DNA of 64,000 nucleotides from contig NZ_BMMZ01000003.1 of assembly GCF_014646195.1 (NCBI RefSeq), positions 124,001-188,000 of the forward strand, read 5' to 3'. Positions within the stretch are counted from its first letter, which is position 1; each line of letters opens with the position of its first letter. Of the stretch, positions 1 through 64,000 are shown one piece after another. Source of the DNA: Microlunatus endophyticus. Its GTDB lineage: Bacteria > Actinomycetota > Actinomycetes > Propionibacteriales > Propionibacteriaceae. The position numbers and the translations under genes were made by a program. Under the pieces are notes generated by a model, which did not search any database, had not been told where the DNA came from, and saw only the letters and a list, made by a program, of their open reading frames with translations.

Positions 1-63
1 AAATGAAGGATTTTGTGACCCCTCGCGGAAGCGGCGCGGGCTCTGACCGGCGGAAGCGGAGGG

Positions 64-660
64 TCAGGCTGCAGGGCGGATACCGGCCCGAATGATGTCC
101 AACTGGGCGTCCACGTCGACCGAGCCCACCGGGCTACGGTCGACCAGGAACGCGATCCCGCTGACCATCTGGCAGACGGTGATCGGATTGACGTCCTGGC
201 GTACCAACCCGAAGGTCTTGGCGCGCTCGATGATCCGTGCGCTGATCCCCGTCATCAGGCCCTTGCACTCGGCCAGGGCCGAATTGTCGTTCTCTCCCGG
301 CACCTCGAGCAGGGCCTCGTGCAGGCCGCGGAAGAAGTTCTTGTACTGGGCGTAGCGGCGCAGCCACTGGTCGAGCGACGCCTCGGGATCCTCGATGGCG
401 GCGATCCTGTTCCCCTCGCGCTCGACCTCGGCCATCCAGTCCTGGAGGACGGCGCGGTGCAGATCACCGCGGGTCGGGAAATGCCGGTAGAGCGTGCCGG
501 GTCCGACGCCGGCGCGCTTGGCGATCTCATCGAGCGAGGCGTTGGCACCGGACTCACTGAAGACCTGGCGCGCGGTCGCCACGATGGTGTCGTAGTTCCG
601 CTGCGCATCCGCCCGCATCTTCCGGGGCACCGATGCGACCGATCCCGATGTGGCCTGCAT
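64..660 (-). CDS. TetR-family transcriptional repressor
   Basis: A 198-residue protein with the N-terminal TetR helix-turn-helix at about residues 41-61 (key stretch LDEIAKRAGVGPGTLYRHF) and a variable all-helical ligand domain behind it, the usual size for the family. It probably represses the divergent exporter genes. The intergenic region holds two near-identical palindromes (698-712 and 723-737) that fit a TetR operator, so autoregulation and control of the exporter are both likely. I chose the ATG at 658-660 because AGGA lies six bases upstream; a GTG one codon earlier is the alternative. The ligand is not predictable, although the neighbouring DHA2 exporters suggest a toxic hydrophobic or cationic compound. 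Family assignment is firm; the target genes are inferred from position. Confidence 0.93.
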   Translation of the reverse strand: MQATSGSVASVPRKMRADAQRNYDTIVATARQVFSESGANASLDEIAKRAGVGPGTLYRHFPTRGDLHRAVLQDWMAEVEREGNRIAAIEDPEASLDQWLRRYAQYKNFFRGLHEALLEVPGENDNSALAECKGLMTGISARIIERAKTFGLVRQDVNPITVCQMVSGIAFLVDRSPVGSVDVDAQLDIIRAGIRPAA

Positions 661-697
661 CACACGTCCTAATTGGCTGACTGAAACCCTTGCTATC

Positions 698-801
698 CGG
701 AGACTGTCTCCGCTACTGTATACGGAGACCGTCTCCGGTTACCCCATCATCCCGATCACCTGATCGGAACGCTCAGCAGCGCTAATCGGAGCCGCTCTCC
801 G
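698..801. promoter_or_regulatory. Tandem TetR-type operators in the tetR/exporter divergent promoter region
   Basis: Two 15-base palindromes, CGGAGACTGTCTCCG (698-712) and CGGAGACCGTCTCCG (723-737), have centres 25 bases apart. A degenerate third copy, CGGAGCCGCTCTCCG, lies at 787-801. They sit between the divergent TetR gene and the first exporter. The spacing, symmetry and position fit binding sites for the adjacent TetR protein, but binding is inferred. Confidence 0.75.
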
Positions 802-959
802 AATAACTCTACTCCGAGTTCTCCGCTGACGTCAGTGCCGACGCCTGTTCCGTACGTCACTGCTGACGTCCCAGCCATCCATATCCGGCCTGTGACCCTC
901 CGACCCGTCGTACCCGACGGCGTGGGGTCGCCGACCAACCGTCGTCAGAAGGATTACCT

Positions 960-2447
960 GTGTCTGTTGGTACTTCCACCGACATCACCACACCGGCAGC
1001 GAGCAACCGCACCCGCGCCGGTCTCACCCTGGCGGTCATCCTCACCGCCCAACTCATGCTGGTGCTCGACTCCACCATCATCAACGTCGCGCTGCCGGTC
1101 ATCCACCAGCAGTTCGGCTTCTCCGCCGCCGGCTTGTCCTGGGTGCTGAACGCCTACACCCTCGCCTTCGGCGGCCTGCTGCTGCTCGGCGGCCGGCTCG
1201 GCGACGTTCTCGGCTATCGTCGTACGTTCCTGCTCGGCCTGGCCGTCTTCGTGCTCAGTTCCGCACTCGGCGGCGCGGCGCAGGACTCGGCCTGGCTGAT
1301 CGCAGCGCGGGCCACCCAGGGCATCGGTGCCGCGCTCGCCGCACCGGCCGCCCTGTCGCTGATCACCCGGTCCAACCCGGAGGGCACCGCCCGCAACCGC
1401 GCACTCGGTCTGTTCGCGGCCGTCAGCTCCGGCGGCGCCTCGATCGGACTGATCGTCGGCGGCCTGCTGACCACCAGCGTCTCCTGGCGCTGGTCCCTCT
1501 ACATCAACGTTCCGATCGGCATCGCTGCGATCATCCTCGGCCGACGGCTGCTGCCGGAGACCGATCGTCGCCACGAGCCGTTCGACTTCGGCGGCGCGCT
1601 CGCCGCGGTTGTCGGCATGACCTCACTGGTCGCCGGTTTCGTCTGGATCCCCGAGTACGGCTGGTCGACCCGGACCATCGCCGCGATCGGGTTGGGTGTG
1701 GTGGCGATGGCCGCCTTCGTGATCATCGAGCGCAGGATGGCCCACCCGCTGTTCGCACTCCGCCTGCTCCGCTCCCCCGGTCGGGTCGGCGCCCTGTTGA
1801 CCTTCATGCTGGTGGTCGGCGGGCAGATGGGCGGCTTCTTCTTCCTGGTGCAGTACCTGCAGAGCGCCCACGGCTACGACGCCTTCACCTCGGGGCTGGC
1901 GTTCCTGCCGCTGTCGCTGGGCATCTTCGTGATGTCACGGATCGTGCCGCGGCTGATCGGGCGGTTCCACCCGTTGCGCGTCGCCCTCGTCGGACTGGCG
2001 TTGCTGCTGGCCGCCCATATCTGGCTCAGTCAGGTGACCGCATCCGACAGCTTCCTGGCCGGAGTGTTCTGGCCGATGTTGTTCCTGGGCATCGGCGCAG
2101 CGATGGTCTTCCTGCCCATGAACATCCGGATCCTGGCCGGCGTCCGCCCCCAGGACGCAGGTGCGGCATCCGGGATGTTGCAGACCGCACAACAGGCCGG
2201 TGGCGCGGCGCTGGGCCTCGCGGTCCTGGTCGCAGCCTCCGGGATCGGCAGCGGGAGCGTCGCATCGGTAGGAGCCTTGATGACCGGCATGCATCACGCC
2301 TTCCACACCTCGACCATCTTCATCGGCGTCGCCGTGTTGGTCACGGTGGTCACGTTGGTCGGCGAGCGGATCGCAGCCGTACGATCGGTGCGGGCTGCCG
2401 AACTGATCGCGGCACAGCACTCCGGCGAGGTGTTGGAGGAAGCGTGA
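960..2447 (+). CDS. DHA2-type MFS drug exporter (first of two)
   Basis: A 495-residue integral membrane protein of the EmrB/QacA (DHA2, about 14 helices) branch of the major facilitator superfamily, expected to extrude drugs or metabolites with proton antiport. Family landmarks are LDSTIINVALP (residues 36-46, motif D1) and GGRLGDVLGYRR (77-88, motif A). Repeated hydrophobic segments fill the rest. The GTG start at 960 is preceded by AGAAGGA (947-953). The gene lies downstream of paired TetR operators and divergent from the TetR gene, so substrate-induced derepression is likely. A second DHA2 exporter follows 119 bases downstream. The substrate cannot be read from the sequence. Confidence 0.93.
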   Translation: MSVGTSTDITTPAASNRTRAGLTLAVILTAQLMLVLDSTIINVALPVIHQQFGFSAAGLSWVLNAYTLAFGGLLLLGGRLGDVLGYRRTFLLGLAVFVLSSALGGAAQDSAWLIAARATQGIGAALAAPAALSLITRSNPEGTARNRALGLFAAVSSGGASIGLIVGGLLTTSVSWRWSLYINVPIGIAAIILGRRLLPETDRRHEPFDFGGALAAVVGMTSLVAGFVWIPEYGWSTRTIAAIGLGVVAMAAFVIIERRMAHPLFALRLLRSPGRVGALLTFMLVVGGQMGGFFFLVQYLQSAHGYDAFTSGLAFLPLSLGIFVMSRIVPRLIGRFHPLRVALVGLALLLAAHIWLSQVTASDSFLAGVFWPMLFLGIGAAMVFLPMNIRILAGVRPQDAGAASGMLQTAQQAGGAALGLAVLVAASGIGSGSVASVGALMTGMHHAFHTSTIFIGVAVLVTVVTLVGERIAAVRSVRAAELIAAQHSGEVLEEA

Positions 2448-2457
2448 CGTGATCATC

Positions 2458-2528
2458 GGGTGCGGCCCGTGCCGCACCCGCTCTTCTCCTGCCTGCGATC
2501 GCGGACCCGTCCGGTGCGCGATCGCAGG
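2458..2528 (+). terminator. Two hairpins between the exporter genes
   Basis: Two perfect inverted repeats follow the first exporter. A 9-bp stem with a CCGT loop spans 2458-2479 (arms GGGTGCGGC / GCCGCACCC), and a 12-bp stem with a 13-base loop spans 2492-2528 (arms CCTGCGATCGCG / CGCGATCGCAGG). Neither has a T tract, so they may attenuate or process the transcript rather than terminate it. Confidence 0.5.
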
Positions 2529-2566
2529 TTCCGCCGTTCTGTGAAGCCGTTTCGTGAAGGGGACCG

Positions 2567-4012
2567 ATGAGCCAGCCGACCGTAGCCACCGGAGTGGGCC
2601 TGCGCTCCGAACGTGGGCCGATCCTCGGAGCGGTGATGCTCAGTACGGCGCTGATCGCACTGGACTCGACGATCCTGGCCACGGCAGTGCCGTCGGTCGT
2701 CCGCTCGCTCGGCGGCTTCTCGCAGTTCCCCTGGCTGTTCAGCATCTACGTGCTGGCCCAGGCGGTGTCGGTGCCGATCTACGGCAAGCTCTCCGACCAG
2801 ATCGGGCGCAAGCCGATCATGCTCGTCGGTGTCGGACTCTTCGTCCTCGGATCGATCTTCTGCACCTTCGCCTGGTCGATGAGTTCCTTGATCATCTTCC
2901 GGGCCGTCCAGGGTCTCGGCGCCGGCGCGATCGGGCCGATGGGCATGACGATCATCGGTGACATCTACACCGTCGCCGAACGCGCCAAGGTGCAGGGCTA
3001 CGTGGCCAGCGTCTGGGGTGTGGCCTCGGTCGTCGGGCCGGCTCTGGGTGGCGTCTTCACCGATTTCGTTAACTGGCGGGCGATCTTCGTGATCAACATC
3101 CCGCTCGGCATCATCGCGGCGGTGATGTTGGTGCGGCGGTTCAAGGAGGACGTCACGATCACCCGGCACAAGATCGACTTCTCCGGTGCGATCACGCTGA
3201 CCTTCGGCGCGTCCTTGATCATCCTCGGGCTGCTCGAGGGTGGAGTCCTGTGGCACTGGGTCTCGCTGCCCGGTATCGCGATCTTCGCGATCGGCTTCCT
3301 GCTGCTGGCGATCTTCGTCGTGATCGAGCGACACGCGGCGGAACCGGTGCTGCCCGGCTGGGCCTTCACCCGGCGGATCTTCGCCGGTGTCTACATCGCC
3401 TCGATGGCGGTCGGCGTACTCACCCTGGGGCTGAGCTCGTACGTGCCGATGTTCGTCCAGGAGGTGCTCGGAACCGGTGCCCTGGTGGCCGGTTTCGCGC
3501 TGGCCGCGCTGACCCTCGGCTGGCCGGTCGCCGCCAGCCAGGCCGGCAGGATCTATCTGCGGATCGGTTTCCGCAACACCGGGCTGATCGGCGGCGCTTT
3601 CGCCCTCGTCGGCGCTGCGTCACTGCTGTTGCTCGGATCCGGTTCCAGCCCGATCCAGGTCGCGGTCAGCTGCGTCGTCATCGGTCTCGGACTGGGACTG
3701 ATCGCCAGCCCGACACTGGTCGCCGCGCAGTCGGTGGTGACCTGGCAACAGCGCGGCGTCGTCACCGGAACCAACATGTTCGCCCGCTCAATGGGCAGCG
3801 CGGTAGGTACCGCTGTCTTCGGTGCCGTCGCCAACGCCTCGCTCGGTGGCCACGGATCCATCAACGACACCAATGCCGACGGCTCGCTGGCCATCTCGCC
3901 GGTACTGCTGTCGCATGCCGTCCATCAGGTCTTCATCGGCGCCCTGGCGGTCGCGGTGATCATGGTGCTGGCGATCCTGGTGATACCGCGGCAGATCCGC
4001 ACCGCCGACTGA
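2567..4012 (+). CDS. DHA2/MDR-type MFS exporter (second of two)
   Basis: A 481-residue MFS protein of the EmrB/QacA drug-export type. LDSTILATAVP (residues 32-42) is motif D1 and GKLSDQIGRK (73-82) is motif A. About 14 membrane segments are expected for the subfamily. The ATG at 2567 has AAGGGG just upstream. It is only moderately similar to the preceding exporter, so this looks like two related pumps side by side rather than a recent duplication. It probably shares control with the TetR-operator promoter, unless the hairpins at 2458-2528 separate the two transcripts. The substrate is unknown. Confidence 0.92.
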   Translation: MSQPTVATGVGLRSERGPILGAVMLSTALIALDSTILATAVPSVVRSLGGFSQFPWLFSIYVLAQAVSVPIYGKLSDQIGRKPIMLVGVGLFVLGSIFCTFAWSMSSLIIFRAVQGLGAGAIGPMGMTIIGDIYTVAERAKVQGYVASVWGVASVVGPALGGVFTDFVNWRAIFVINIPLGIIAAVMLVRRFKEDVTITRHKIDFSGAITLTFGASLIILGLLEGGVLWHWVSLPGIAIFAIGFLLLAIFVVIERHAAEPVLPGWAFTRRIFAGVYIASMAVGVLTLGLSSYVPMFVQEVLGTGALVAGFALAALTLGWPVAASQAGRIYLRIGFRNTGLIGGAFALVGAASLLLLGSGSSPIQVAVSCVVIGLGLGLIASPTLVAAQSVVTWQQRGVVTGTNMFARSMGSAVGTAVFGAVANASLGGHGSINDTNADGSLAISPVLLSHAVHQVFIGALAVAVIMVLAILVIPRQIRTAD

Positions 4013-4048
4013 ACCGGCGGCCGGTCCCTTGCCGCGATCCAACCGGGC

Positions 4049-4083
4049 TCATCCAACCCGCTTCATCCAACCCGCTTCATCCA
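4049..4083. repeat. 14-bp tandem repeat at the 3' end of the DinB-like gene
   Basis: TCATCCAACCCGCT occurs at 4049-4062 and again at 4063-4076, with a partial third copy from 4077. The stop codon of the minus-strand gene lies at 4063-4065. One copy therefore encodes the C-terminal Met-Lys-Arg-Val-Gly and the next lies just past the stop. Copy-number slippage could change the C-terminus. Confidence 0.8.
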
Positions 4084-4689
4084 GTCGGCCGCCGACCGGC
4101 CGGTCCAGTTGACCAGTCGCTCGGTCGGACTCGCGTCCTGGCGGGCCTCGACGACCGGACCGAAGGGGACAGGTCCACCTCGCGGCTGGGCCGGCAGCGC
4201 TCGGTGCGCGACGGCCAGGGCGGCAGCGGCCAGGTCGGCGTCCGCCTCGGCCGGCTGACCGGTCGCCACGGCCAGGTCCCAGCCGTGGGTCAGTGCTTCC
4301 TGGAGGTAGCCGCCGACGGCGAGGGCGCCGGGGACGGTGCCCCACGGCGCGGTGACCGGCTCGCCCAGATCCTTGCCGGCCCAGGCCAGCCGACTGGCCG
4401 CGGTATGGCTCCGGTAGCCGGCCGCGAGGTCGCCGTCGGGCAGGTCGGTGATGAATTCGACCGTGCGCGCATCACGGCCCTTGCCCATCGCCTCGACCCG
4501 TCGGGCACCGGTGTAGAGGTGGCCGATCAGGGTCCGTACGTCGAATTCCTCGCACGGCGTCGGATCGTCGAACTGGTCCGGTGTGACACCGGCGATCAGG
4601 GTCTCCACCCACTGCTGGGCGCGCGCCAGCTGCGGGCGCAGATCGGGCAGGGCGCTTACGGGCCTTTCGGTGGCGGGTGTCGCGTTCAT
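4063..4689 (-). CDS. TIGR03086-type DinB/maleylpyruvate-isomerase-fold protein
   Basis: A 208-residue protein of the actinobacterial TIGR03086/MDMPI group, a four-helix DinB-like fold that usually binds a divalent metal through histidines. The N-terminal part reads TPCEEFDVRTLIGHL (His in helix 2), and later EALTHGWDLAVATGQ carries another conserved His; the tail WTGRSAADW is typical of this group. Relatives include mycothiol-dependent isomerases and S-transferases, but most members are uncharacterised, so only a thiol-transfer or metal-binding role can be suggested. The ATG is preceded by GAGGAG. It is divergent from a WYL regulator gene (104-base gap), which may control it. Confidence 0.8.
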   Translation of the reverse strand: MNATPATERPVSALPDLRPQLARAQQWVETLIAGVTPDQFDDPTPCEEFDVRTLIGHLYTGARRVEAMGKGRDARTVEFITDLPDGDLAAGYRSHTAASRLAWAGKDLGEPVTAPWGTVPGALAVGGYLQEALTHGWDLAVATGQPAEADADLAAAALAVAHRALPAQPRGGPVPFGPVVEARQDASPTERLVNWTGRSAADWMKRVG

Positions 4690-4793
4690 CGTCTGCTCCT
4701 CGAGAGTCCGGGCCGCTCGCTGCGGCCGACAGATCGATGGTGAAGCCCGAAGAGTGACATCCGGTGTCGTGTATTTGTGAGAAATTGGATCCC

Positions 4794-5807
4794 ATGCGTG
4801 CGGACCGGCTGCTGACCCTGGTGGCGCTGCTGCGCCGGCACGGCAAGCTGTCGGCGACCGAGCTGGCGCGGCGCCTGGAGGTCGACCGGCGGACGGTGCT
4901 GCGGGACGTCGAGGCGCTGTCGACGGCCGGCTTCGGTATCTACGCCGAGCGTGGGCGCAACGGCGGCTTCGCTCTGCTGCCCGAGTACCGGCCCGATGTC
5001 GGCGGTCTCAGCGCCGACGAGGCCCGGGCCTTGTTCCTGGCCGGCGGACAGCCCGTACTCGACCGGCTCGGACTGGCTGCGCCGCTGGCATCGGCGTTGA
5101 CCAAGCTCGGCATGGAGTTGCCACCCGAGCACCAGCAGCGGGTCGACCGGACCAGCAGCAGGATCGTGATCGCCGCAGCAGGCTGGACGACGGGTCCGGA
5201 ATCGCTGCCCTGCTGGGAAACGGTGCAGCAGGCGGTGTTCGACGACCGTCGACTCCGATTCGACTACCTGCCGCGGCCGGGACGGCGACCGGGCGTCCGT
5301 ACGGTCGATCCGTACGGCCTGCTGCAGGCCGCCGGAGCCTGGTACCTGATCGCCGCCCATCGCGGTCGGCCGAGGACCTACCGGGTCTCGCGGATGATCT
5401 CCGCCCGGATCCTCGCCCAGCCTGCCGTACGGCCCGATGATCTTGATCTGGCTGCGCTGTGGGAACAGCTGCGCACGGAGTACGCCCACGCTGCGGCCGC
5501 GATCATGATCAAGATCCGGGTGCCGCGGCAGTGGTTGGACCTGGTCAGGCGCAACCTCGCCGTGCAGCTGGCCGGTCCGCCAGTGATCACCACAGAAGGC
5601 GACGCCATGATCATCGAGGCACCGGTCACCGGCATCCGCGGAACGACAGGCATGTTGGCCGGGTTCGGCGACATGATCGAGGTCCTCGAGCCGCCGGAGC
5701 TGATCGACTCATTGATCATGGTCGCCGACCAGCTCAGGGCCCGCTACCCTGCTCAGACCGCGACCAGGTCGAATTCGTTGCCCTCCGGATCGGCCAGCGT
5801 CGCGTAA
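4794..5807 (+). CDS. WYL-domain transcriptional regulator (YafY type)
   Basis: A 337-residue regulator. An N-terminal DeoR-like winged helix (about residues 1-60, including LSATELARRLEVDRRTVLRD) is followed by a WYL domain with GLLQAAGAWYLIA and RTYRVSRM, and then a C-terminal WCX-like extension. WYL proteins sense small molecules or nucleic acids and may activate or repress. The ATG at 4794 starts directly at the helix-turn-helix; an upstream in-frame GTG at 4764 adds ten unlikely residues. The 3' end overlaps the convergent VOC gene by 55 bases, so the last 18 codons are shared with the opposite strand. It is probably regulatory for the divergent DinB-like gene. Confidence 0.88.
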   Translation: MRADRLLTLVALLRRHGKLSATELARRLEVDRRTVLRDVEALSTAGFGIYAERGRNGGFALLPEYRPDVGGLSADEARALFLAGGQPVLDRLGLAAPLASALTKLGMELPPEHQQRVDRTSSRIVIAAAGWTTGPESLPCWETVQQAVFDDRRLRFDYLPRPGRRPGVRTVDPYGLLQAAGAWYLIAAHRGRPRTYRVSRMISARILAQPAVRPDDLDLAALWEQLRTEYAHAAAAIMIKIRVPRQWLDLVRRNLAVQLAGPPVITTEGDAMIIEAPVTGIRGTTGMLAGFGDMIEVLEPPELIDSLIMVADQLRARYPAQTATRSNSLPSGSASVA

Positions 5808-6127
5808 CGCAGGCCGCCGTTGCTCTCCCGCAGCTTGGTGGCGCCCAGACCGACGAGGCGCTGCACCTCGGGGTCGAACTCCTGGGTCACCAGATCGAAG
5901 TGCAGGCGGTTCTTCACCGCCTTGGGCTCAGGGACCTTGCGGAATCCCAGTCGCGGGCCGGGAAGCTGCGGATCCTCCTCGACCGAGGCGCTGTCCTCGT
6001 CGGCGCCGGCAGCAACCGGGCGGCCGAGGGCGGCGCCCCAGAATGTCGCGACTCGACGAGCGTCGGCTGCGTCGACGGTGACGGCGAAGGCTGTGATGGA
6101 GGACGAGTTGGACAACGGGTGGGACAC
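5753..6127 (-). CDS. VOC-fold (glyoxalase/bleomycin-resistance-like) protein
   Basis: A 124-residue single-domain vicinal-oxygen-chelate protein. It shows the beta-alpha-beta-beta-beta pattern of the family, with RLHFDLVTQ (His as a metal ligand) and the terminal strand ATLADPEGNEFDLVAV (Glu as a ligand). The commonest relatives are uncharacterised glyoxalase-like proteins and self-resistance proteins. The GTG at 6125-6127 gives the start MSHPLSNSS; a weak GCAGG lies upstream. The GNAT gene ends at 6130, two bases beyond this start, on the same strand, so the two are probably cotranscribed with GNAT first. The 3' end overlaps the WYL gene tail to tail. Confidence 0.82.
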   Translation of the reverse strand: MSHPLSNSSSITAFAVTVDAADARRVATFWGAALGRPVAAGADEDSASVEEDPQLPGPRLGFRKVPEPKAVKNRLHFDLVTQEFDPEVQRLVGLGATKLRESNGGLRYATLADPEGNEFDLVAV

Positions 6128-6129
6128 GA

Positions 6130-6900
6130 TTACCTGCTTTCGGGTTGGTAGGAGCTGATCGTCAGACCTCGTCGGGTCGTGAAACCCATGGACCGGTAGA
6201 GCCGGATCGCGGTGTCGTTGCCCTCGACGACGTGCAGGAACGGCCTGGCCCCGCGAGCCCGGATCTCGTCGGCGACCGTTTCGACCAGCAGCCGGGCCAG
6301 CCCGCGGCCGCGATAGTCCGGATCGCTGCAGACACCGCTGATCTCGCTCCAACCCGGCGGCTGCAGCCGCTCGCCCGCCATCGCGACCAAGCGGTCGCCG
6401 TCGCGGACGCCGAAGTAGACGCCGAGTTCGACCGTGCGGGGCAAAAACGGGCCAGGTTTGGTGCGACCGGCCAGGTCGAGCATTGCGGGCACGTCGCCCG
6501 ATCCGAGTCGTACGAGCTGGAGGTCGCCCGCCGTCCGGGCCAGGATCGATGCATCGTGCAGGGCATCGCCGACTGGGCCGACCATCTGCAACCCGTCGAA
6601 GCGGTGCACCAGCCGCCACGACGGCGGTACCGCTGTCGTCGTGTCCAGGATCATCACCGGCCCGGGCGCCGCCAACCGGGCCAACGCCACCCAGTCCTCA
6701 GCATCGGCATCGTCGGCGATCGCCATGAACGGGGAGACCTCGCCGGGATAGCGGACGGCCCGTGCATCGCCGATCGCCAGTCCACGATGCCGACCGGCCA
6801 GGGATCCTAACACCGGGTTGTCCAGTCCGGGATCGTCCAGGACAGTCGATGACTCGGCGTTCGACAATTGCATAGTTGCGAGCGTATTAGTTTCGACCAT
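6130..6900 (-). CDS. GNAT-family N-acetyltransferase
   Basis: A 256-residue protein whose C-terminal half is a GNAT domain. The acetyl-CoA pyrophosphate loop DPDYRGRGLARLLVE is followed by FLHVVEGNDTAIRLYRSMGF, the usual beta5-alpha4 end of the fold (two short quoted motifs of that region). The N-terminal 120 residues are more divergent and may be a degenerate second GNAT fold. The substrate is unknown. The ATG at 6898-6900 is preceded by TGAGGG; an ATG nine codons in is the alternative. It is divergent from a CGNR-type gene, and ATAGTT (6872-6877) / AACTAT (6901-6906) form a small inverted repeat around the start. It likely forms an operon with the VOC gene. Confidence 0.85.
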   Translation of the reverse strand: MVETNTLATMQLSNAESSTVLDDPGLDNPVLGSLAGRHRGLAIGDARAVRYPGEVSPFMAIADDADAEDWVALARLAAPGPVMILDTTTAVPPSWRLVHRFDGLQMVGPVGDALHDASILARTAGDLQLVRLGSGDVPAMLDLAGRTKPGPFLPRTVELGVYFGVRDGDRLVAMAGERLQPPGWSEISGVCSDPDYRGRGLARLLVETVADEIRARGARPFLHVVEGNDTAIRLYRSMGFTTRRGLTISSYQPESR

Positions 6901-7009
6901 AACTATCAAGCCCTCAGATCCAAAAACGTTGGAGTCGTGCTGATTTCTCGACCAACTGATCGGATTGGGTATCCTGAGCCGAAAAGGACCATCAGGGATC
7001 GAGGATCGG

Positions 7010-7582
7010 ATGCCAGCAGGAGCTTCAGTCAGCCCGTTGACGCAGCCGGAGCAGGCAGGCCTGGTGCTGAGCTTGGTCAACACGGCTGCCGGTGACCGCG
7101 ACGACGAGCTGGCAGACGCCGGCGGCCTGCGCGGCTGGCTCGACGGCGCCGGATACCCGGATGCCGACGTGACAGACGCGGACGCGGCCGTGGTCCGCGA
7201 GGTCCGGGACTGTCTGCAGCTGCTGATGCTGGCGCATTCGGGTGACGATGCGGCTACTCGGGACCGGGTGCAGGCCGCCGAGACCCGACTGGCCCGTACG
7301 GCTGACCAGGTCCCGGTGACCTTGCTGATCACTGCGACCGGTGTGTCGCTGCGAGCGCCGGGCACGGGCATGTGGGCTGCACTGGGTGCTGTCCTGGCCG
7401 GCGTTGCGGATCTGGATCGGGCAGGCGTCTGGGAGCGGGTCAAGGCGTGCCGCAACGACATCTGTCACGCCGGGTTCTTCGACCGGTCCCGGAACGGGTC
7501 GGCGGTCTACCACGGCCCCAACTGCGCGTCGATGGTGTCGATGCGGGCCTATCGCCGGCGCAGGAAGAGCGACGACGGCTGA
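7010..7582 (+). CDS. CGNR zinc-finger-like regulator (variant motif)
   Basis: A 190-residue protein with the ABATE/CGNR architecture: an N-terminal stress-related domain beginning LVLSLVNTAAGDRDDEL and a C-terminal finger with CRNDICHAGFFDRSRNG. In the family the finger ends with the eponymous Cys-Gly-Asn-Arg. Here the corresponding stretch is NCASMVSMRAYRRRR, so the CGNR tetrad and its cysteine are missing, and a histidine (YHGPNC) might replace the ligand. It is probably a DNA-binding regulator. The ATG at 7010 is preceded by GAGG (7001-7004); a TTG 15 codons upstream is unlikely. Divergent from GNAT, convergent with the HAD gene (7-base gap). Confidence 0.78.
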   Translation: MPAGASVSPLTQPEQAGLVLSLVNTAAGDRDDELADAGGLRGWLDGAGYPDADVTDADAAVVREVRDCLQLLMLAHSGDDAATRDRVQAAETRLARTADQVPVTLLITATGVSLRAPGTGMWAALGAVLAGVADLDRAGVWERVKACRNDICHAGFFDRSRNGSAVYHGPNCASMVSMRAYRRRRKSDDG

Positions 7583-7589
7583 GCGTTCG

Positions 7590-8417
7590 TCAGCTCTCGG
7601 CTCCCCCGTCGCCCGCGGCGAACTCCTGCACCAGCCCGACGACGTCGGCGATCGAGTCCTTGATCATGGTCGGCCGATACGGGAAGGAACCGACCCGGTC
7701 GCGGGTGGTGGAACCGGTGAGCACCAGGATGGTCCGCATCCCGGCCTCGATCCCGGCGATCACGTCGGTGTCCATCCGGTCGCCGACCATGATCGTGGTC
7801 TCCGAGTGCGCCTCCAGGCGATTGAGCGCCGAACGCATCATCAACGGATTGGGCTTGCCGACGTAGTAGGGCTCCCGCCCGGTAGCACGGGTGATCAACG
7901 CCGCCACCGAACCGGTGGCCGGCAGCGATCCCTCGGCCGACGGGCCGGTGGCATCGGGATTGGTGGCGATGAACTTGGCGCCGCGCTCCAAAAGCCGGAT
8001 CGCCCGGGTGATCGCCTCGAAGGAATAGGTCCGTGTCTCGCCCAACACGACGTAGTCCGGATCGGACTCGGTGAGCACGAAGCCGGCATCGTGCAGGGCC
8101 GAGGTCAGGCCGGCCTCACCGATCACGTACGCCGAACCGTGCGGACTCTGCTCCGACAGGAACTGGGCAGTCGCCAGCGCCGAGGTCCAGATCGACTCCT
8201 CCGGCAAGTCGATGCCACTGAACAGCAGCCGGGCCCGGAGATCGCGCGGGGTGTAGATCGAGTTGTTCGTGAGCACCAGGAACCGTCGCCCGGCGCGTTG
8301 CAGCGCGGCGATGAAGTCGGCCGCCCCAGGCAGCGCGCTCTGCTCGTGGACCATGACGCCGTCCATGTCGGTCAACCAGCTGTCCACCGGCCTGTTCTCG
8401 GTCATGGCCGCGTTCAT
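7590..8417 (-). CDS. HAD-superfamily subfamily IIA phosphatase (NagD-like)
   Basis: A 275-residue cytoplasmic hydrolase. Motif I is WLTDMDGVMVHE (nucleophilic Asp), motif II LVLTNNS, motif III has the Lys of YVGKPNPLM, and motif IV is MVGDRMDTDV. A C2-type cap lies between motifs II and III. NagD-like enzymes remove phosphate from small sugar phosphates or nucleotides; the substrate here is not predictable. Two close starts (ATG 8415-8417 and 8403-8405) are possible, and I chose the first. Only 47 bases separate it from the divergent GlcD-like gene, so the two promoters overlap. Confidence 0.87.
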   Translation of the reverse strand: MNAAMTENRPVDSWLTDMDGVMVHEQSALPGAADFIAALQRAGRRFLVLTNNSIYTPRDLRARLLFSGIDLPEESIWTSALATAQFLSEQSPHGSAYVIGEAGLTSALHDAGFVLTESDPDYVVLGETRTYSFEAITRAIRLLERGAKFIATNPDATGPSAEGSLPATGSVAALITRATGREPYYVGKPNPLMMRSALNRLEAHSETTIMVGDRMDTDVIAGIEAGMRTILVLTGSTTRDRVGSFPYRPTMIKDSIADVVGLVQEFAAGDGGAES

Positions 8418-8452
8418 ACCCAAAGTCTTGCAGCCCGGTCGCCGGCTCCGGT

Positions 8453-8467
8453 TAGGTTGGGCGGGTG
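8453..8467 (+). promoter_or_regulatory. Leaderless-type promoter of the GlcD-like gene
   Basis: A -10 box TAGGTT (8453-8458) is followed after six bases by the GTG start (8465). There is no Shine-Dalgarno sequence, so transcription probably begins at the start codon. Confidence 0.55.
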
Positions 8468-9871
8468 AGTTCTGCCGCCCTGCCGTCACTGCTGGATGAT
8501 CTTGCTTCGCTGTTCCGCCCGGATCAGCTCGTCACCGATCCTGACGTGATGGAGTCGCTGGCCCACGACGACGCCGAGTGGGCGCCATGGGTGCTGCCGG
8601 CCGTCGTCGTCCGGGCCGGCTCGGCCGCGGATGTGCAGGCGGTGGTCCGGGCAGCGATCAGGCACGGCGTACCGGTGGTGCCCCGCGGATCCGGCACCGG
8701 GCTGTCGGGCGGTGCGAACGCGGTCGCCGGCTCGATCGTCATCGACCTGTCCCGGATGAACGAGATCAAGATCATCGATCCGACCGAGCGGCTGGCGGTC
8801 GTCGGCCCCGGTGTGATCAACGACGACCTGCGGGCCGCGGTGGCCGAACAGGGGCTCTGGTATCCGCCGGATCCGGCAAGCTCCCCCTGGTCGTCGATCG
8901 GCGGCAACGTCGCCACCAACGCCGGCGGCGTGTGTTGTGTGAAGTACGGCGTCACCCGGGACTACGTGCTGGCCCTGGAAGTGGTGACCGGTCGGGGCGA
9001 GATCGTCCGGATCGGCACGCAGACGGCCAAGGGAGTCGCCGGTTACGACCTGACCTCGCTGCTGGTCGGCTCCGAGGGCACATTGGGCATCGTGACCGAG
9101 ATCACCGTACGACTCCGGCGGGCCCGGCCGGTCGAGCACACGGTGGTCGGCTACTTCGATTCGATCACCGACGCCGGGTTGGCCGTGACCCGACTGGCCG
9201 AGTCCGGTGTGGTGCCGTCGGCGCTGGAACTGGTCGACCGGAAGTGTCTGGAAGCCGTCGACGCCTGGAAGAACATGGGTCTGTCGGCCGATGCCAACGT
9301 GATCCTGCTCGGGCGTACCGATGCTCCCGGGCAGGCGGGCGCCCAGGAGGCGAGTGCGATGGTTGCCGCATTCGAGGCCGGTGGCGCGACCTGGAGCGCG
9401 CAGACCGACGATCCGGCCGAGGGTGATGCCCTGTTCGCCGCCCGCCGGTTGTCCTATCCGGCGCTGGAACGCCTCGGGCCGGTGCTGACCGAGGACATCT
9501 GCCTGCCGCTTCGTCAAGTTCCTGCGATGCTGGCCCGGATCGAGGCGATCGCCGCCGAACACGAGACGACCATCGCCAACATCGCCCACGTCGGCGACGG
9601 GAATCTGCATCCGTTGCTGATCACGCCGATCGGCGACGAGGCGGCCCGGCAGCGGGCCCAGGCAGCCTTTGCCGACATCATCGCCGGCTGCCTGGAGCTG
9701 GGCGGGACGGTGACCGGCGAGCACGGTGTCGGACTGTTGAAGCTGGACGGCCTGGCGGCCGAGCTGGATCCCGTGGTGCAACGAATGCAGGCCGATGTCA
9801 AGGCCGCACTGGATCCGTACGGGATTCTCAATCCGGGCAAGGCGATCGTCAGCGTGCCGCCCCGGGACTGA
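8465..9871 (+). CDS. FAD-linked oxidase, GlcD/D-lactate dehydrogenase type
   Basis: A 468-residue flavoprotein of the VAO/PCMH superfamily. The FAD-binding domain contains VPRGSGTGLSGGANAV, SIGGNVATNAGGVCCVKYG and GSEGTLGIVTE. The C-terminal FAD-oxidase domain ends with NIAHVGDGNLHPLL and TGEHGVGLLK, conserved in glycolate oxidase subunit D and D-2-hydroxyacid dehydrogenases. It likely oxidises glycolate, D-lactate or a related D-2-hydroxyacid. No GlcE or GlcF partner is adjacent, which favours a stand-alone dehydrogenase or a partner elsewhere. The GTG start lies seven bases after the -10 box. Confidence 0.88.
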   Translation: MSSAALPSLLDDLASLFRPDQLVTDPDVMESLAHDDAEWAPWVLPAVVVRAGSAADVQAVVRAAIRHGVPVVPRGSGTGLSGGANAVAGSIVIDLSRMNEIKIIDPTERLAVVGPGVINDDLRAAVAEQGLWYPPDPASSPWSSIGGNVATNAGGVCCVKYGVTRDYVLALEVVTGRGEIVRIGTQTAKGVAGYDLTSLLVGSEGTLGIVTEITVRLRRARPVEHTVVGYFDSITDAGLAVTRLAESGVVPSALELVDRKCLEAVDAWKNMGLSADANVILLGRTDAPGQAGAQEASAMVAAFEAGGATWSAQTDDPAEGDALFAARRLSYPALERLGPVLTEDICLPLRQVPAMLARIEAIAAEHETTIANIAHVGDGNLHPLLITPIGDEAARQRAQAAFADIIAGCLELGGTVTGEHGVGLLKLDGLAAELDPVVQRMQADVKAALDPYGILNPGKAIVSVPPRD

Positions 9872-9897
9872 ACTGCGCGTGATCCCGACAGCTGTGA

Positions 9898-11961
9898 TCA
9901 GGGCAGCTGGTGGATGGCGAACGGCAACGCCTCGCTCGCACCGGCGTCGGTGATCAACTTTCCGGCGACGGTCATCGTCCACCGGGTCCGGATGGTGTCG
10001 TCGACGAGCAGCACCGGGCCGTCGAAGCGGACCCCGTCCCGGACCGCGAGTCCATCCAGCAGCTCACGCACCCGAACGCCCGAGGCAGCATCGTCGGTCG
10101 GCCGCCGTCCGATGATCGTCAACCCGTCGACCACCGGCAGCCGGCCGACCTCGCCGAGATGGGCGGCCACGGAGTTGATCAAGATCGGGAACCGCCGCGA
10201 CGGCACCGGCACGACGGCCGTCGGGCGCCGCCAGCTGCGGGACCAGCGCTTCAGCACCTCGACGGCGGCGTCGAGAATCTCCTGCGGTGCCGCGGAGTCG
10301 GAGCGCCAGAGCGCGGCCAGGGTCTGCTGCCAGGCCGGATCGTCGGCGTACGCGATCGCCCTGCCCTCGGCCAGGAAATTGATCTTGCCCTTGACTCCGT
10401 CGATGCGGGAGGGCCAGAGCTTGCGTGGCTCCACCGCGACGTCGAGCCCGCGAAAGAACTGCTGTGCGGCCCGGACGGTGGCAGGATCCGGCCTCGGTCC
10501 GGGCGCCGGCAGTCGTCCGGTGCAGACCGAGCAGCGGCCGCACGGGGTGGGATCGGGATCGTCGAGGGCCTGCTGCAGGAACTGCATCAGGCAGCCGTCG
10601 CCGTGGGCGTAGTGCCGCATCAGATCGGCCTCGGTCGCCCGGACCCGCCGCAGTTCGGACCACTTGCGGTCGTCGTAGGTCCACCCGTTGCCGCTGGCCA
10701 GCCAGCCGCCCGGCGCCCGCTGCACGGCGTCGTCCACGGCCAGGATCTTCAGCAGCGTCGACAGCCGCCCCGGACGGATCCCGGTCGCCGTACTGATCGC
10801 GCTCTCCGACTGCGGCTCGTCGGCGAGCACCGCCAGCACCCGCTCGACCTGCTCGGGATCGGGGATGCCCGCAGTGGCGAAGTAGTCCCAGATCCGTTCG
10901 TCGGCCACCGACGGCACCAGCACGGCGACCGCATCGTCCAGCGCCCGGCCGGCACGGCCGACCTGCTGGTAGTAGGCGACCGGGGAGGCGGGCGAGCCGA
11001 GATGGATGCAGAAGGCAAGATCAGGTTTGTCGTACCCCATCCCGAGCGCCGACGTGGCGACCAGTGCCTTCACCCGGTTGTCCCGGAGCTGATCTTCGAG
11101 CTCGGTGCGGTTGTCGGTCTGCCCGGTATAGGCGGCCACAGTGTGGCCCTGCTCGCTGAGGAACCCCGCGACCCGCTCCGCCTCGGCGACCGTGAGCACA
11201 TAGACGATTCCCGAGCCAGGCAACGAATCGAGCGCCTCCGAGACCCAGGCGTAGCGCTCCAACGGCGCCAGCTCGGGAACCACCGCCAGCCGCAGCGAGG
11301 ATCTGGCCAGCGAACCGCGGAAGGTGACGGTGTCCTCGCCAAGCTGGGCCGCGACGTCGGCGGTCACCCGCCGGTTGGCGGTTGCGGTGGTTGCCAGCAC
11401 CGGTGTCCCCGGCGCGAGCGACAGCAGCGTCCGGGTCAGACGCTGGTAGTCAGGACGGAAGTCGAAACCCCAGTCGGAGACACAGTGCGCCTCGTCGATC
11501 ACCAGCAGTCCGCAGCGGGACAGCAGTTGCGGCAGCCGGCCGGCGAAGCGCGGATTCGACAGCCGCTCGGGCGAGACCAGCAACACGTCCAGCCGGTCGA
11601 TGTCCAGATCGGCGAAGATCGCATCCCAGTCGTCGACGTTGGTCGAGTTGATGGTGGCCGCCTGCAACCCGGCCCGGCCGGCGGCCGCGATCTGGTCGCG
11701 CATCAGCGCCAGCAGCGGCGAGACCACGAGCGTCGGGCCCGCCCCAGCTGCGCGCAGGGCAGCGGTCGCACCCCAGTAGACCGCGGACTTACCCCAGCCG
11801 GTCGCTTGCACCACCAGCACCCGGCGGCGCTCGTCAACCAGCGCACTGACGGCGCTCAGCTGGTCCTCCCGCGGTGCCGCTTCAGGACCGGCGACCGACT
11901 TGATCGTGCGGTCCAGGATCTCGGCGGTCTCGGTGCTCTGTCGGCTGGTCGTGGTGGCCAT
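9898..11961 (-). CDS. RecQ-type DEAD/DEAH helicase with C-terminal phosphoribosyltransferase-like domain
   Basis: A 687-residue protein. The helicase core carries Walker A QATGWGKSAVYWG (about residues 53-65), DEAH box VIDEAHCVSDWGFD, and motif VI region YYQQVGRAGRALD. Four cysteines in the GDGCLMQF and CGRCSVC stretches form a RecQ zinc-binding site. The last 110 or so residues are not HRDC-like. They include VPVPSRRFP and GPVLLVDDTIRTRWTM, the PRPP-loop signature of ComF-like phosphoribosyltransferases. The helicase should unwind DNA 3' to 5'; the role of the appended domain is unknown. The ATG at 11959-11961 is chosen because the N-terminus then starts just before the conserved core. Convergent with the GlcD-like gene. 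Confidence 0.87.
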   Translation of the reverse strand: MATTTSRQSTETAEILDRTIKSVAGPEAAPREDQLSAVSALVDERRRVLVVQATGWGKSAVYWGATAALRAAGAGPTLVVSPLLALMRDQIAAAGRAGLQAATINSTNVDDWDAIFADLDIDRLDVLLVSPERLSNPRFAGRLPQLLSRCGLLVIDEAHCVSDWGFDFRPDYQRLTRTLLSLAPGTPVLATTATANRRVTADVAAQLGEDTVTFRGSLARSSLRLAVVPELAPLERYAWVSEALDSLPGSGIVYVLTVAEAERVAGFLSEQGHTVAAYTGQTDNRTELEDQLRDNRVKALVATSALGMGYDKPDLAFCIHLGSPASPVAYYQQVGRAGRALDDAVAVLVPSVADERIWDYFATAGIPDPEQVERVLAVLADEPQSESAISTATGIRPGRLSTLLKILAVDDAVQRAPGGWLASGNGWTYDDRKWSELRRVRATEADLMRHYAHGDGCLMQFLQQALDDPDPTPCGRCSVCTGRLPAPGPRPDPATVRAAQQFFRGLDVAVEPRKLWPSRIDGVKGKINFLAEGRAIAYADDPAWQQTLAALWRSDSAAPQEILDAAVEVLKRWSRSWRRPTAVVPVPSRRFPILINSVAAHLGEVGRLPVVDGLTIIGRRPTDDAASGVRVRELLDGLAVRDGVRFDGPVLLVDDTIRTRWTMTVAGKLITDAGASEALPFAIHQLP

Positions 11962-12143
11962 GCGGCCATCATGCCTGTCCGCACCGACGCCGTCCGCAAA
12001 CTGTCCACAGGCCCCGCGTTGCTCGGGCTCCACCGGTCTACGGCACGATGTGCGCAGACCCGTCACCGTGCGGGCTCGGTGAGGCGCAGCCCGGCAGGGC
12101 CCAGCCCGACGATATTCGGCCAGATGATGTTCAGGGGGATGCG

Positions 12144-13160
12144 ATGGCACGTTCGGTGCAGCCGGTGATCGGCATTGTCGGTGGCGGAATCCGGGGATCG
12201 ATGTTCGCCGCAGCGGTGCGCCAGCATCCGGACGCCCGGCTGGCAGGGATCTGCGAATCCGACGATGGCCGCCGGACGCGGCTGGCAGCCGAGTTGTCGG
12301 TCGACACCTTCGCCGACCTGGGCTCCATGATCACGAGCGTGCCCGAGCTCACCGCACTGGTGATCGCGACTCCCGACTTCGCCCACCGCGACGTGGCACT
12401 GCTGGGCATCGAGCACGGCCTGGATCTGATGATCGAGAAGCCGTTGGCGACCGCGGTCGACGAGGCCAGGGCGATCGTCGCCGCTGCCGAGGCAGCCGGC
12501 ACGATGATCATGATCGGCTTCGAGAATCGCTGGAACCCGCGGTTCAGCGCGGTACGCGACCAGCTCGCCGCTGCCGGTTCGCCCGTGGTGAACCAGGTGA
12601 TCAACCTCAACGACACCCGGTTCGTACCGACCTCGATGCTGGGCTGGGCGGGCCGCTCCACCCCCGGTTGGTTCCTGATGCCGCACACCCTCGATCTTGC
12701 CTGTTGGTTGTCCGGTGCGTCCCCGACCGAGGTGTACGCCCGCGGCCGTCGCGGCTACCTCGATGCCCGCGGCGTACAGACCTGGGACGCGATCACGGCA
12801 TCGTTCGCGATGTCGGACGGATCGCTGCTGGTGCTCAACTCCCAGTGGATCCTCACCGAGAGCCACCCGTCGGTCTTCGACTTCCGTTACGAACTGCACA
12901 CCGAAGCGTCCAGCTACTACTTCGACATCGCCGACTCCGGTGTGACCAGATACGACAGCACCGGCATCAGCCGTCCGCAGTTCGGAGTCGTCGATGGGCC
13001 GCCGCTGACCGGTGTCCCGATCGACATGATCAACTCCTTCATCGACCGGTTGAACGGTGTCGATCTCGAGCTGCCCGACGGCCGGCACGGCGAGTTGATC
13101 ACCCGCGCGATCGAGGCGGTGCACACCAGCGTCGACCAGGGCACGCCGATCACGATCTGA
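12144..13160 (+). CDS. Gfo/Idh/MocA-family oxidoreductase
   Basis: A 338-residue NAD(P)-dependent oxidoreductase. The Rossmann start is IGIVGGGIRGSMFAAAV, and the catalytic-lysine motif LMIEKPLATA is intact. The second domain has RWNPRFSAVRD and PGWFLMPHTLDLACWL, where a conserved His is expected to act in catalysis. The substrate is probably a sugar, cyclitol or derivative, but cannot be named. The ATG at 12144 is preceded by AGGGGG (12133-12138). It stands apart from the other Gfo/Idh genes in the window, next to kynureninase (convergent, 9-base gap). Confidence 0.86.
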   Translation: MARSVQPVIGIVGGGIRGSMFAAAVRQHPDARLAGICESDDGRRTRLAAELSVDTFADLGSMITSVPELTALVIATPDFAHRDVALLGIEHGLDLMIEKPLATAVDEARAIVAAAEAAGTMIMIGFENRWNPRFSAVRDQLAAAGSPVVNQVINLNDTRFVPTSMLGWAGRSTPGWFLMPHTLDLACWLSGASPTEVYARGRRGYLDARGVQTWDAITASFAMSDGSLLVLNSQWILTESHPSVFDFRYELHTEASSYYFDIADSGVTRYDSTGISRPQFGVVDGPPLTGVPIDMINSFIDRLNGVDLELPDGRHGELITRAIEAVHTSVDQGTPITI

Positions 13161-13169
13161 TCCTGGCCG

Positions 13170-14387
13170 CTAGCCGAGGATGTCGGCGATCTCCTCGACC
13201 GCGAGCGCCACCTCGGCGAACCGGGTCGACAGCGGCGACAGGCCGAGCCGGATGCCGTCCGGCCGGCGGAAGTCGGGCAGCACGCCGCGCTTCCACAGCT
13301 CGTCCTTGACCTCGGCGAAACCGTCCCCGACGATCGTCACGTGGCCGCCGCGGTGCTCATGATCACGAGGCGAGGCCAGCCGTACGCCGAGCGGCACCAG
13401 CCGCTCGTCGATCAACTCGATCGCGAAATCTGTCAGCGCCAGCGATTTCGCCCGGATGGCATCCAGCCCGACCTCGGTGATCATACCGATGGCGTGCCGC
13501 AGCGGCACCATGGCCAGGATCGGCGGCGTACCGGTGAGAAAGCTGCGGATGCCTGGGTGCGGTTGGTAGCCCGGCCCCATCTCGAACGGCCGGGCGTGCC
13601 CCATCCAACCCTGTAGCGGTTGCCGGGCCTGGTCCTGGTGCCGGGCCCCGACGTAGCCGAAGGCCGGCGCGCCCGGCCCGCCATTGAGAAACTTGTAGCC
13701 GCAGCCGACGGCGAAGTCGACCTGCCAGTTGTCCAGTGCGATCGGGATCGCGCCGACGGAATGGCACAGATCCCACAGCACCGGCGCCCCCGCTGCATGC
13801 ACGATCCGGGTGATCTCGGCGGCATCGGCGATATAGCCGGACCGGTAGGAGATGTGGCTGGCCAGGAAGAGCGCCGTACGCTCCCCCACCGTCCGGGCCA
13901 CCAGGTCGGGAGTGATACCCAAATCCGCATCGGTCCGGATCCAGCGCAGCCGCAGGCCGAGCTCGTCGGCGATCCCGGAGATCAGATAGCGGTCGGTCGG
14001 GAAATTGTCCACGTCCACGACGATCTCGTCCCGTTCGGGTGACCGCAGGCTCAGTGCCGCCCGAGCGAGTTTGTAGATCAACACCGAGGTCGAGTCGGCG
14101 ATGATCGTCTGCCCCGCGGCGGCGCCGAGCGCCGCCGCGGCCAGCGCGTCACCGACGGCCAGCGGCCAGTCCATCCACTCCTCGTCCCAACCGCGGATCA
14201 GCCGGCTGCCCCAACTGTGGTTGATGAAATCGGCCATCACCTGGGCAAGATCGACTGCCGGCCGGCCGAGCGAGTTGCCATCCAGATATGCCCGCACGGA
14301 ACCGTCGGTCGGGACGAATCGGTCGGCGTGATCACGGAGTGGATCGGACCGGTCGAGTTCGGCCCCACGCTCGAGAGCAACTGTCAT
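13170..14387 (-). CDS. kynU: Kynureninase
   Basis: A 405-residue PLP enzyme that cleaves kynurenine (or 3-hydroxykynurenine) to (hydroxy)anthranilate and alanine. Family features are YLDGNSLGRP near the N-terminus, SHISYRSGYIADAAEI, LWDLCHSVGAIPI and the PLP lysine in VGCGYKFLNGGPGAPAF; the C-terminal LPDFRRPDGIRLGLSPL binds substrate. The ATG at 14385-14387 follows the -10-like TACGGT by seven bases, so it is probably leaderless. No tryptophan dioxygenase, formamidase or kynurenine hydroxylase is nearby, so the pathway context is outside the window. Identification is strong. Confidence 0.92.
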   Translation of the reverse strand: MTVALERGAELDRSDPLRDHADRFVPTDGSVRAYLDGNSLGRPAVDLAQVMADFINHSWGSRLIRGWDEEWMDWPLAVGDALAAAALGAAAGQTIIADSTSVLIYKLARAALSLRSPERDEIVVDVDNFPTDRYLISGIADELGLRLRWIRTDADLGITPDLVARTVGERTALFLASHISYRSGYIADAAEITRIVHAAGAPVLWDLCHSVGAIPIALDNWQVDFAVGCGYKFLNGGPGAPAFGYVGARHQDQARQPLQGWMGHARPFEMGPGYQPHPGIRSFLTGTPPILAMVPLRHAIGMITEVGLDAIRAKSLALTDFAIELIDERLVPLGVRLASPRDHEHRGGHVTIVGDGFAEVKDELWKRGVLPDFRRPDGIRLGLSPLSTRFAEVALAVEEIADILG

Positions 14388-14555
14388 GGCCCTGACCGTA
14401 CTGGACCGGTAGTCGGCAGACCGGACACCCGCCGGCCGCCGCATTGTTTCGGCACGCGACAATTGGGTTCCGGCCGTGATCATCCGGCTGAAAGAGACCA
14501 TCCGGCTGACGGATCGACCGGGACGCAACCTCACCGACCAGCAGAGGAGCACGTC

Positions 14556-15602
14556 GTGAAGATCACCACGATCGAGGTCAGCAGCAGCGCGACACCCAAG
14601 AAGCATCCGGTCCGGGACGCCCTGCAGCTGCTGGACTACGACGGACTCACCACCGTGACGATCCACACCGACGAGGGAGTCAGCGGCAGCAGCCGCACCT
14701 ACTTCGGCCGGATGCCGTCCTCCCCGGCCGTGCTGGCGAAGATCATCGACGAGCAGCTGGCACCCGTGATCATCGGGGAGGACCCGGCCTTCATCCGGCT
14801 GATCCGCGAAAAGCTCCGCCGGCTCACCGACTACCAGGGCACCGCCGGACTGTCGTCGTATGGGATCTCCGCGATCGACCAGGCGCTCTGGGACCTGCAG
14901 GGTCGAGCGCTGAGTGTCCCGGTCTGGCAACTGCTGGGTGCTCAGCGGACCCACATCGCCACGTACGCGATGGTCGGCTGGCTCGAGCTCGACGTACCCG
15001 GCCTGGAACGGGTAGCGGCGGCCGCTATGGAACAGGGCTTCCTGGGCGTCAAGATGAAGGTCGGCGGCGGGCCACTGAGCACCGACCTCGCCCGGATCGC
15101 CGCCGTCCGCAACGTCATCGGCCCGGACGCTGCGCTGATGGTCGATGCCAACCAGGCCTTCAGCTATGCCGAGGCCCTGCGGCGCGGGAAGGCGTACCAG
15201 GATCTCGGCTGCTACTGGTTCGAGGAGCCGGTCGCCGCCTCGGACACCGATGCGCACGTCAGACTCGCGGAACACCTGGACATCCCGATCGCCGCCGGCG
15301 AGAACCGCTACGGACAGCAGGCTTTCCGCGACCTGATCGCCGGAAACGGCGTCGGCGTCGTGCAGCCGGACCTGCGCCGGGCCGGCGGGATCACCGACTG
15401 TTACGAGGTCGGCCTGATGGCCGCAGGATTCGGGATCCCGTACGCCTCGCACGGCGGGGGCGCCCATATCCACGTACTGGCGGCACTGCCGAACACGATC
15501 TTCATGGAGAGCGGGCTGCTGCCGGCCGACGGCTCGGTGCAACTGGTCGACGGCTGCTACCCGCTGCCGACCGGTCCCGGCCTGTCATCCTGGGGCGGTT
15601 AG
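14556..15602 (+). CDS. Enolase-superfamily enzyme, mandelate racemase/muconate cycloisomerase type
   Basis: A 348-residue enzyme. An N-terminal capping domain is followed by a barrel with all expected catalytic positions: KMKVGG (base lysine on strand 2), metal ligands in MVDANQAF, FEEPVA and AAGENRYG, then QPDLRRAGG and ASHGGGAHIH giving the Asp-His pair of the mandelate racemase subgroup, and FMESG near the end. It should abstract a proton alpha to a carboxylate. Racemase, cycloisomerase and acid-sugar dehydratase are all possible. The GTG at 14556 has AGAGGAG upstream. Divergent from kynureninase. The Gfo/Idh-rich neighbourhood makes a sugar acid substrate plausible. Confidence 0.84.
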   Translation: MKITTIEVSSSATPKKHPVRDALQLLDYDGLTTVTIHTDEGVSGSSRTYFGRMPSSPAVLAKIIDEQLAPVIIGEDPAFIRLIREKLRRLTDYQGTAGLSSYGISAIDQALWDLQGRALSVPVWQLLGAQRTHIATYAMVGWLELDVPGLERVAAAAMEQGFLGVKMKVGGGPLSTDLARIAAVRNVIGPDAALMVDANQAFSYAEALRRGKAYQDLGCYWFEEPVAASDTDAHVRLAEHLDIPIAAGENRYGQQAFRDLIAGNGVGVVQPDLRRAGGITDCYEVGLMAAGFGIPYASHGGGAHIHVLAALPNTIFMESGLLPADGSVQLVDGCYPLPTGPGLSSWGG

Positions 15603-15629
15603 CCGTGCCGGGTTGAACCTCTGGGTCGC

Positions 15630-15644
15630 TACATTTCTGCGGTG
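15630..15644 (+). promoter_or_regulatory. Leaderless-type promoter of the small membrane protein gene
   Basis: TACATT (15630-15635) lies six bases before the GTG start at 15642, with no ribosome-binding site. Confidence 0.5.
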
Positions 15645-16055
15645 ATCATCTGGAGCCGCTGGGGATTCCTCGTCGTCCTCATCGCCTTGGCCGGTATGGG
15701 ATTCGGGGGCCTGCTGAGTGCGGTGTTCGCGTCCGTGGGCGGCCTGCAGCCGGTGTTCTTCGGTGTCGGCCTGCTGCTCGCCGGCGCCGGCATCTGGGCC
15801 TTCGACCACTACGTCCTGCCCAAGATGGACAAGCCCATCCCGGTGCTCGTGATGGCTCCCCCGACCGTCGACCAGTGGGGCCGACCGGTCCCGGCACGAC
15901 CCGTCCAGGCAGTCAACCCACAGACCGGCCAGCCGCTCTTCCGCCGGACCCAGTCGACCCTGTTCTTCATCCCGTTCGGCATCTGGACCTGGGTGGTCGG
16001 CGGCGTCGGCGCCCTGCTGCTGGTGGCCGGCGCGGTGTCGAGTCTTGTCGCCTGA
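15642..16055 (+). CDS. Small membrane protein of unknown function
   Basis: A 137-residue protein. Two hydrophobic segments lie near the N-terminus (about residues 7-29 and 37-55), a proline-rich hydrophilic loop covers about residues 60-103, and a last hydrophobic stretch starts with FFIPFGIWTWVVGGVGAL. I do not recognise the family; the layout is that of small actinobacterial membrane proteins with no known role. The GTG start is supported by the -10 box six bases upstream. It ends exactly where the convergent MoaD-like gene ends (stop codons at 16053-16055 and 16056-16058 abut), so the two transcripts must overlap or share a termination zone. Confidence 0.7.
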   Translation: MIIWSRWGFLVVLIALAGMGFGGLLSAVFASVGGLQPVFFGVGLLLAGAGIWAFDHYVLPKMDKPIPVLVMAPPTVDQWGRPVPARPVQAVNPQTGQPLFRRTQSTLFFIPFGIWTWVVGGVGALLLVAGAVSSLVA

Positions 16056-16358
16056 TCAGATCCGCTGGTCCGGATTCGGGCTACTGCCGCCGGCGACAGC
16101 CGGGATGATGGAGACCTGGGCGCCGTCGGGGACCTCGGCCTCCAGGCCGCCGATGAAGCGCACGTCATCGTCACCGACATAGACGTTGACGAACCGCCGC
16201 AGGGCACCGGTGTCGTCGAGCACCCTGGCCTTCAGCCCCGGATGATCCTGCTCCAGTGAGTCGATCAGCTCGGCGATGGTGCCGCCGTCGGCTTTGACCT
16301 CCTTCTCGCCACCGGTGTAGGTGCGCAGGATGGTCGGGATGCGTACGGATGCACTCAT
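16056..16358 (-). CDS. MoaD/ThiS-family sulfur-carrier protein with a C-terminal tail after Gly-Gly
   Basis: A 100-residue ubiquitin-fold protein. It starts VRIPTILRTYTGGEKEV and has DDTGALRRFVNVYVGDDD and PDGAQVSIIPAVAGG, closely matching the CysO/MoaD pattern. In working carriers the C-terminal Gly-Gly is adenylated and turned into a thiocarboxylate. Here Gly-Gly is followed by nine more residues (SSPNPDQRI), so a protease of the Mec/JAMM type would have to expose it. The gene starts two bases after the threonine-synthase-like stop codon and is certainly in the same riboswitch-controlled operon. This suggests it feeds sulfur to that PLP enzyme. The role is inferred; the fold is secure. Confidence 0.85.
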   Translation of the reverse strand: MSASVRIPTILRTYTGGEKEVKADGGTIAELIDSLEQDHPGLKARVLDDTGALRRFVNVYVGDDDVRFIGGLEAEVPDGAQVSIIPAVAGGSSPNPDQRI

Positions 16359-16360
16359 GA

Positions 16361-17638
16361 TCAGCTGTTGGCCTTCCAGAATTCCTCGAACGCGTCATAG
16401 CGCGGCTTGATCGTCGTCTTCGGTCCCACCTTGCCCGAGACGGCGTCGAGCGTCTTCAAACCGTCGCCAGAGTTGATGATCACGGTCTCGGCCGCAGGGT
16501 CGAGATCACCGTCGGCGATCAGCTTGGCGGTGACGCCGACGGTGACACCGCCGGCGGTCTCGCCGAAGATCCCCTCGGTACGCGCCAGCCGCAGGATGTT
16601 GGTCACCACGGTCTCGTCGTCGACGTCGGCGATCTTGCCGCCGGTCCGGCGAACCGTGTCCAGGACGTACGGGCCGTCGGCCGGGTTGCCGATCGCCAGC
16701 GACTTGGCGATCGTGTCCGGCTTGACCGGCCGCACCACGTCGTAGCCTTCGCGGTAGGCCTGGGCGACCGGCGAGCAACCGGTGGCCTGGGCGCCGAAGA
16801 TCTTGTACGGCTTGTCGTCGACCAGCCCGAGCTTGATCAACTCCCGGAATCCCTTGTCGATCTTGGTCAACTGGGAGCCGGACGCGACCGGGATCACGAC
16901 CTGGTCGGGCAGCCGCCAGCCGAGCTGTTCGGCGATCTCGAAGCCGAGGGTCTTGGAGCCTTCGGAGTAGTACGGACGGACATTGACGTTGACGAACGCC
17001 CAGCCCTCCTCCTCGCCGGCGATCTCGCTGGCGAGCTTGTTGACGTCGTCGTAGTTGCCCTCGATGGCGATCAGGGTGGTGTCGTAGATCGCCGAGGCGA
17101 TGATCTTCTGCTGTTCGAGATTGGAGGGCACCAGCACGACCGAGCGGATGCCGGCGCGGGCCGCTGCTGCTGCCACGGCGTTGGCCAGGTTGCCGGTCGA
17201 CGGGCAGGCCAGCACCTGCAGGCCGAGCTCGCGGGCGGCCGACAGGGCCACGGCGACGACCCGGTCCTTGAAGGAGTGCGTCGGGTTGCCGGAGTCGTCC
17301 TTGACCCACAGCTGCCGCAGACCGAGGTCATCGGCGAGGTTGCGCGCGTCGACCAGCCGGGTGAAACCGGGGTCGGTGGACCGGAAGCTCGCGATGTCGG
17401 CCGGCACCGGCAGCAGCGGCTGGTAGCGCCAGATGCTCTTCGGTCCGCGCTCGATCTCTTCGCGGGTGATCCGCGGATATTCGTAACCGACCTCGAGCGG
17501 GCCGAAGCATTCGACGCACGCGTAGAACGGGCCGAGCGGGCTCGTCGCGCCACATGCGCGGCAGACCAGGTGGGTTGCATTCCCGAACGCACCGGGGCGA
17601 CACCCTGCGGGAAGTTCGGTTTCAAGCGCCGTCGTCAC
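16361..17638 (-). CDS. Threonine-synthase-like PLP enzyme with zinc ribbon; candidate homocysteine synthase
   Basis: A 425-residue fold-type II PLP enzyme. An N-terminal zinc ribbon (CRACG ... CVEC, about residues 26-48) precedes the catalytic domain. The PLP lysine is in NPTHSFKDRVV, the phosphate loop in CPSTGNLANAVAAAA, and VIPVASGSQLTKI and FGETAGGVTVGVT follow. By family it converts O-phosphohomoserine to threonine. However, the leader is a SAM riboswitch and the next gene is a MoaD-like sulfur carrier, which fit homocysteine formation from O-phosphohomoserine better than threonine supply. I recall a related route (MetM) being reported in Streptomyces but could not check it. The GTG at 17636-17638 follows AAGGA (17649-17653); the ATG at 17657-17659 lies inside the riboswitch P1 stem and is less likely. 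Confidence 0.85.
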   Translation of the reverse strand: MTTALETELPAGCRPGAFGNATHLVCRACGATSPLGPFYACVECFGPLEVGYEYPRITREEIERGPKSIWRYQPLLPVPADIASFRSTDPGFTRLVDARNLADDLGLRQLWVKDDSGNPTHSFKDRVVAVALSAARELGLQVLACPSTGNLANAVAAAAARAGIRSVVLVPSNLEQQKIIASAIYDTTLIAIEGNYDDVNKLASEIAGEEEGWAFVNVNVRPYYSEGSKTLGFEIAEQLGWRLPDQVVIPVASGSQLTKIDKGFRELIKLGLVDDKPYKIFGAQATGCSPVAQAYREGYDVVRPVKPDTIAKSLAIGNPADGPYVLDTVRRTGGKIADVDDETVVTNILRLARTEGIFGETAGGVTVGVTAKLIADGDLDPAAETVIINSGDGLKTLDAVSGKVGPKTTIKPRYDAFEEFWKANS

Positions 17639-17648
17639 AGCGGGACCA

Positions 17649-17780
17649 TCCTTCATCATCTGTCTCGGACGACTTTCGTCCGGGTCGGAGTTGGCACCTT
17701 GTCTGTTCAGAACATTGCTTGATCTGAACAGCCGGTTGCCGGGGGGTCAGCGGGCCGGTCCCTCGCCCCCTCTTGATGAG
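17649..17780 (-). promoter_or_regulatory. SAM riboswitch (SAM-I/SAM-IV group)
   Basis: Read on the minus strand from 17780, the leader follows the S-box consensus. CTCATCAAGAG is the 5' P1/P2 region, then GAGGGACCGGCCC and CCGGCAACCGGC. An 8-bp P3 stem has arms CTGTTCAG and CTGAACAG. Then come AAGGTGCCAACTCC, a P4-like hairpin around GAAAG, and ACAGATGATGA closing P1. P1 pairs TCATCA (17774-17779) with TGATGA (17653-17658). Its 3' strand directly abuts the Shine-Dalgarno AAGGA (17649-17653). SAM binding should therefore lock P1 and block translation of the downstream operon. Confidence 0.93.
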
Positions 17781-17872
17781 CTGGGTCAAGACTACGGTCG
17801 CGGACCCACTCCACACCTAATCCCCGTCTCACATTTCGGGCATGATGCCCATATCCTGGGCAGCCGCGCCCG

Positions 17873-18817
17873 TCAGGAGGCGTTGTCGAGGACGTTGCGG
17901 ATCATCGCCAGCCGGTCGCGCCGGCGGGCCGGAAGACTGTGCCAGTAGTAGCTGAAGGTGCCGAGTGCGATCCCCAGCGCCCACGCCCGGCCGCGCAGCC
18001 AGGCGGCGTCGTCGACCTGCAGCCGTTGTCGGAAGACCTCACGAGCCGGCGGGTCGAACAACTCCCAGGCCCCGTGCAGGTCGACGGTCGGGTCCCCCAC
18101 CGAGACGGCGAAGTCGACGACCGCAGACAGCCGGCCGTCACCGACCAGGAGATTCTCCGCGACCAGATCACCGTGATACCAACGATCGGCGGCCACCGGG
18201 TGGGGTCCCGGATGGCCGGATCCCGGCAACTCCAGCGACTGCTCCCAGACCCGCTGGGCGTGATCCAGGTCGAGATCGATCTCCTCGTTGGCCCGGCAAT
18301 CGGCCAGATAGCTGCGTACCGACGGATCGAATTCGGCCAGCGACCGGCCGCGGTACCCCCGCAGCCGAGGATCGTGGACGGCCTGCTCGGTCAGTGGGGT
18401 GTCGCGCAGCGCCGTGATCACGGCGGCGAGATCTGCCGCCAGCCGGCTCCGCACCGGATCGGGCGGGTCTCCGGATTCGTACGCTCCCGGTCGATCACCG
18501 GGCAGCCAGCGCAGGATCGCCCACGTCTCCGGATAGCCGGACCCCGGACTGCCGATCGCGACGGTTTCGGGCAATGCGACCGGCAATCGGGTGCGAAAGG
18601 TGTCGGACCAGTGTCGTTCGGAGGCGATCGCCGCACCGGCCCCCGGCTGCAGCGGAAGGCGTACGACCAGATCGTCGCCCAGCCGGAAGAGCGTGTTGGT
18701 CGATCCGGAGAGATCGAGTTGCCGGAGCGGGAGTCCCGAGTAGTGCGGGAACTGGGTGTCGATCAGGGAGCGGACCAGCGCCTCGTCGATCGGCAGCTGA
18801 TCGTCGTGCAACTGCAC
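17873..18817 (-). CDS. Aminoglycoside-phosphotransferase-fold kinase
   Basis: A 314-residue protein of the APH/choline-kinase superfamily. STNTLFRLGDDLVVRLPL holds the nucleotide-binding strand and lysine-equivalent region, RWYHGDLVAENLLV is the Brenner catalytic loop (His-Gly-Asp ... Asn), and VVDFAVSVGDPTVDL is the metal-binding DFG-like motif. Members phosphorylate antibiotics, sugars or other small molecules. Without linkage to a resistance island this is more likely a metabolite kinase. The GTG start at 18815-18817 is preceded by GCAGGA. It follows the DUF3263 gene on the same strand with a 42-base gap and may be cotranscribed with it. Confidence 0.85.
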   Translation of the reverse strand: MQLHDDQLPIDEALVRSLIDTQFPHYSGLPLRQLDLSGSTNTLFRLGDDLVVRLPLQPGAGAAIASERHWSDTFRTRLPVALPETVAIGSPGSGYPETWAILRWLPGDRPGAYESGDPPDPVRSRLAADLAAVITALRDTPLTEQAVHDPRLRGYRGRSLAEFDPSVRSYLADCRANEEIDLDLDHAQRVWEQSLELPGSGHPGPHPVAADRWYHGDLVAENLLVGDGRLSAVVDFAVSVGDPTVDLHGAWELFDPPAREVFRQRLQVDDAAWLRGRAWALGIALGTFSYYWHSLPARRRDRLAMIRNVLDNAS

Positions 18818-18859
18818 CTGCGGTCCTGCGGGGATCCCGGGCGGGACGTGCCGGGCGCG

Positions 18860-19171
18860 TTAGTTGTCGACGCCGAGGTCGATACCCAGCCGGCGGGCCG
18901 AGCGGTTGCGCTGCCGGGTCGCCCGCAGCCGACGGAGCCGCTTGACCAGCAGCGGATCGAAAGCGAGCGCCTCGGGCCGGTCGATCAGGGCGTTGAGCAG
19001 TTGGTAGTAGCGCGTCGCCGACATCTCGAACTTGTCGCGGATGGCCTGCTCCTTGGCACCGGCGAACTTCCACCACTGGCGCTCGAAGGACAGGATCTCG
19101 GCATCGCGCTCGTTGAGTTCGCCCGCCCGGTCCTCACCCGGGACGTTGACTGCCTCGTTCGCTGACACCAT
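18860..19171 (-). CDS. DUF3263 protein
   Basis: A 103-residue protein matching the actinobacterial DUF3263 family throughout. LSFERQWWKFAGAKEQAI and RYYQLLNALIDRPEAL are the signature stretches, followed by an arginine-rich C-terminus (RLRRLRATRQRNRSARR). The basic tail and the helix-turn-helix-like centre suggest DNA binding, but no function is established to my knowledge. The ATG at 19169-19171 has AGGA eight bases upstream; an ATG three codons earlier is the alternative. Divergent from the Gfo/Idh gene at 19313. Confidence 0.85.
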   Translation of the reverse strand: MVSANEAVNVPGEDRAGELNERDAEILSFERQWWKFAGAKEQAIRDKFEMSATRYYQLLNALIDRPEALAFDPLLVKRLRRLRATRQRNRSARRLGIDLGVDN

Positions 19172-19312
19172 GCCGCCCATCCTAGGACCAAATAACAGCC
19201 GTGTCATTCAGCCGGTCCCCCGCAGGCGCGTCGAATCTCGCCGCGCGGCCCCCGGCGGACTGATCGAGGACTCCCGGCCACGGCCGTACGCCGATGCGGT
19301 TGGATAGCCGAT

Positions 19313-20425
19313 GTGACCGACACCGCAGAACCCGCCAGCACTCTGCCCCGCGTCCGCTGGGGGATCCTCAGCACCGGCCATATCGCGGGGGTCTTCGCCC
19401 GCGACCTGGCCCTGTTGCCCGATGAGGCCGAACTCACCGCCGTGGCCTCCCGGACGCCCGAGAAGGCGAGCGCGTTCGCCGCCGAGCACGGCTTCGCGCG
19501 CTCCTACGGCAGCTATGCCGAGCTCGTCGACGACCCCGACGTCGAGGTCGTCTACATCGCCTCGCCGCACAGTGATCACTTCGCGTCGGCGAAGCTCTGT
19601 CTGGAGGCCGGGAAGTCGGTCCTGGTCGAGAAACCGCTGACCACCAGCTTCGCCGAGACCGACGAACTGATCCGGCTCGCGGCCGAGAAGCAGCTGTTCC
19701 TGATGGAGGCGCTGTGGACGCGCACCAATCCGCTGCTCCGCAGGGCAGCCGAGATCGCCCGGTCCGGTGAGTTGGGCCCGATCCGCCACGTCGAGGTCAG
19801 CTTCGGCTTCCGCTTCACCGGCGACGACGATCACCGACTGGTCAATCCGGACCTCGCTGGTGGCGCGATCCTCGATCTCGGCGTCTACCCGACCCACGTC
19901 GTCAATCTGTTCCTCGGCGAGCCGGAGAGCGTGCACGGCTACGGCTACCGGGCCCGGACCGGTGTCGATGCCCATGCCGCGGCGGTGTACGCCTACCCGG
20001 CCACCGCGCAACGCCCGGCTGCCACGGCTTCGGCGCTGTGCACCCTGGACCTGAATCCCGCCAACCGCACCACCGTCTACTGCGAGGACGGCCGGATCGA
20101 GATCGGCAACGTCGTCAAGCCGGAGTCGATCACGGTCGTCCGGAGCCCGACCGGCGACCCGGCCGAGGGCCAACCGGAGGAGACCTCCGAGGAACTCACC
20201 ACTCAACTGCCCGGCGGTGGCTACACCCTGCAGGCCCAGGAGGTGATGCAGCGCTTGCGGGCCGGCGAACTCGAGTCGCCGCTGGTTCCGTGGGTAGACA
20301 CCCTGGGAGTGGCCCGAACGCTGGATCGTTGGCTCGATCAGGTCGGCGGGCCCGGACGAGTCGAACCCGGACGAGTCGAACCCGGACGAGTCGAACCCGG
20401 AAACCATGAGGAGGGCGGTCGGTGA
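19313..20425 (+). CDS. Gfo/Idh/MocA-family oxidoreductase with repetitive C-terminus
   Basis: A 370-residue NAD(P)-dependent oxidoreductase of the dihydrodiol-dehydrogenase-like branch. Features are WGILSTGHIAGVFARDLAL (nucleotide-binding start), VLVEKPLTTSF (catalytic lysine), MEALWTRTNPLL and GGAILDLGVYPTHVVN. The C-terminus ends in three copies of Gly-Arg-Val-Glu-Pro from a 15-bp tandem repeat (20351-20395), which looks like a recent addition outside the fold. Its stop overlaps the GTG of the mannose-6-phosphate isomerase gene (GTGA, 20422-20425), so the two are translationally coupled and may act on related hexoses. No Shine-Dalgarno sequence is seen before the GTG at 19313. Confidence 0.86.
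   Translation: MTDTAEPASTLPRVRWGILSTGHIAGVFARDLALLPDEAELTAVASRTPEKASAFAAEHGFARSYGSYAELVDDPDVEVVYIASPHSDHFASAKLCLEAGKSVLVEKPLTTSFAETDELIRLAAEKQLFLMEALWTRTNPLLRRAAEIARSGELGPIRHVEVSFGFRFTGDDDHRLVNPDLAGGAILDLGVYPTHVVNLFLGEPESVHGYGYRARTGVDAHAAAVYAYPATAQRPAATASALCTLDLNPANRTTVYCEDGRIEIGNVVKPESITVVRSPTGDPAEGQPEETSEELTTQLPGGGYTLQAQEVMQRLRAGELESPLVPWVDTLGVARTLDRWLDQVGGPGRVEPGRVEPGRVEPGNHEEGGR
20351..20395 (+). repeat. Three perfect 15-bp tandem repeats
   Basis: CCCGGACGAGTCGAA is repeated three times without a mismatch (20351-20365, 20366-20380, 20381-20395) in the 3' coding end of the oxidoreductase gene. The unit is a multiple of three, so copy-number change would keep the frame. Confidence 0.95.
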
Positions 20426-21609
20426 AGCGCCTGGTCGGCAAGATCCAGCCGTACGCGTGGGGATCGACCACTGCCCTGCCGGACTTCCTGGGGGCCGAGC
20501 CGACCGGCGATCCGCAGGCCGAGTTGTGGCTGGGTGCCCATCCGATGGCACCGGCCGAACTGGACGGAGACCAGACCCTCGATGCGGCGATCGGGGCCGA
20601 TCCGAACGCCTGGCTCGGGACCGCGGCGGTCGATCGGTTCGGACCACGGCTGCCCTACCTGATGAAGGTGCTGGCTGCGGCCCAGCCGCTGTCGCTGCAG
20701 GCCCATCCGAATCGCGAACAGGCGCAGCAGGGATTCGCCCGCGAGGAGGCGGCAGGCATCGCCCGGGACGCCCCGGAGCGTACCTATCGTGACGACTGGC
20801 CCAAGCCGGAGGCGCTCTGTGCGCTCGGCGATTTCGAGGCGCTCTGCGGCTTTCGGGAGCCGGCCGAGACCTATCAGCTCTTCGCCGCACTCGGCGAGCC
20901 GGAGGCGCTCGACCTGGTCGCGGGATTGCAGAACGGCGGCGCAGCTCAGATCGAGGAGGTCTTCGGCAGGTTGTTCCGGATGCCGGAGGCCGGCCGGCTG
21001 GCCGATTCGGTGGTCCACACCGCGGTCCGGCTGGTCTCCGAGCCGGGTCCGGTCGGCCGGTTCGCACGGACGGCCGTCGAGATCGCCAGCTTCAATCCGG
21101 GCGATCCGGGGGTGTTGGCGGCGCTGATGATGAATCGTGTGTCGCTGTCGCGCTTCGACGCCCTCTATCTGCCCGCAGGCAACCTGCACGCCTACCTCAA
21201 GGGTCTCGGCGTGGAGATCATGGCCAATTCCGACAACGTCCTGCGCGGCGGCCTGACCGCCAAGCACATCGACGTGGACGAGTTGCTCAAGCTGCTCGAC
21301 TTCACCCCGGGCTGGGCCGGGCCGGTGCCGATCGAGCGGCAGTCCGATGCCGTCTACCGCTACCGCACGCCGGCGCCGGAATTCGGATTGTGGCGGGTGG
21401 CCGTCGACGAGGCGCCGTCCGAGGGCGTCGCGATTCCAGCGTACGGCTCCGGGCGTGTGGTGCTCTGCGGCGACGGTTCGGTCACCCTGCGATCCGGTGG
21501 ATTCGATCTTGGTCTGGGCCGCGGCCAGTCGGCGTTCCTGAAGGCCGAGGAGAGTGCAGTCGTCCGCGGGTCCGGGACGGTCTTCATCGGCGCCGACGGC
21601 CTGGTCTGA
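20422..21609 (+). CDS. manA: Mannose-6-phosphate isomerase, class I
   Basis: A 395-residue cytoplasmic zinc enzyme interconverting mannose 6-phosphate and fructose 6-phosphate. The type I signature is complete: IQPYAWGS at the N-terminus, LSLQAHPN (Gln and His zinc ligands), WPKPEALCAL (Glu ligand) and YLPAGNLHAYLKG (His ligand with the family signature). NSDNVLRGGLTAKHIDV lies further on. It starts with GTG overlapping the preceding oxidoreductase stop. It supplies mannose for GDP-mannose, glycolipids and glycoproteins, or feeds mannose into glycolysis. Assignment is firm. Confidence 0.95.
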   Translation: MKRLVGKIQPYAWGSTTALPDFLGAEPTGDPQAELWLGAHPMAPAELDGDQTLDAAIGADPNAWLGTAAVDRFGPRLPYLMKVLAAAQPLSLQAHPNREQAQQGFAREEAAGIARDAPERTYRDDWPKPEALCALGDFEALCGFREPAETYQLFAALGEPEALDLVAGLQNGGAAQIEEVFGRLFRMPEAGRLADSVVHTAVRLVSEPGPVGRFARTAVEIASFNPGDPGVLAALMMNRVSLSRFDALYLPAGNLHAYLKGLGVEIMANSDNVLRGGLTAKHIDVDELLKLLDFTPGWAGPVPIERQSDAVYRYRTPAPEFGLWRVAVDEAPSEGVAIPAYGSGRVVLCGDGSVTLRSGGFDLGLGRGQSAFLKAEESAVVRGSGTVFIGADGLV

Positions 21610-21641
21610 ACGAGTTGGCCGTTCCGCCTCGCGAATCCGGT

Positions 21642-22652
21642 TCAGGCCAGCAGGTCGCGGCGCTCCGGCGGCACCCGGAAGAGCGGCTCCTCGCCGGCGA
21701 CGATCCGGTTGATCTCGCTGATCGCACCGTCGGCCATCCGGTCCAGTTCCACTCCCTTGGAGCCGGCCAGGTGCGGAGTGATCACGACATTCTCCAGGTC
21801 CCACAACGCCGAGTCGGCGGGCAGTGGTTCCGGATCGGTGACGTCCAGCAGCACCCGGAACCGCCCGGTCCGCGCCTGGCCGATCAACGCGTCATGATCA
21901 ACGATCTTGCCGCGGGCGGTGCTGATGAAGGTTGCGCCGTCCTTGATCCGAGCCAGCAGGTCGGAGTTGATCATGCCGATGGTCTGTGGCAGCAGTGGTG
22001 CATGCAGGCTGACGATGTCGCTGGTGGCGAACAGGTCCTCCAATTCGATCTTGGTGGCGCCGAGTGCCTCGACCTCCACTGCCCCGCAGTACGGATCAGC
22101 GATCACCACGTCGAGCTCGAAGGGTTGTAGCAGTTCCGCGACCCGGCGACCGACCTTGGATGCGCTGATCAAGCCGATCCGCTTGCGGTAGTTCCCGGCT
22201 CCGGCATAGACCGCTTCGGCCGGGAATCGTCGCGTGCGCCGATGCTCGGCGGTGATCGGCAGCACCCGCTTGTTCTCCAACAAGATCATCGCCAGGACGA
22301 ATTCGGCGACCGGGAGCGCGTTCAGCTCGGCCATCGAGCAGACCAGCAGGCCGGAGTCCCAGACCTCGTCGGCCAGCATCGCCTTGACGGTGCCGGCCGC
22401 GTGCACCACGGCCCGCAGCCGGGGCGCCGCCTCCAGCACGGAGCCGTCGATCCGTGGACAGGACCAGCCGGTGAGCAGGATGTCGGCCTCCGCGAGCAGC
22501 TGCCGCGCACCGGGTCCGGCGAAGTCGGTGATCACACCGGGGAGCACCTCGACGTTGTCGCGCAGCCTGTCGAGCCGGCCGCCGCCGAACTGCCGTTCGG
22601 CCACCGCTTCACCCATCGCCAATGCCACCCGCGGCCGCTCCGCTATGCCCAC
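21642..22652 (-). CDS. D-isomer-specific 2-hydroxyacid dehydrogenase
   Basis: A 336-residue NAD-dependent dehydrogenase of the phosphoglycerate/glyoxylate reductase family. The catalytic Arg is in STARGKIVDHDAL, the Glu in VTDPEPLP and the His in ITPHLAGSKG. The nucleotide-binding loop reads GLISASKVGRRVAELL, which departs from the usual GxGxxG start. The N-terminal substrate domain contains LLTGWSCPRID. It is probably a 2-ketoacid reductase; true phosphoglycerate dehydrogenase is unlikely because no ACT domain follows. The GTG at 22650-22652 is preceded by GAGGAGG with five bases between. Divergent from the Gfo/Idh-like gene at 22799, so shared control is possible. Confidence 0.86.
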   Translation of the reverse strand: MGIAERPRVALAMGEAVAERQFGGGRLDRLRDNVEVLPGVITDFAGPGARQLLAEADILLTGWSCPRIDGSVLEAAPRLRAVVHAAGTVKAMLADEVWDSGLLVCSMAELNALPVAEFVLAMILLENKRVLPITAEHRRTRRFPAEAVYAGAGNYRKRIGLISASKVGRRVAELLQPFELDVVIADPYCGAVEVEALGATKIELEDLFATSDIVSLHAPLLPQTIGMINSDLLARIKDGATFISTARGKIVDHDALIGQARTGRFRVLLDVTDPEPLPADSALWDLENVVITPHLAGSKGVELDRMADGAISEINRIVAGEEPLFRVPPERRDLLA

Positions 22653-22798
22653 TTGTGCCTCCTCGTCGAGCCCATCCCGTCCTGCCGCGCAGGCCGCTCG
22701 GCAGGCCCGCCCATCATGCCGGGCCGGTCCGGGTGCACGACGTCGGGGGCGGCCGTGAATACTCATCCCATGTATAACGACGACACAGTGGTCGCCCG

Positions 22799-23701
22799 GT
22801 GATCAGGGTCGGCCTGGTGGGTGGCTCGGACCCACGGCACCGCCGCTATCTCAAGCCGCTGCTGCGACGGCGGGCCGGCGTACGGATCGTAGGTCTGAGC
22901 GATCCCGACACGGAGGTCCGCGACGAGTTCGCCCAGCAGTACGAGCTGCCGGTCTTTGCCGATCATCGCGAGCTCCTCGCCGCGATCCAGCCGTCCCTGG
23001 TGGCCGTCACCGTCCCGAATCCCGGCCCGGTGGTGATCGACGCACTCCGCAGCGGGGCCGATGTGCTGGTCACCCCTCCGGTCTGCCTGACAGCCGCGGA
23101 ACTGGACGAGATCACCGACCTGGCCCGATCCAGCGGCCACCAGGTGACGGCAGCTCATCTCTATCGCGGCCACCCGGCCTCGCTCACCGCCCGTGAGATC
23201 GTCTCCTCCGGCTCGCTGGGCACGCCGGACCTGGTGTCGCTGATCGTGGCGGCCGATGTCAGCGGCGGCGAGCTCGACCGGATCATCGGCGAGGCGCTCG
23301 ATCTGTTCGGCTGGCTGACCGGCGCGACCCTGGGGTCGACGACCATCTCCGACGAGCCGGACGAGGATCGCGATTTCGGCGAGCTGATCCTGGCGATGGC
23401 CGGCACAGATCCGCGCCGACCGGTCACTCTTGAGGTCCGCCGACGCTCCGACCTGCCCCAGGGCCAGTCGATCCTGCAGGTTGCCGGGCCGGCCGGCGCG
23501 GTGGAATGGGACGTCGCCAGCGGAGTGCTGCGCTCGGCCACCAACGGTGGCGACCCGATCGCAGTTTCCTGCGGCCCGTTCAGCGACCCGGCTGAGTGGG
23601 TGCTGACCCAGCTGATCCGCAAGCCTCGCCCGGTGATCACGACCGAGGAATCGCTTGCTGCGACACGCTCATTCTTGTCCGCGACCGCGGTCCGCTCCTG
23701 A
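22799..23701 (+). CDS. Gfo/Idh/MocA-like protein lacking the catalytic EKP motif
   Basis: A 300-residue protein with the family fold. A Rossmann start IRVGLVGGSDPRHRRYL is followed by VTVPNPGPVVIDAL and a C-terminal alpha/beta domain. Where active members have Glu-Lys-Pro, this one reads VLVTPPVCLTAAEL, so the catalytic lysine is absent. It may bind a nucleotide or sugar without redox activity, or use a different chemistry. The family assignment rests on overall order of motifs and is less certain than for its relatives in this window. A -10-like TATAAC lies at 22773-22778, and the start is GTG. It is divergent from the 2-hydroxyacid dehydrogenase. Confidence 0.72.
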   Translation: MIRVGLVGGSDPRHRRYLKPLLRRRAGVRIVGLSDPDTEVRDEFAQQYELPVFADHRELLAAIQPSLVAVTVPNPGPVVIDALRSGADVLVTPPVCLTAAELDEITDLARSSGHQVTAAHLYRGHPASLTAREIVSSGSLGTPDLVSLIVAADVSGGELDRIIGEALDLFGWLTGATLGSTTISDEPDEDRDFGELILAMAGTDPRRPVTLEVRRRSDLPQGQSILQVAGPAGAVEWDVASGVLRSATNGGDPIAVSCGPFSDPAEWVLTQLIRKPRPVITTEESLAATRSFLSATAVRS

Positions 23702-23741
23702 GCGCCGGCGCGGTCGCAATTGCGGCCGGTCCTGCTCCCGG

Positions 23742-23814
23742 AGCCGCGTGGGAGAATCGAACTCCCGACATTCGATTTACAAGATCGACGCTCTGCCAAC
23801 TGAGCTAACGCGGC
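23742..23814 (-). tRNA. tRNA-Thr (anticodon UGU)
   Basis: A 73-base cloverleaf read on the minus strand. The acceptor arms are GCCGCGT/ACGCGGC, the D arm GCTCAGTTGGCAGAGC, the anticodon arm TCGAT-CTTGTAA-ATCGA with anticodon TGT, and the T arm GGGAG-TTCGATT-CTCCC, with discriminator T and no encoded CCA. It decodes ACA threonine codons. The gene lies downstream of the sulfotransferase gene on the same strand. Confidence 0.96.
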
Positions 23815-23837
23815 GCGCACGGGTGACCGTGCGCGCC
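23812..23837 (-). terminator. Perfect hairpin touching the 5' end of tRNA-Thr
   Basis: A 9-bp inverted repeat (arms GGCGCGCAC and GTGCGCGCC, 8-base loop) lies between the sulfotransferase stop and the tRNA. It overlaps the first three bases of the tRNA. It could terminate the upstream transcript or act in tRNA leader processing; there is no T tract. Confidence 0.45.
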
Positions 23838-23882
23838 AATCCTAGACAGCCGACCCCCGCAACGATCAAACCGGCCGACCGG

Positions 23883-25058
23883 TCAGCGTCCGATCCGGCG
23901 GCGTACGCGCCTGGCGGCCCGCCGGCCGAGCGCGACGGCCCGGCCGATCGACGGCGATTTGGCGGAGTCCCGGGTCTGTTGCTGCTGCAGAGATCGGGTG
24001 ACGCGAGCCACCGCGCGGGAGACGGCGGATGCGGTGGTGTCGATGGTGATCGCCGCGGCGTCGCGGTAGAGCCGTTCGTAGCGCCGGGACAGGGCATCGA
24101 AAACAGCTTCGAGTTCGGCGCTCTCTCCGTCGTCGGCCAGTCGTTCGCAGGCGGCCCACACCTCGTCGGCCAACTCCCGCAACGGCTCGGGCACCCCGAG
24201 GTCGTCCCATCCGGTCCGGATCCGATGCAGCTCCGGGCTGATGAAGTCGTCGATCGGGCTCGGTGTGCCGGGATCCAGCGAGGCGTTGAATTCCAGGCCG
24301 AGCCGGTCGCGAATGCCGCCCAGAGCCGTACGCCAGTCGTCGAGCAGGTCGGTGTAGCGCAGAAAGACCCGGGAGCGACCGCGGGTCTGACGCTCGTTGA
24401 TCAGGCTGACATTGATCCAGCCGGCCACCTTGGAGATCGCATAGTCACGAGCCTTGCGCTCATCGTCGGTCGACGCGTAGTAGGTCTGCCGACTGCCCAC
24501 AACCTCGGCTGGATGCCGGAGCATGGTCAGGAAGCTGATCGTCAGCCCGATCGTGTCGGCGGCGCCCGCCCACAGGTCGTCCAGCCAGACTGACCTGGGG
24601 TCCTTGATGACCACTTGCTGATGGCCGCGGACTGCGCTGCGTAGCCAGTTCGTCAACTGCTCCCGGTTGCGTTGACTGTCGGCCTTGGCCATCCGCTCGA
24701 CCGCCTGCGGGTCGGCGTCGAACTCGTAGGTGTGCGCCTTCTCCAGCACCTTTCGCTGGAAGTCGACCACCCAGCGGGTCTCGAAAAAGCCGCGGTTGTT
24801 GCTCCGGTTCGGTTTGACCAGCACCGGCGGAACGTGGATGCCCAACTGGTTCAGCGCTCCGGTGACCGCACTGGTGCCGCTGCGGCCGGGCCCGGTGACC
24901 ATCAACAGGGACTGGTGACGGCCCCGGCGACCGGTCGGATCGCCGGCGTCGCCAACCGGACCGTTGGTCGGTCGAGGTTCCGAGGTCTGCTGATCGGTAT
25001 CGGCAGTCGCCGTCGGTTCCGGCACAGGCAGGGCTCCTTCGAAGTCGCACGCGATCAC
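23883..25058 (-). CDS. P-loop sulfotransferase
   Basis: A 391-residue PAPS-dependent sulfotransferase-like protein. The 5'-phosphosulfate loop is VTGPGRSGTSAVTGAL (about residues 53-68), and MLRHPAEVVGSRQ is the 3'-phosphate-binding motif with its Arg and Ser. VIKDPRSVWL lies between them. The C-terminus is long and basic (repeated Arg), perhaps membrane- or nucleic-acid-associated. Substrates of related actinobacterial enzymes are glycolipids, polysaccharides or secondary metabolites. The start is uncertain: GTG at 25056-25058 is chosen, while a TTG at 25170-25172 would add 38 residues. It follows an acyl-CoA ligase and a ketoacyl synthase on the same strand, which hints at a sulfated lipid product. 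Confidence 0.83.
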   Translation of the reverse strand: MIACDFEGALPVPEPTATADTDQQTSEPRPTNGPVGDAGDPTGRRGRHQSLLMVTGPGRSGTSAVTGALNQLGIHVPPVLVKPNRSNNRGFFETRWVVDFQRKVLEKAHTYEFDADPQAVERMAKADSQRNREQLTNWLRSAVRGHQQVVIKDPRSVWLDDLWAGAADTIGLTISFLTMLRHPAEVVGSRQTYYASTDDERKARDYAISKVAGWINVSLINERQTRGRSRVFLRYTDLLDDWRTALGGIRDRLGLEFNASLDPGTPSPIDDFISPELHRIRTGWDDLGVPEPLRELADEVWAACERLADDGESAELEAVFDALSRRYERLYRDAAAITIDTTASAVSRAVARVTRSLQQQQTRDSAKSPSIGRAVALGRRAARRVRRRIGR

Positions 25059-25172
25059 CCGTCCCGGTTCACGGGCGCAGGACGGCCGCTGATCGGCACT
25101 AATCCTGACACGCGCTTCTGTGAAGGAACTATCAACCCGCCCTTGATACCTGCAGTAAATCCCGAAGCGCAA

Positions 25173-26810
25173 TCAGGGTTTGTGCAACCGGTCGACCTCG
25201 CCGGAATCGGACAACCGGCCACGCATCACGTAGTGCATCTTCTTGCCGGTCGCGGTCCGAGGAAGATCATCGACGAAGCCGTACCGACGCGGCCGTTTGA
25301 AGTCGGCGAGCATCGGGCTGGCCAGGCAGTGTTTGTCGAGTTCGGTGGCCGACACCGTGCCGTCGGTGCGCTGGACATAGGCGACCACCACCTCGCCCCA
25401 TCGCTCGTCGGGCAGCCCGACCACGATCGCATCAGCCACGCCGGGGTGCTCGTTGAGCACCTCCTCGACCTGGACCGGGTGCACATTCTCCCCGCCCGAG
25501 ATGATCATGTCGTCCTTACGTCCGACGATGGTCACGAATTCCGCGGCGTCCCAGGTGCCGAGGTCGCCGGAGTAGAGCCAGCCGTCGCGGAACTTCGCCT
25601 CCTGCTCGTCCGGCTTGTTCACGTACGCATATCCTGACTTCAGCGAGCGCATGATCACCTCGCCGGTGGAACTGCCGTCCTTCGGCGCAAGATCATCCGG
25701 GTCGGCCGGATGATCTTCGTAGACGTTGACGACGCGGACGTCGTCGTCGGTGCAGGCCTGGCCGGCACTGCCGGCGTGGTCGGGCAGGTCAGCCGGTCGG
25801 AGGAAAGTGTTCCAGAATGCCTCGGTGGTGCCATAGCCGTTGAAGATCCGTGGAGTCAGCACCCGCTGGTAGCGCAGACAGGCAGCCCGTTCCAGCGGAG
25901 CACCCATGGTGACGATGCCGGACAGCGTGCCCAGGTCCCGAGGACTCTCCTCCTGGGCGGCGGCCAGCAACGCCAGGTTGGTAGGGGCGCCGACCAGGAA
26001 GGTCAGGCCCTGCTGCTCGACAAGATCGAGAACGACATCGGCGTCGAAGTGCTTCAGGATCACCGATGCGGCACCGACGTAGAAGACCGGCTGCGGGCCG
26101 CCGGAGGATATCCCGCCGCGGTGGAACCACGGCGTCATATTCAGAGTCTTGTCCTGCGGCGCCAGCGGAAAGTGCATGATCACGTCGTGGGCGCTGAGCA
26201 CCTCGGCGGAGTTCGGCAGCGAAACCCCCTTCGGCATACCGGTGGTCCCCGAGGTGTACAGGCGCAGAGTCTCGTCCCAGGCGGCGGTCGGGTGCGGGGT
26301 CCCGATCCCCGGGCCGGCCGGGAGCTCCTCGTAACGCTCGGCGCCGTCGATCCCCGGTTCACCGCCGACGGCCACGAGCGCATTCGGACGATGTGCGGCC
26401 AGTTCCAATGCGCTTGCAGTAGCCTCGGCCAGGCTCGAGTCGTAGATGAACACCTTGGGCAGGCTGTCGTCCAGCACGTGAGCGGTTTCACCGGCGGAGA
26501 AGCGGAAGTTGATCGGCGACGCGACCGCCCCGAGTTGCTCGACGGCCAAGTAGAGCTGGGCGAATTCGGCGGAGTTGAAGAGCTGATAGGTGACGACGTC
26601 GCCGGGGCCGACACCGCGGTCGGCGAGGCCCTGCGCCAGCCGGGCCACAACCTCGCCGAGTTCGGCGTAGGTCCAGCTGGTCCCGGCTGCCGGGTCGATC
26701 AGCGCGGGCCGGTCGCCGAATCGGCCGACATTGCGCCAGAACCCTGCCAGGTAAGTGAAGTTGGCGTCGAATGTGGCGCGGTACGCGCTGTTGTCATAGC
26801 TGTACGACAT
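25173..26810 (-). CDS. Acyl-CoA/fatty-acid--AMP ligase
   Basis: A 545-residue ANL-superfamily adenylating enzyme. The order of motifs is complete: LRLYTSGTTGMPKGVSL (A3 phosphate loop), FNGYGTTEAFWN (A5), LYSGDLGTWD (A7), GRKDDMIISGGENVHPVQ (A8) and the catalytic lysine near the end in PRTATGKKMHYVM (A10). It should activate a carboxylic acid, probably medium or long chain, as acyl-AMP and then acyl-CoA. The ATG at 26808-26810 is preceded by GAGGGG. It lies between the ketoacyl synthase (66-base gap) and the sulfotransferase on the same strand; an operon is likely. Confidence 0.9.
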   Translation of the reverse strand: MSYSYDNSAYRATFDANFTYLAGFWRNVGRFGDRPALIDPAAGTSWTYAELGEVVARLAQGLADRGVGPGDVVTYQLFNSAEFAQLYLAVEQLGAVASPINFRFSAGETAHVLDDSLPKVFIYDSSLAEATASALELAAHRPNALVAVGGEPGIDGAERYEELPAGPGIGTPHPTAAWDETLRLYTSGTTGMPKGVSLPNSAEVLSAHDVIMHFPLAPQDKTLNMTPWFHRGGISSGGPQPVFYVGAASVILKHFDADVVLDLVEQQGLTFLVGAPTNLALLAAAQEESPRDLGTLSGIVTMGAPLERAACLRYQRVLTPRIFNGYGTTEAFWNTFLRPADLPDHAGSAGQACTDDDVRVVNVYEDHPADPDDLAPKDGSSTGEVIMRSLKSGYAYVNKPDEQEAKFRDGWLYSGDLGTWDAAEFVTIVGRKDDMIISGGENVHPVQVEEVLNEHPGVADAIVVGLPDERWGEVVVAYVQRTDGTVSATELDKHCLASPMLADFKRPRRYGFVDDLPRTATGKKMHYVMRGRLSDSGEVDRLHKP

Positions 26811-26876
26811 GTTCCCCTCGATCTTCCTCGACCCCGGTCTCCGGCGACCGGCTCTCGCCGCGAGCGGCGATGTCGG

Positions 26877-28175
26877 TCACTGTACGGCGCTGAACACCGC
26901 CACGCAGTTCTGACCGCCGAATCCGAAGGCATTGGTCGCGGTGATACCGACGGGCATCCGCCGCGCGACGTTGGGCACATAATCCAGGTCGCAGTCCGGG
27001 TCGGCGGTGTCGAGGTTGATCGTCGGAGGCACGATCTGGTCCCGAATCGCCAGTACCGATGCCATCGCGCCAAGAGCCCCGGCAGCGCCGATCAGATGGC
27101 CGACCATCGACTTCGGGCTGCTGATCGCCAGTTTGCCGGCCGCGTCCCCGTACGCCTGGTGCAGGGCGGCGGTCTCGGTACGATCGTTGGCCTTGGTCGA
27201 GGTGCCGTGCGCGGCGACGTAGTCGACCTCGTCCGGCTTGACGCCGGCGTTGCGGAGCGCGACCGAGATCGAGTTGGCGGCGTACGTGCCAGTCGGTTCG
27301 GGTGCACTGACGTGGAACGCGTCGGCGGTCAGCGCACCGCCGGCGACCGCGGCGTACGGCTTGGCGCTCCGGCATGCGGCGTGCTCGGCCGACTCCAGGA
27401 CCGCAACCACCGCGCCCTCGCCGAAGACGAATCCGTCCCGGTCGGCATCGAACGGTCGGGACGCCTTGGCTGGGTCGCCGTCGTACTTACTGAGCGCACC
27501 CATCGCCTGCAGTCCGGCGAACATGGCCGGCGTGATCGCGGCGTCGGTGCCACCACAGACCACGACATCGGCTTCGCCGGACAGGATCAGCCTGCGGGCC
27601 TCGAGGAAGGCGTAGACACCGCTCGCGCACGCCAATGCGCTGGCAGTCACCGGACCGTGCAGGCCGAGATCGATCGCCACCTCGCAGGCCGGCATGTTGG
27701 TCAGCGACGAGGAGACGAAGTACGGGCTGATCCGACCCTGTTCGTCACCGAGCAGTTGCCGGGTCGCGTGCTCGATGGTGTCGAAGCCGGCGACGGCGGC
27801 ATTGATCACGACGCCCACCCTGGTCGCATCGATGCCCTCGGCCAGATCGACGCGGTCGCGCTCGTCCCGCGGGACGTCAGCCTCCGGGGGAATCAGGCCG
27901 GCGTCCAATGCGGCCTCCCGCGCGGCGGCGACCGCCAGGTGGGTGAATCGGGTCGATCGGCGCAGTCGCTTGCCGATCAGCACACTCGACGGGTCGAAAC
28001 CCTTGACCTCGGCGGCGATGTGGACGGCGAAGTCGCTGGAGTCGAACTGGGTGATCTCGGCGACGCCGGACGTGCCCGCAAGCAATGCACGCCAGGTGCT
28101 TTCGCGGTCGTTGCCGACAGGCGTGACCGCCCCGAAACCCGTGATCACAACCTCGTGGGCCAACGCGTTACTCAA
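26877..28175 (-). CDS. Beta-ketoacyl-ACP synthase II (FabF type)
   Basis: A 432-residue condensing enzyme. The Cys-His-His triad is present: Cys in TASALACASGVYAF, His in VAAHGTSTKANDRTE and His in SPKSMVGHLIGAAGA. VITGFGAVTPVGND and TNAFGFGGQNC close the thiolase fold at either end. It extends acyl-ACP chains with malonyl-ACP. The start is TTG at 28173-28175, supported by GGGGAG six bases upstream and by the N-terminus beginning just before the fold; a GTG nine codons earlier is possible. No acyl carrier protein gene is adjacent. It could be the housekeeping enzyme or one dedicated to the ligase/sulfotransferase cluster. Confidence 0.9.
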   Translation of the reverse strand: MSNALAHEVVITGFGAVTPVGNDRESTWRALLAGTSGVAEITQFDSSDFAVHIAAEVKGFDPSSVLIGKRLRRSTRFTHLAVAAAREAALDAGLIPPEADVPRDERDRVDLAEGIDATRVGVVINAAVAGFDTIEHATRQLLGDEQGRISPYFVSSSLTNMPACEVAIDLGLHGPVTASALACASGVYAFLEARRLILSGEADVVVCGGTDAAITPAMFAGLQAMGALSKYDGDPAKASRPFDADRDGFVFGEGAVVAVLESAEHAACRSAKPYAAVAGGALTADAFHVSAPEPTGTYAANSISVALRNAGVKPDEVDYVAAHGTSTKANDRTETAALHQAYGDAAGKLAISSPKSMVGHLIGAAGALGAMASVLAIRDQIVPPTINLDTADPDCDLDYVPNVARRMPVGITATNAFGFGGQNCVAVFSAVQ

Positions 28176-28318
28176 GCCGTGCTCCCCATTCGGACGTCCG
28201 GTGACCCGTCGTCCGCGGGTCCTGGTCGGATTTGGCGTACGACTGGTCGTTAATTCACCGTCAAACATAGAGCGGAGTGCGGCTACACACCAGCGCGGGG
28301 TCGTGAACACCGGATGAT

Positions 28319-28333
28319 TAGCGTGGTGGCATG
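28319..28333 (+). promoter_or_regulatory. Leaderless-type promoter of the macrodomain gene
   Basis: TAGCGT (28319-28324) is followed after six bases by the ATG at 28331, with no ribosome-binding site. Confidence 0.5.
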
Positions 28334-28834
28334 ACCGAGCTGCGATTCATCCAGACCGACATCACCACGGTCAGCGCCGATGCCATCGTCAACGCGGCGA
28401 ACTCGTCGCTGCTGGGCGGCGGCGGCGTCGATGGCGCGATCCATCGCCGCGGCGGGCCGGAGATCCTGGCCGAATGCCGGGAGCTGCGGCGGACCCGCTA
28501 CCCGGACGGTCTGCCCACCGGGCAGGCGGTGGCGACGACCGCCGGACGATTGCCGGCGCGGTGGGTCATCCACACAGTCGGCCCGGTGTACGCGAAGGCC
28601 GAGGATCGATCTGCGCTGTTGGCCTCGGCCTATCGGGAGTCGCTCCGCGTCGCTGACCAGCTCGGCACGAAGACCGTCGCGTTCCCAGCCATCTCGGCCG
28701 GGATCTACGGATGGCCGCTTGATGACGCAGCCCGAATCGGCGTCAGCACTGTGCGTTCCGCCGGAACCGCGGTTGGCGAAGTGATCTTCGTACTCTTCGG
28801 GCAGGATACCTACGACGCATTCACTTCGGCCTGA
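28331..28834 (+). CDS. Macrodomain protein (O-acetyl-ADP-ribose deacetylase-like)
   Basis: A 167-residue single macrodomain. The ADP-ribose-binding motifs are clear: AIVNAANSSLLGGGGVDGAI (catalytic Asn and glycine loop), VIHTVGPVYAK, and FPAISAGIYGWPLDDAARI (diphosphate-binding loop). It is expected to remove acetyl-ADP-ribose or ADP-ribose from proteins or nucleic acids in the cytoplasm, as YmdB does. Size matches stand-alone bacterial members. It is divergent from the fabF-like gene; no sirtuin or ADP-ribosyltransferase is nearby. Confidence 0.92.
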   Translation: MTELRFIQTDITTVSADAIVNAANSSLLGGGGVDGAIHRRGGPEILAECRELRRTRYPDGLPTGQAVATTAGRLPARWVIHTVGPVYAKAEDRSALLASAYRESLRVADQLGTKTVAFPAISAGIYGWPLDDAARIGVSTVRSAGTAVGEVIFVLFGQDTYDAFTSA

Positions 28835-28933
28835 TCGCGGGCGCGGGCGATCAACTCCGCGAGGTCTTGCCCGCCAGGCGCACTGGCGCCCGCAGCTGAC
28901 CGCGTGACCCGGGACCTCTGCCTCCCTCGCGAC

Positions 28934-30556
28934 TCAGGTGAGGAGTGGTCCGGCGCGGTGGCGGATGTTCAGGATCGGTTTCTGCTCCGGATCGATGATC
29001 TTCGGCGGCCGCCACCACACCCTGCCAGCCTGGTACTCAGCCGACCAGCCATGCCGAGCAAACCGGGCATGATGAAACGGGCACAACAACGCCAGATTCA
29101 CCAGATCCGTCTTGCCGCCCTTGGCCCAATCCACAATGTGATGACGCTGACACCACTTCGGCGACTTGTCACAGCCCGGGAACGTGCACCCACCATCCCG
29201 AGCGGCCAGAGCAAGAGTCTGCGCATACGACGCCAGCCGGCGGGTCCGACCCAGGGAGAGAACTTCCCGGGTCTGCTTGTGAAACACCGTGCGGACGATC
29301 TCGGCCTCATCCGCCAGACCGCGCACCACATCCATCGGCAAGCGGTCGCCGGTCTCGGTCACACCCGCACCCGTACCCGTACCCGTACCCGCAACGAACT
29401 CGTCCTCCTCGGCGAGCAGGATCAACGTCGCCGGCGTCCCACCATGAGCTGGTAACTCCCCCGCCCGAAGGCTGCGATCCATCACCGTCTCGAGCGCATC
29501 GTGCATACGTTGGCCGCGGTCCCGACAGTCCTGCTCGACCAGATGCCCAGACTCATTAGTGACCGGTTGAGGCTTGGACAACGGATCCAACACCGCCAAC
29601 ACTTTCGCCCCGGCTTCAGCGGTCAGCCGACCCTCGACCCGATACATGCCCTTATGCATGCCCCGGTCGATCGGACGGACCTCCAACCCCCGCACCGCAT
29701 CCTGCGCCGGACGGTCATCCACCATCCCGTCCGGACACAACCAGGCCGCCACCCGATCCAACACCTGCATCAACTGCCGGCCACCAAACACCCGCGCCTG
29801 AGCCGCCAACAGTCCTTCGGCCTCAACCAAGGTCTCAGCAGTGACGTTGTTACCGTCGACCGGGAGCAGCTTCTCCCACTCCACCAGGGATTTGGTCACC
29901 AACCACACCCGGTCCGCAGAAATCTCCCCCGACCCGATCGCCTCGGCCAACACCGGAAACCTTGCCGGCACCCGCTGACCATCCGTGCCGACCGTCGGGG
30001 CGAACAGACCGGCCGCCTGCACCCGGGCCCGCGCCTGACCCACCGGCACCCCCACCAGAGCGGCCAGAAACGCCTGCGGACTGGCGAACAAACCGAGCGG
30101 CCCATCCACCCGACACCCGGCCGCTTCCATCAAATTCAGCAACACCTGATCCGGAACCTGCAACCGATTCCTGGACCGCTCCAACTGCTGCACCCAGCGG
30201 ATCAACAAGTCCCCGTCGGCCAAGCCGAGCCCCGGATCGCCAGCCAACGACGCCAGATCATCCAGATCCGCCGACAACCGGCCCACCGCGCCAGCAAACC
30301 GATCCACCACCGACACCGGAGACACAGACGCCCCGCCACAGCCCGGACCCGAATCGGAGCGAGGACCGGAATCGGGAACCGGGTCGTAATCGGGGTCAGA
30401 CTCGAACCAGCCGCCAAGATCTTCATCGTCAACGTCCACCGGCCAGGGATCCTCAGGATCCGGGACCGTCGGCTCCAACTCCTCCGGCTCCCTCGCGAAC
30501 AGGGCATCCAGCTCACCCGGAAGCCACTCCGGCCCCGACAACGACTGATACCCCAT
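28934..30556 (-). CDS. 13E12-repeat-type protein: DUF222 plus HNH endonuclease domain
   Basis: A 540-residue protein. The long DUF222 region covers most of the length and contains EKLLPVDGNNVTAETLVEAE. The C-terminal HNH nuclease motif reads GCTFPGCDKSPKWCQRHHIV, then NLALLCPFHHARFAR. Such proteins occur in many copies in actinobacterial genomes (13E12 family); their role is unknown and mobility has been proposed. An acidic linker near the N-terminus (DVDDEDLGGWFESDPDYDPV) and a Gly-Thr repeat from a 6-bp microsatellite (29365-29392) are low-complexity stretches. The ATG at 30554-30556 is eight bases from a good promoter (TTGCAT, 17-base spacer, TAGAAT), so translation is probably leaderless. 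Confidence 0.87.
   Translation of the reverse strand: MGYQSLSGPEWLPGELDALFAREPEELEPTVPDPEDPWPVDVDDEDLGGWFESDPDYDPVPDSGPRSDSGPGCGGASVSPVSVVDRFAGAVGRLSADLDDLASLAGDPGLGLADGDLLIRWVQQLERSRNRLQVPDQVLLNLMEAAGCRVDGPLGLFASPQAFLAALVGVPVGQARARVQAAGLFAPTVGTDGQRVPARFPVLAEAIGSGEISADRVWLVTKSLVEWEKLLPVDGNNVTAETLVEAEGLLAAQARVFGGRQLMQVLDRVAAWLCPDGMVDDRPAQDAVRGLEVRPIDRGMHKGMYRVEGRLTAEAGAKVLAVLDPLSKPQPVTNESGHLVEQDCRDRGQRMHDALETVMDRSLRAGELPAHGGTPATLILLAEEDEFVAGTGTGTGAGVTETGDRLPMDVVRGLADEAEIVRTVFHKQTREVLSLGRTRRLASYAQTLALAARDGGCTFPGCDKSPKWCQRHHIVDWAKGGKTDLVNLALLCPFHHARFARHGWSAEYQAGRVWWRPPKIIDPEQKPILNIRHRAGPLLT
29365..29392. repeat. 6-bp microsatellite in the HNH gene
   Basis: CCCGTA is repeated three times perfectly, flanked by CCCGCA and CCCGCA variants, encoding alternating Gly-Thr on the minus strand. 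It keeps the reading frame. Confidence 0.85.
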
Positions 30557-30854
30557 AACGACAGATTCTATTCGATCCCCCGTACGAATGCAACACCCGA
30601 AATCTCCGGAATCCCTTACATACAAGAGAAAATCGGCAACCCCGGGCATGACCGACAGGTGTCCCCCCGCGACGCTACAACAAGCCTCCGACAGTTCCGG
30701 TAAGGCGCAGTCGAAGCCTGCCTGGATCGGGTCCCCGGAGCCGGATCGCTCGTCAGGATGGATGCGGGGCGCGCAGGGAGACCGACCACCCAGGAGTTGT
30801 CCATGGAGACGGTCGCCTCAACCGAGGGCACGACGATCGCTTGTGAACCGCTGA
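30557..30854. other. Intergenic region without a recognised gene
   Basis: The 298 bases between the HNH gene start and the end of the aminoketobutyrate ligase gene hold the HNH promoter (30565-30593). Short open frames on both strands resemble no family I know and have no convincing ribosome-binding site. No strong hairpin is seen. Confidence 0.6.
30565..30593 (-). promoter_or_regulatory. Sigma-70-type promoter of the HNH gene
   Basis: On the minus strand, TTGCAT (30593-30588) and TAGAAT (30570-30565) are separated by exactly 17 bases. The ATG follows the -10 box by eight bases, which fits a leaderless message. Confidence 0.7.
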
Positions 30855-32030
<1,176 letters not shown>

Positions 32031-33059
32031 CTACTTCTCCCAACTCATGATCACTTTGCCACCGTGCCCGGACCGCGCTGTCGCGAACGCCTTCTCGAAT
32101 TCCGTGTGGTCGAAGCGATCGGTGATCACTCCGGAGATGTCCAGCCCGCTCTGCAACAGGACCGACATCGCGTACCAGGTCTCGAACATCTCCCGGCCGT
32201 AGATGCCCTTGATCGTGAGCATGTTCAACACCACCGTCGCGACGTCGATGTTGATCTCTCCGGACGGCAGGCCGAGCACGGCGATGCGGCCGCCGTGGGT
32301 CATCGAGCCGATCATGTCCCGCAGCGCGACCGGGCTGCCCGACATCTCCAGCCCGACGTCGAATCCCTCCAACATGCCGAGCTCGGCGTACGCGTCCTGC
32401 GGTTTGTGCTGTCGGGCGTCCAGCGCGACGCTCACACCGAGCCGGCTGGCCAGCTCCAGCCGCGGCTCGCTCAGATCGCTGATCGCCACGTTCCGCGCGC
32501 CCGCGTGCCGGGAGACCATCGCCGCCAGGATCCCGATCGGTCCGGCGCCGGTCACCAGCACGTCCTCCCCCAGCATCGGAAAGGTCAGCGCCGTGTGCAC
32601 GGCGTTGCCGAAGGGATCGAAGATCGCCGCGACGTCGAAGCCGATCGGATTGGTGTGCACCCAGACGTTGGACGACGGGATCGCGATGTATTCGGCGAAG
32701 GCGCCGTCCAACTGGACCCCGATACCGCGGGTGTTGATGCACAGATGCCGGCGGCCGGCTCGGCAGTTGCGGCAACGGCCGCAGACCAGGTGACCCTCGC
32801 CGCTGACCACGTCTCCGACGGCGACGTCGGTGACCGACTGGCCGACCTGGACCACGACACCGGAGAACTCGTGGCCGACGATCAGCGGCGCGGTCACATG
32901 GCCGGCGGCCCAGTCGTCCCAGCCCTCGATATGCAGATCCGTCCCGCAGATCCCCGTCTGCTTGACCTCGATCAGGACGTCGGTGGGCCCCACGGTCGGC
33001 TCTGGCACGTCAGCCAGCTCGAGTCCGGGTCCGGCTGTCGTTTTCACCAGCGCTTTCAC
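32031..33059 (-). CDS. tdh: L-threonine 3-dehydrogenase
   Basis: A 342-residue zinc-dependent medium-chain dehydrogenase oxidising threonine to 2-amino-3-ketobutyrate with NAD. Catalytic-zinc residues are in [14 protein letters not shown] and GHEFSG, structural-zinc cysteines in [15 protein letters not shown], and the NAD loop is [10 protein letters not shown]. The WD pair after the first cysteine motif is typical of threonine dehydrogenases rather than general alcohol dehydrogenases, and kbl directly follows. The GTG at 33057-33059 is seven bases from TAGGTT (33067-33072), so it is probably leaderless. Divergent from serine dehydratase, forming a threonine/serine breakdown locus. Confidence 0.94.
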
Positions 33060-33066
33060 ACCGCTG

Positions 33067-33072
33067 AACCTA
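33067..33072 (-). promoter_or_regulatory. -10 box of the tdh-kbl operon
   Basis: TAGGTT on the minus strand lies seven bases before the tdh GTG, matching the leaderless pattern seen at other genes here. No clear -35 element is seen. Confidence 0.5.
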
Positions 33073-33100
33073 TTCCATCGCCCGATCGCGGCCTGGAGGG

Positions 33101-33137
33101 GGAAAACAAAGCGGTGCCGGCTCATACCCGGCACCGC
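33101..33137 (-). terminator. Intrinsic terminator on the minus strand upstream of tdh
   Basis: A perfect 10-bp hairpin (arms GCGGTGCCGG / CCGGCACCGC, 7-base loop, 33111-33137) is followed on the minus strand by TTTGTTTTCC (33110-33101). That is the classic shape of a Rho-independent terminator. It lies upstream of the proposed tdh promoter and between divergent genes. It would therefore stop antisense transcription from the serine dehydratase side, or attenuate a longer tdh leader. Confidence 0.75.
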
Positions 33138-33273
33138 GCCACGCACCCGCCGTCGTTGGAGAGGACGCTTGGAACCAAGTCTTGGCAGAGCTCGGCCGCT
33201 CCCGGGGTAGCGACACGCGGGGGTGGTGCGATGCGGATACTGGGAGCATGGAGATCGGAACCGTGACCACGTC

Positions 33274-34656
33274 GTGAGCATCAGTGTCTTCGATCTGTTG
33301 AGTATCGGCATCGGCCCGTCCAGTTCCCATACCGTCGGCCCGATGCGCGCCGCCGGACGGTTCGCGACTGAGCTTGCCGACTCCGGCGCCCTGGCGCGCG
33401 TTGGCCGGGTGCGGGCCGAATTGTACGGGTCCCTGGGTGCCACCGGCCATGGTCACGGCAGCGAGAACGCCGTGCTCTGGGGACTGGAGGGCGAGGATCC
33501 GGAGAAGGTCGACACCGACACCGGGCCGAAACGTGCGCAGGAGATGCGCGACACCAGGACGATCTGTCTTGCCGGCCGGCACGAGATCGACTTCGCCCCG
33601 GACGAGGATCTGGTCCTGCATCGCCGCAAGTCGCTGCCTTTCCACCCGAACGGCATGATCTTCACCGCGTGGGACGCGAGCGGCCTGGTGCTCGCCGAAC
33701 GCACCTATTACTCGATCGGTGGCGGCTTCGTCCTGAACGACGACGGATCCGGCCGGCCGACCCTGCAGCCGGATCCGACCGCGGTCCCCTATCCGTTCCG
33801 GACCGGTGACGAACTGCTGGCCATCTGCCACACAGGAGACCTGTCGATCTCCGACGTCGCGCTCGCCAACGAGGTGGCGCGGCGGCCGGAGCCCGAGGTC
33901 CGGGACGGGTTGCTGCGGATCTGGCAGACGATGGCCGATTGCGTCGCGCACGGCTGCACCACGCCCGGCACGCTGCCGGGTGGGCTGAAGGTACGCCGCC
34001 GGGCCAGCGAGTTGCACCAGCAGCTGGCCGGCTCTCCGGCACCCTCACAGGACGCAGACCCGCTGGCCGCAATGGACTGGGTCTCGCTGTGGGCCCTGGC
34101 CGTCAACGAGGAGAATGCCGCCGGCGGCCGGGTGGTCACCGCCCCGACGAACGGTGCGGCGGGCATCATCCCGGCCGTGCTGCACTACGCCGTACGCTTC
34201 GTGCCCGGTGTCGGCGACGACGAGATCATCCGCTTCCTGCTGACCGCCGGCGCGATCGGGGCCATCTACCAGCAGACCGGCTCGATCTCCGGCGCCCAGG
34301 TCGGCTGCCAGGGCGAGGTCGGCACCGCCTGTTCGATGGCCGCCGGAGCCTTGACCGAGTTGCTCGGCGGCACCGTCGACCAGGTCGAGAACGCCGCCGA
34401 GATCGGCATGGAACACCACCTCGGACTGACCTGCGATCCGGTCGGCGGACTGGTCCAGATCCCTTGTATCGAACGAAATGCGGTCGGCTCGGTGAAAGCG
34501 ATCACCGCTGCCCGGCTGGCCCTGCGCGGCGACGGCCGGCACACCGTCAGCCTGGACAAGGTGATCAAGACCATGATGGAGACCGGCCGGGACATGAAGA
34601 TCAAGTACAAGGAGACCGCCCGCGGCGGCCTCGCCGTCAACATCGTGGAGTGTTAG
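33274..34656 (+). CDS. sdaA: L-serine ammonia-lyase, single-chain iron-sulfur type
   Basis: A 460-residue enzyme converting serine to pyruvate and ammonia. It combines the beta domain (start [20 protein letters not shown]) and alpha domain in one chain, as in Escherichia coli SdaA. Cysteines for the 4Fe-4S cluster are in [20 protein letters not shown] and [10 protein letters not shown]. The GTG at 33274 gives the canonical N-terminus; no ribosome-binding site is seen. Divergent from tdh-kbl, so threonine-derived glycine and serine can drain to pyruvate. Strong identification. Confidence 0.95.
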
Positions 34657-34907
34657 CCACCCGGCGGTTCGTGGTTGCGGAGCGTGCGGAGCAACCGCCC
34701 CGCAAGCCGGTCTGAGGAGGCGACCGGCCCGGGGTTCGGGGTCGCCCCCGAAAACTCGCAATTGGTGGTGCCAGGTCGCGGCAGCCGCAGGGAGTCGACC
34801 CGGGGGGTGGTAGTTGTCGCCGGGACGGCCGCATGGCATCCTTGGGCCACAGTTTCTATCCACTACGGATCGTCGGGCACGTACCTGCCCGTGGAAGGAA
34901 GTGCGGC
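34657..34907 (+). other. Intergenic region between sdaA and the ABC ATPase gene
   Basis: A weak 6-bp hairpin (GGTTGC 34673-34678 / GCAACC 34691-34696) and a 7-bp hairpin with a TCGC loop (34736-34753) follow sdaA and may end its transcript. The remainder should hold the ATPase promoter, but I cannot pick -35 and -10 boxes with confidence. Confidence 0.45.
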
Positions 34908-35999
<1,092 letters not shown>

Positions 36000-36039
36000 T
36001 CGCCCCGGCGAGAAGCTCCAGGAGAGATAGCTGCAAGTT

Positions 36040-36077
36040 CGCGAGCCCCCGGCGCCTGGTGCGTCCGGGGGCTCGCG
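36040..36077 (+). terminator. Strong hairpin after the ABC ATPase gene
   Basis: A perfect 13-bp inverted repeat (36040-36052 with 36065-36077, arms CGCGAGCCCCCGG / CCGGGGGCTCGCG, 12-base loop) lies 40 bases past the stop codon. There is no T run, as is common in high-GC actinomycetes. Confidence 0.75.
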
Positions 36078-36108
36078 GCCTCTCGGCTAGACCCGTTCAA
36101 GGAAAACA

Positions 36109-37500
36109 GTGCCCCGATTCCTGTCTGCCAGGCCGGATCCCCAGCTGATCACCCTGCCCTGGGACAAGCCGCTGGAAGACTGGCCGACCGACAATCTGGT
36201 CGCGCTGCCGCGAGGCATCTCCCGCCACGTCGTCCGGTTCGTCCGCGTCGGCAAGGAGATCTACGCCTTCAAAGAGGTCGTGGAGCACCTGGCCCGGCAC
36301 GAGTACGAGATGCTCCGCGACCTGAACCGGCTGGCCACCCCGTCGGTCGAGCCGTTCGGCGTCGTCACCGAGCGCTACGACCCCGACGGCGAAGTCCTGG
36401 ACTCGGTGCTGATCACCAAACATCTGCAGTTCTCGCTGCCCTACCGGTCCTTGTTCAACCGGGGCGTCCGCCAGGACACCGTCAACCGCCTGGTCGACGC
36501 GATGGTCGTGCTGCTGGCCCGGTTGCACCTGGTCGGTTTCCTCTGGGGCGACGTGTCGCTGTCCAACACGCTTTTCCGTCGCGATGCCGGTTCGTTCGCT
36601 GCCTACCTGGTGGACGCGGAGACCGGCGAACTGCACGAGGAGCTGACCGACGGCCAGCGCGAACACGACCTGTCGATCGCCCGGACCAACCTCTTCGGAG
36701 AGTTCCTTGATGTCGAGGCCGGCGGCCTGCTGGACGAGTCGCTGGATCCGCAGACCCTGGTCGAGACCATCGAGAGCCGCTACCGGGAGCTGTGGGCCGA
36801 GCTGACCGAGGTCGAGGAATTCGACGGCAGTGAGATGCACCGCATCGAGGGCCGTGTCCGGCGGCTCAACGCGCTGGGTTTCGACGTCGCGGAGTTGGAC
36901 ATCACCACCGACTTCGCCGGTTCGACGGTCCGGATCCAACCCAAGGTCGTCGACGCAGGTCACCACACCCGCCGGCTGCTCCGGTTGACCGGGCTGGACG
37001 TCGAAGAGAACCAGGCCCGGCGGCTGCTCAACGACCTGGACTATTTCCGGGCCCAGACCGACCAGCAGAACGCCGACGAGGCGATCGTCGCCCACCAGTG
37101 GCTGCAACAGCGCTTCGAGCCCGTGCTCGCCGCGATCCCGAGCGACCTGCGGGGCAAGCTGGAGCCGGCCCAGATCTATCATGAGGTGCTCGACCACCGC
37201 TGGTTCGAGTCCGAGCGGGCCGGCCACGAGATCTCCATGCCGGACGCCACCAAGAGCTACGTACGAACGGTGCTGCGCAACCTGCCCGACGAACAGGTCG
37301 AGGTCCCCGACAGCGACGAGCTGGGCCGGCTGGAGAATCCGTACGATCCGTCCCAGGGTTTCGCCGACGGCGAGCAGGACAAGCCGTACGACCCGTGGGA
37401 GGACGATCCCGCCGCGGAGACCGAAGCCGACGTGCAACCAGGATTCCTTGATATCGAAGCGTTGCGACGCCGCAGCGCCGAGCGCCAGAAGCAGGCCTGA
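36109..37500 (+). CDS. DUF4032 protein with kinase-like catalytic loop
   Basis: A 463-residue cytoplasmic protein of the actinobacterial DUF4032 family. The N-terminal half looks like a lipopolysaccharide-kinase/protein-kinase-like fold: KEIYAFKEVVEHLARHEYEML may hold the ATP-binding lysine, and GFLWGDVSLSNTLF followed by YLVDAETGEL resembles a catalytic loop and a DFG-like motif with Asp-Ala-Glu. The C-terminal 200 residues are acidic and end in a charged tail. Function is not established to my knowledge. AAGGA precedes the GTG at 36109. It consistently sits beside MsiK-type ATPases in related genomes as far as I recall, and here too. Confidence 0.85.
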   Translation: MPRFLSARPDPQLITLPWDKPLEDWPTDNLVALPRGISRHVVRFVRVGKEIYAFKEVVEHLARHEYEMLRDLNRLATPSVEPFGVVTERYDPDGEVLDSVLITKHLQFSLPYRSLFNRGVRQDTVNRLVDAMVVLLARLHLVGFLWGDVSLSNTLFRRDAGSFAAYLVDAETGELHEELTDGQREHDLSIARTNLFGEFLDVEAGGLLDESLDPQTLVETIESRYRELWAELTEVEEFDGSEMHRIEGRVRRLNALGFDVAELDITTDFAGSTVRIQPKVVDAGHHTRRLLRLTGLDVEENQARRLLNDLDYFRAQTDQQNADEAIVAHQWLQQRFEPVLAAIPSDLRGKLEPAQIYHEVLDHRWFESERAGHEISMPDATKSYVRTVLRNLPDEQVEVPDSDELGRLENPYDPSQGFADGEQDKPYDPWEDDPAAETEADVQPGFLDIEALRRRSAERQKQA

Positions 37501-37539
37501 GATCGCGCCACACCCACCACCCTCAGAAGGCGAGCAGCC

Positions 37540-38340
37540 ATGACCGAACCCTCGTACGCCGACCGTCCGATGCGGATCGGCGTCCAGATCCAGCCTCAGC
37601 ACGCCGACTACGCCGACATCAGGCGGGCGGTCGACCAGGTCGAGGAACTCGGCGTCGACGTGATCTTCAACTGGGACCACTTCTTCCCGCTGTCCGGCGA
37701 AGCCGACGGCAAGCACTTCGAGTGCTGGACGATGCTCGGTGCCTGGGGCGAGCAGATCAGCCGGGCCGAGATCGGCGCCCTGGTGACCTGCAACACCTAC
37801 CGCAATCCGGATCTGCTGGCCGATATGGCCCGCACCGTTGATCACATCAGCTCCGGCCGGCTGATCCTGAGCATCGGCGCCGGCTGGTTCGAGCGCGACT
37901 ACAGCGAGTACGGCTACGAATTCGGCGCTGCCGGCTCGCGGATCGACGAGTTGGCACAGGCGTTGCCGCGGATCAAGGCCCGCTGGGCCAAGCTGAATCC
38001 GCAGCCGACCCGGTCGATCCCGATCCTGATCGGCGGCGGCGGCGAACGCAAGACGCTCAAGATCGTCGCGGAACACGCCGATATCTGGCATGGCTTCGGT
38101 GACGCCGAAACTCTGGCCCACAAGAACCAGGTGCTCAACGACTGGTGCACCCGGGTCGGTCGGAATCCCGCCGAGATCGAACGTGCCTCCGGCGCCCCGC
38201 GATCGCCCGATGCCGGCGGCGACGCGATCTATGAGACCGGCACCCGGCTGCTCACCGTCGAGTGCGACGGCGCGACCGGCTACGACGTCGGTCCCCTGCG
38301 CGACTGGCTCGCCTGGCGCGACGACAAGAACAGCCACTGA
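37540..38340 (+). CDS. Luciferase-like (LLM) F420-dependent oxidoreductase
   Basis: A 266-residue TIM-barrel protein of the bacterial luciferase family, in the F420-dependent actinobacterial branch. Features are RIGVQIQPQHADYADIRRAV at the first strand, FNWDHFFPLSG, VDHISSGRLILSIGAGWFERDY (split here as DHISSGRLI and GAGWFERDY motifs) and IPILIGGGGERKTLKIVAEH. The cofactor is inferred from the subfamily; substrates are unknown. It follows the DUF4032 gene by 39 bases with AAGGCGAG upstream of the ATG and may share its transcript. The 3' side is a repeat-rich intergenic region. Confidence 0.85.
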   Translation: MTEPSYADRPMRIGVQIQPQHADYADIRRAVDQVEELGVDVIFNWDHFFPLSGEADGKHFECWTMLGAWGEQISRAEIGALVTCNTYRNPDLLADMARTVDHISSGRLILSIGAGWFERDYSEYGYEFGAAGSRIDELAQALPRIKARWAKLNPQPTRSIPILIGGGGERKTLKIVAEHADIWHGFGDAETLAHKNQVLNDWCTRVGRNPAEIERASGAPRSPDAGGDAIYETGTRLLTVECDGATGYDVGPLRDWLAWRDDKNSH

Positions 38341-38384
38341 GCGGCTCTCGAAAGCGAAGGCACCGAACCGAGGCACCGATCAGT

Positions 38385-38411
38385 GGTCGAATCGCTCGAT
38401 GCGATTCGACC
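38385..38411. repeat. 10-bp inverted repeat flanked by direct repeats
   Basis: GGTCGAATCG (38385-38394) and CGATTCGACC (38402-38411) pair around a 7-base loop. Similar copies of a CTCTCG ... CGAAGGCACC segment flank it at about 38345-38374 and 38412-38434. It lies just past the LLM oxidoreductase stop. Confidence 0.75.
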
Positions 38412-38454
38412 GCTCTCGCAACCGAAGGCACCCGAGGCATGCGACCGGGGGATG

Positions 38455-38474
38455 CAAGGGGGTCGTCCCCCTTG
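38455..38474. terminator. 8-bp hairpin with TCGT loop
   Basis: CAAGGGGG (38455-38462) and CCCCCTTG (38467-38474) form a perfect stem with a tetraloop between the convergent LLM oxidoreductase and acyl-CoA dehydrogenase genes. It is a plausible bidirectional terminator. Confidence 0.6.
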
Positions 38475-38477
38475 CCG

Positions 38478-38546
38478 TTATTGCCGGAACTCCTCCGCGG
38501 TTGCGGTGCGCCAGCACCTCAATCGCGGAGGAGTTCCCTGGCAATA
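38478..38546. repeat. Long imperfect palindrome overlapping the acyl-CoA dehydrogenase 3' end
   Basis: A 22-base left arm (38478-38499) and a right arm at 38523-38546 are complementary except for a two-base bulge. The loop contains a second hairpin (GGTGC/GCACC, 38505-38518). The right arm encodes the last residues of the acyl-CoA dehydrogenase (VIARELLRD), so the coding end is built into the stem. Confidence 0.8.
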
Positions 38547-39664
38547 ACCAGACGCTGCACCTGGTTGGTGCCCTCGAAGATCTGGGTGGCCTTCGCCTCC
38601 CGCAGGTAGCGTTCGGCCGGGAAATCACGGGTGTAGCCGTACCCGCCGAGCACCTGCACCGCGTCGGTGGTGACCTTCATCGCCGCATCGGTCGCGGTCA
38701 GCTTGGCGATGGCCGCATCGCGACTGAAGGGTTTGCCCGCATCCCGCCTGCGCGCGGCAAGCAGGTAACAGGCCCGGGCACTGCCGACCGCGGCCGCCAT
38801 ATCGGCGAGCAGGAACTGCAGGCCCTCGAATTCGCCGATGGTGCGCCCGAACTGCACCCGCTGTTCCGCATACTCCGAAGCCAGGTCGAGAGCCGCCTGG
38901 GCCAAGCCGGTTGCTGCGGCGGCAATTCCGAGCCGGCCCGAATCCAGTGCGCCGAGGGCGATCGTGAGCCCATCCCCTTCGGCCCCGATCAGCCGGTCAT
39001 CGCCGACCGCGACGCCATCGAAATAGACCGCACCCGTGGTCGATGCGGTCAGGCCCATCTTGCGTTCCGGTTCGCCGAACGAAAGGCCACCAATTCCCGC
39101 CGGGACCAGGAAACAACTGACCCCGTGATTGCGGTCCTCGCCGGTCCTGATGAAACTCAGGTAATAGTCGGCATGCCCGGCGTGACTGATCCATGCCTTC
39201 TGGCCGTGCAGCTCGTAACCGGAATCGGTGCGCTTCGCCCGGCTCGTTATGCTCGCCACGTCGGATCCGGCCTGCGGCTCGCTGAGCGCGTACGCCCCCA
39301 GCAACTCCCCGCCCAGCATCTCGGGCAGGAACCGGTCCTGCTGCTGCGGCGTGGCGTGACGGACCAGAGCCAGACACGTCATGACATGCACCGACACGCC
39401 GACGCCGACCGACATCCAGGCGGCGGCGACCTCCTCCAACGCCTGCAGATAGACCTCGTACGGCTGATCCAGTCCGCCCCACCGCTCGGGATACGGCAGG
39501 CCGTACATCCCGGCACGTCCGAGCAATCGGAATTCGTCGCGGGGGAAATTCTCCGCTGCCTCCGCGGCACTCGCTCGGGGCGCCAGCTGTTCGTGTGCGA
39601 TCTCCGAAATCAGAGCGACCAGTTCTTCGGACCCGGCGCCGGGCAACAAGCGATCGACAGACAT
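38519..39664 (-). CDS. Acyl-CoA dehydrogenase
   Basis: A 381-residue flavoenzyme. YALSEPQAGSDVASI (FAD/substrate loop), QKAWISHAGHADYYL, and the C-terminal catalytic glutamate in QIFEGTNQVQRL define it; VLGGYGYTRDFPAERYLRE is the second family signature. It introduces the alpha-beta double bond in an acyl-CoA, passing electrons to an electron-transfer flavoprotein. Chain length is not predictable. The ATG at 39662-39664 is preceded by AGGAG. It is divergent from a MarR regulator, and a small palindrome (39690-39705) between them may be the operator. Its 3' end lies inside a long palindrome. Confidence 0.92.
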   Translation of the reverse strand: MSVDRLLPGAGSEELVALISEIAHEQLAPRASAAEAAENFPRDEFRLLGRAGMYGLPYPERWGGLDQPYEVYLQALEEVAAAWMSVGVGVSVHVMTCLALVRHATPQQQDRFLPEMLGGELLGAYALSEPQAGSDVASITSRAKRTDSGYELHGQKAWISHAGHADYYLSFIRTGEDRNHGVSCFLVPAGIGGLSFGEPERKMGLTASTTGAVYFDGVAVGDDRLIGAEGDGLTIALGALDSGRLGIAAAATGLAQAALDLASEYAEQRVQFGRTIGEFEGLQFLLADMAAAVGSARACYLLAARRRDAGKPFSRDAAIAKLTATDAAMKVTTDAVQVLGGYGYTRDFPAERYLREAKATQIFEGTNQVQRLVIARELLRD

Positions 39665-39689
39665 CGGCAGACTCCTGCGAGAAACACCG

Positions 39690-39705
39690 TGGCAATCCAG
39701 TGCCA
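39690..39705. promoter_or_regulatory. Possible MarR operator
   Basis: TGGCAATCCAGTGCCA is an inverted repeat with TGGCA/TGCCA arms between the acyl-CoA dehydrogenase and MarR genes, 26 bases upstream of the former's ATG. The match is short, so the call is tentative. Confidence 0.3.
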
Positions 39706-39791
39706 ACTCCGCTGAGGCGAAATTGACTCGATGCCGAGACTACACACGTTTCACTGCCTCCGATCCGGCCCCCTGCACCGCCCGATCCGGG

Positions 39792-39806
39792 TACGATTCG
39801 GCAATG
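39792..39806 (+). promoter_or_regulatory. Leaderless-type promoter of the MarR gene
   Basis: TACGAT (39792-39797) lies six bases before the ATG at 39804, with no ribosome-binding site. Confidence 0.5.
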
Positions 39807-40229
39807 ACAGACGATCTCCACCAACTGGGTGAAGACCTGATCGCCGTTTCGGCGCGCGTTGTCCGCTGGGCACCGGCAACCCAGGCAGGCCTCAGTGTTG
39901 CGGCAACCCGGATCCTTTCCCGCCTGCGGGACGCCGGCCAGCTCAAGATCAGCGATCTGGCGCTGCAGGAGCGAAGTTCCCAGCCGACCATCACCAACCA
40001 CATCAAGCGCCTCGAGGAACAAGGGCTGGTCGAGCGGCACTCCGACCCGCGGGACGCCCGCGTCTCGCTGATCTCGGTGACCTCTTCGGGCCGGGCCAAG
40101 CTGTCGGCGATCCGGCACGAGCTGGGCTCGTTCCTGGCGCCCCGGCTGGGCACTCTGAACGCCGAGGACCGGGCCGCGGTGCGCCGTTCGATCGCGGCGC
40201 TGAATGGTCTGATCGACTCCGACGACTGA
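39804..40229 (+). CDS. MarR-family transcriptional regulator
   Basis: A 141-residue winged-helix dimeric regulator of normal family size. The DNA-recognition region is LKISDLALQERSSQPTITNH, followed by IKRLEEQGLVERHSDPRDAR (wing with the conserved Asp-x-Arg). It probably controls the divergent acyl-CoA dehydrogenase and itself; the effector might be an acyl-CoA or aromatic acid. The leaderless ATG at 39804 is supported by the -10 box. An in-frame extension upstream lacks family similarity. Confidence 0.9.
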   Translation: MTDDLHQLGEDLIAVSARVVRWAPATQAGLSVAATRILSRLRDAGQLKISDLALQERSSQPTITNHIKRLEEQGLVERHSDPRDARVSLISVTSSGRAKLSAIRHELGSFLAPRLGTLNAEDRAAVRRSIAALNGLIDSDD

Positions 40230-40291
40230 CGCCCCAGGTGCAGTCGGCGCCGCCGCCGGATAACGAAGCAGTCCCACGGCGGGGTGGACAC

Positions 40292-40306
40292 TAAGCTGGG
40301 CCCGTG
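40292..40306 (+). promoter_or_regulatory. Leaderless-type promoter of cysS
   Basis: TAAGCT (40292-40297) lies six bases before the GTG start at 40304. Confidence 0.5.
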
Positions 40307-41710
40307 CCATTTCGACTCTATGACTCCGCCACGCAGGCCGTGCGGGACCTCGACACCGTGGTCCCGGGTCAGGTGTCGATCTACCACTGTGGCCTGACCG
40401 TCCAGTCCTCACCGCATGTCGGCCACATCCGTAAGGAGGTCGTCTTCGACGTCCTGCGCCGCTGGCTCACCAGGATCGGCTATCAGGTCACCGTGGTCGC
40501 CAACGTCACCGATATCGACGACAAGATCCTGACCAAGTCGGCGGAGCTGGGCGTCCCGTGGTGGGCGCATGCGTACAAGTTCGAGCGGGAGCTGCACGAC
40601 GCGTACGCCGCCCTGGGCTGCCTGCCGCCCGATTACGAGCCGCGCGCAACCGGGCACATCCCGGAGATGATCGAGTTGATCAAGGTCCTGATCGACCGGG
40701 GTCACGCCTATCCCGCTGCCGACGGGTCCGGTGATGTCTATTTCGATGTCCGCTCCTGGCCCGACTACGGCAAGCTGTCGCGGCAGAAGATCGACGATAT
40801 GGAACCGGCCGAGGACTCCGAGCCGCGTGGCAAGAAGGATCCGCGGGATTTCGCGCTCTGGAAGGGCCACAAGCCCGGCGAGCCGGAGACCGCTTCCTGG
40901 CAGACCCCCTGGGGCCGCGGCCGTCCGGGCTGGCATCTTGAGTGCTCGGCGATGGCCGGCAAGTACCTGGGCGACGAATTCGACATCCACGGTGGCGGGA
41001 TCGACCTCCGCTTCCCGCACCACGAGAACGAGTTGGCCCAGTCGACCGCAGCAGGCCGGAAGTTCGCGCGCTACTGGATGCACAACGCCTGGGTCACCGC
41101 TTCGGGTGCGAAGATGAGCAAGTCGCTCGGCAACGGTGCGCTGGTCAAACAGGTCACCGAGCAGTATCCGCCCCGGGCCGTCCGCTTCTACCTGCTCGCA
41201 CCGCATTACCGCTCGGCGATCGAGTACGCCGACACCTCGCTGGCCGAGGCGACCGCGTCGCTCGATCGGATCGACAACTTCGTCGACCGGGCCCGCGACG
41301 TCATCGGTCCGGTCGAGCCGACGCTGCCGGACGCATTCATCGAGGCGATGAACGATGATCTTGGTACGCCCGGCGCCATTGCCGTGCTCTACACCGCCGT
41401 CAGGGAAGGGAATTCGGCGATCGAGTCCGGTGATCGGCAGGTCGTCGCCGCGCGCCTCGGCGAGGTTTCCGGGATGCTCGGCGTGCTCGGCCTGGCCGCC
41501 GACGACCCGGTCTGGCAGCATCAGTCCGGACACGACGACGCCCTCGAGACGGTCGTCGACGGCCTGATCAGCGAACTGCTCAAGCAGCGCGAGGATGCCA
41601 GGGCCCGCAAGGACTACGCCGCCTCCGACGGGATCCGCGACTCCTTGATCAAACTCGGTGTCGAGATCTCCGACACCCCGCAGGGGCCGAAATGGCGGCT
41701 CGCCCGATGA
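40304..41710 (+). CDS. cysS: Cysteinyl-tRNA synthetase
   Basis: A 468-residue class I synthetase. The HIGH motif appears as SPHVGHIR and the KMSKS motif as GAKMSKSLGN. Zinc ligands are Cys29 (YHCGLTV) and the later GWHLECSAM and HHENELAQ motifs. The C-terminal anticodon-binding helix bundle ends with DTPQGPKWRL. The longer size and separate mshC-type paralogue problem were considered: the C-terminal anticodon domain and DTPQGPKW end favour the true tRNA synthetase. It is followed by rlmB, the usual actinobacterial order. Leaderless GTG start. Confidence 0.96.
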   Translation: MPFRLYDSATQAVRDLDTVVPGQVSIYHCGLTVQSSPHVGHIRKEVVFDVLRRWLTRIGYQVTVVANVTDIDDKILTKSAELGVPWWAHAYKFERELHDAYAALGCLPPDYEPRATGHIPEMIELIKVLIDRGHAYPAADGSGDVYFDVRSWPDYGKLSRQKIDDMEPAEDSEPRGKKDPRDFALWKGHKPGEPETASWQTPWGRGRPGWHLECSAMAGKYLGDEFDIHGGGIDLRFPHHENELAQSTAAGRKFARYWMHNAWVTASGAKMSKSLGNGALVKQVTEQYPPRAVRFYLLAPHYRSAIEYADTSLAEATASLDRIDNFVDRARDVIGPVEPTLPDAFIEAMNDDLGTPGAIAVLYTAVREGNSAIESGDRQVVAARLGEVSGMLGVLGLAADDPVWQHQSGHDDALETVVDGLISELLKQREDARARKDYAASDGIRDSLIKLGVEISDTPQGPKWRLAR

Positions 41711-41807
41711 CAGCACGCAGCCGCACCAGATACCGAGAGCCGCACCCGTTGCAGCTGGTGCGGATCTCGGAAATTGGTGCGGATCCCGACACAGAAGGTT
41801 GTTGATC
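41711..41807 (+). other. Repeat-containing gap between cysS and rlmB
   Basis: CCGCACCAG (41721-41729) and CTGGTGCGG (41755-41763) form a 9-bp stem. GGTGCGGATC also occurs as a direct repeat (41757 and 41776 onward). It may be an intercistronic processing or attenuation site. Confidence 0.45.
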
Positions 41808-42770
41808 TTGCCCGGAAACAGTCAGCGCAAGGGCGCCGTACGGCACAAGGGCAAGGGCAACACCGCCGGTTCCGGTGGTCGGGTACGCCGGGGCCTGGAG
41901 GGCAAGGGCCCGACGCCGAAGGCCGAGGACCGCCCCTACCACAAGGCGTACAAGGCCAAACAGTCCCGCGACCGGCAGTCGACGACCACGACCCGCCCGC
42001 GGCGTGCCGCCGGTCCCAAGGGCGTCGGCCCGGAGTGGATCTTCGGCCGTAACCCGGTGCTCGAGGCCCTACAGGCGGAGTTGCCGATCCAGGCCGCCTA
42101 TGTCGCCGAAGGATCGGAACGCGACGACCGGCTGCGGGAGATCTTCAGGATCATCGCCGACCGCGGCATGACGATGCTGCAGACGACCCGCAATGATCTT
42201 GATCGGATGACGGCCGACGGCGTACACCAGGGCGTTGCCGTGCAAATGCCGGCCTACGACTACAAGCATCCCGACGACCTGCTCGCCGAGGCCTCCGAGC
42301 GACCGCTGTTCGTCGCTCTCGACCACGTCACCGACCCGCGCAACCTCGGTGCGGTGATCCGGTCGGCCGCCGCCTTCGGTGCCGATGGTGTGATCATCCC
42401 CGAGCGGCGATCGGCCGGGATGACTGCCGCGGCCTGGAAGACCTCGGCCGGTGCGGCCGCCCGGATTCCGGTGGCGCGTGCGACGAATCTGACCCGTACG
42501 CTGCAGAGCTACGCCAAGGCCGGCGTCTTCGTGGTCGGGCTGGACGGCGACGGCGACACCGACATCGCCGAACTCCCCCAGGCTGCTGATCCGGTGGTGC
42601 TGGTCGTCGGCAGTGAGGGCGAGGGCTTGTCACGCCTGGTCCGTGAGGCCTGCGACACGGTCGCCGCCATCCCGATCACGTCCTCGGTCGAATCGCTGAA
42701 TGCCGGCGTCGCGACCAGCATCGCGTTGTACGAAGTCTTCCGCGCCCGGACCACCTCTGCTCAGGGTTAG
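41808..42770 (+). CDS. rlmB: 23S rRNA 2'-O-ribose methyltransferase (SpoU/TrmH family, RlmB-like)
   Basis: A 320-residue SPOUT-fold methyltransferase. An unusually long basic, lysine- and arginine-rich N-terminal extension (about 70 residues) precedes the substrate-binding domain (WIFGRNPVLEAL). The three SpoU motifs are complete: DHVTDPRNLGAVIRSA, VLVVGSEGEGLS and ITSSVESLNAGVATSIALYE. By homology it methylates G2251 of 23S rRNA; other 2'-O sites are possible. The start is the TTG at 41808, with AAGG about ten bases upstream. Position behind cysS is the common actinobacterial arrangement. Confidence 0.9.
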   Translation: MPGNSQRKGAVRHKGKGNTAGSGGRVRRGLEGKGPTPKAEDRPYHKAYKAKQSRDRQSTTTTRPRRAAGPKGVGPEWIFGRNPVLEALQAELPIQAAYVAEGSERDDRLREIFRIIADRGMTMLQTTRNDLDRMTADGVHQGVAVQMPAYDYKHPDDLLAEASERPLFVALDHVTDPRNLGAVIRSAAAFGADGVIIPERRSAGMTAAAWKTSAGAAARIPVARATNLTRTLQSYAKAGVFVVGLDGDGDTDIAELPQAADPVVLVVGSEGEGLSRLVREACDTVAAIPITSSVESLNAGVATSIALYEVFRARTTSAQG

Positions 42771-42824
42771 CCAACCACCGCCTGCCAACCACCGCCTCCC
42801 CGATCCCCCTCGGGCCGCGCTGAA

Positions 42825-42888
42825 ATTGTGACCACAGATCGGTCTGCCGCGGCGTGTCGGCCGGACCCGGGCAATCCTCGGTCACAAT
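42825..42888. terminator. Inverted repeat between convergent rlmB and MFS genes
   Basis: ATTGTGACC (42825-42833) and GGTCACAAT (42880-42888) are perfect 9-bp arms 46 bases apart, between two convergent genes. A tandem GCCAACCACCGCCT repeat lies just past rlmB. It is a possible two-way termination zone. Confidence 0.4.
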
Positions 42889-42923
42889 CCCAGCGGATCC
42901 GCCCCGGCGACCCACCACCAGGA

Positions 42924-44117
42924 TCAGCGTTTGAGCTTGTGATCGTGACTCGGCTCGGAGCCGGCTGACCGCATTGCCAACGCCGGGCCGGCCATGATCG
43001 CGATGCCGAGCACCAGGACCATCACACAGCCCAGCGCGAACTGCAATGAGACCCGGTCGGCGAGCAGACCGATCAGCGGCGGCGCGATCAGGAATGATCC
43101 GTAGCCCAGCGTCGACACCACGGCGATCGCACCGGCGGAGTTGTCGCCGCCCCGCATGCCCGCGATCGTGATCACGGTCGGGAAGACCACGGCCAGGCCG
43201 AGTCCCCAGAGAGCCGCGCCGACATAGGGGGCGACGCCGCCGGGGACGAAGAGCACGATCGCGATCGCACCGCAGGTCAGCAGCCCCGAGATCCGCAGCA
43301 CCGCAAGCCGTCCGAGCCGGTCGACCACGAATCCGCCGACCAGCCGGCCGAAGGTGCTGGTCACCGAGTACGTCGTGTAGGTCGCGGCAGCCAGACCCTG
43401 GCCCAGCCCTCGTTGATCGTGGACGTAGAGCGCCAGCCAGTCCGAGGCCGTACCCTCACCGGTGTTGGAGAACAGGATGATCACCGCCAGCACCATGATC
43501 GCCGGAGTGATCACCTTCACCGACGGCCTGACGCGACGGCCGTCCTCGGCCACCGGCGTTCGGTGATCGTCCCAGCGCGATGCCCACAGCGCGTTGGCCA
43601 CGGCCGCGATCGGCAGCACGATCCAGAAGTGCACTCCCATCCCGTGTCCGGTCGACGCCATGATCGCGCCGACTCCTGAGCCGAGCATCACGCCGCCACT
43701 CCACAATCCGTGGAAGGCGGGCATCACCGCCCGCCCGGCAGCCTTCTCGACCTCCGCGCCGTGCACGTTCAGCGCCAGCTCCCAGCAACCGAGCGCGCCA
43801 CCGGCGATCAGCAACATCAGTCCGAACAGGTACGGCGAGCGCAGGTCCGGCAGCACGGCGAAGGCGGCAGCCATCGCGGCGCCGCCGATCATGCACAGCA
43901 CCCGCGCCGACAGCAGGTGGATCAACCTGCTGCCGAAGGGCAGTGTCACGAGCGAGCCGAGCCCCATGCAGAGCAGCACCAGGCCGATCACACTCAGCGG
44001 CGCGTCCAGCTGATCGCGGGCAGCCGGGATCCGTGAGACCCAGGTGCCGACGGTGACACCGCAGAGGCCGAAACACACCAGGACCGCCACAAGATCCCGT
44101 CGTACCGCAGGCTGCAT
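42924..44117 (-). CDS. MFS transporter (12-helix type)
   Basis: A 397-residue integral membrane protein with about 12 hydrophobic segments. CFGLCGVTVGTWVSRIPAAR at the N-terminus, LCMGLGSLVTLPFGSRLI and TSTFGRLVGGFVVDRLGRL (motif A equivalent of the second half) match the YbjJ-like/fucose-permease-like group. Possible cargos are sugars or metabolites, uptake or export. The ATG at 44115-44117 has no clear Shine-Dalgarno sequence. It is followed on the genome by the SdpI-like gene upstream on the same strand (45-base gap), so the SdpI-like gene would be first in a shared transcript. Confidence 0.87.
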   Translation of the reverse strand: MQPAVRRDLVAVLVCFGLCGVTVGTWVSRIPAARDQLDAPLSVIGLVLLCMGLGSLVTLPFGSRLIHLLSARVLCMIGGAAMAAAFAVLPDLRSPYLFGLMLLIAGGALGCWELALNVHGAEVEKAAGRAVMPAFHGLWSGGVMLGSGVGAIMASTGHGMGVHFWIVLPIAAVANALWASRWDDHRTPVAEDGRRVRPSVKVITPAIMVLAVIILFSNTGEGTASDWLALYVHDQRGLGQGLAAATYTTYSVTSTFGRLVGGFVVDRLGRLAVLRISGLLTCGAIAIVLFVPGGVAPYVGAALWGLGLAVVFPTVITIAGMRGGDNSAGAIAVVSTLGYGSFLIAPPLIGLLADRVSLQFALGCVMVLVLGIAIMAGPALAMRSAGSEPSHDHKLKR

Positions 44118-44162
44118 GAGCAGAGTCTGCCGGACCGCTTCCGGCCGGCTGAAACGGGCCGG

Positions 44163-44534
44163 TCAGACCCGTTTGGCCGCGCGCACCGCCAGCACCGCGG
44201 CAAGGATCACGCCGACGATCATCACTGCCAGCGCGATGCCGACGAAGATCAGATACGGCAGCACGTGCCGCGAGCCGATCACCGAACCGACCAGGGACAG
44301 GAAGCCGACTGAGGCGGCGGTGACCAGCGGCCGCACAGCCGCCTGGTGGCCGCGTTGCCAAGCCTCCTCAGACCGCAGCAGCGGCCGGAACCGGAAGCCC
44401 ACCAACGGATTCGGTCCGAGTGTCCCGTTGCCCAGCATCCGCGACACGTACGCCATCCCCGCCAGCGCGACGGTGAGGAAGGCGGCGACCAGGATCGCGG
44501 AGCCTGGACCGGGTCCGGCAGTCGCCAAACTCAC
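44163..44534 (-). CDS. SdpI-like small membrane protein
   Basis: A 123-residue membrane protein with three hydrophobic segments (about residues 11-29, 68-86 and 92-117). The cytoplasmic stretch [20 protein letters not shown] resembles the SdpI/YhfL motif (LGxRTPxTLxSxEAWxxxH). SdpI gives immunity to the Bacillus SdpC toxin, but most actinobacterial relatives are uncharacterised and no toxin gene is nearby. The GTG at 44532-44534 is preceded by AGGAAGA. Confidence 0.75.
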
Positions 44535-44585
44535 CGGTCTTCCTCGCCTGCGGTCGTGGGGCGTACATGCACGGTCGCGACCTTA

Positions 44586-44620
44586 CCCGTCGGGCAGCGA
44601 CGGGCCCCAACCACTAGATT
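44586..44620 (+). promoter_or_regulatory. glyA upstream hairpin and -10 box
   Basis: A 7-bp hairpin (CCCGTCG/CGACGGG, 44586-44604) precedes TAGATT (44615-44620), a likely -10 box giving an untranslated leader of about 60 bases. I see no riboswitch consensus in that leader. Confidence 0.4.
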
Positions 44621-44687
44621 TGGGCAAGTCAGCTTTCACAGAAGCACCGGTCCACCGAGACCAAAGCCCTCGACACAGGAGTACGTC

Positions 44688-46145
44688 GTGCCCGAATCCC
44701 TCGATGCCGCCACCGCAACCGCCAAGGCCTCGGAGTCCTATCGCGCCGCGCTCTCGGTGATCGAGTCGGTCGAGCCCCGCATCGCCGGCGCCATCAGGTC
44801 CGAGCTCGCCGACCAGCGCGATTCGCTGAAGCTGATCGCCTCGGAGAACTACGCCTCGCCGGCGGTCCTGCTGACGATGGGCAACTGGCTCAGCGACAAG
44901 TACGCCGAGGGCACCATCGGGCACCGCTTCTATGCGGGCTGCCAGAATGTCGACACCGTCGAATCGGTCGCCGCCGAGCACGCCCGCGAGCTGTTCGGCG
45001 CCGAATACGCCTATGTCCAGCCGCATTCGGGCATCGACGCCAACCTGGTGGCCTTCTGGTCGATCCTGGCCAACCGGGTCGAGACGCCGGCCCTTGCCGA
45101 GCACGGCGTGAAGAGCGTCTACGACCTGTCCGAGGACGACTGGGAGGTGCTCCGCAAGAAGTTCGGCGAGCAGCGGGCGGTCGGCATGTCGCTGGACGCG
45201 GGCGGCCACCTGACCCACGGGTTCCGGCCCAACATCTCCGGCAAGATGTTCCACCAGCGTTCCTACGGCACCGATCCCGAAACCGAGCTGCTGGACTACG
45301 ACGAGGTCGCCCGGGTGGTCCGGGAGTTCAAGCCGCTGGTGCTGATCGCCGGCTACTCCGCCTACCCGCGTCGGATCAACTTCGCGAAGATGGCCGAGAT
45401 CGCCCACGAGAACGGCGCCGTGCTGATGGTCGACATGGCCCACTTCGCGGGTCTGGTGGCCGGCAAGGTCTTCACCGGCGACGAGGACCCGGTGCCGCAC
45501 GCCGACATCGTCACCACCACGACCCACAAGTCACTGCGCGGCCCGCGCGGCGGGATGGTGCTGGCCACGGAGGAGTTCGCCGCCGATGTCGACCGCGGCT
45601 GCCCGATGGTGCTCGGCGGCCCGCTCGGCCACGTGATGGCCGCCAAGGCAGTCGCCCTGGCGGAGGCCCGGCGGCCGGAATTCCGGACCTACGCGCAGCA
45701 CATCGCCGACAACGCGCACGCCCTGGCCGACGGTTTCCTCAAGCGCGGCGCCAAGCTGGTCACCGGCGGTACCGACAACCACCTGGTGCTGTTGGACACC
45801 ACGGCGTACGGGCTGACCGGCCGACAGGCGGAATCGGCGCTGCTGGATTCCGGCATCGTCACCAACCGGAACTCGGTCCCCAACGACCCCAACGGTGCCT
45901 GGTACACCTCGGGCGTACGGCTCGGTACCCCGGCACTGACCTCGCGCGGACTCGGCATCGACGACTTCGACCGGGTGGCCGAGCTGATCGTCGGCGTCCT
46001 GTCCCAGACCGAGGCGACACCGACCCGCTCCGGTGCCCCGGGCAAGGCCAAATACAGCATCGCACCGGGCGTTGCCGAAGCGACCCACAAGGCGGCCGAG
46101 GAACTGCTGGGCAACCACCCGCTGTATCCGGGCCTGGAACTCTAG
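44688..46145 (+). CDS. glyA: Serine hydroxymethyltransferase
   Basis: A 485-residue PLP enzyme interconverting serine plus tetrahydrofolate and glycine plus methylene-tetrahydrofolate. [29 protein letters not shown] and the PLP lysine in [16 protein letters not shown] are the family signatures. It is longer than the common 420-residue form because of insertions (for example around [19 protein letters not shown]), as in a known actinobacterial subgroup. The GTG at 44688 is preceded by AGGAG. It links functionally with tdh-kbl and sdaA at 31-35 kb in glycine/serine metabolism. Confidence 0.94.
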
Positions 46146-46355
46146 GAACCCCACGGCTGAAGCAGTTCGTCCACGTCGACAGCTACGGTCACGTCGCCGT
46201 ACCGCAGGGCGGCGTCGCCGCCGGTGGATCGGCCGGGTCTCGACGAAGTAGCCGTCGCGCAGTTGGTGGGTGAGGATCTGATGATCCCCCGGGTCGACGA
46301 TCCAGTACTCGCCGCGGACGGTGTCATCGAGGGCGAGGTAGTCGTCCTCGGACAT
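46142..46355 (-). pseudogene. Decayed Uma2-family (DUF820) nuclease-like gene
   Basis: From 46355 leftward one frame reads MSEDDYLALDD, typical of the start of Uma2 proteins. It is followed at once by GEYWIVDPGDHQILTHQLRD, typical of their C-terminal third, so the middle is missing. Near 46215 the frame must shift to continue as GDAALRYGDVTVAVDVDELL, the usual end, stopping at 46142. An internal deletion plus a frameshift make this a remnant. The stop overlaps the glyA stop by two bases. From 46356 to 46597 I see no recognisable coding sequence. Confidence 0.6.
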
Positions 46356-46584
46356 CGGGATCCGGTGATCTCGTCGACGACGCTGTCAGCAGTCGTCAGC
46401 TGCCCTCTGGTTCGGACTGACCCTACGGCCGGCCTGCCCGACCGCCAGGATTCTTTCCACGGGTCACGCAGCCACGGAACCGACGCATAGCGGCTTGCTG
46501 AGGCAATCCACAAAGCAGCCGAAGAAGTCGCCCGCCCGGCCGGGAACGACTGCCCGTGCACGGTTCTCCGGCCTTTCGCCCACC

Positions 46585-46600
46585 TACACTGGCGGGCGTG
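46585..46600 (+). promoter_or_regulatory. Leaderless-type promoter of the lipoprotein gene
   Basis: TACACT (46585-46590) lies seven bases before the GTG at 46598, with no ribosome-binding site. Confidence 0.5.
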
Positions 46601-46939
46601 TTCGGGAGCAAGATGGTGTCCATCGCGCTGGCAGTCGCGGCTATCGCCGCGCTGGCCGGCTGCTCGCAGACCAATCTGACAACCGAGGACGCGTACAAGA
46701 TCGGCTGCCCGGCGATCGATGCCACGGTCGCCTCCGGTTCGGTGGCCAACGAAGTCGCGGTGACCACGCTGAAAGAGGTACGCGACCGGTCACACCCGTC
46801 CAAGGACACCAAGAAATGGCTGGACGCGGCGATCGCCCTGCTCACCTCTGACCACCCCACCCACACCTCGAAGCAAGCCAAGAAGTTGATCATCCGGGGC
46901 TGCAAGGAAAACGGGTACCCGCTGCAGAATCTGCACTGA
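46598..46939 (+). CDS. Small secreted lipoprotein of unknown function
   Basis: A 113-residue protein. A short positive N-terminus, a hydrophobic stretch (MVSIALAVAAIAALAGC) and a lipobox LAGC with the lipidated Cys at about residue 22 mark a lipoprotein anchored to the outer face of the membrane. The mature part is small and helical (WLDAAIALLTSD), with two further cysteines (GCPA, RGCKENGY) that might form a disulfide. I do not recognise the family. The leaderless GTG start fits both the -10 box and the signal peptide length. Confidence 0.75.
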   Translation: MFGSKMVSIALAVAAIAALAGCSQTNLTTEDAYKIGCPAIDATVASGSVANEVAVTTLKEVRDRSHPSKDTKKWLDAAIALLTSDHPTHTSKQAKKLIIRGCKENGYPLQNLH

Positions 46940-46955
46940 TTCCGTTCCCGGGGTC

Positions 46956-46991
46956 TTGACAATAGTTGTAGATATTGACAACTATTGCCCT
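46956..46991 (+). promoter_or_regulatory. ArsR operator overlapping the promoter
   Basis: CAATAGTTGT (46960-46969) and ACAACTATTG (46978-46987) are perfect 10-bp arms around an 8-base spacer. The repeat overlaps a TTGACA box (46956-46961) and ends five bases before the ArsR ATG. This is a strong candidate site for autoregulation by the adjacent ArsR protein. Confidence 0.8.
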
Positions 46992-47324
46992 ATGGTGCAG
47001 CAATCGGAGATGTTCGCCGCGCTGGCCGACCCGACCAGACTCCGGGTCGTCGAGCTGCTGGGCGAAGGCCCGCAGCGGGCGGGCGAGCTCGCGTCCCGAG
47101 CGGGAGTCTCAGCCCCGGTGATGAGCCGGCACCTGCGCCAACTGCTGCAGGCCGGCCTGGTCAGCGACACTCGCGATCCGGATGACGCACGGGCCCGGAT
47201 CTTCACGCTTCGCCCTGAGTTGATCACCTCGCTGCAGGCCTGGATCGACCAGGTCCAGGCGCACTGGGACGAGCAGCTCGGATCCTTCAAAACCCATGTC
47301 GAGGAGAAGAGGCGTACCCGATGA
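46992..47324 (+). CDS. ArsR-family transcriptional regulator
   Basis: A 110-residue winged-helix protein. MFAALADPTRLRVVELL, AGELASRAGVSAPVMSRHL (recognition helix) and LVSDTRDPDDARARIF (wing) are typical. No metal-binding ELCVCDL cysteines are present, so it belongs to the branch paired with SRPBCC (AHSA1) proteins rather than arsenic sensors. Its stop overlaps the ATG of the SRPBCC-VOC gene (ATGA, 47321-47324), so the two are coupled. The ATG at 46992 is the first in frame after the operator. Confidence 0.92.
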   Translation: MVQQSEMFAALADPTRLRVVELLGEGPQRAGELASRAGVSAPVMSRHLRQLLQAGLVSDTRDPDDARARIFTLRPELITSLQAWIDQVQAHWDEQLGSFKTHVEEKRRTR

Positions 47325-48160
47325 GCACCGATGCCCCGCGTACCGAGGCCGAGACCAGCGTGGAGGTCGCCGTCGATCCCATGACCGCCTTCGAGATCTT
47401 CACCACCGAGATCGATCTCTGGTGGGTCCGAGGTCCGATCAACCATTACGACGCATCGCGACTGTCGGAGTTCCGGATCGAGCCGGGCGTCGGCGGCCGG
47501 GTCCTCGAGGTCTACGACGAGGCCGCCGGGGAGATGGCCAGTAGAGAAACCGTCACCGTCTGGGAGCCCGGCGAGCGACTGGTGCTGACCGGTGCCGACA
47601 CCGAGGTCGAGATCAGATTCACCAAGATCGACACCGGCACCCGAGTCACTGTCCGACAGTATCTGCTGCCCGCCGGCGATCCCGCCAAGGCCGGGTTCGG
47701 CTGGGTCAACATGCTGCGAACGTACGGCGCCTGGTTCCTCCGGCGGAACACCGCGAGCCGTACGCCCCGCCAGATCAACAGGCTGGGAATCGCCTTGTAC
47801 TACAGGGATCCGGCAGCTGCTGCATCCTGGCTGCGGTCAGTGTTCCGGTTGGGCGATTGGGACGTCGATCAGCTGCCCGAGCCCGGTGCCGGATCCGGCT
47901 GGATCGAGTTCCACGTGGGCGACGGCCTGGTCACGCTGTTCGCCGGCGGTGATCAGGATCTGCCGCCGCGCGGCCACGACGTCTGGGTGCATGTGAACGA
48001 TCTGAAGGAACACTTCGATCATGCTCGCGCAGCCGGCGCAAAGATCATCTCCCCTATCACCAGTTATGGCTTCACCAGCTACCGGGCCGAGGATCTCGAG
48101 GGCCGCCGGTGGACCTTCGTGCAAGCCCCGCCGGGCATGCGGGACGCGGCGGCATCGTGA
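47321..48160 (+). CDS. Fusion protein: SRPBCC (AHSA1-like) domain plus VOC domain
   Basis: A 279-residue two-domain protein. Residues about 8-145 form an AHSA1/START-like ligand-binding domain (VEVAVDPMTAFEIFTTEID, then LWWVRGPINHYD, VWEPGERLVLTG). Residues about 150-270 form a VOC glyoxalase-like domain (GIALYYRDPAAAASWLRSV, WIEFHVGDGLVTLF, DVWVHVNDLKEHFDHARAAG, AEDLEGRRWTFVQ). The fused arrangement suggests binding of a hydrophobic or reactive small molecule that is then isomerised or sequestered. It is expressed with ArsR from an operator-controlled promoter, so it is presumably inducible. The substrate is unknown. Confidence 0.87.
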   Translation: MSTDAPRTEAETSVEVAVDPMTAFEIFTTEIDLWWVRGPINHYDASRLSEFRIEPGVGGRVLEVYDEAAGEMASRETVTVWEPGERLVLTGADTEVEIRFTKIDTGTRVTVRQYLLPAGDPAKAGFGWVNMLRTYGAWFLRRNTASRTPRQINRLGIALYYRDPAAAASWLRSVFRLGDWDVDQLPEPGAGSGWIEFHVGDGLVTLFAGGDQDLPPRGHDVWVHVNDLKEHFDHARAAGAKIISPITSYGFTSYRAEDLEGRRWTFVQAPPGMRDAAAS

Positions 48161-48168
48161 CCCGGTCG

Positions 48169-48185
48169 TACGATCAGCAGCTGTG
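48169..48185 (+). promoter_or_regulatory. Leaderless-type promoter of the alpha/beta hydrolase gene
   Basis: TACGAT (48169-48174) lies eight bases before the GTG at 48183. Confidence 0.4.
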
Positions 48186-49001
48186 ACCGATACTGATGCT
48201 GGAACCACCGGCACCGTCCCTGTCCGCGGCGTGGACCTCGCCTACTCCAGGGCTGGGTCCGGACCGGTGGTGATCATCGCCCACGGGCTCACTTCGAGCC
48301 GGGCCAGCAATGCCGCCACCGGACTGCTCGATCTGTCGCCGGTGATCGACGCCGGCTACACGCTGGTTTCCTACGACGCCCGTGGGCACGGCCAATCGAC
48401 CGGCAGCACCGACCCGGGTGACTATCACTGGTCCGCGCTCGCCGACGACCTGCTCGCCTTCGCCGAGGCCGTCGCACCCGGCCAACAGGTCGCACTGGTG
48501 GGCAACTCGATGGGTACTGCCACCTCGATCTTCGCCGCGCTCAAGGAGCCCGACCGGATCGGAGCGCTGGTGCTCACGGCTCCGCCGACCGCCTGGCAGA
48601 CCCGGATAGCGCAATCCGACTTCTATGTCCGGATGGCCGACGCCCTGGAGCGCAATGATCAAGAAGCCCTTGAGGCGATGTTCGCCGATGCGACCGAACC
48701 GGAGATCTTCGCCGACATGTTCGCCGAACCGCCGGCGCCGGACATCAGGCCGGAGCTCATGGCGACGATCATGCGCGGTGCTGCCGCCACCGATCTGCCA
48801 GCTCTGGACGAGATTGCCACGATCACGCACGAGACCCTGTTGCTGCCCTGGGCCAAGGACCCCGGACATCCTGTCTCCACGGCGGTAGCGCTTGCCGAAA
48901 CCATGATCAACTCCCGGCTGCGGATCGCACACACCGCCGCCCAGGTGAAGGCGTACGGTGCCTGGACCGCACCGTTCCTGACCGAGACCTTCCCCGTCTG
49001 A
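48183..49001 (+). CDS. Alpha/beta hydrolase
   Basis: A 272-residue hydrolase. The oxyanion stretch is VVIIAHGLTSSRASN, the nucleophile elbow VALVGNSMGTATSI (Ser in GNSMG) and YDARGHGQSTG is a family strand; the catalytic His is probably in LRIAHTAAQ or an equivalent late position, less clear than usual. Substrate classes include esters and lactones. It lies 22 bases after the SRPBCC-VOC gene but seems to have its own promoter. The GTG at 48183 is chosen because the fold begins soon after it. Confidence 0.85.
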   Translation: MTDTDAGTTGTVPVRGVDLAYSRAGSGPVVIIAHGLTSSRASNAATGLLDLSPVIDAGYTLVSYDARGHGQSTGSTDPGDYHWSALADDLLAFAEAVAPGQQVALVGNSMGTATSIFAALKEPDRIGALVLTAPPTAWQTRIAQSDFYVRMADALERNDQEALEAMFADATEPEIFADMFAEPPAPDIRPELMATIMRGAAATDLPALDEIATITHETLLLPWAKDPGHPVSTAVALAETMINSRLRIAHTAAQVKAYGAWTAPFLTETFPV

Positions 49002-49032
49002 GCCCCCTGCTGCCGGCGGGCGGCGCCGCTGG

Positions 49033-49068
49033 CGAAGGGCTCCGGTTGCCCTTCGACCAGCTCAGGGC
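49033..49068. repeat. Hairpin containing a CCTTCGAC-AGCTCAGGG repeat element
   Basis: CGAAGGGC (49033-49040) and GCCCTTCG (49048-49055) form an 8-bp stem, and CCCTTCGACCAGCTCAGGG (49049-49067) is a near-copy, in opposite orientation, of the element at 62649-62666. Both lie between convergent genes. Confidence 0.65.
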
Positions 49069-49076
49069 CTTTCGGA

Positions 49077-50243
49077 TCAGGTGATGATCATCGCCTTGTC
49101 GATCGCGTCCTGACCGACACCGCCGTTCAGCGCCGCGTAGAACGGATGTCCCGGAACGAGATCGGCCCGGTCCACCGGGCTGCCGGTCAGCGCGGACGCG
49201 TAGAGAGCGCTGACGAATTCCATCGTCGGCCGCGTGCTGGCCAAAGTGGTCTCGTGGGTCCGCCCGGCCAGCAGATCGTCGACCAGGCGGCTGATCTGCG
49301 CCTGGTGGTTGCTCGGCGCATCCTCGCCTGCCGAGGCGGTCCACGGATCAGTGGCCGCAACCGATGCCGAGCCGTCCGCGCCCCGCTCGCCCGGGTTCAG
49401 GCCGAAGGTCGCGGCGCGGGCCGCATCTGGCGCCGGGTGGAATTTCCAGTCGGCATCGGAGTAGCCGTAGAGATGATCGACTTCCAGCGACCCACCGTCG
49501 GTGTCGATCCGGATTCGGCTCAACTCGTCCGGCGACAACAGGCTGTTGATCACCGTGCCGACGGCGCCGCTCTCGAAGATCACTGTAGCCAGCGAGACGT
49601 CCTCGAACTGCACAGGGCGGTCGAGGCGTACGGCGGTTGCGGTCAGGGTCTTCCACGGGCCGAGCAGATGCAGCAGCAGATCGACCTGGTGGATCCCATG
49701 GCCGAGTGTCGGGCCGCCGCCCTCCCCGACCCAGGTGCCACGCCAATCGGGATCGAAATAGCTCCGCGGCCGGAACCAGAGCGTCTCGCAGACCGCAACC
49801 CGCGGCGTACCAAGATCACCGGCGGACAGCAGGCGGTGGGCCCGCTGCGCACCGGACCCGTGCCGGTGCTGGAAGATCACGTAGACCGACCCGCCGTTGG
49901 CGGCCTCGGCCTCGGCCAAGGCATCCATCTCGGCGAGGTTGAGCACCGGTGGCTTCTCCAGCAGCACCGACGCTCCGGTCGCGAGCACCTCGAGCGCAAC
50001 CTCGGCATGGCTGCCGGGCGGCGTCGGCACCGACACCAGGTCGGGCTGCTGCTCGGCCAGCAGCTCCTTGGCACTGCCGTAGGCCGTCGAACCGTACTTC
50101 GCGGCGTAGCCGTCGGCACGATCCTTGACAGGGTCGGCCACGCCGACGAGTTCGGTCTTGCCGGTCGCCAGGTAGCCGGCCGCGTGCCGGTTGCCGATGT
50201 TTCCACAACCGACGACGGCGACCTTCAGCGGTGCCTGTGCCAT
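49077..50243 (-). CDS. Gfo/Idh/MocA-family oxidoreductase
   Basis: A 388-residue NAD(P)-dependent sugar oxidoreductase-like protein. KVAVVGCGNIGNRHAAGYL is the nucleotide-binding start, SVLLEKPPVLNL has the catalytic lysine, and GGGPTLGHGIHQVDLLLHLL holds the conserved His. It is the last gene of a minus-strand run (binding protein, OppB, OppC, two oxidoreductases), so it probably acts on the imported sugar or its acid. The ATG at 50241-50243 is preceded by AAAGGAG. Specific substrate unknown. Confidence 0.88.
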   Translation of the reverse strand: MAQAPLKVAVVGCGNIGNRHAAGYLATGKTELVGVADPVKDRADGYAAKYGSTAYGSAKELLAEQQPDLVSVPTPPGSHAEVALEVLATGASVLLEKPPVLNLAEMDALAEAEAANGGSVYVIFQHRHGSGAQRAHRLLSAGDLGTPRVAVCETLWFRPRSYFDPDWRGTWVGEGGGPTLGHGIHQVDLLLHLLGPWKTLTATAVRLDRPVQFEDVSLATVIFESGAVGTVINSLLSPDELSRIRIDTDGGSLEVDHLYGYSDADWKFHPAPDAARAATFGLNPGERGADGSASVAATDPWTASAGEDAPSNHQAQISRLVDDLLAGRTHETTLASTRPTMEFVSALYASALTGSPVDRADLVPGHPFYAALNGGVGQDAIDKAMIIT

Positions 50244-50279
50244 CAACTTCTCCTTTGGTGGGCGGCTCTCGTGGCCGCT

Positions 50280-51332
50280 CTACTGAGCGGCTCCGCGCAA
50301 GGTGGCGTCCTGCTGGGCGACCAGCGCCAGCCGCATGGTTTCGAAGGTGTGCTCCTGCGGCGCCGCGGTCTGCGTACGATCCCGGACGTCGTTGATCAGA
50401 TTCGGGTAGTAGTCGAGGGTGACGTCGGAGCAGTCGACGTATTCGGTGCCGTTCTGGTCGGCGAGGAAGAGGTGGTTGCCCCCCGGCCTGCCCTCGATGT
50501 CGATGTATTTGCGCATCTCGATGTAACCCTCGGTGCCCAGCACCAGCAGCCGGCCGTCACCCCAGGTCGGCAGGCCCTGCGGGGTGTACCAGTCGACGCG
50601 GATGTACCCCTGCGCACCCTCGCTGCGCAACAGCACCTCGCCGAAGTCCTGCAGCCCGGGAGTGTCCGGATTGGCGAAGTTGCCGACTGTGCTCGTCACC
50701 ACCTCGGCCGAGGTTGCACCGGTGAACCAGAGGAACTGGTCGATCTGGTGCGAGGCGATGTCGGCGAGGATTCCGCCGTAGCGCTCCTTCTGGTAGAACC
50801 ACTCCGGCCGGCCCTTGCCGCCCGCGAGGTGAGCGCGGTCACCGATCCGATGCGGACCGAGCCCGAGGGTCTGGACGACTTTGCCGATCCTCCCGGCGCG
50901 GACGAGTTCGCCCGCCTTGGTCACCGCGGGCACCTCGAACCGCTCGGAGAAGGTCACCGACCAGAATCGGCCGGTGTCGGCGACGGTCTGCCGGATCTCC
51001 TCGAGTTGATCAAGCGTCGTGCAGCCCGGCTTGTCGGTCACCACGTCCTTGCCCGACTTCAGTGCCTTGATCGCGATCGGCCCGCGCCGGTCCGGGACCG
51101 CAGCGGTGACGATCAGGTCGATGTCGTCGCGTTCGAGCAGCTCGTCGACCGAATCGGCGAACGGCACGTCGTCCGGCACCAGGTCCCGCATCTGCTGCGC
51201 GACCGAGGCCTCCGGGTCGTCGCTGGCCAGGGCGACCAATTCGGCTCCTGCTCCGGAGAGGCCCTTGACCTGACCGAAGATGTGGGCATGATCAAGACCG
51301 ACTGCCGCGAAGCGGACAGGCTGCTGGGTCAT
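50280..51332 (-). CDS. Gfo/Idh/MocA-family oxidoreductase (DKP variant)
   Basis: A 350-residue protein. The N-terminal motif FAAVGLDHAHIFGQ departs from the usual GxGxxG. The catalytic motif reads VVTDKPGCTT, with Asp instead of Glu before the conserved Lys. YGGILADIASHQIDQFLWF carries the His. The subgroup with VGLDHAH starts is often found in sugar-use clusters of soil bacteria. It is 36 bases upstream of the second oxidoreductase on the same strand; AAAGGA precedes the ATG. Possibly the two act in sequence on one sugar. Confidence 0.87.
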   Translation of the reverse strand: MTQQPVRFAAVGLDHAHIFGQVKGLSGAGAELVALASDDPEASVAQQMRDLVPDDVPFADSVDELLERDDIDLIVTAAVPDRRGPIAIKALKSGKDVVTDKPGCTTLDQLEEIRQTVADTGRFWSVTFSERFEVPAVTKAGELVRAGRIGKVVQTLGLGPHRIGDRAHLAGGKGRPEWFYQKERYGGILADIASHQIDQFLWFTGATSAEVVTSTVGNFANPDTPGLQDFGEVLLRSEGAQGYIRVDWYTPQGLPTWGDGRLLVLGTEGYIEMRKYIDIEGRPGGNHLFLADQNGTEYVDCSDVTLDYYPNLINDVRDRTQTAAPQEHTFETMRLALVAQQDATLRGAAQ

Positions 51333-51489
51333 CGCGTTCCTTTCATCAATCTCTGCTACAGCTACTGCCTCAGTCTGCCGATGCCGGGCACCGGATTCCT
51401 ACCGGTTGCAGCCGATTGCCACCTGATGATCATCATGCGGACACTTCGCGGACCTGACCGGAGTGACCAGTCATCAGCTGTGCGGATCA

Positions 51490-52623
51490 TCAGCTGTAGG
51501 GGTCGACGGCGTCGCGGAGTCCGTCGCCGATGAGTTGGAAGCAGATGACGGCGAGGACGACGAGTCCGGCGGGGATGAGGAGCCACGGATACTGCTGGAC
51601 GGTGGAGACGCTTTGGGCATCGGAGAGCAGGACGCCCCAGCTGACTGCCGGTGGCAGCATCCCGACACCCAGGAAGGACAGCGAGGTCTCGGCAATGATG
51701 GTGGCCGGGACGGCGAGCATCGCGGTCACCACGATATGGCTGGTGGCGTTCGGCAACAGGTGGGTGAATACGATCCGGGCGTTCCCGGAACCGGCCGCCC
51801 GCGCCGCTGCCACGTATTCACTGGAGGAATAGCCCAGGACCTTTCCACGGACCTGCCGTGCCAGCCCGGCCCAGCCGACCAACGACAGGATCAGGGTGAT
51901 CAGCAGATACCGGTTGGTGACCGACATGTCCTGGGGCAGGATCGCCGCCAGCGCCAGCCACAGCGGCAGCGTCGGCAACGACAGCAGCAACTCGATGAAG
52001 CGTTGCAGGATGTTGTCGATCGCGCCGCCGAAGAACCCCGACACGGTGCCGATCGTCGCTCCGAGGAAGGTGCCGACCGCCACCCCGATCAGGCCGATCG
52101 TCAACGACACCCGGGCGCCCTGCATCGCGCGGGCGAAAACGTCCCGGCCCTGCGAATCGGCACCCCAGAGCAACAGTTTGTGCGGCGCAGCCACCGTGAG
52201 CAGGTGTCGGTCGGTCGGGATCACACCGAACAACTTGTACTCGAAACCCCGGCCGAAGACGCGGATCGGGACACCGTTGTCGCAGTCGGTGCGGTACTTG
52301 TACTCGAACCGGGCCTTGTCCAGATACTGGGTCTTGGAGCAGATCGCCGGACCGCCGTCCCAGGTCAGCGCCGACGGGGCCGCGTACTTCTGGTCCGAAT
52401 CCTGCTGGTCGTACGGATTCGGCGCCAGGAAGGTTGCGAACACCGCACACAAGTACAAGATCAACAACACGATCACACTCGCCGCCGCGAGCCGACTGGC
52501 CCGGAACCGGCGCGCCATCAACCGCCACTGCGACACCTCACCGATCGACGACGGCTCGGCGATCCCCGCCTGATCAGGCGGGGGGATGTCGGAGCCGGTC
52601 TCCGGCAGCACCGCCGTGGTCAC
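51490..52623 (-). CDS. ABC transporter permease, OppC/DppC type
   Basis: A 377-residue inner-membrane permease. An N-terminal membrane segment (AASVIVLLILYLCAVFATFL) is followed by an external domain of about 90 residues and then the transport core. The ATPase-contact EAA loop reads YVAAARAAGSGNARIVFTHL. The external insert (containing FEYKYRTDCDNGVPIRVFGR) is longer than in E. coli OppC. It starts with GTG overlapping the OppB stop (52620-52623). A direct repeat TCATCAGCTGT (51471-51481, 51487-51497) straddles its 3' end. No cognate OppD/OppF ATPase is present in the window. Confidence 0.93.
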   Translation of the reverse strand: MTTAVLPETGSDIPPPDQAGIAEPSSIGEVSQWRLMARRFRASRLAAASVIVLLILYLCAVFATFLAPNPYDQQDSDQKYAAPSALTWDGGPAICSKTQYLDKARFEYKYRTDCDNGVPIRVFGRGFEYKLFGVIPTDRHLLTVAAPHKLLLWGADSQGRDVFARAMQGARVSLTIGLIGVAVGTFLGATIGTVSGFFGGAIDNILQRFIELLLSLPTLPLWLALAAILPQDMSVTNRYLLITLILSLVGWAGLARQVRGKVLGYSSSEYVAAARAAGSGNARIVFTHLLPNATSHIVVTAMLAVPATIIAETSLSFLGVGMLPPAVSWGVLLSDAQSVSTVQQYPWLLIPAGLVVLAVICFQLIGDGLRDAVDPYS

Positions 52624-53615
52624 GAGCGACCTGCTTCCAGCCGGATCCGCGGATCGACCACGGCCAACAGGATGTCGGCGACGAAATTGCCGATCACCAA
52701 CAACGCCGACAACATCAAGATGATCGTCCCGGCCAGATACATGTCCTTGTTCAACAACGCATTCACCAGCAACGGACCCGTCGTCGGCAGATTCAACACG
52801 ATCGACACGATCGCCTCACCCGAGATCAACGCCGGAAACGTCGTCCCGAACGTCATCACCAACGGATGCAACGCATTACGCACCGCATGCCGCCAGATCA
52901 CCACCCTCTCCGTCGCTCCCTTGGCCCGCGCTGTCTGCACATACTGCTGGTTCAACACATCCAACAGATTCGCCCGCATCACCCGCGTCAACCAGGCCGT
53001 CGACCCCGCCGAGATCACCACCAGCGGAATCCACAGATGTGACAACAGGTTGACGAACTTCGACCAGTCCCAGGCCGCACCCTGAAAGTGCTCGGAGAAC
53101 AAGCCCCCCACATCCGAACCCAGATATGTCGCCGCCAACGTCATCACCACCAACGCGAACAAGAACTCCGGGATCGCCACACCCACGAACTGGATCACCG
53201 TGATCACCGCATCCGGCAACGTATGCCGATGCGTCGCCGAGAACACCCCGAGCGGGATCGACAACCCCCACGCGATCACCAGAGCACCAAGACTCAATAC
53301 CAGCGATAGGCCCAGCCGGGACCAGATCAGGTTGCCGACCGGCTCGTTCAACGTGAACGACTGCCCGAAATTTCCGTGCGGGAATCCGCCGATCCACTTC
53401 ACGTACTTCACAAACCACGGATCATTGACACCGTACTGAGCCTCCAACGCCTCCACCTGCTGCTGCGTCACCGCACCACCCTGCGACTGCAACTGATTGA
53501 TCTTCTGCGCCAGCGCACTACCAGGCGGAGCCGAAATGATCGCAAAACTCAACACCGACACGATCGCGATCGTGACGATCATGTACACGATCCGGCGTAC
53601 GACGACAATCAGCAT
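52620..53615 (-). CDS. ABC transporter permease, OppB/DppB type
   Basis: A 331-residue permease. An N-terminal membrane helix, an extracytoplasmic region ending in FGQSFTLNEPVGNLIW, and the transport core with GLSLVLSLGALVIAWGLSIP and the EAA loop YVQTARAKGATERVVIWRH. It forms the channel with the OppC-type protein, with which it overlaps by four bases. The binding protein gene precedes it by 36 bases on the same strand. Family-5 systems of this kind carry peptides or, in many plant-degrading bacteria, oligosaccharides; sugar genes around favour the latter. Confidence 0.94.
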   Translation of the reverse strand: MLIVVVRRIVYMIVTIAIVSVLSFAIISAPPGSALAQKINQLQSQGGAVTQQQVEALEAQYGVNDPWFVKYVKWIGGFPHGNFGQSFTLNEPVGNLIWSRLGLSLVLSLGALVIAWGLSIPLGVFSATHRHTLPDAVITVIQFVGVAIPEFLFALVVMTLAATYLGSDVGGLFSEHFQGAAWDWSKFVNLLSHLWIPLVVISAGSTAWLTRVMRANLLDVLNQQYVQTARAKGATERVVIWRHAVRNALHPLVMTFGTTFPALISGEAIVSIVLNLPTTGPLLVNALLNKDMYLAGTIILMLSALLVIGNFVADILLAVVDPRIRLEAGRS

Positions 53616-53651
53616 AGGAATCTCCCGAGATGATCTTGTCCGACGGGCCGA

Positions 53652-55793
53652 TCAGGAATGCTTGGTGGGATCGCTCCAGAACCACAGTTCGGGGTCATAC
53701 ATCGCCGGCGTCGGTGTGTGCCAGGGGTTGGTGATCCCGCCCAGGGCAAGGTTGTCCGATGTCGGCACGTTCCCCAGGTCCTTGCTCTTTGTGACGACAT
53801 TCTGGTAGTTCGCCGTCGATCCGATGAAGAACGGCCCGTCGCTGACGTGGACCTTCATGATCTCCCACACCAGCTGGTTGCGCTTGGTGGTGTCCGGCTC
53901 GACCCGGGCCTGCTGGTAGAGCTGGGTCATCTTCTCGACCGGACCGCCCTTCTCGGGCTCCATCCGCGGTGGATGTCGCTTGATCGGCGCGACGTTGGTC
54001 TCCTTGTCGTTGGTCCCGGTGCCGAGGTAGTTGAACCAGGACCCCTCCAGCGGCGCCCAGTTCTGGTTGTTCACCGGAACCAACCAGTTCGCGACGACCA
54101 GGATGGACGTGCCGTTGTCGCATGACCAGTTGGTGTGCGCCATGTACTGTCCGTTGGTCCAGTTGGTGGTGTATGCCGCGGGCGAGATCGGGTTGCGGGT
54201 GAAGTGCAGCCCGATCTTCTTCATGTCTGCCACGAACTGGTCGTCCTTGGCCGCCTCGGTCGCCGGGATGTCGGCCGAGTAGGGAATCTGCAGGCTCAGC
54301 TTCGAGCCGTCCGCGAACTCGAGATAGCCGTCGCCGTTGGTGTCCTTCAGTCCGAGGTCGGTGAGCAGCGACTTGGCCTTGGCCGGATCGAAAGCCTTGT
54401 AGGCATCCCGCCACTGGTTGTACGCCGATTGTCCGTTCGGCTGGGCGTGGAACTCCGTCGAGCCCGGGCCGACCGTGCCGGTGGTGAGCTCACCGGTGCC
54501 GAAGTACAACGTCTTGCGGGTCGATTCGCGATCCCAGCCGTACGAGACCGCCTGCCGGAACCGCTTGTCACGGATCAGCTTGCCGACCTTGGGGTCAGTC
54601 GCGATCCAGTCGTAGTTGAAGAAGAAGATCGATCCGGTCCCGGAACCGCTGTTCCACAGCAGGATGTCGTAGTTGCCCTTCTCCTTGGCATCGGTGAGCG
54701 TCGAGACGTCGGCCAGCGTGATCTGGTTGAACTGGCCCATGCAGAAGTCGACGGAGCCCTGCTGGATCTGCAGCTTGATCGTCTGCGCGTTGGTCTGGAC
54801 GGTGAAATGCACCTCGTCGAGATAGGGCAACTGATCGCCGTTAGTGTTGACCACGTAGTAGTACGGATTGCGCTCCAGAACCACGCCGGTGTTGTTGTCG
54901 AACGTCTTGCACCGGAATCCGGTCATGGTCGGGCAGTCCGGATTCATGACCCAGTTCGACTTCGCTTCCCAGAGTCCGCCCGGGCTGTCCCAGTCCTTCG
55001 GCGTCTTGGGGTTGTACTTGGGATGGAACTGCTTGAGGTAATGCTTCGGCAGCAGATAGATCGGCCCGTTCTTGCCGATGCCGCCGTTCACATAGGTCGC
55101 CAAACCATCCGGGAACAACGGGACCGGTGCGTCATAGGTGAAGACGAGGGTCTGATCGTCGGTCTTCTTCACCTTGGCCAAGGTGCCCTTGCCCGAGACC
55201 AGCGCGGGTGGGGGCGCCTGGGCGTCATGACCAGCCAGGACGATGTCCTCCCACCAGAACAGCATGTCGTCGACGGAGAACGGCTGGCCGTCGGACCACT
55301 TGAGCCCCTTGCGGAAGTGCAACGTCCATTCACTGGCGTCGTCATTCGACTCCCATGAATCGGCCAGACCCGGCCCGATGTTCAGGCCGTCGTTGAGGAA
55401 GCGCAGCGGCGAGTTGCCGTAGAAGAACTCGGCCATCGAAGTCGCGTTCGACGCGCCGTCGGCCGAGAAGACGACCTGGTTGAGCGTGCCGCCGTACTTA
55501 CCGGCACCGGCCCAACGGTGTGGGATGACGTACGGCTTGTCCGGGATCCGCTGGGCGACCGGAGGGAGGCTCTTTCCCTTCAGTGCAGGCGATTCCTGGA
55601 TGCTCGACGGGCGCGCGAGCGCCGTCGTGACGTCACCCTTCTTCGATGCACCGGCGGTTCCGCCGGCGGACGGATTCGACGAGGAGTTGTCCCCGGCATT
55701 GTTCGACCCGCCACCACTGCAGGCGGCCAGCGCCGCACCGCCGGCGACCAGCGCCGAGCTGTAGAGCAGATGACGTCGACTGATACGACCCAT
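53652..55793 (-). CDS. Family-5 ABC solute-binding lipoprotein (first paralogue)
   Basis: A 713-residue extracytoplasmic binding protein. The signal peptide has twin arginines ([17 protein letters not shown]) and a lipobox LAAC, so Tat export and lipid anchoring are likely. A Ser/Gly/Asn-rich linker follows. The SBP_bac_5 core contains [36 protein letters not shown] and [11 protein letters not shown]. It is about 150-200 residues longer than peptide-binding OppA, as in oligosaccharide-binding relatives. ATG at 55791-55793 after GGGGG. It is the first gene of the run with OppB, OppC and two oxidoreductases. A LacI-type operator lies in its promoter region. Confidence 0.93.
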
Positions 55794-56094
55794 GTTCCGA
55801 CCCCCATTGGTCTGTGAAACAAGCAGGAAAGCACAGCGGATGATCACATCGTTGCGAGCAGACGTCGTGGCGGAAGGACGAATCTGGTCAGCCCACGACT
55901 GACGATCAACTGTCAGCCCGTTCTGTCGATCATGGTCCTGCCCGGTGCCGTTGCCCCTTGCACTCTAAGGCTGCTCCCGACAATACTGCAAACGTTTGCG
56001 GCGCAATTCTTGGCGCTAGAATCTCCACCGTCCGGTCCGCGGGGCGACCTGACCACGAACGCCGGAAGGCTGAGCCGGCACAGAAAGAGTGCAG
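55794..56094. promoter_or_regulatory. Divergent promoter region with a LacI operator
   Basis: The perfect palindrome GCAAACGTTTGC (55988-55999) matches the centre of LacI-family operators. It lies between the first binding-protein gene and the divergent LacI gene. On the minus strand TTGCGC and TATTGT flank it as poor -35/-10 candidates; on the plus strand TTGCAC (55958-55963) lies 17 bases before CAATAC. Nothing else is recognised in these 301 bases. Confidence 0.75.
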
Positions 56095-57120
56095 ATGGCG
56101 CCAACGCGTGCGACGATCCACGATGTCGCCTCGGCAGTCGGGGTGTCGCCCGCGACCGTATCCCGTGCATTGGCACGACCCGAGCTCGTCGCCGCTGCGA
56201 CGGTGGAGCGGGTCCGGCTCGCCGCCACCGAACTCGGCTACTCCCCCAGCCCACAGGCCCGCTGGCTGCACACCGGCATGTCCGAGGCGATCACCCTCGT
56301 GCTGCCTGACATCACCAACCCGTTCTTCCTCGACCTGATCCGTGGCGCCCAGCACGAGGCAGCCCGCGCCGGCTACACCCAGATGCTGGTCGACACCGAG
56401 GAATCGACCGAGCAGGAGCGGACCCACCTGCTGGCCGCACGAAAGACGTCCGACGGCGCCGTCCTCGCCGGCCCGCGGCTGTCGGACGCCGATCTCGCCG
56501 AACTGTCGCAGCTGTATCCGATCGTCAGCGTCAACCGGCGGATCCGCGGAGTGCCCAGCGTCCTGGTCGACACCCCACCGGCTCTGGCCGCGGCCGTTGA
56601 TCATCTCGCCGGGCTCGGGCATCGCCGGATCGCCTACCTGGGCGGTCCGGAGTCGGCCTGGTTCAGCCCTCGCCGCTGGCAGGCGATCAAGTCGGCCGCT
56701 ATCCGCCACAAGATCGACTGCGAGCATCTCGGCGCCCATCCGCCGACGCTGGACGGCGGCCAGCGCGCGGCGCCCCAGATCGCAGCCGGCCGGGCGACCG
56801 CCGTGATCGCGTACAACGACGTCCAGGCGCTCGGACTGCTCCGCGGTCTGAGTGCGCTGGGTGTCGGAGTCCCCGATCAGATCAGCGTCGTCGGTTGCGA
56901 CGACGTCTTCGGAGCCGAACTGGCCTATCCGTCGCTGACCACGGTGACCGGTTCCGCGGAGCGGGCCGGAGAACTCGCCACCCAGGCATTGATCGAGCGG
57001 ATCGCCACCGGACGGCTCCCCCGCCGGCAAAATCGCTCGGTCCCCGCCGAGCTGACGATCCGGACCTCGACCGGACCGGCGCCGCGATCCGTGCCGCACG
57101 GGCGACGGCAACCCCGCTAG
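56095..57120 (+). CDS. LacI-family transcriptional regulator (first)
   Basis: A 341-residue repressor. The helix-turn-helix ATIHDVASAVGVSPATVSRA is at residues 6-25, followed by the hinge (SPQARWLHTG) and a periplasmic-binding-protein-like sensor (LVLPDITNPFFLDLIRGAQ, VIAYNDVQALGLLRGL, ISVVGCDD). The effector is probably an oligosaccharide or sugar phosphate carried by the adjacent transporter. The ATG at 56095 is preceded by AAAGAG; a GTG two codons earlier is possible. The single clear operator (55988-55999) suggests control of the first binding protein operon and itself. Stop lies 14 bases from the convergent second binding protein. Confidence 0.93.
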   Translation: MAPTRATIHDVASAVGVSPATVSRALARPELVAAATVERVRLAATELGYSPSPQARWLHTGMSEAITLVLPDITNPFFLDLIRGAQHEAARAGYTQMLVDTEESTEQERTHLLAARKTSDGAVLAGPRLSDADLAELSQLYPIVSVNRRIRGVPSVLVDTPPALAAAVDHLAGLGHRRIAYLGGPESAWFSPRRWQAIKSAAIRHKIDCEHLGAHPPTLDGGQRAAPQIAAGRATAVIAYNDVQALGLLRGLSALGVGVPDQISVVGCDDVFGAELAYPSLTTVTGSAERAGELATQALIERIATGRLPRRQNRSVPAELTIRTSTGPAPRSVPHGRRQPR

Positions 57121-57134
57121 CGACCCCGCCTCGG

Positions 57135-59282
57135 TCACGAGTGCTGCTCGGGGTTGGTCCAGTACCAGCACTCGGGGTCGTACATCGCCGGGCTCGGTGC
57201 CTCCCAGTCGTTGATGTCGCCGCCCAGCGCGAGGTTCCCGGCAGTCGGCACGTTCTGCAGGTCCCGGTTCTTGGTCGTCACCCCTTGGTAGTTGGCGGTC
57301 GACCCGAGGAAGAATGGCCCCTCCTCGACGTGGATCTTGATCATCTGCCAGACCAGCTGGTTGCGCTTCATCTCATCGGATTCGCTGATCGCCTGGTTGT
57401 AGAGCGAGGTCAGCTTCTCGATCGGGCCACCGGCATCGGGCTTCATCCGTGGCGGATGTCGCTTGATCGGCGCGACGTCCAGTTCGGTCTCGTTCTTGCC
57501 GGTGCCGGTGTAGGTGAACCAGCTGGCCTCCAGCGGCGCCCAGTAGCTGTTGCTCACCGGCAGCAGCCAGGCGGGTGCGCCGAGGATCGTTCCGGCGTTG
57601 CTGGCCTCCCAGTTCGTGTGCGACATCAGCGATCCCGAGGTCCATTCGTCGGCGAAGGCACTCGGAGCGATCGGGACCCGCAGCATCCGCAGCCCGATCT
57701 TCTTCATGTCGGAGACGAGTTGATCATCTTTCGCGGCGCCGTCCTTGCCGATGTCGGCCGAGTAGGGGACGTCGATGGTCAACTTGCTGCCATCGGGGAA
57801 TTCCACATAACCGTCGCCGTTGACGTCCTTCAGCCCGAGTTCGGCCAATAGCGACTTGGCCTTCGCGGGATCGTAGCTGTTGTAGGCGTCGCGCCACTGC
57901 TTGTAGGACTGCGGGCCGTCCGGGTCGGCATGGAATTCCGCGGTGGCTGTGCCCAATGTGCCGGTGGTCAGTTCGCCGGTGCCGAAGTACAAGGTCTTCT
58001 GCGTCGTCTTCCGGTCCCAGCCGTAGGAGATCGCCCGGACCAGCCTCGGGTCACGGATCAGCTTTCCGTACTTCTCGTCCTTGGCGATGTAGTCGTAGTT
58101 GAAGAAGAACATGTCGCCGGTCCCGGATCCCGTGTTCCACAACAGGATGTCGTAGTTGCCGGAGTCCTTCTTCGACGACAGCGTCGACACATCACCGAGA
58201 GTGATGTTGTTGAACCGCCCGTGGCAGTAGTCGACGGTCCCCTGCTGGATCTGGAGCAGGATCGTCTCGGCCTTCTGCTGCATCGTGAACTGCATCTGGT
58301 CGATGTAGGGAAGCTGGTCGCCGTTGGTGTTGATGACGTAGTAGTACGGATTGCGCTCCAGGGTGATGCCGTTGTTGTTGTCGAAGGTCTTGCACTTGTA
58401 GCCGTTCATGGTCGGCAGGTCAGGGTTGCGCTTGAAGTCGGCCTTCTGCTCCCACAGTCCGCCCGTGACGTCCCAGTCCTTTCCGACCTTCTTGTTGTAT
58501 TTCGGATGGAACTGCTTGAGATAGTGCTTGGGCAGCACCCAGATCGGCCCGTTCCCACCGGGACCGTTGACCCAGGTCGCGAGCTCGTCGGGGAACAACG
58601 GCGCCGGCGTGTCCCAGGTCAGTGTCAGGGTGTTGTCATCGGTCTTGTGCATCGTGACCAACTTGCCGCTACCGGAGACGTTGGACGCCGGCGGCACCAA
58701 TGCGTCGTGGCCGGGAAGCACCATGTCCTCCCACCAGAAGAGCACATCGTCGACGGTGAAGGGGTGCCCGTCCGACCACTTCATGCCCTCACGGAAGTGC
58801 AGCGTCCACTGGGTGGTGTCGTCGTTGGCCGACCACTGGTCGACCAGGCCGGGCCCGATGTCCAGGCCGTCATTGAGGAACCGCAGCAGCGAACTGCCGT
58901 AGAAGAACTCTGCCACCGAGGACGCATTTGCCGCACCCGTCGTACCGAACACGACCATCTGCAGCTTGCCGCCGTACTTGCCGGCGCCCGTCCACCGGTG
59001 CGGGATCACGTAGGGGTTCTTCGGTAGCCGCTGGTCGACCGGCGGCAGACCTTTCCCCTTGAGCGCCGGCGATTCCTGGAACGATGTCGGTCGCGCCACA
59101 GGCTTGGTGGCATCACCCTTCTTCGCACTCGTTGTGGACGCATCGGTGTCGCCGGAGTTGCCGGATCCGGAATTGTCGGATCCGGAGGAGTTCTTGTCGC
59201 TGCCACTGCTGCATCCGTAGAGCAGCGCGCTGCCGGCGGCAAGCGCTGCCCCGGACAGCAGGCCGCGTCTGGTAATGCTCAC
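57135..59282 (-). CDS. Family-5 ABC solute-binding lipoprotein (second paralogue)
   Basis: A 715-residue binding protein closely related along its length to the one at 53652-55793. They share stretches such as [46 protein letters not shown] and [10 protein letters not shown]. The signal peptide has twin arginines (SITRRGLLSGAALAAG) and a lipobox LYGC, then a Ser/Asp-rich linker. It has no permease genes of its own, so it may share OppB/OppC with the first paralogue and widen the substrate range. GTG start at 59280-59282 with AGAAGGG upstream. A short leader open frame and a TTTCGAAA site lie upstream. Confidence 0.93.
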   Translation of the reverse strand: MSITRRGLLSGAALAAGSALLYGCSSGSDKNSSGSDNSGSGNSGDTDASTTSAKKGDATKPVARPTSFQESPALKGKGLPPVDQRLPKNPYVIPHRWTGAGKYGGKLQMVVFGTTGAANASSVAEFFYGSSLLRFLNDGLDIGPGLVDQWSANDDTTQWTLHFREGMKWSDGHPFTVDDVLFWWEDMVLPGHDALVPPASNVSGSGKLVTMHKTDDNTLTLTWDTPAPLFPDELATWVNGPGGNGPIWVLPKHYLKQFHPKYNKKVGKDWDVTGGLWEQKADFKRNPDLPTMNGYKCKTFDNNNGITLERNPYYYVINTNGDQLPYIDQMQFTMQQKAETILLQIQQGTVDYCHGRFNNITLGDVSTLSSKKDSGNYDILLWNTGSGTGDMFFFNYDYIAKDEKYGKLIRDPRLVRAISYGWDRKTTQKTLYFGTGELTTGTLGTATAEFHADPDGPQSYKQWRDAYNSYDPAKAKSLLAELGLKDVNGDGYVEFPDGSKLTIDVPYSADIGKDGAAKDDQLVSDMKKIGLRMLRVPIAPSAFADEWTSGSLMSHTNWEASNAGTILGAPAWLLPVSNSYWAPLEASWFTYTGTGKNETELDVAPIKRHPPRMKPDAGGPIEKLTSLYNQAISESDEMKRNQLVWQMIKIHVEEGPFFLGSTANYQGVTTKNRDLQNVPTAGNLALGGDINDWEAPSPAMYDPECWYWTNPEQHS

Positions 59283-59337
59283 AATCTGGACCCTTCTGTA
59301 GCGCAGCTGGAAAGAGGTTCCGAATGATCAAGCGGGG

Positions 59338-59376
59338 TCAGCACACGGGCCGGCGGCGCAGCATGGGTGCCGTCAT
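59338..59376 (-). CDS. Putative 12-residue leader peptide
   Basis: ATG at 59374-59376 is followed by MTAPMLRRRPVC and a stop. AGGGAGA lies eight bases upstream, a better ribosome-binding site than most genes here have. It lies 55 bases upstream of the second binding-protein gene on the same strand. Short actinobacterial leader peptides with a run of arginines and a terminal cysteine are known upstream of sulfur and nutrient genes. Whether this one is translated or regulatory is inferred. Confidence 0.45.
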   Translation of the reverse strand: MTAPMLRRRPVC

Positions 59377-59585
59377 GAGTCGTTCTCCCTTGAACTTGCC
59401 TCGCGCGGTTGCAGAAGATCCTCGGGTCGCCGAGATCATCGGCGTGACTCGGTCTAAGTTTCGAAAGTTTCCGCAAGGATCTCGGGTTCACTATGAACGA
59501 GTTGGAACAGCAGTGTCAAGGCCGGCTCAGCCTTGAAGCCAGGATCGGGTCGACCAACCACCGTTGCCCGCGCGGCTATGGTTTG
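59377..59585. promoter_or_regulatory. Divergent promoter region with TTTCGAAA operator
   Basis: The region between the leader frame and the second LacI gene contains AGTTTCGAAAGT (59457-59468, core TTTCGAAA at 59459-59466). It matches sites at 59604-59613 and 60760-60767. No other gene is recognised here. Confidence 0.6.
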
Positions 59586-60659
59586 ATGATCGCGCTGCAC
59601 GGAGTTTCGAAACGTGAGGAGTGCCCACTGTCGCCCGCCGAAGATCGTCCCACCCTGGCCCAGATCGCTGCCGCCTCGGGTGTCTCGGTGTCGACCGTCT
59701 CCAAGGTGCTCAATCGTCGTGGCGATGTCGGCGCTGCCACCCGGCAACGCCTAGAACAGGCCCTGTCCCAGTACGGCTACGTCCGTCGCCGGCAGACCGA
59801 GCCGAGCCTCGAACCGGTGCCGACGATCGATCTGGTGGTGCGCGGGCTGGACGGCTCCTGGGCTGCGAGCGCGGCCAGCGGTGCCGAGGCCACGGCGTAC
59901 GAGGCCGGATTCCGGGTGGTGATCTCGGTCGCCCGGCCGCCGACCGAGCAGGGTGATTGGGTCGATGCGGTGATCGCCGCCGGCAGCCAGGGTGTGCTGC
60001 TCGGACTCGTCGACCTGGTCGGGGACGAACTCCTCCGACTGCAGCACGCGAACATCCCGTACGTCGTGATCGATCCGCTGGCAGATCCACCGACGGGCGC
60101 GTACTCGGTCGGCACCAGCAACTGGGCCGGAGCCCACGAGGCGACCCAGTACCTGATCGACCACGGCCATCGCGCCATCGCCCTGATCACCGGCCCGGCC
60201 CAGCACCTCTACGTGCACGCCAGGATCGCCGGTTTCCGGTCCGCGATGGCCGCTGCCGGCCTGACGGTACGTCCCGAGCACATCCGGCACGGCACCTACG
60301 ATCGAGCCAGCGGCCGGGAACTCACGGCGGCCGTGCTTGCCACGTCGCCGCGGCCGACCGCGCTCTTCATCTGCTCCGATCACATGGCGATCGGCGGCTA
60401 CGAGGCGATCGCCGAGGCCGGTCTGAAGGTGCCGGACGACATCAGCGTGGTCGGCTTCGATGATCTTCCTGAGGCGCGCTGGGTGCACCCCAACCTGACC
60501 ACAGTGCGGCAGCCGATCAAAGACATGGCGGCCAGCGCGACCAGCACCCTGATCCGGCTGATCCACGGGGTTCGGGTGGATAGCCGGCGCCAGGAGCTGG
60601 CCACCGCGCTGATCGAGCGGGAGAGCACCCGCGATCTCGGCCACCGGCCCGCCCGCTAG
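59586..60659 (+). CDS. LacI-family transcriptional regulator (second)
   Basis: A 357-residue protein from the ATG at 59586. The helix-turn-helix LAQIAAASGVSVSTVSKVL is followed by a sensor domain (IDLVVRGLDGSWAASAASG, IPYVVIDPLADPP, ALFICSDHMAIGGYEAI, ISVVGFDDLPEARW). The start is doubtful: GAGGAG lies six bases before a CTG at 59628, giving a 343-residue protein that begins just before the DNA-binding domain, which would fit the family length better. TTTCGAAA palindromes upstream of this gene, of the second binding protein and of the ThuA operon suggest it controls all three. Confidence 0.92.
   Translation: MIALHGVSKREECPLSPAEDRPTLAQIAAASGVSVSTVSKVLNRRGDVGAATRQRLEQALSQYGYVRRRQTEPSLEPVPTIDLVVRGLDGSWAASAASGAEATAYEAGFRVVISVARPPTEQGDWVDAVIAAGSQGVLLGLVDLVGDELLRLQHANIPYVVIDPLADPPTGAYSVGTSNWAGAHEATQYLIDHGHRAIALITGPAQHLYVHARIAGFRSAMAAAGLTVRPEHIRHGTYDRASGRELTAAVLATSPRPTALFICSDHMAIGGYEAIAEAGLKVPDDISVVGFDDLPEARWVHPNLTTVRQPIKDMAASATSTLIRLIHGVRVDSRRQELATALIERESTRDLGHRPAR
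59604..59613. promoter_or_regulatory. Palindrome GTTTCGAAAC at the start of the second LacI gene
   Basis: A perfect 10-bp palindrome lies 18 bases into the annotated gene, or just before the Shine-Dalgarno sequence GAGGAG if the CTG at 59628 is the true start. It probably serves autoregulation. Confidence 0.6.
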
Positions 60660-60757
60660 CTTCTCCCAGCGAGCCGTCCACGGCGCCGCTGAATTGCGAG
60701 ACCGACCCTTGACAGCCGGGTTCCGGGCGCCACTAGATTGGTCATCGCCGTCCTAAA

Positions 60758-60768
60758 GTTTTCGAAAC
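60758..60768. promoter_or_regulatory. TTTCGAAA operator upstream of the ThuA operon
   Basis: GTTTTCGAAAC (60758-60768, core TTTCGAAA at 60760-60767) lies about 70 bases before the ThuA-like gene start. It is the third member of the site family around the second LacI gene. Confidence 0.6.
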
Positions 60769-60834
60769 TCCAGCTGGGTGCGCTCGCCCCAGCGGGCTCA
60801 TGATCGGCGCGATTCAAGGGAGAACCCGACCAGA

Positions 60835-61650
60835 ATGATCACCCAACCGGCTTCCGGCAGCAACGACGTCGACCTCGACGCTCCCATCCGGGCCCTCGTC
60901 TGGGGCGAATACCGCCACGAGCGACGCGAACCCCACGTTGCCGAGATCTATCCGGACGGCATGCACACCACTATCAAGGAGGGGATCGAGGAGAATCTCG
61001 GCGACGCGGCCGTCGTGAGCACCACGACGTTGGACGAGCCCGAGCACGGGCTGACCGAGGAGGTGCTGGCCAACACCGACGTCCTGCTCTGGTGGGGACA
61101 CGCGGCTCACGGCGAGGTGGCCGACGAGATCGTCGAGCGCGTCCACCAGCACGTGCTCTCCGGGATGGGCCTGATCGTGTTGCACTCCGGCCACTGGTCC
61201 AAGATCTTCGGCAAGCTGATGGGCACCACCTGCACGCTGCGCTGGCGCAGTGAACATGATCGTGAGCTGGTCTGGACCGTCGACCGCACCCATCCGATCG
61301 CCCGTGGCATCCCGCACCCGATCGAGATCGAGGCGCAGGAGATGTACGGCGAGCAGTTCGACATCCCGACACCGGACGAGTTGATCTTCATCAGCTCATT
61401 CAGCGGCGGCGAGGTCTTCCGGTCCGGCTGCACCTTCCGCCGGGGCAATGGCAAGATCTTCTACTTCTCCCCCGGCGACCAGGACTTCCCGGTCTATCAC
61501 CACAAGGATGTCCGCCGGGTGATCGCCAACGGCGTCCAGTGGGCCCGGCCTGCCGTGCCCCGGACACTGCCGACGCTCCGTCGGCACGAGACCGGGGAAT
61601 TCTTCGCGGGCAAGGAATACCAGAGCGCATGGCAGAACAGGCAGGCGTGA
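60835..61650 (+). CDS. ThuA-like (trehalose-utilisation-like) protein
   Basis: A 271-residue protein with a class-I glutamine-amidotransferase-like fold of the ThuA family. [20 protein letters not shown] is the N-terminal strand, [19 protein letters not shown] and [19 protein letters not shown] follow, and [20 protein letters not shown] is near the end. ThuA relatives are linked to use of trehalose and other disaccharides and usually sit beside Gfo/Idh oxidoreductases, as here. Enzymatic activity is not settled. The ATG at 60835 is preceded by AAGGGAGA at some distance. Its stop overlaps the next gene start (TGATG). Confidence 0.86.
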
Positions 61651-62648
61651 TGATCGGCGATCCGATAGCAGTCGTCCAGGTCGGCGCCGGCTCGATGGGG
61701 CGCGGCTGGCTCGCGACGATCAAGAAGAATCCCGATGTCCGCTTGGTCGGTCTGGTCGATCTTGATCTTGACACGGCCCGCGCCTCGGCGGCCGGCACCG
61801 GTCACGATGGTGTGCCGGTCGCCCGCTCGCTGGACGAGTTGGGCGTCGAAGCCGACGCGGTGATCAACGTGACCGTCCCACAGGCGCATGCCCCGGTCGC
61901 CCGGCAAGCCCTGGCAGCAGGGCTGCCGGTGCTCTGCGAGAAACCGATCGCGCCGACCGTTGCCGAGGCACAGCAGATGGCGGCAGCAGCGGCGGCAGCG
62001 GGCAAGCTGTTGATGATCAGCCAGTCCCGGCGGTATTTCGACGGCTTCCGGCAGTTCCGGCAGGTGGTCGGCGGTCTCGGGACGCTCGGGTCGGTCAGCT
62101 GCGAGTTCTTCAAGGCGCCGCATTTCGGCGGCTTCCGGGACGCGATGGACCAGCCGCTGCTCGTGGACATGGCGATCCACACCTTCGACGCCGCACGGGC
62201 CCTGATCGGGACCGATCCACTCAGCGTCTACTGCGAGACCTTCAACCCTGCGTGGAGTTGGTACGCCGGCGACGCCGCCGCCAGCGCTGTCTTCGAGTTC
62301 CCCGACGGCATCCGCTTCAGCTATGTGGGCTGCTGGTGTGCCGACGGCCAGCAGACCTCGTGGAACGGCACCTGGCGGGCGAACGCCCAGGACGGAACGG
62401 CGATCTGGGACGGGGACAACGCTCCGACGGTGGAACGGCTCGACGGCAGCACCGACGTGCCGCCCGCACCCGGGCTGCCGGAGCAGATCGCCGGCTCGCT
62501 GGCCGAATTCGTCGACTGCCTGCGCACCGGGGCAGAGCCGGCAACGACCGCCTCGGCCAACATCGCCAGCTTGGCCATGGTCGAGGCGGCCGTGCTGTCG
62601 TCCGACCAGGGCCGCCGGGTGACGCTCGGCGAGGTCCTCGGCGGCTGA
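61650..62648 (+). CDS. Gfo/Idh/MocA-family oxidoreductase
   Basis: A 332-residue NAD(P)-dependent oxidoreductase. VVQVGAGSMGRGWLATIKK, VLCEKPIAPTVAEA (catalytic Lys) and PLLVDMAIHTFDAARALIG (conserved His) are intact. The ATG at 61650 overlaps the ThuA stop by one base, so the two are coupled; a GTG at 61647 or ATG at 61629 is possible. The pair probably modifies a sugar released by the GH51 enzyme or brought in by the transporter, under the second LacI regulator. The convergent GH51 gene ends 20 bases downstream. Confidence 0.88.
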   Translation: MIGDPIAVVQVGAGSMGRGWLATIKKNPDVRLVGLVDLDLDTARASAAGTGHDGVPVARSLDELGVEADAVINVTVPQAHAPVARQALAAGLPVLCEKPIAPTVAEAQQMAAAAAAAGKLLMISQSRRYFDGFRQFRQVVGGLGTLGSVSCEFFKAPHFGGFRDAMDQPLLVDMAIHTFDAARALIGTDPLSVYCETFNPAWSWYAGDAAASAVFEFPDGIRFSYVGCWCADGQQTSWNGTWRANAQDGTAIWDGDNAPTVERLDGSTDVPPAPGLPEQIAGSLAEFVDCLRTGAEPATTASANIASLAMVEAAVLSSDQGRRVTLGEVLGG

Positions 62649-62666
62649 TCCCTGAGCCTGTCGAAG
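62649..62666. repeat. CCCTGAGCCTGTCGAAGG repeat element
   Basis: This 18-base element fills the gap between the convergent oxidoreductase and GH51 genes. A near-copy in opposite orientation lies at 49049-49067, also between convergent genes. I recall this motif as a common intergenic repeat in several bacteria. Confidence 0.65.
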
Positions 62667-62667
62667 G

Positions 62668-64000
62668 TCAGGCCAGGGTGAGCGCTGCCCAGGACAGAGG
62701 CGGCAGCTCGATCGTGAGCTGGTTGCCGTCGATCTCGCACGTCGTCAGCTCGCTCAGCGTGACCCGGTCACGTTGCTCGAGGGTGTTGGCGGCGTGGCGG
62801 TCATCGTCGGCGATCAGCACCGCACTCCGGACCGTGACACCGGGCAGCGCGGCACAATCGACTTCGATCGAGCTCGATGCCTGATGATCACGGTTGACCA
62901 GGAACAGGCTGGTCGTCCCCGAAGCCGGGTCATGGGTTCCGGCGGCCGCGATCGTCGCCACCTCGCCGTACGCGTCCGTGTCGTGGCTGTCGGAGTCAAG
63001 GGTCAGTCGCAGCGACGAGCCGACCGCACGCCGGGCGGTCTCGGCGAAGGGATAGAAGGTCGTCTGCCGCCAGGCAGGGCCGCCCGGCTCGGTCATGATC
63101 GGCGCGATGACATTCACCAGCTGCGCCAGGCTCGCGGCCCGGACCCGGTCGGCGTGGCCGAGCAGCGAGATCAGCAGATCGCCGACCACGACCGCATCGG
63201 TCACCGAGTAGACGTCCTCGAGGATCCGCGGTGCTCGTGGCCAGTTGTCGATGCCGCGGATGGTGTTCTTCTCCTTGTCCCGGACGTTGTACCAGACATT
63301 CCACTCGTCGAAGGAGATGTTGATCTTCTTGCTGCTCTTCAGCCCGGCACCGACCGCATCGGCGGTCGCGACCACGGACTCGATGAAGCGGTCCATGTCG
63401 ACCCCGGAAGCCAGGAAGCTGTCCAGATCGCCCTCGTGCTCCTCGTAGTAGGCGTGGCAGGAGATGAAGTCGACGTCGTCGTAGGTGTGCTGCAGCACCG
63501 TGTGCTCCCAGCTGCCGAAGGTCGGCATCCGGCGGTTGGAGCTGCCGCAGGCGACCAGCTCGACCGACGGGTCCAGTTGCCGCATTGCTTTGGCTGTCTG
63601 GGATGCGAGCTTGCCGTAGTCCTCGGCGCTGCGGTGTCCCAGCTGCCAGGGGCCGTCCATCTCATTGCCCAGGCACCACATCCGGACGTCGAAGGGCTCT
63701 GCGGCGCCGTTGGCGACCCGCTGATCGGCCAGCGCCGATCCGGCCGGCACGTTGGCGTATTCCAGCAGGTCGATGGCGTCCAGGACGCCGCGGGTGCCGA
63801 GGTTGATGGCCATCATCGGCTCGACGCCGGCTGCCTTGGCCCAGGTGATGAATTCGTGCACCCCGACCTCGTTGGTCTCGGTCGAGTGCCAGGCAAGATC
63901 AAGTCGCTTCGGGCGCTGGTCACGCGGGCCGATCCCATCCTCCCAGCGGTAACCGGAGACGAAGTTGCCGCCCGGATAGCGGACCGTCGAGACGCCGAGC
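62668..64000 (-). CDS. Alpha-L-arabinofuranosidase, GH51 (5' end outside the window)
   Basis: The visible 444 residues cover the catalytic barrel and the C-terminal beta domain; the N-terminal part lies beyond 64000. VRYPGGNFVSGYRWEDGIGP is a GH51 hallmark, MWCLGNEMDGPWQ holds the acid/base Glu and INISFDEWNVWY the nucleophile Glu. The tail (ELPPLSWAALTLA) is typical. It removes arabinofuranosyl side groups from arabinan or arabinoxylan oligosaccharides. No signal peptide can be judged because the start is missing, but GH51 enzymes are usually cytoplasmic and act on imported oligosaccharides. This fits the adjacent binding proteins and defines the likely substrate class of the locus. Confidence 0.94.
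   Translation of the reverse strand, partial: LGVSTVRYPGGNFVSGYRWEDGIGPRDQRPKRLDLAWHSTETNEVGVHEFITWAKAAGVEPMMAINLGTRGVLDAIDLLEYANVPAGSALADQRVANGAAEPFDVRMWCLGNEMDGPWQLGHRSAEDYGKLASQTAKAMRQLDPSVELVACGSSNRRMPTFGSWEHTVLQHTYDDVDFISCHAYYEEHEGDLDSFLASGVDMDRFIESVVATADAVGAGLKSSKKINISFDEWNVWYNVRDKEKNTIRGIDNWPRAPRILEDVYSVTDAVVVGDLLISLLGHADRVRAASLAQLVNVIAPIMTEPGGPAWRQTTFYPFAETARRAVGSSLRLTLDSDSHDTDAYGEVATIAAAGTHDPASGTTSLFLVNRDHQASSSIEVDCAALPGVTVRSAVLIADDDRHAANTLEQRDRVTLSELTTCEIDGNQLTIELPPLSWAALTLA

Follow-up and report, generated by a model that had tools for sequence, protein, structure and literature searches.

A SAM riboswitch precedes a threonine synthase relative and a sulfur carrier in Microlunatus endophyticus: a probable methionine-supply operon

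Why should a gene that resembles threonine synthase stand behind a riboswitch for S-adenosylmethionine (SAM)? The question is raised by a 64,000-nucleotide stretch of the Microlunatus endophyticus genome (contig NZ_BMMZ01000003.1, positions 124,001 to 188,000; the whole stretch is called the window here), in which an aptamer and two genes follow one another on the minus strand. The SAM-I aptamer (17653..17782) matches the full RF00162 model at 72.2 bits against a gathering score of 44.4 (cmscan, E 5.9e-15) and is the only RF00162 match in the genome (5.09 Mb searched at E 0.001). Behind it lie metM (16361..17638), which encodes a threonine-synthase-like pyridoxal phosphate (PLP) enzyme of 425 amino acids counted from a GTG start, and, two bases further on, metO (16056..16358), which encodes a sulfur carrier of the ThiS/MoaD/CysO type with 100 amino acids (PF02597, E 1.7e-15). 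A first-pass annotation had described a near-consensus SAM riboswitch and a MoaD/ThiS-like gene two bases downstream of the enzyme gene, and both are borne out by these profiles. We consider it very probable that metM-metO is a SAM-repressed methionine-supply operon that makes homocysteine from O-phosphohomoserine and the sulfur of thiocarboxylated MetO (MetO-COSH); judged from sequence, the unit is probably switched off by SAM, and the threonine synthase relative most likely makes homocysteine with carrier sulfur.

The leader is arranged as a translational switch might be. The Shine-Dalgarno sequence AAGGA (17649..17653, minus strand) shares its first base with the final base of the aptamer match and so touches the 3′ strand of helix P1, as the first-pass annotation had it, and the GTG at 17638 sits ten bases past AAGGA. 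We place the start of metM at this GTG because the first ATG (17659), considered and rejected as a start, lies inside the aptamer match and has an in-frame stop in the closest relative, a Propionibacteriaceae MAG that is 84% identical (L027). The riboswitch was present in 40/40 loci scanned from a set of 80, and across 41 leaders (our own and 40 of the 80) a Shine-Dalgarno core, scored as GGAG, GAGG, AAGG, AGGA or GGGA, begins 0-4 nt past the GATG that belongs to the 3′ strand of P1 in every leader, a raw count taken without control windows. Upstream of P1 lies a −10-like box, TAGTCT (17789..17794, minus strand); its pattern TANNNT, picked after the leaders had been read, occurs no more than 14 nt before P1 in 29 of the 41 leaders, whereas each of seven control windows placed still further from P1 on the upstream side has it in 1-2 of 41. 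From the position of this box, transcription would begin at or just before the P1 5′ strand; a scan of the leader for complete sigma-70 promoter pairs gave none. A terminator-type expression platform was sought and set aside, as no terminator-like site was found in 17600-17900. The minimum-energy fold pairs the CAGC before P1 with a GCUG overlapping the GTG start and holds the GGA of the Shine-Dalgarno sequence in a small hairpin, which is a hint only, with z at −1.9, 8/200 shuffles folding equally well and a fold frequency of 0.0008. The simplest reading of this anatomy is a compact switch in which transcription would begin at P1 and the helix, once stabilised by SAM, would crowd the ribosome site.

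We surveyed the pairing of riboswitch and metM in 197 genomes drawn evenly from the class, our own included, and counted MetM in 136 of them, a SAM riboswitch in 140 and a full-length metX in 112. MetM was counted at 360 bits or more, with the dropped matches at or below 228 bits and 33-38% identical. In 134/136 genomes metM is preceded by a riboswitch of the same orientation no more than 1,500 nt away (median distance 40 nt, largest 890), a pairing far beyond chance; in the two misses only MetM residues 161-424 and 171-424 were matched. In one genome counted as lacking both MetM and metX (G076), the end of a contig truncates MetM, so at least 137/197 genomes have the enzyme. The possibility that the riboswitch is a general regulator of methionine genes was considered and rejected; of 145 riboswitch matches, 11 do not precede a counted MetM. 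Two of these 11 (the second match of G074 and that of G076) precede contig-cut MetM pieces and two (G033 C10 and G084 C33) stand at contig ends; in the other seven, the longest open reading frame behind the match has no similarity to MetM. Among the loci read individually, L188, L193 and L195 carry a SAM riboswitch before what reads like a peroxiredoxin-like open reading frame and two ABC-transporter ATPase-like open reading frames.

The carrier gene is nearly as constant a neighbour: metO adjoins metM downstream in 101 of 110 loci, counted over two sets of 80 and 30 (ours in the 30) that may repeat species. Together with the survey, this shows that the metM-metO system is common across the class, beyond Streptomyces. 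The adjacency also bears on the alternative that sulfide, not MetO, donates the sulfur in the cell and that the carrier serves something else, a reading that can overlap the other alternatives weighed below. It draws support from the nine loci in which metO does not adjoin metM (L039, L077, L086, L099, L100, L146, L152, L158 and L162), seven of which have, by our reading of the sequence, a groEL or cold-shock gene in its place; in these loci CysO or a distant metO perhaps serves MetM. We regard it as unlikely, given the two-base spacing here, the adjacency elsewhere and the presence of MoeZ, a ThiF and rhodanese protein encoded on contig C6 of the same genome (PRK07878, 696 bits, cutoff 647).

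Among solved structures, MetO is nearest to 4n6e, a ThiS/MoaD protein (E 8e-31); next comes 3dwg (E 2.1e-25), a structure with the label cfp10A that we take to be CysO of Mycobacterium tuberculosis. A Gly-Gly pair is present near the C terminus, and nine residues follow it, SSPNPDQRI (codons at 16059..16085, minus strand). Such a tail is unusual: among 101 complete MetO sequences including our own, 79 end exactly at the diglycine and 22 carry further residues, namely C in 16, AR in two, A, CA and ADG in one each, and SSPNPDQRI, the longest of all. ADG belongs to the nearest relative, and our genome's own CysO ends in SR. For MoeZ to activate a carrier, its C-terminal glycine must be free, as in ThiS, MoaD and CysO chemistry, and the nine residues past the diglycine therefore imply cleavage of the tail before thiocarboxylation. 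The only match to the JAMM family PF14464 in the genome (E 0.01) adjoins cysO, and this single JAMM protease perhaps makes the cut. We would go further only tentatively: MetO may be a pro-carrier whose tail blocks the diglycine, with one JAMM protease maturing both MetO and CysO and so gating the flow of sulfur into cysteine and methionine, an idea we hold slightly less likely to be right than wrong. A limited literature search found no paper on MetO tails among the matches listed.

MetM belongs to the threonine synthase family and stands apart within it. It matches PALP (PF00291, E 8.4e-66) and exceeds the curated cutoff of the threonine synthase model TIGR00260 (268 bits, cutoff 167); it falls below the cutoff of PRK08197 (278 bits, cutoff 303) and far below that of the cysteine synthase family TIGR01136 (36 bits, cutoff 344). 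The four cysteines of its zinc ribbon, a feature that the first-pass annotation had named, are invariant in 34/34 aligned homologs. The closest solved enzymes by sequence are threonine synthases (165 bits vs 46 for a CysM), and no solved structure closer to MetM was found. The 135 other MetM homologs of the class sample are 60-74% identical to the Microlunatus enzyme, and in a tree of 23 rows MetM (11 rows) and ThrC (9 rows) fall on separate sides of a branch with support 97/99, the position of two paralogs and CysM being unsure because of long branches. MetM is a threonine synthase homolog distinct from the genome's own ThrC.

The first-pass annotation had proposed aligning the active site with those of MetM and true threonine synthases. 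We compared 13 ThrC (12 loci and the structure 1uim) with 139 MetM including our own, 125 of them distinct, after leaving out homologs that were at most 55% identical, incomplete or at most 380 amino acids long. The PLP lysine K124 is kept in 125/125, within a motif, SFKD, common to MetM and ThrC. Four residues constant in all 13 ThrC are replaced in 125/125 distinct MetM (T88 to L151, S155 to N219, R160 to Y224 and N188 to S253, from 1uim numbering to that of our protein from GTG), with a one-residue insertion in the alignment near S155. Four further ThrC-constant positions change just as uniformly: G64 to V127, M65 to V128, N157 to R221 and A194 to K259. The residues T88, S155, R160 and N188 are presumably the substrate-phosphate contacts of Thermus ThrC. 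The phosphate that ThrC sets free presumably assists in adding water at the beta carbon. One would expect a rebuilt phosphate pocket in an enzyme that has to let phosphate go and bring sulfur to the gamma carbon, although the changes could also signal another substrate.

The pocket is one of several observations that weigh against a second threonine synthase, whose SAM-tied expression would control the branch point between threonine and methionine. In plants, SAM acts as an activator of threonine synthase. The TIGR00260 match over its cutoff speaks for this alternative, as does a cyanobacterial relative active as a threonine synthase in vitro, according to the available portion of PMC12172450. 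We nonetheless think it very unlikely. A TIGR00260 search of the genome finds five places: metM, CysM, a canonical thrC (C2:556088-557236, 294 bits) and two threonine-synthase-like paralogs below the cutoff (C1:251488-252423, with 622 bits to PRK08197, and C8:187038-187922). The canonical thrC adjoins the homoserine kinase gene thrB (C2:555261-556061, 208.8 bits, cutoff 168), and the genome's sole SAM riboswitch is not there, so the second, riboswitch-free threonine synthase for which the annotation had proposed a search does exist. A canonical ThrC was found in 133 of the 136 MetM genomes too, and the three misses (G083, G130 and G160) are genomes that are 70, 86 and 68% complete. The residues invariant in ThrC are uniformly replaced in MetM, and a second threonine synthase would leave unexplained both the adjoining sulfur carrier and the missing metX, metA and MetY. 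As a separate observation on the window, the only tRNA that ARAGORN found in it is a tRNA-Thr (anticodon TGT, 23740-23814, minus strand).

Several genes of a conventional route to methionine were looked for in our genome. We found no metX match at E 0.001, in a search that gave matches in 188/197 genomes, and no metA match (PF04204) at E 0.01. PF01053 has two strong matches, one barely over its cutoff (28.9 vs 27 bits) and four below; neither strong enzyme reaches the MetY cutoff. One is a cystathionine gamma-synthase (PRK07811, 647 bits, cutoff 513) and the other resembles PRK07582 (317 bits, cutoff 440). With no maker of acyl-homoserine found, the PRK07811 enzyme may run in the direction of a cystathionine lyase. 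Of the genes that the annotation wished to see checked, metX has no match and metY none over the MetY cutoff, and an enzyme of the cystathionine gamma-synthase type is present. The genome does not, in its gene content, combine a sole threonine synthase with a full conventional pathway, the genomic combination that would have counted against the annotation's reading.

Across the class, the absence of metX goes with the presence of MetM. A full-length metX is missing from 77/136 MetM genomes vs 8/61 others (Fisher p 4e-9, ignoring kinship): 77 genomes, ours among them, have MetM without metX, 59 have both, 53 have metX only and eight have neither. The threshold for counting MetX was set at 313 bits, as the curated 500 is reached in none of the 197 genomes or 14 controls; genomes with metX fragments (G172, G093 and G119, at 145, 92 and 56 bits) and those with relatives of 148-164 bits (G136, G053 and G019) were counted as without MetX, and these make up six of the 77. 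That MetM instead acts on O-acylhomoserine or O-acetylserine, in the manner of CysM and served by a separate carrier, is highly improbable: MetO is CysO-like and the presumed phosphate contacts of ThrC are replaced, but our genome has no metX or metA match, a JAMM-cysO-cysM cluster already stands elsewhere in it (C4:3207-4561, from profile searches), the closest solved enzymes are threonine synthases, and O-phospho-l-homoserine stands in the title of the paper by Hasebe et al. (doi 10.1128/aem.01247-24).

The homocysteine synthase reading of metM-metO is supported, as far as sequence tells, by the separate thrC-thrB pair, by MoeZ, by the missing metX, metA and MetY, and by the riboswitch in 134/136 genomes. 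With anatomy, genome context, conservation and residue replacement observed, and with homology and the literature as guides to the chemistry, to the source of the sulfur, to the sense in which SAM regulates and to the trimming of the tail, we propose the following course. MetO would lose its nine-residue tail, probably to the JAMM protease whose gene lies with cysO-cysM, and MoeZ would adenylate MetO at its C-terminal diglycine and convert it to the thiocarboxylate. MetM would bind O-phosphohomoserine made by ThrB, eliminate phosphate and receive on the gamma carbon the sulfur that MetO-COSH carries. This would yield carrier-bound or free homocysteine, a source of methionine and then of SAM. 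Plentiful SAM would stabilise the P1 helix, which touches the Shine-Dalgarno sequence, and so block translation of metM and, with it, metO.

Some observations count against this proposal. Many genomes would have another route besides, as 59 of the 136 keep metX too; metO does not stand beside metM in nine of the 110 loci; our genome keeps the cystathionine gamma-synthase-type enzyme; and a cyanobacterial homolog is reported to make threonine (PMC12172450, in the portion available). The 77 of 136 genomes without a full-length metX suggest that homocysteine can be formed with no acylation of homoserine in many members of this actinobacterial class. In the NCBIfam release searched, MetM scores as a threonine synthase over the curated TIGR00260 cutoff, and we suggest a re-annotation rule that combines the riboswitch, the carrier and the signatures STGNL and NVNVRPYY. 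The family may furthermore serve as a natural experiment in how a threonine synthase turns into a homocysteine synthase through the rebuilding of its pocket. Elsewhere in the window, an msiK RNA (RF01747, 57.2 bits, 34848-34906, plus strand) lies at the 5′ end of an open reading frame (34833-35999) that reads like a sugar ABC-transporter ATPase, whose true start probably lies after the RNA.

Known systems share parts of this design. Our literature search found no paper combining a SAM riboswitch, a threonine synthase and MoaD; on the tandem riboswitches of Bacillota, the available part of PMC12452182 assigns thrC to T-boxes alone, and hom1 in part to SAM riboswitches. With canonical ThrC, MetM shares its family, the SFKD motif of the PLP lysine and probably its substrate; unlike ThrC, it forms a group of its own (97/99), has the pocket residues replaced in 125/125 and comes with riboswitch and carrier. 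CysO feeds a fold-type-II PLP enzyme, and CysO-CysM makes cysteine from O-phosphoserine. The M. tuberculosis CysO-CysM-Mec system resembles ours in its carrier, which is of the same family as MetO, and differs in that it makes cysteine, for which our genome has its separate cluster; mycobacterial CysO is sulfurated by MoeZR (PMC3227635, as far as the available text goes). Closest is MetM/MetO of Streptomyces, a route already known since 2024: the accessible part of PMC12172450 credits Hasebe et al. 2024, cited above for its title, with identifying MetM in Streptomyces, so the MetM-type route named by the annotation is real. It describes S. albulus MetM as preventing methionine auxotrophy, mentions the carrier gene metO and implies a SAM riboswitch before metM. 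It also reports that the cyanobacterial homolog, of 51.6% identity and lacking a riboswitch, both produced and deaminated threonine in vitro, and that in cells its behaviour was not fully that of MetM. The Microlunatus locus shares with S. albulus the threonine-synthase-like enzyme, the neighbouring carrier gene and the upstream SAM riboswitch; it differs in probably belonging to another order, the nearest relatives of its MetM being Propionibacteriales, and in the nine residues that follow the diglycine of its MetO. What our analysis adds to the known route is a profile across the class, a signature of the pocket, the compact design of the leader and the unusual tail of the carrier.
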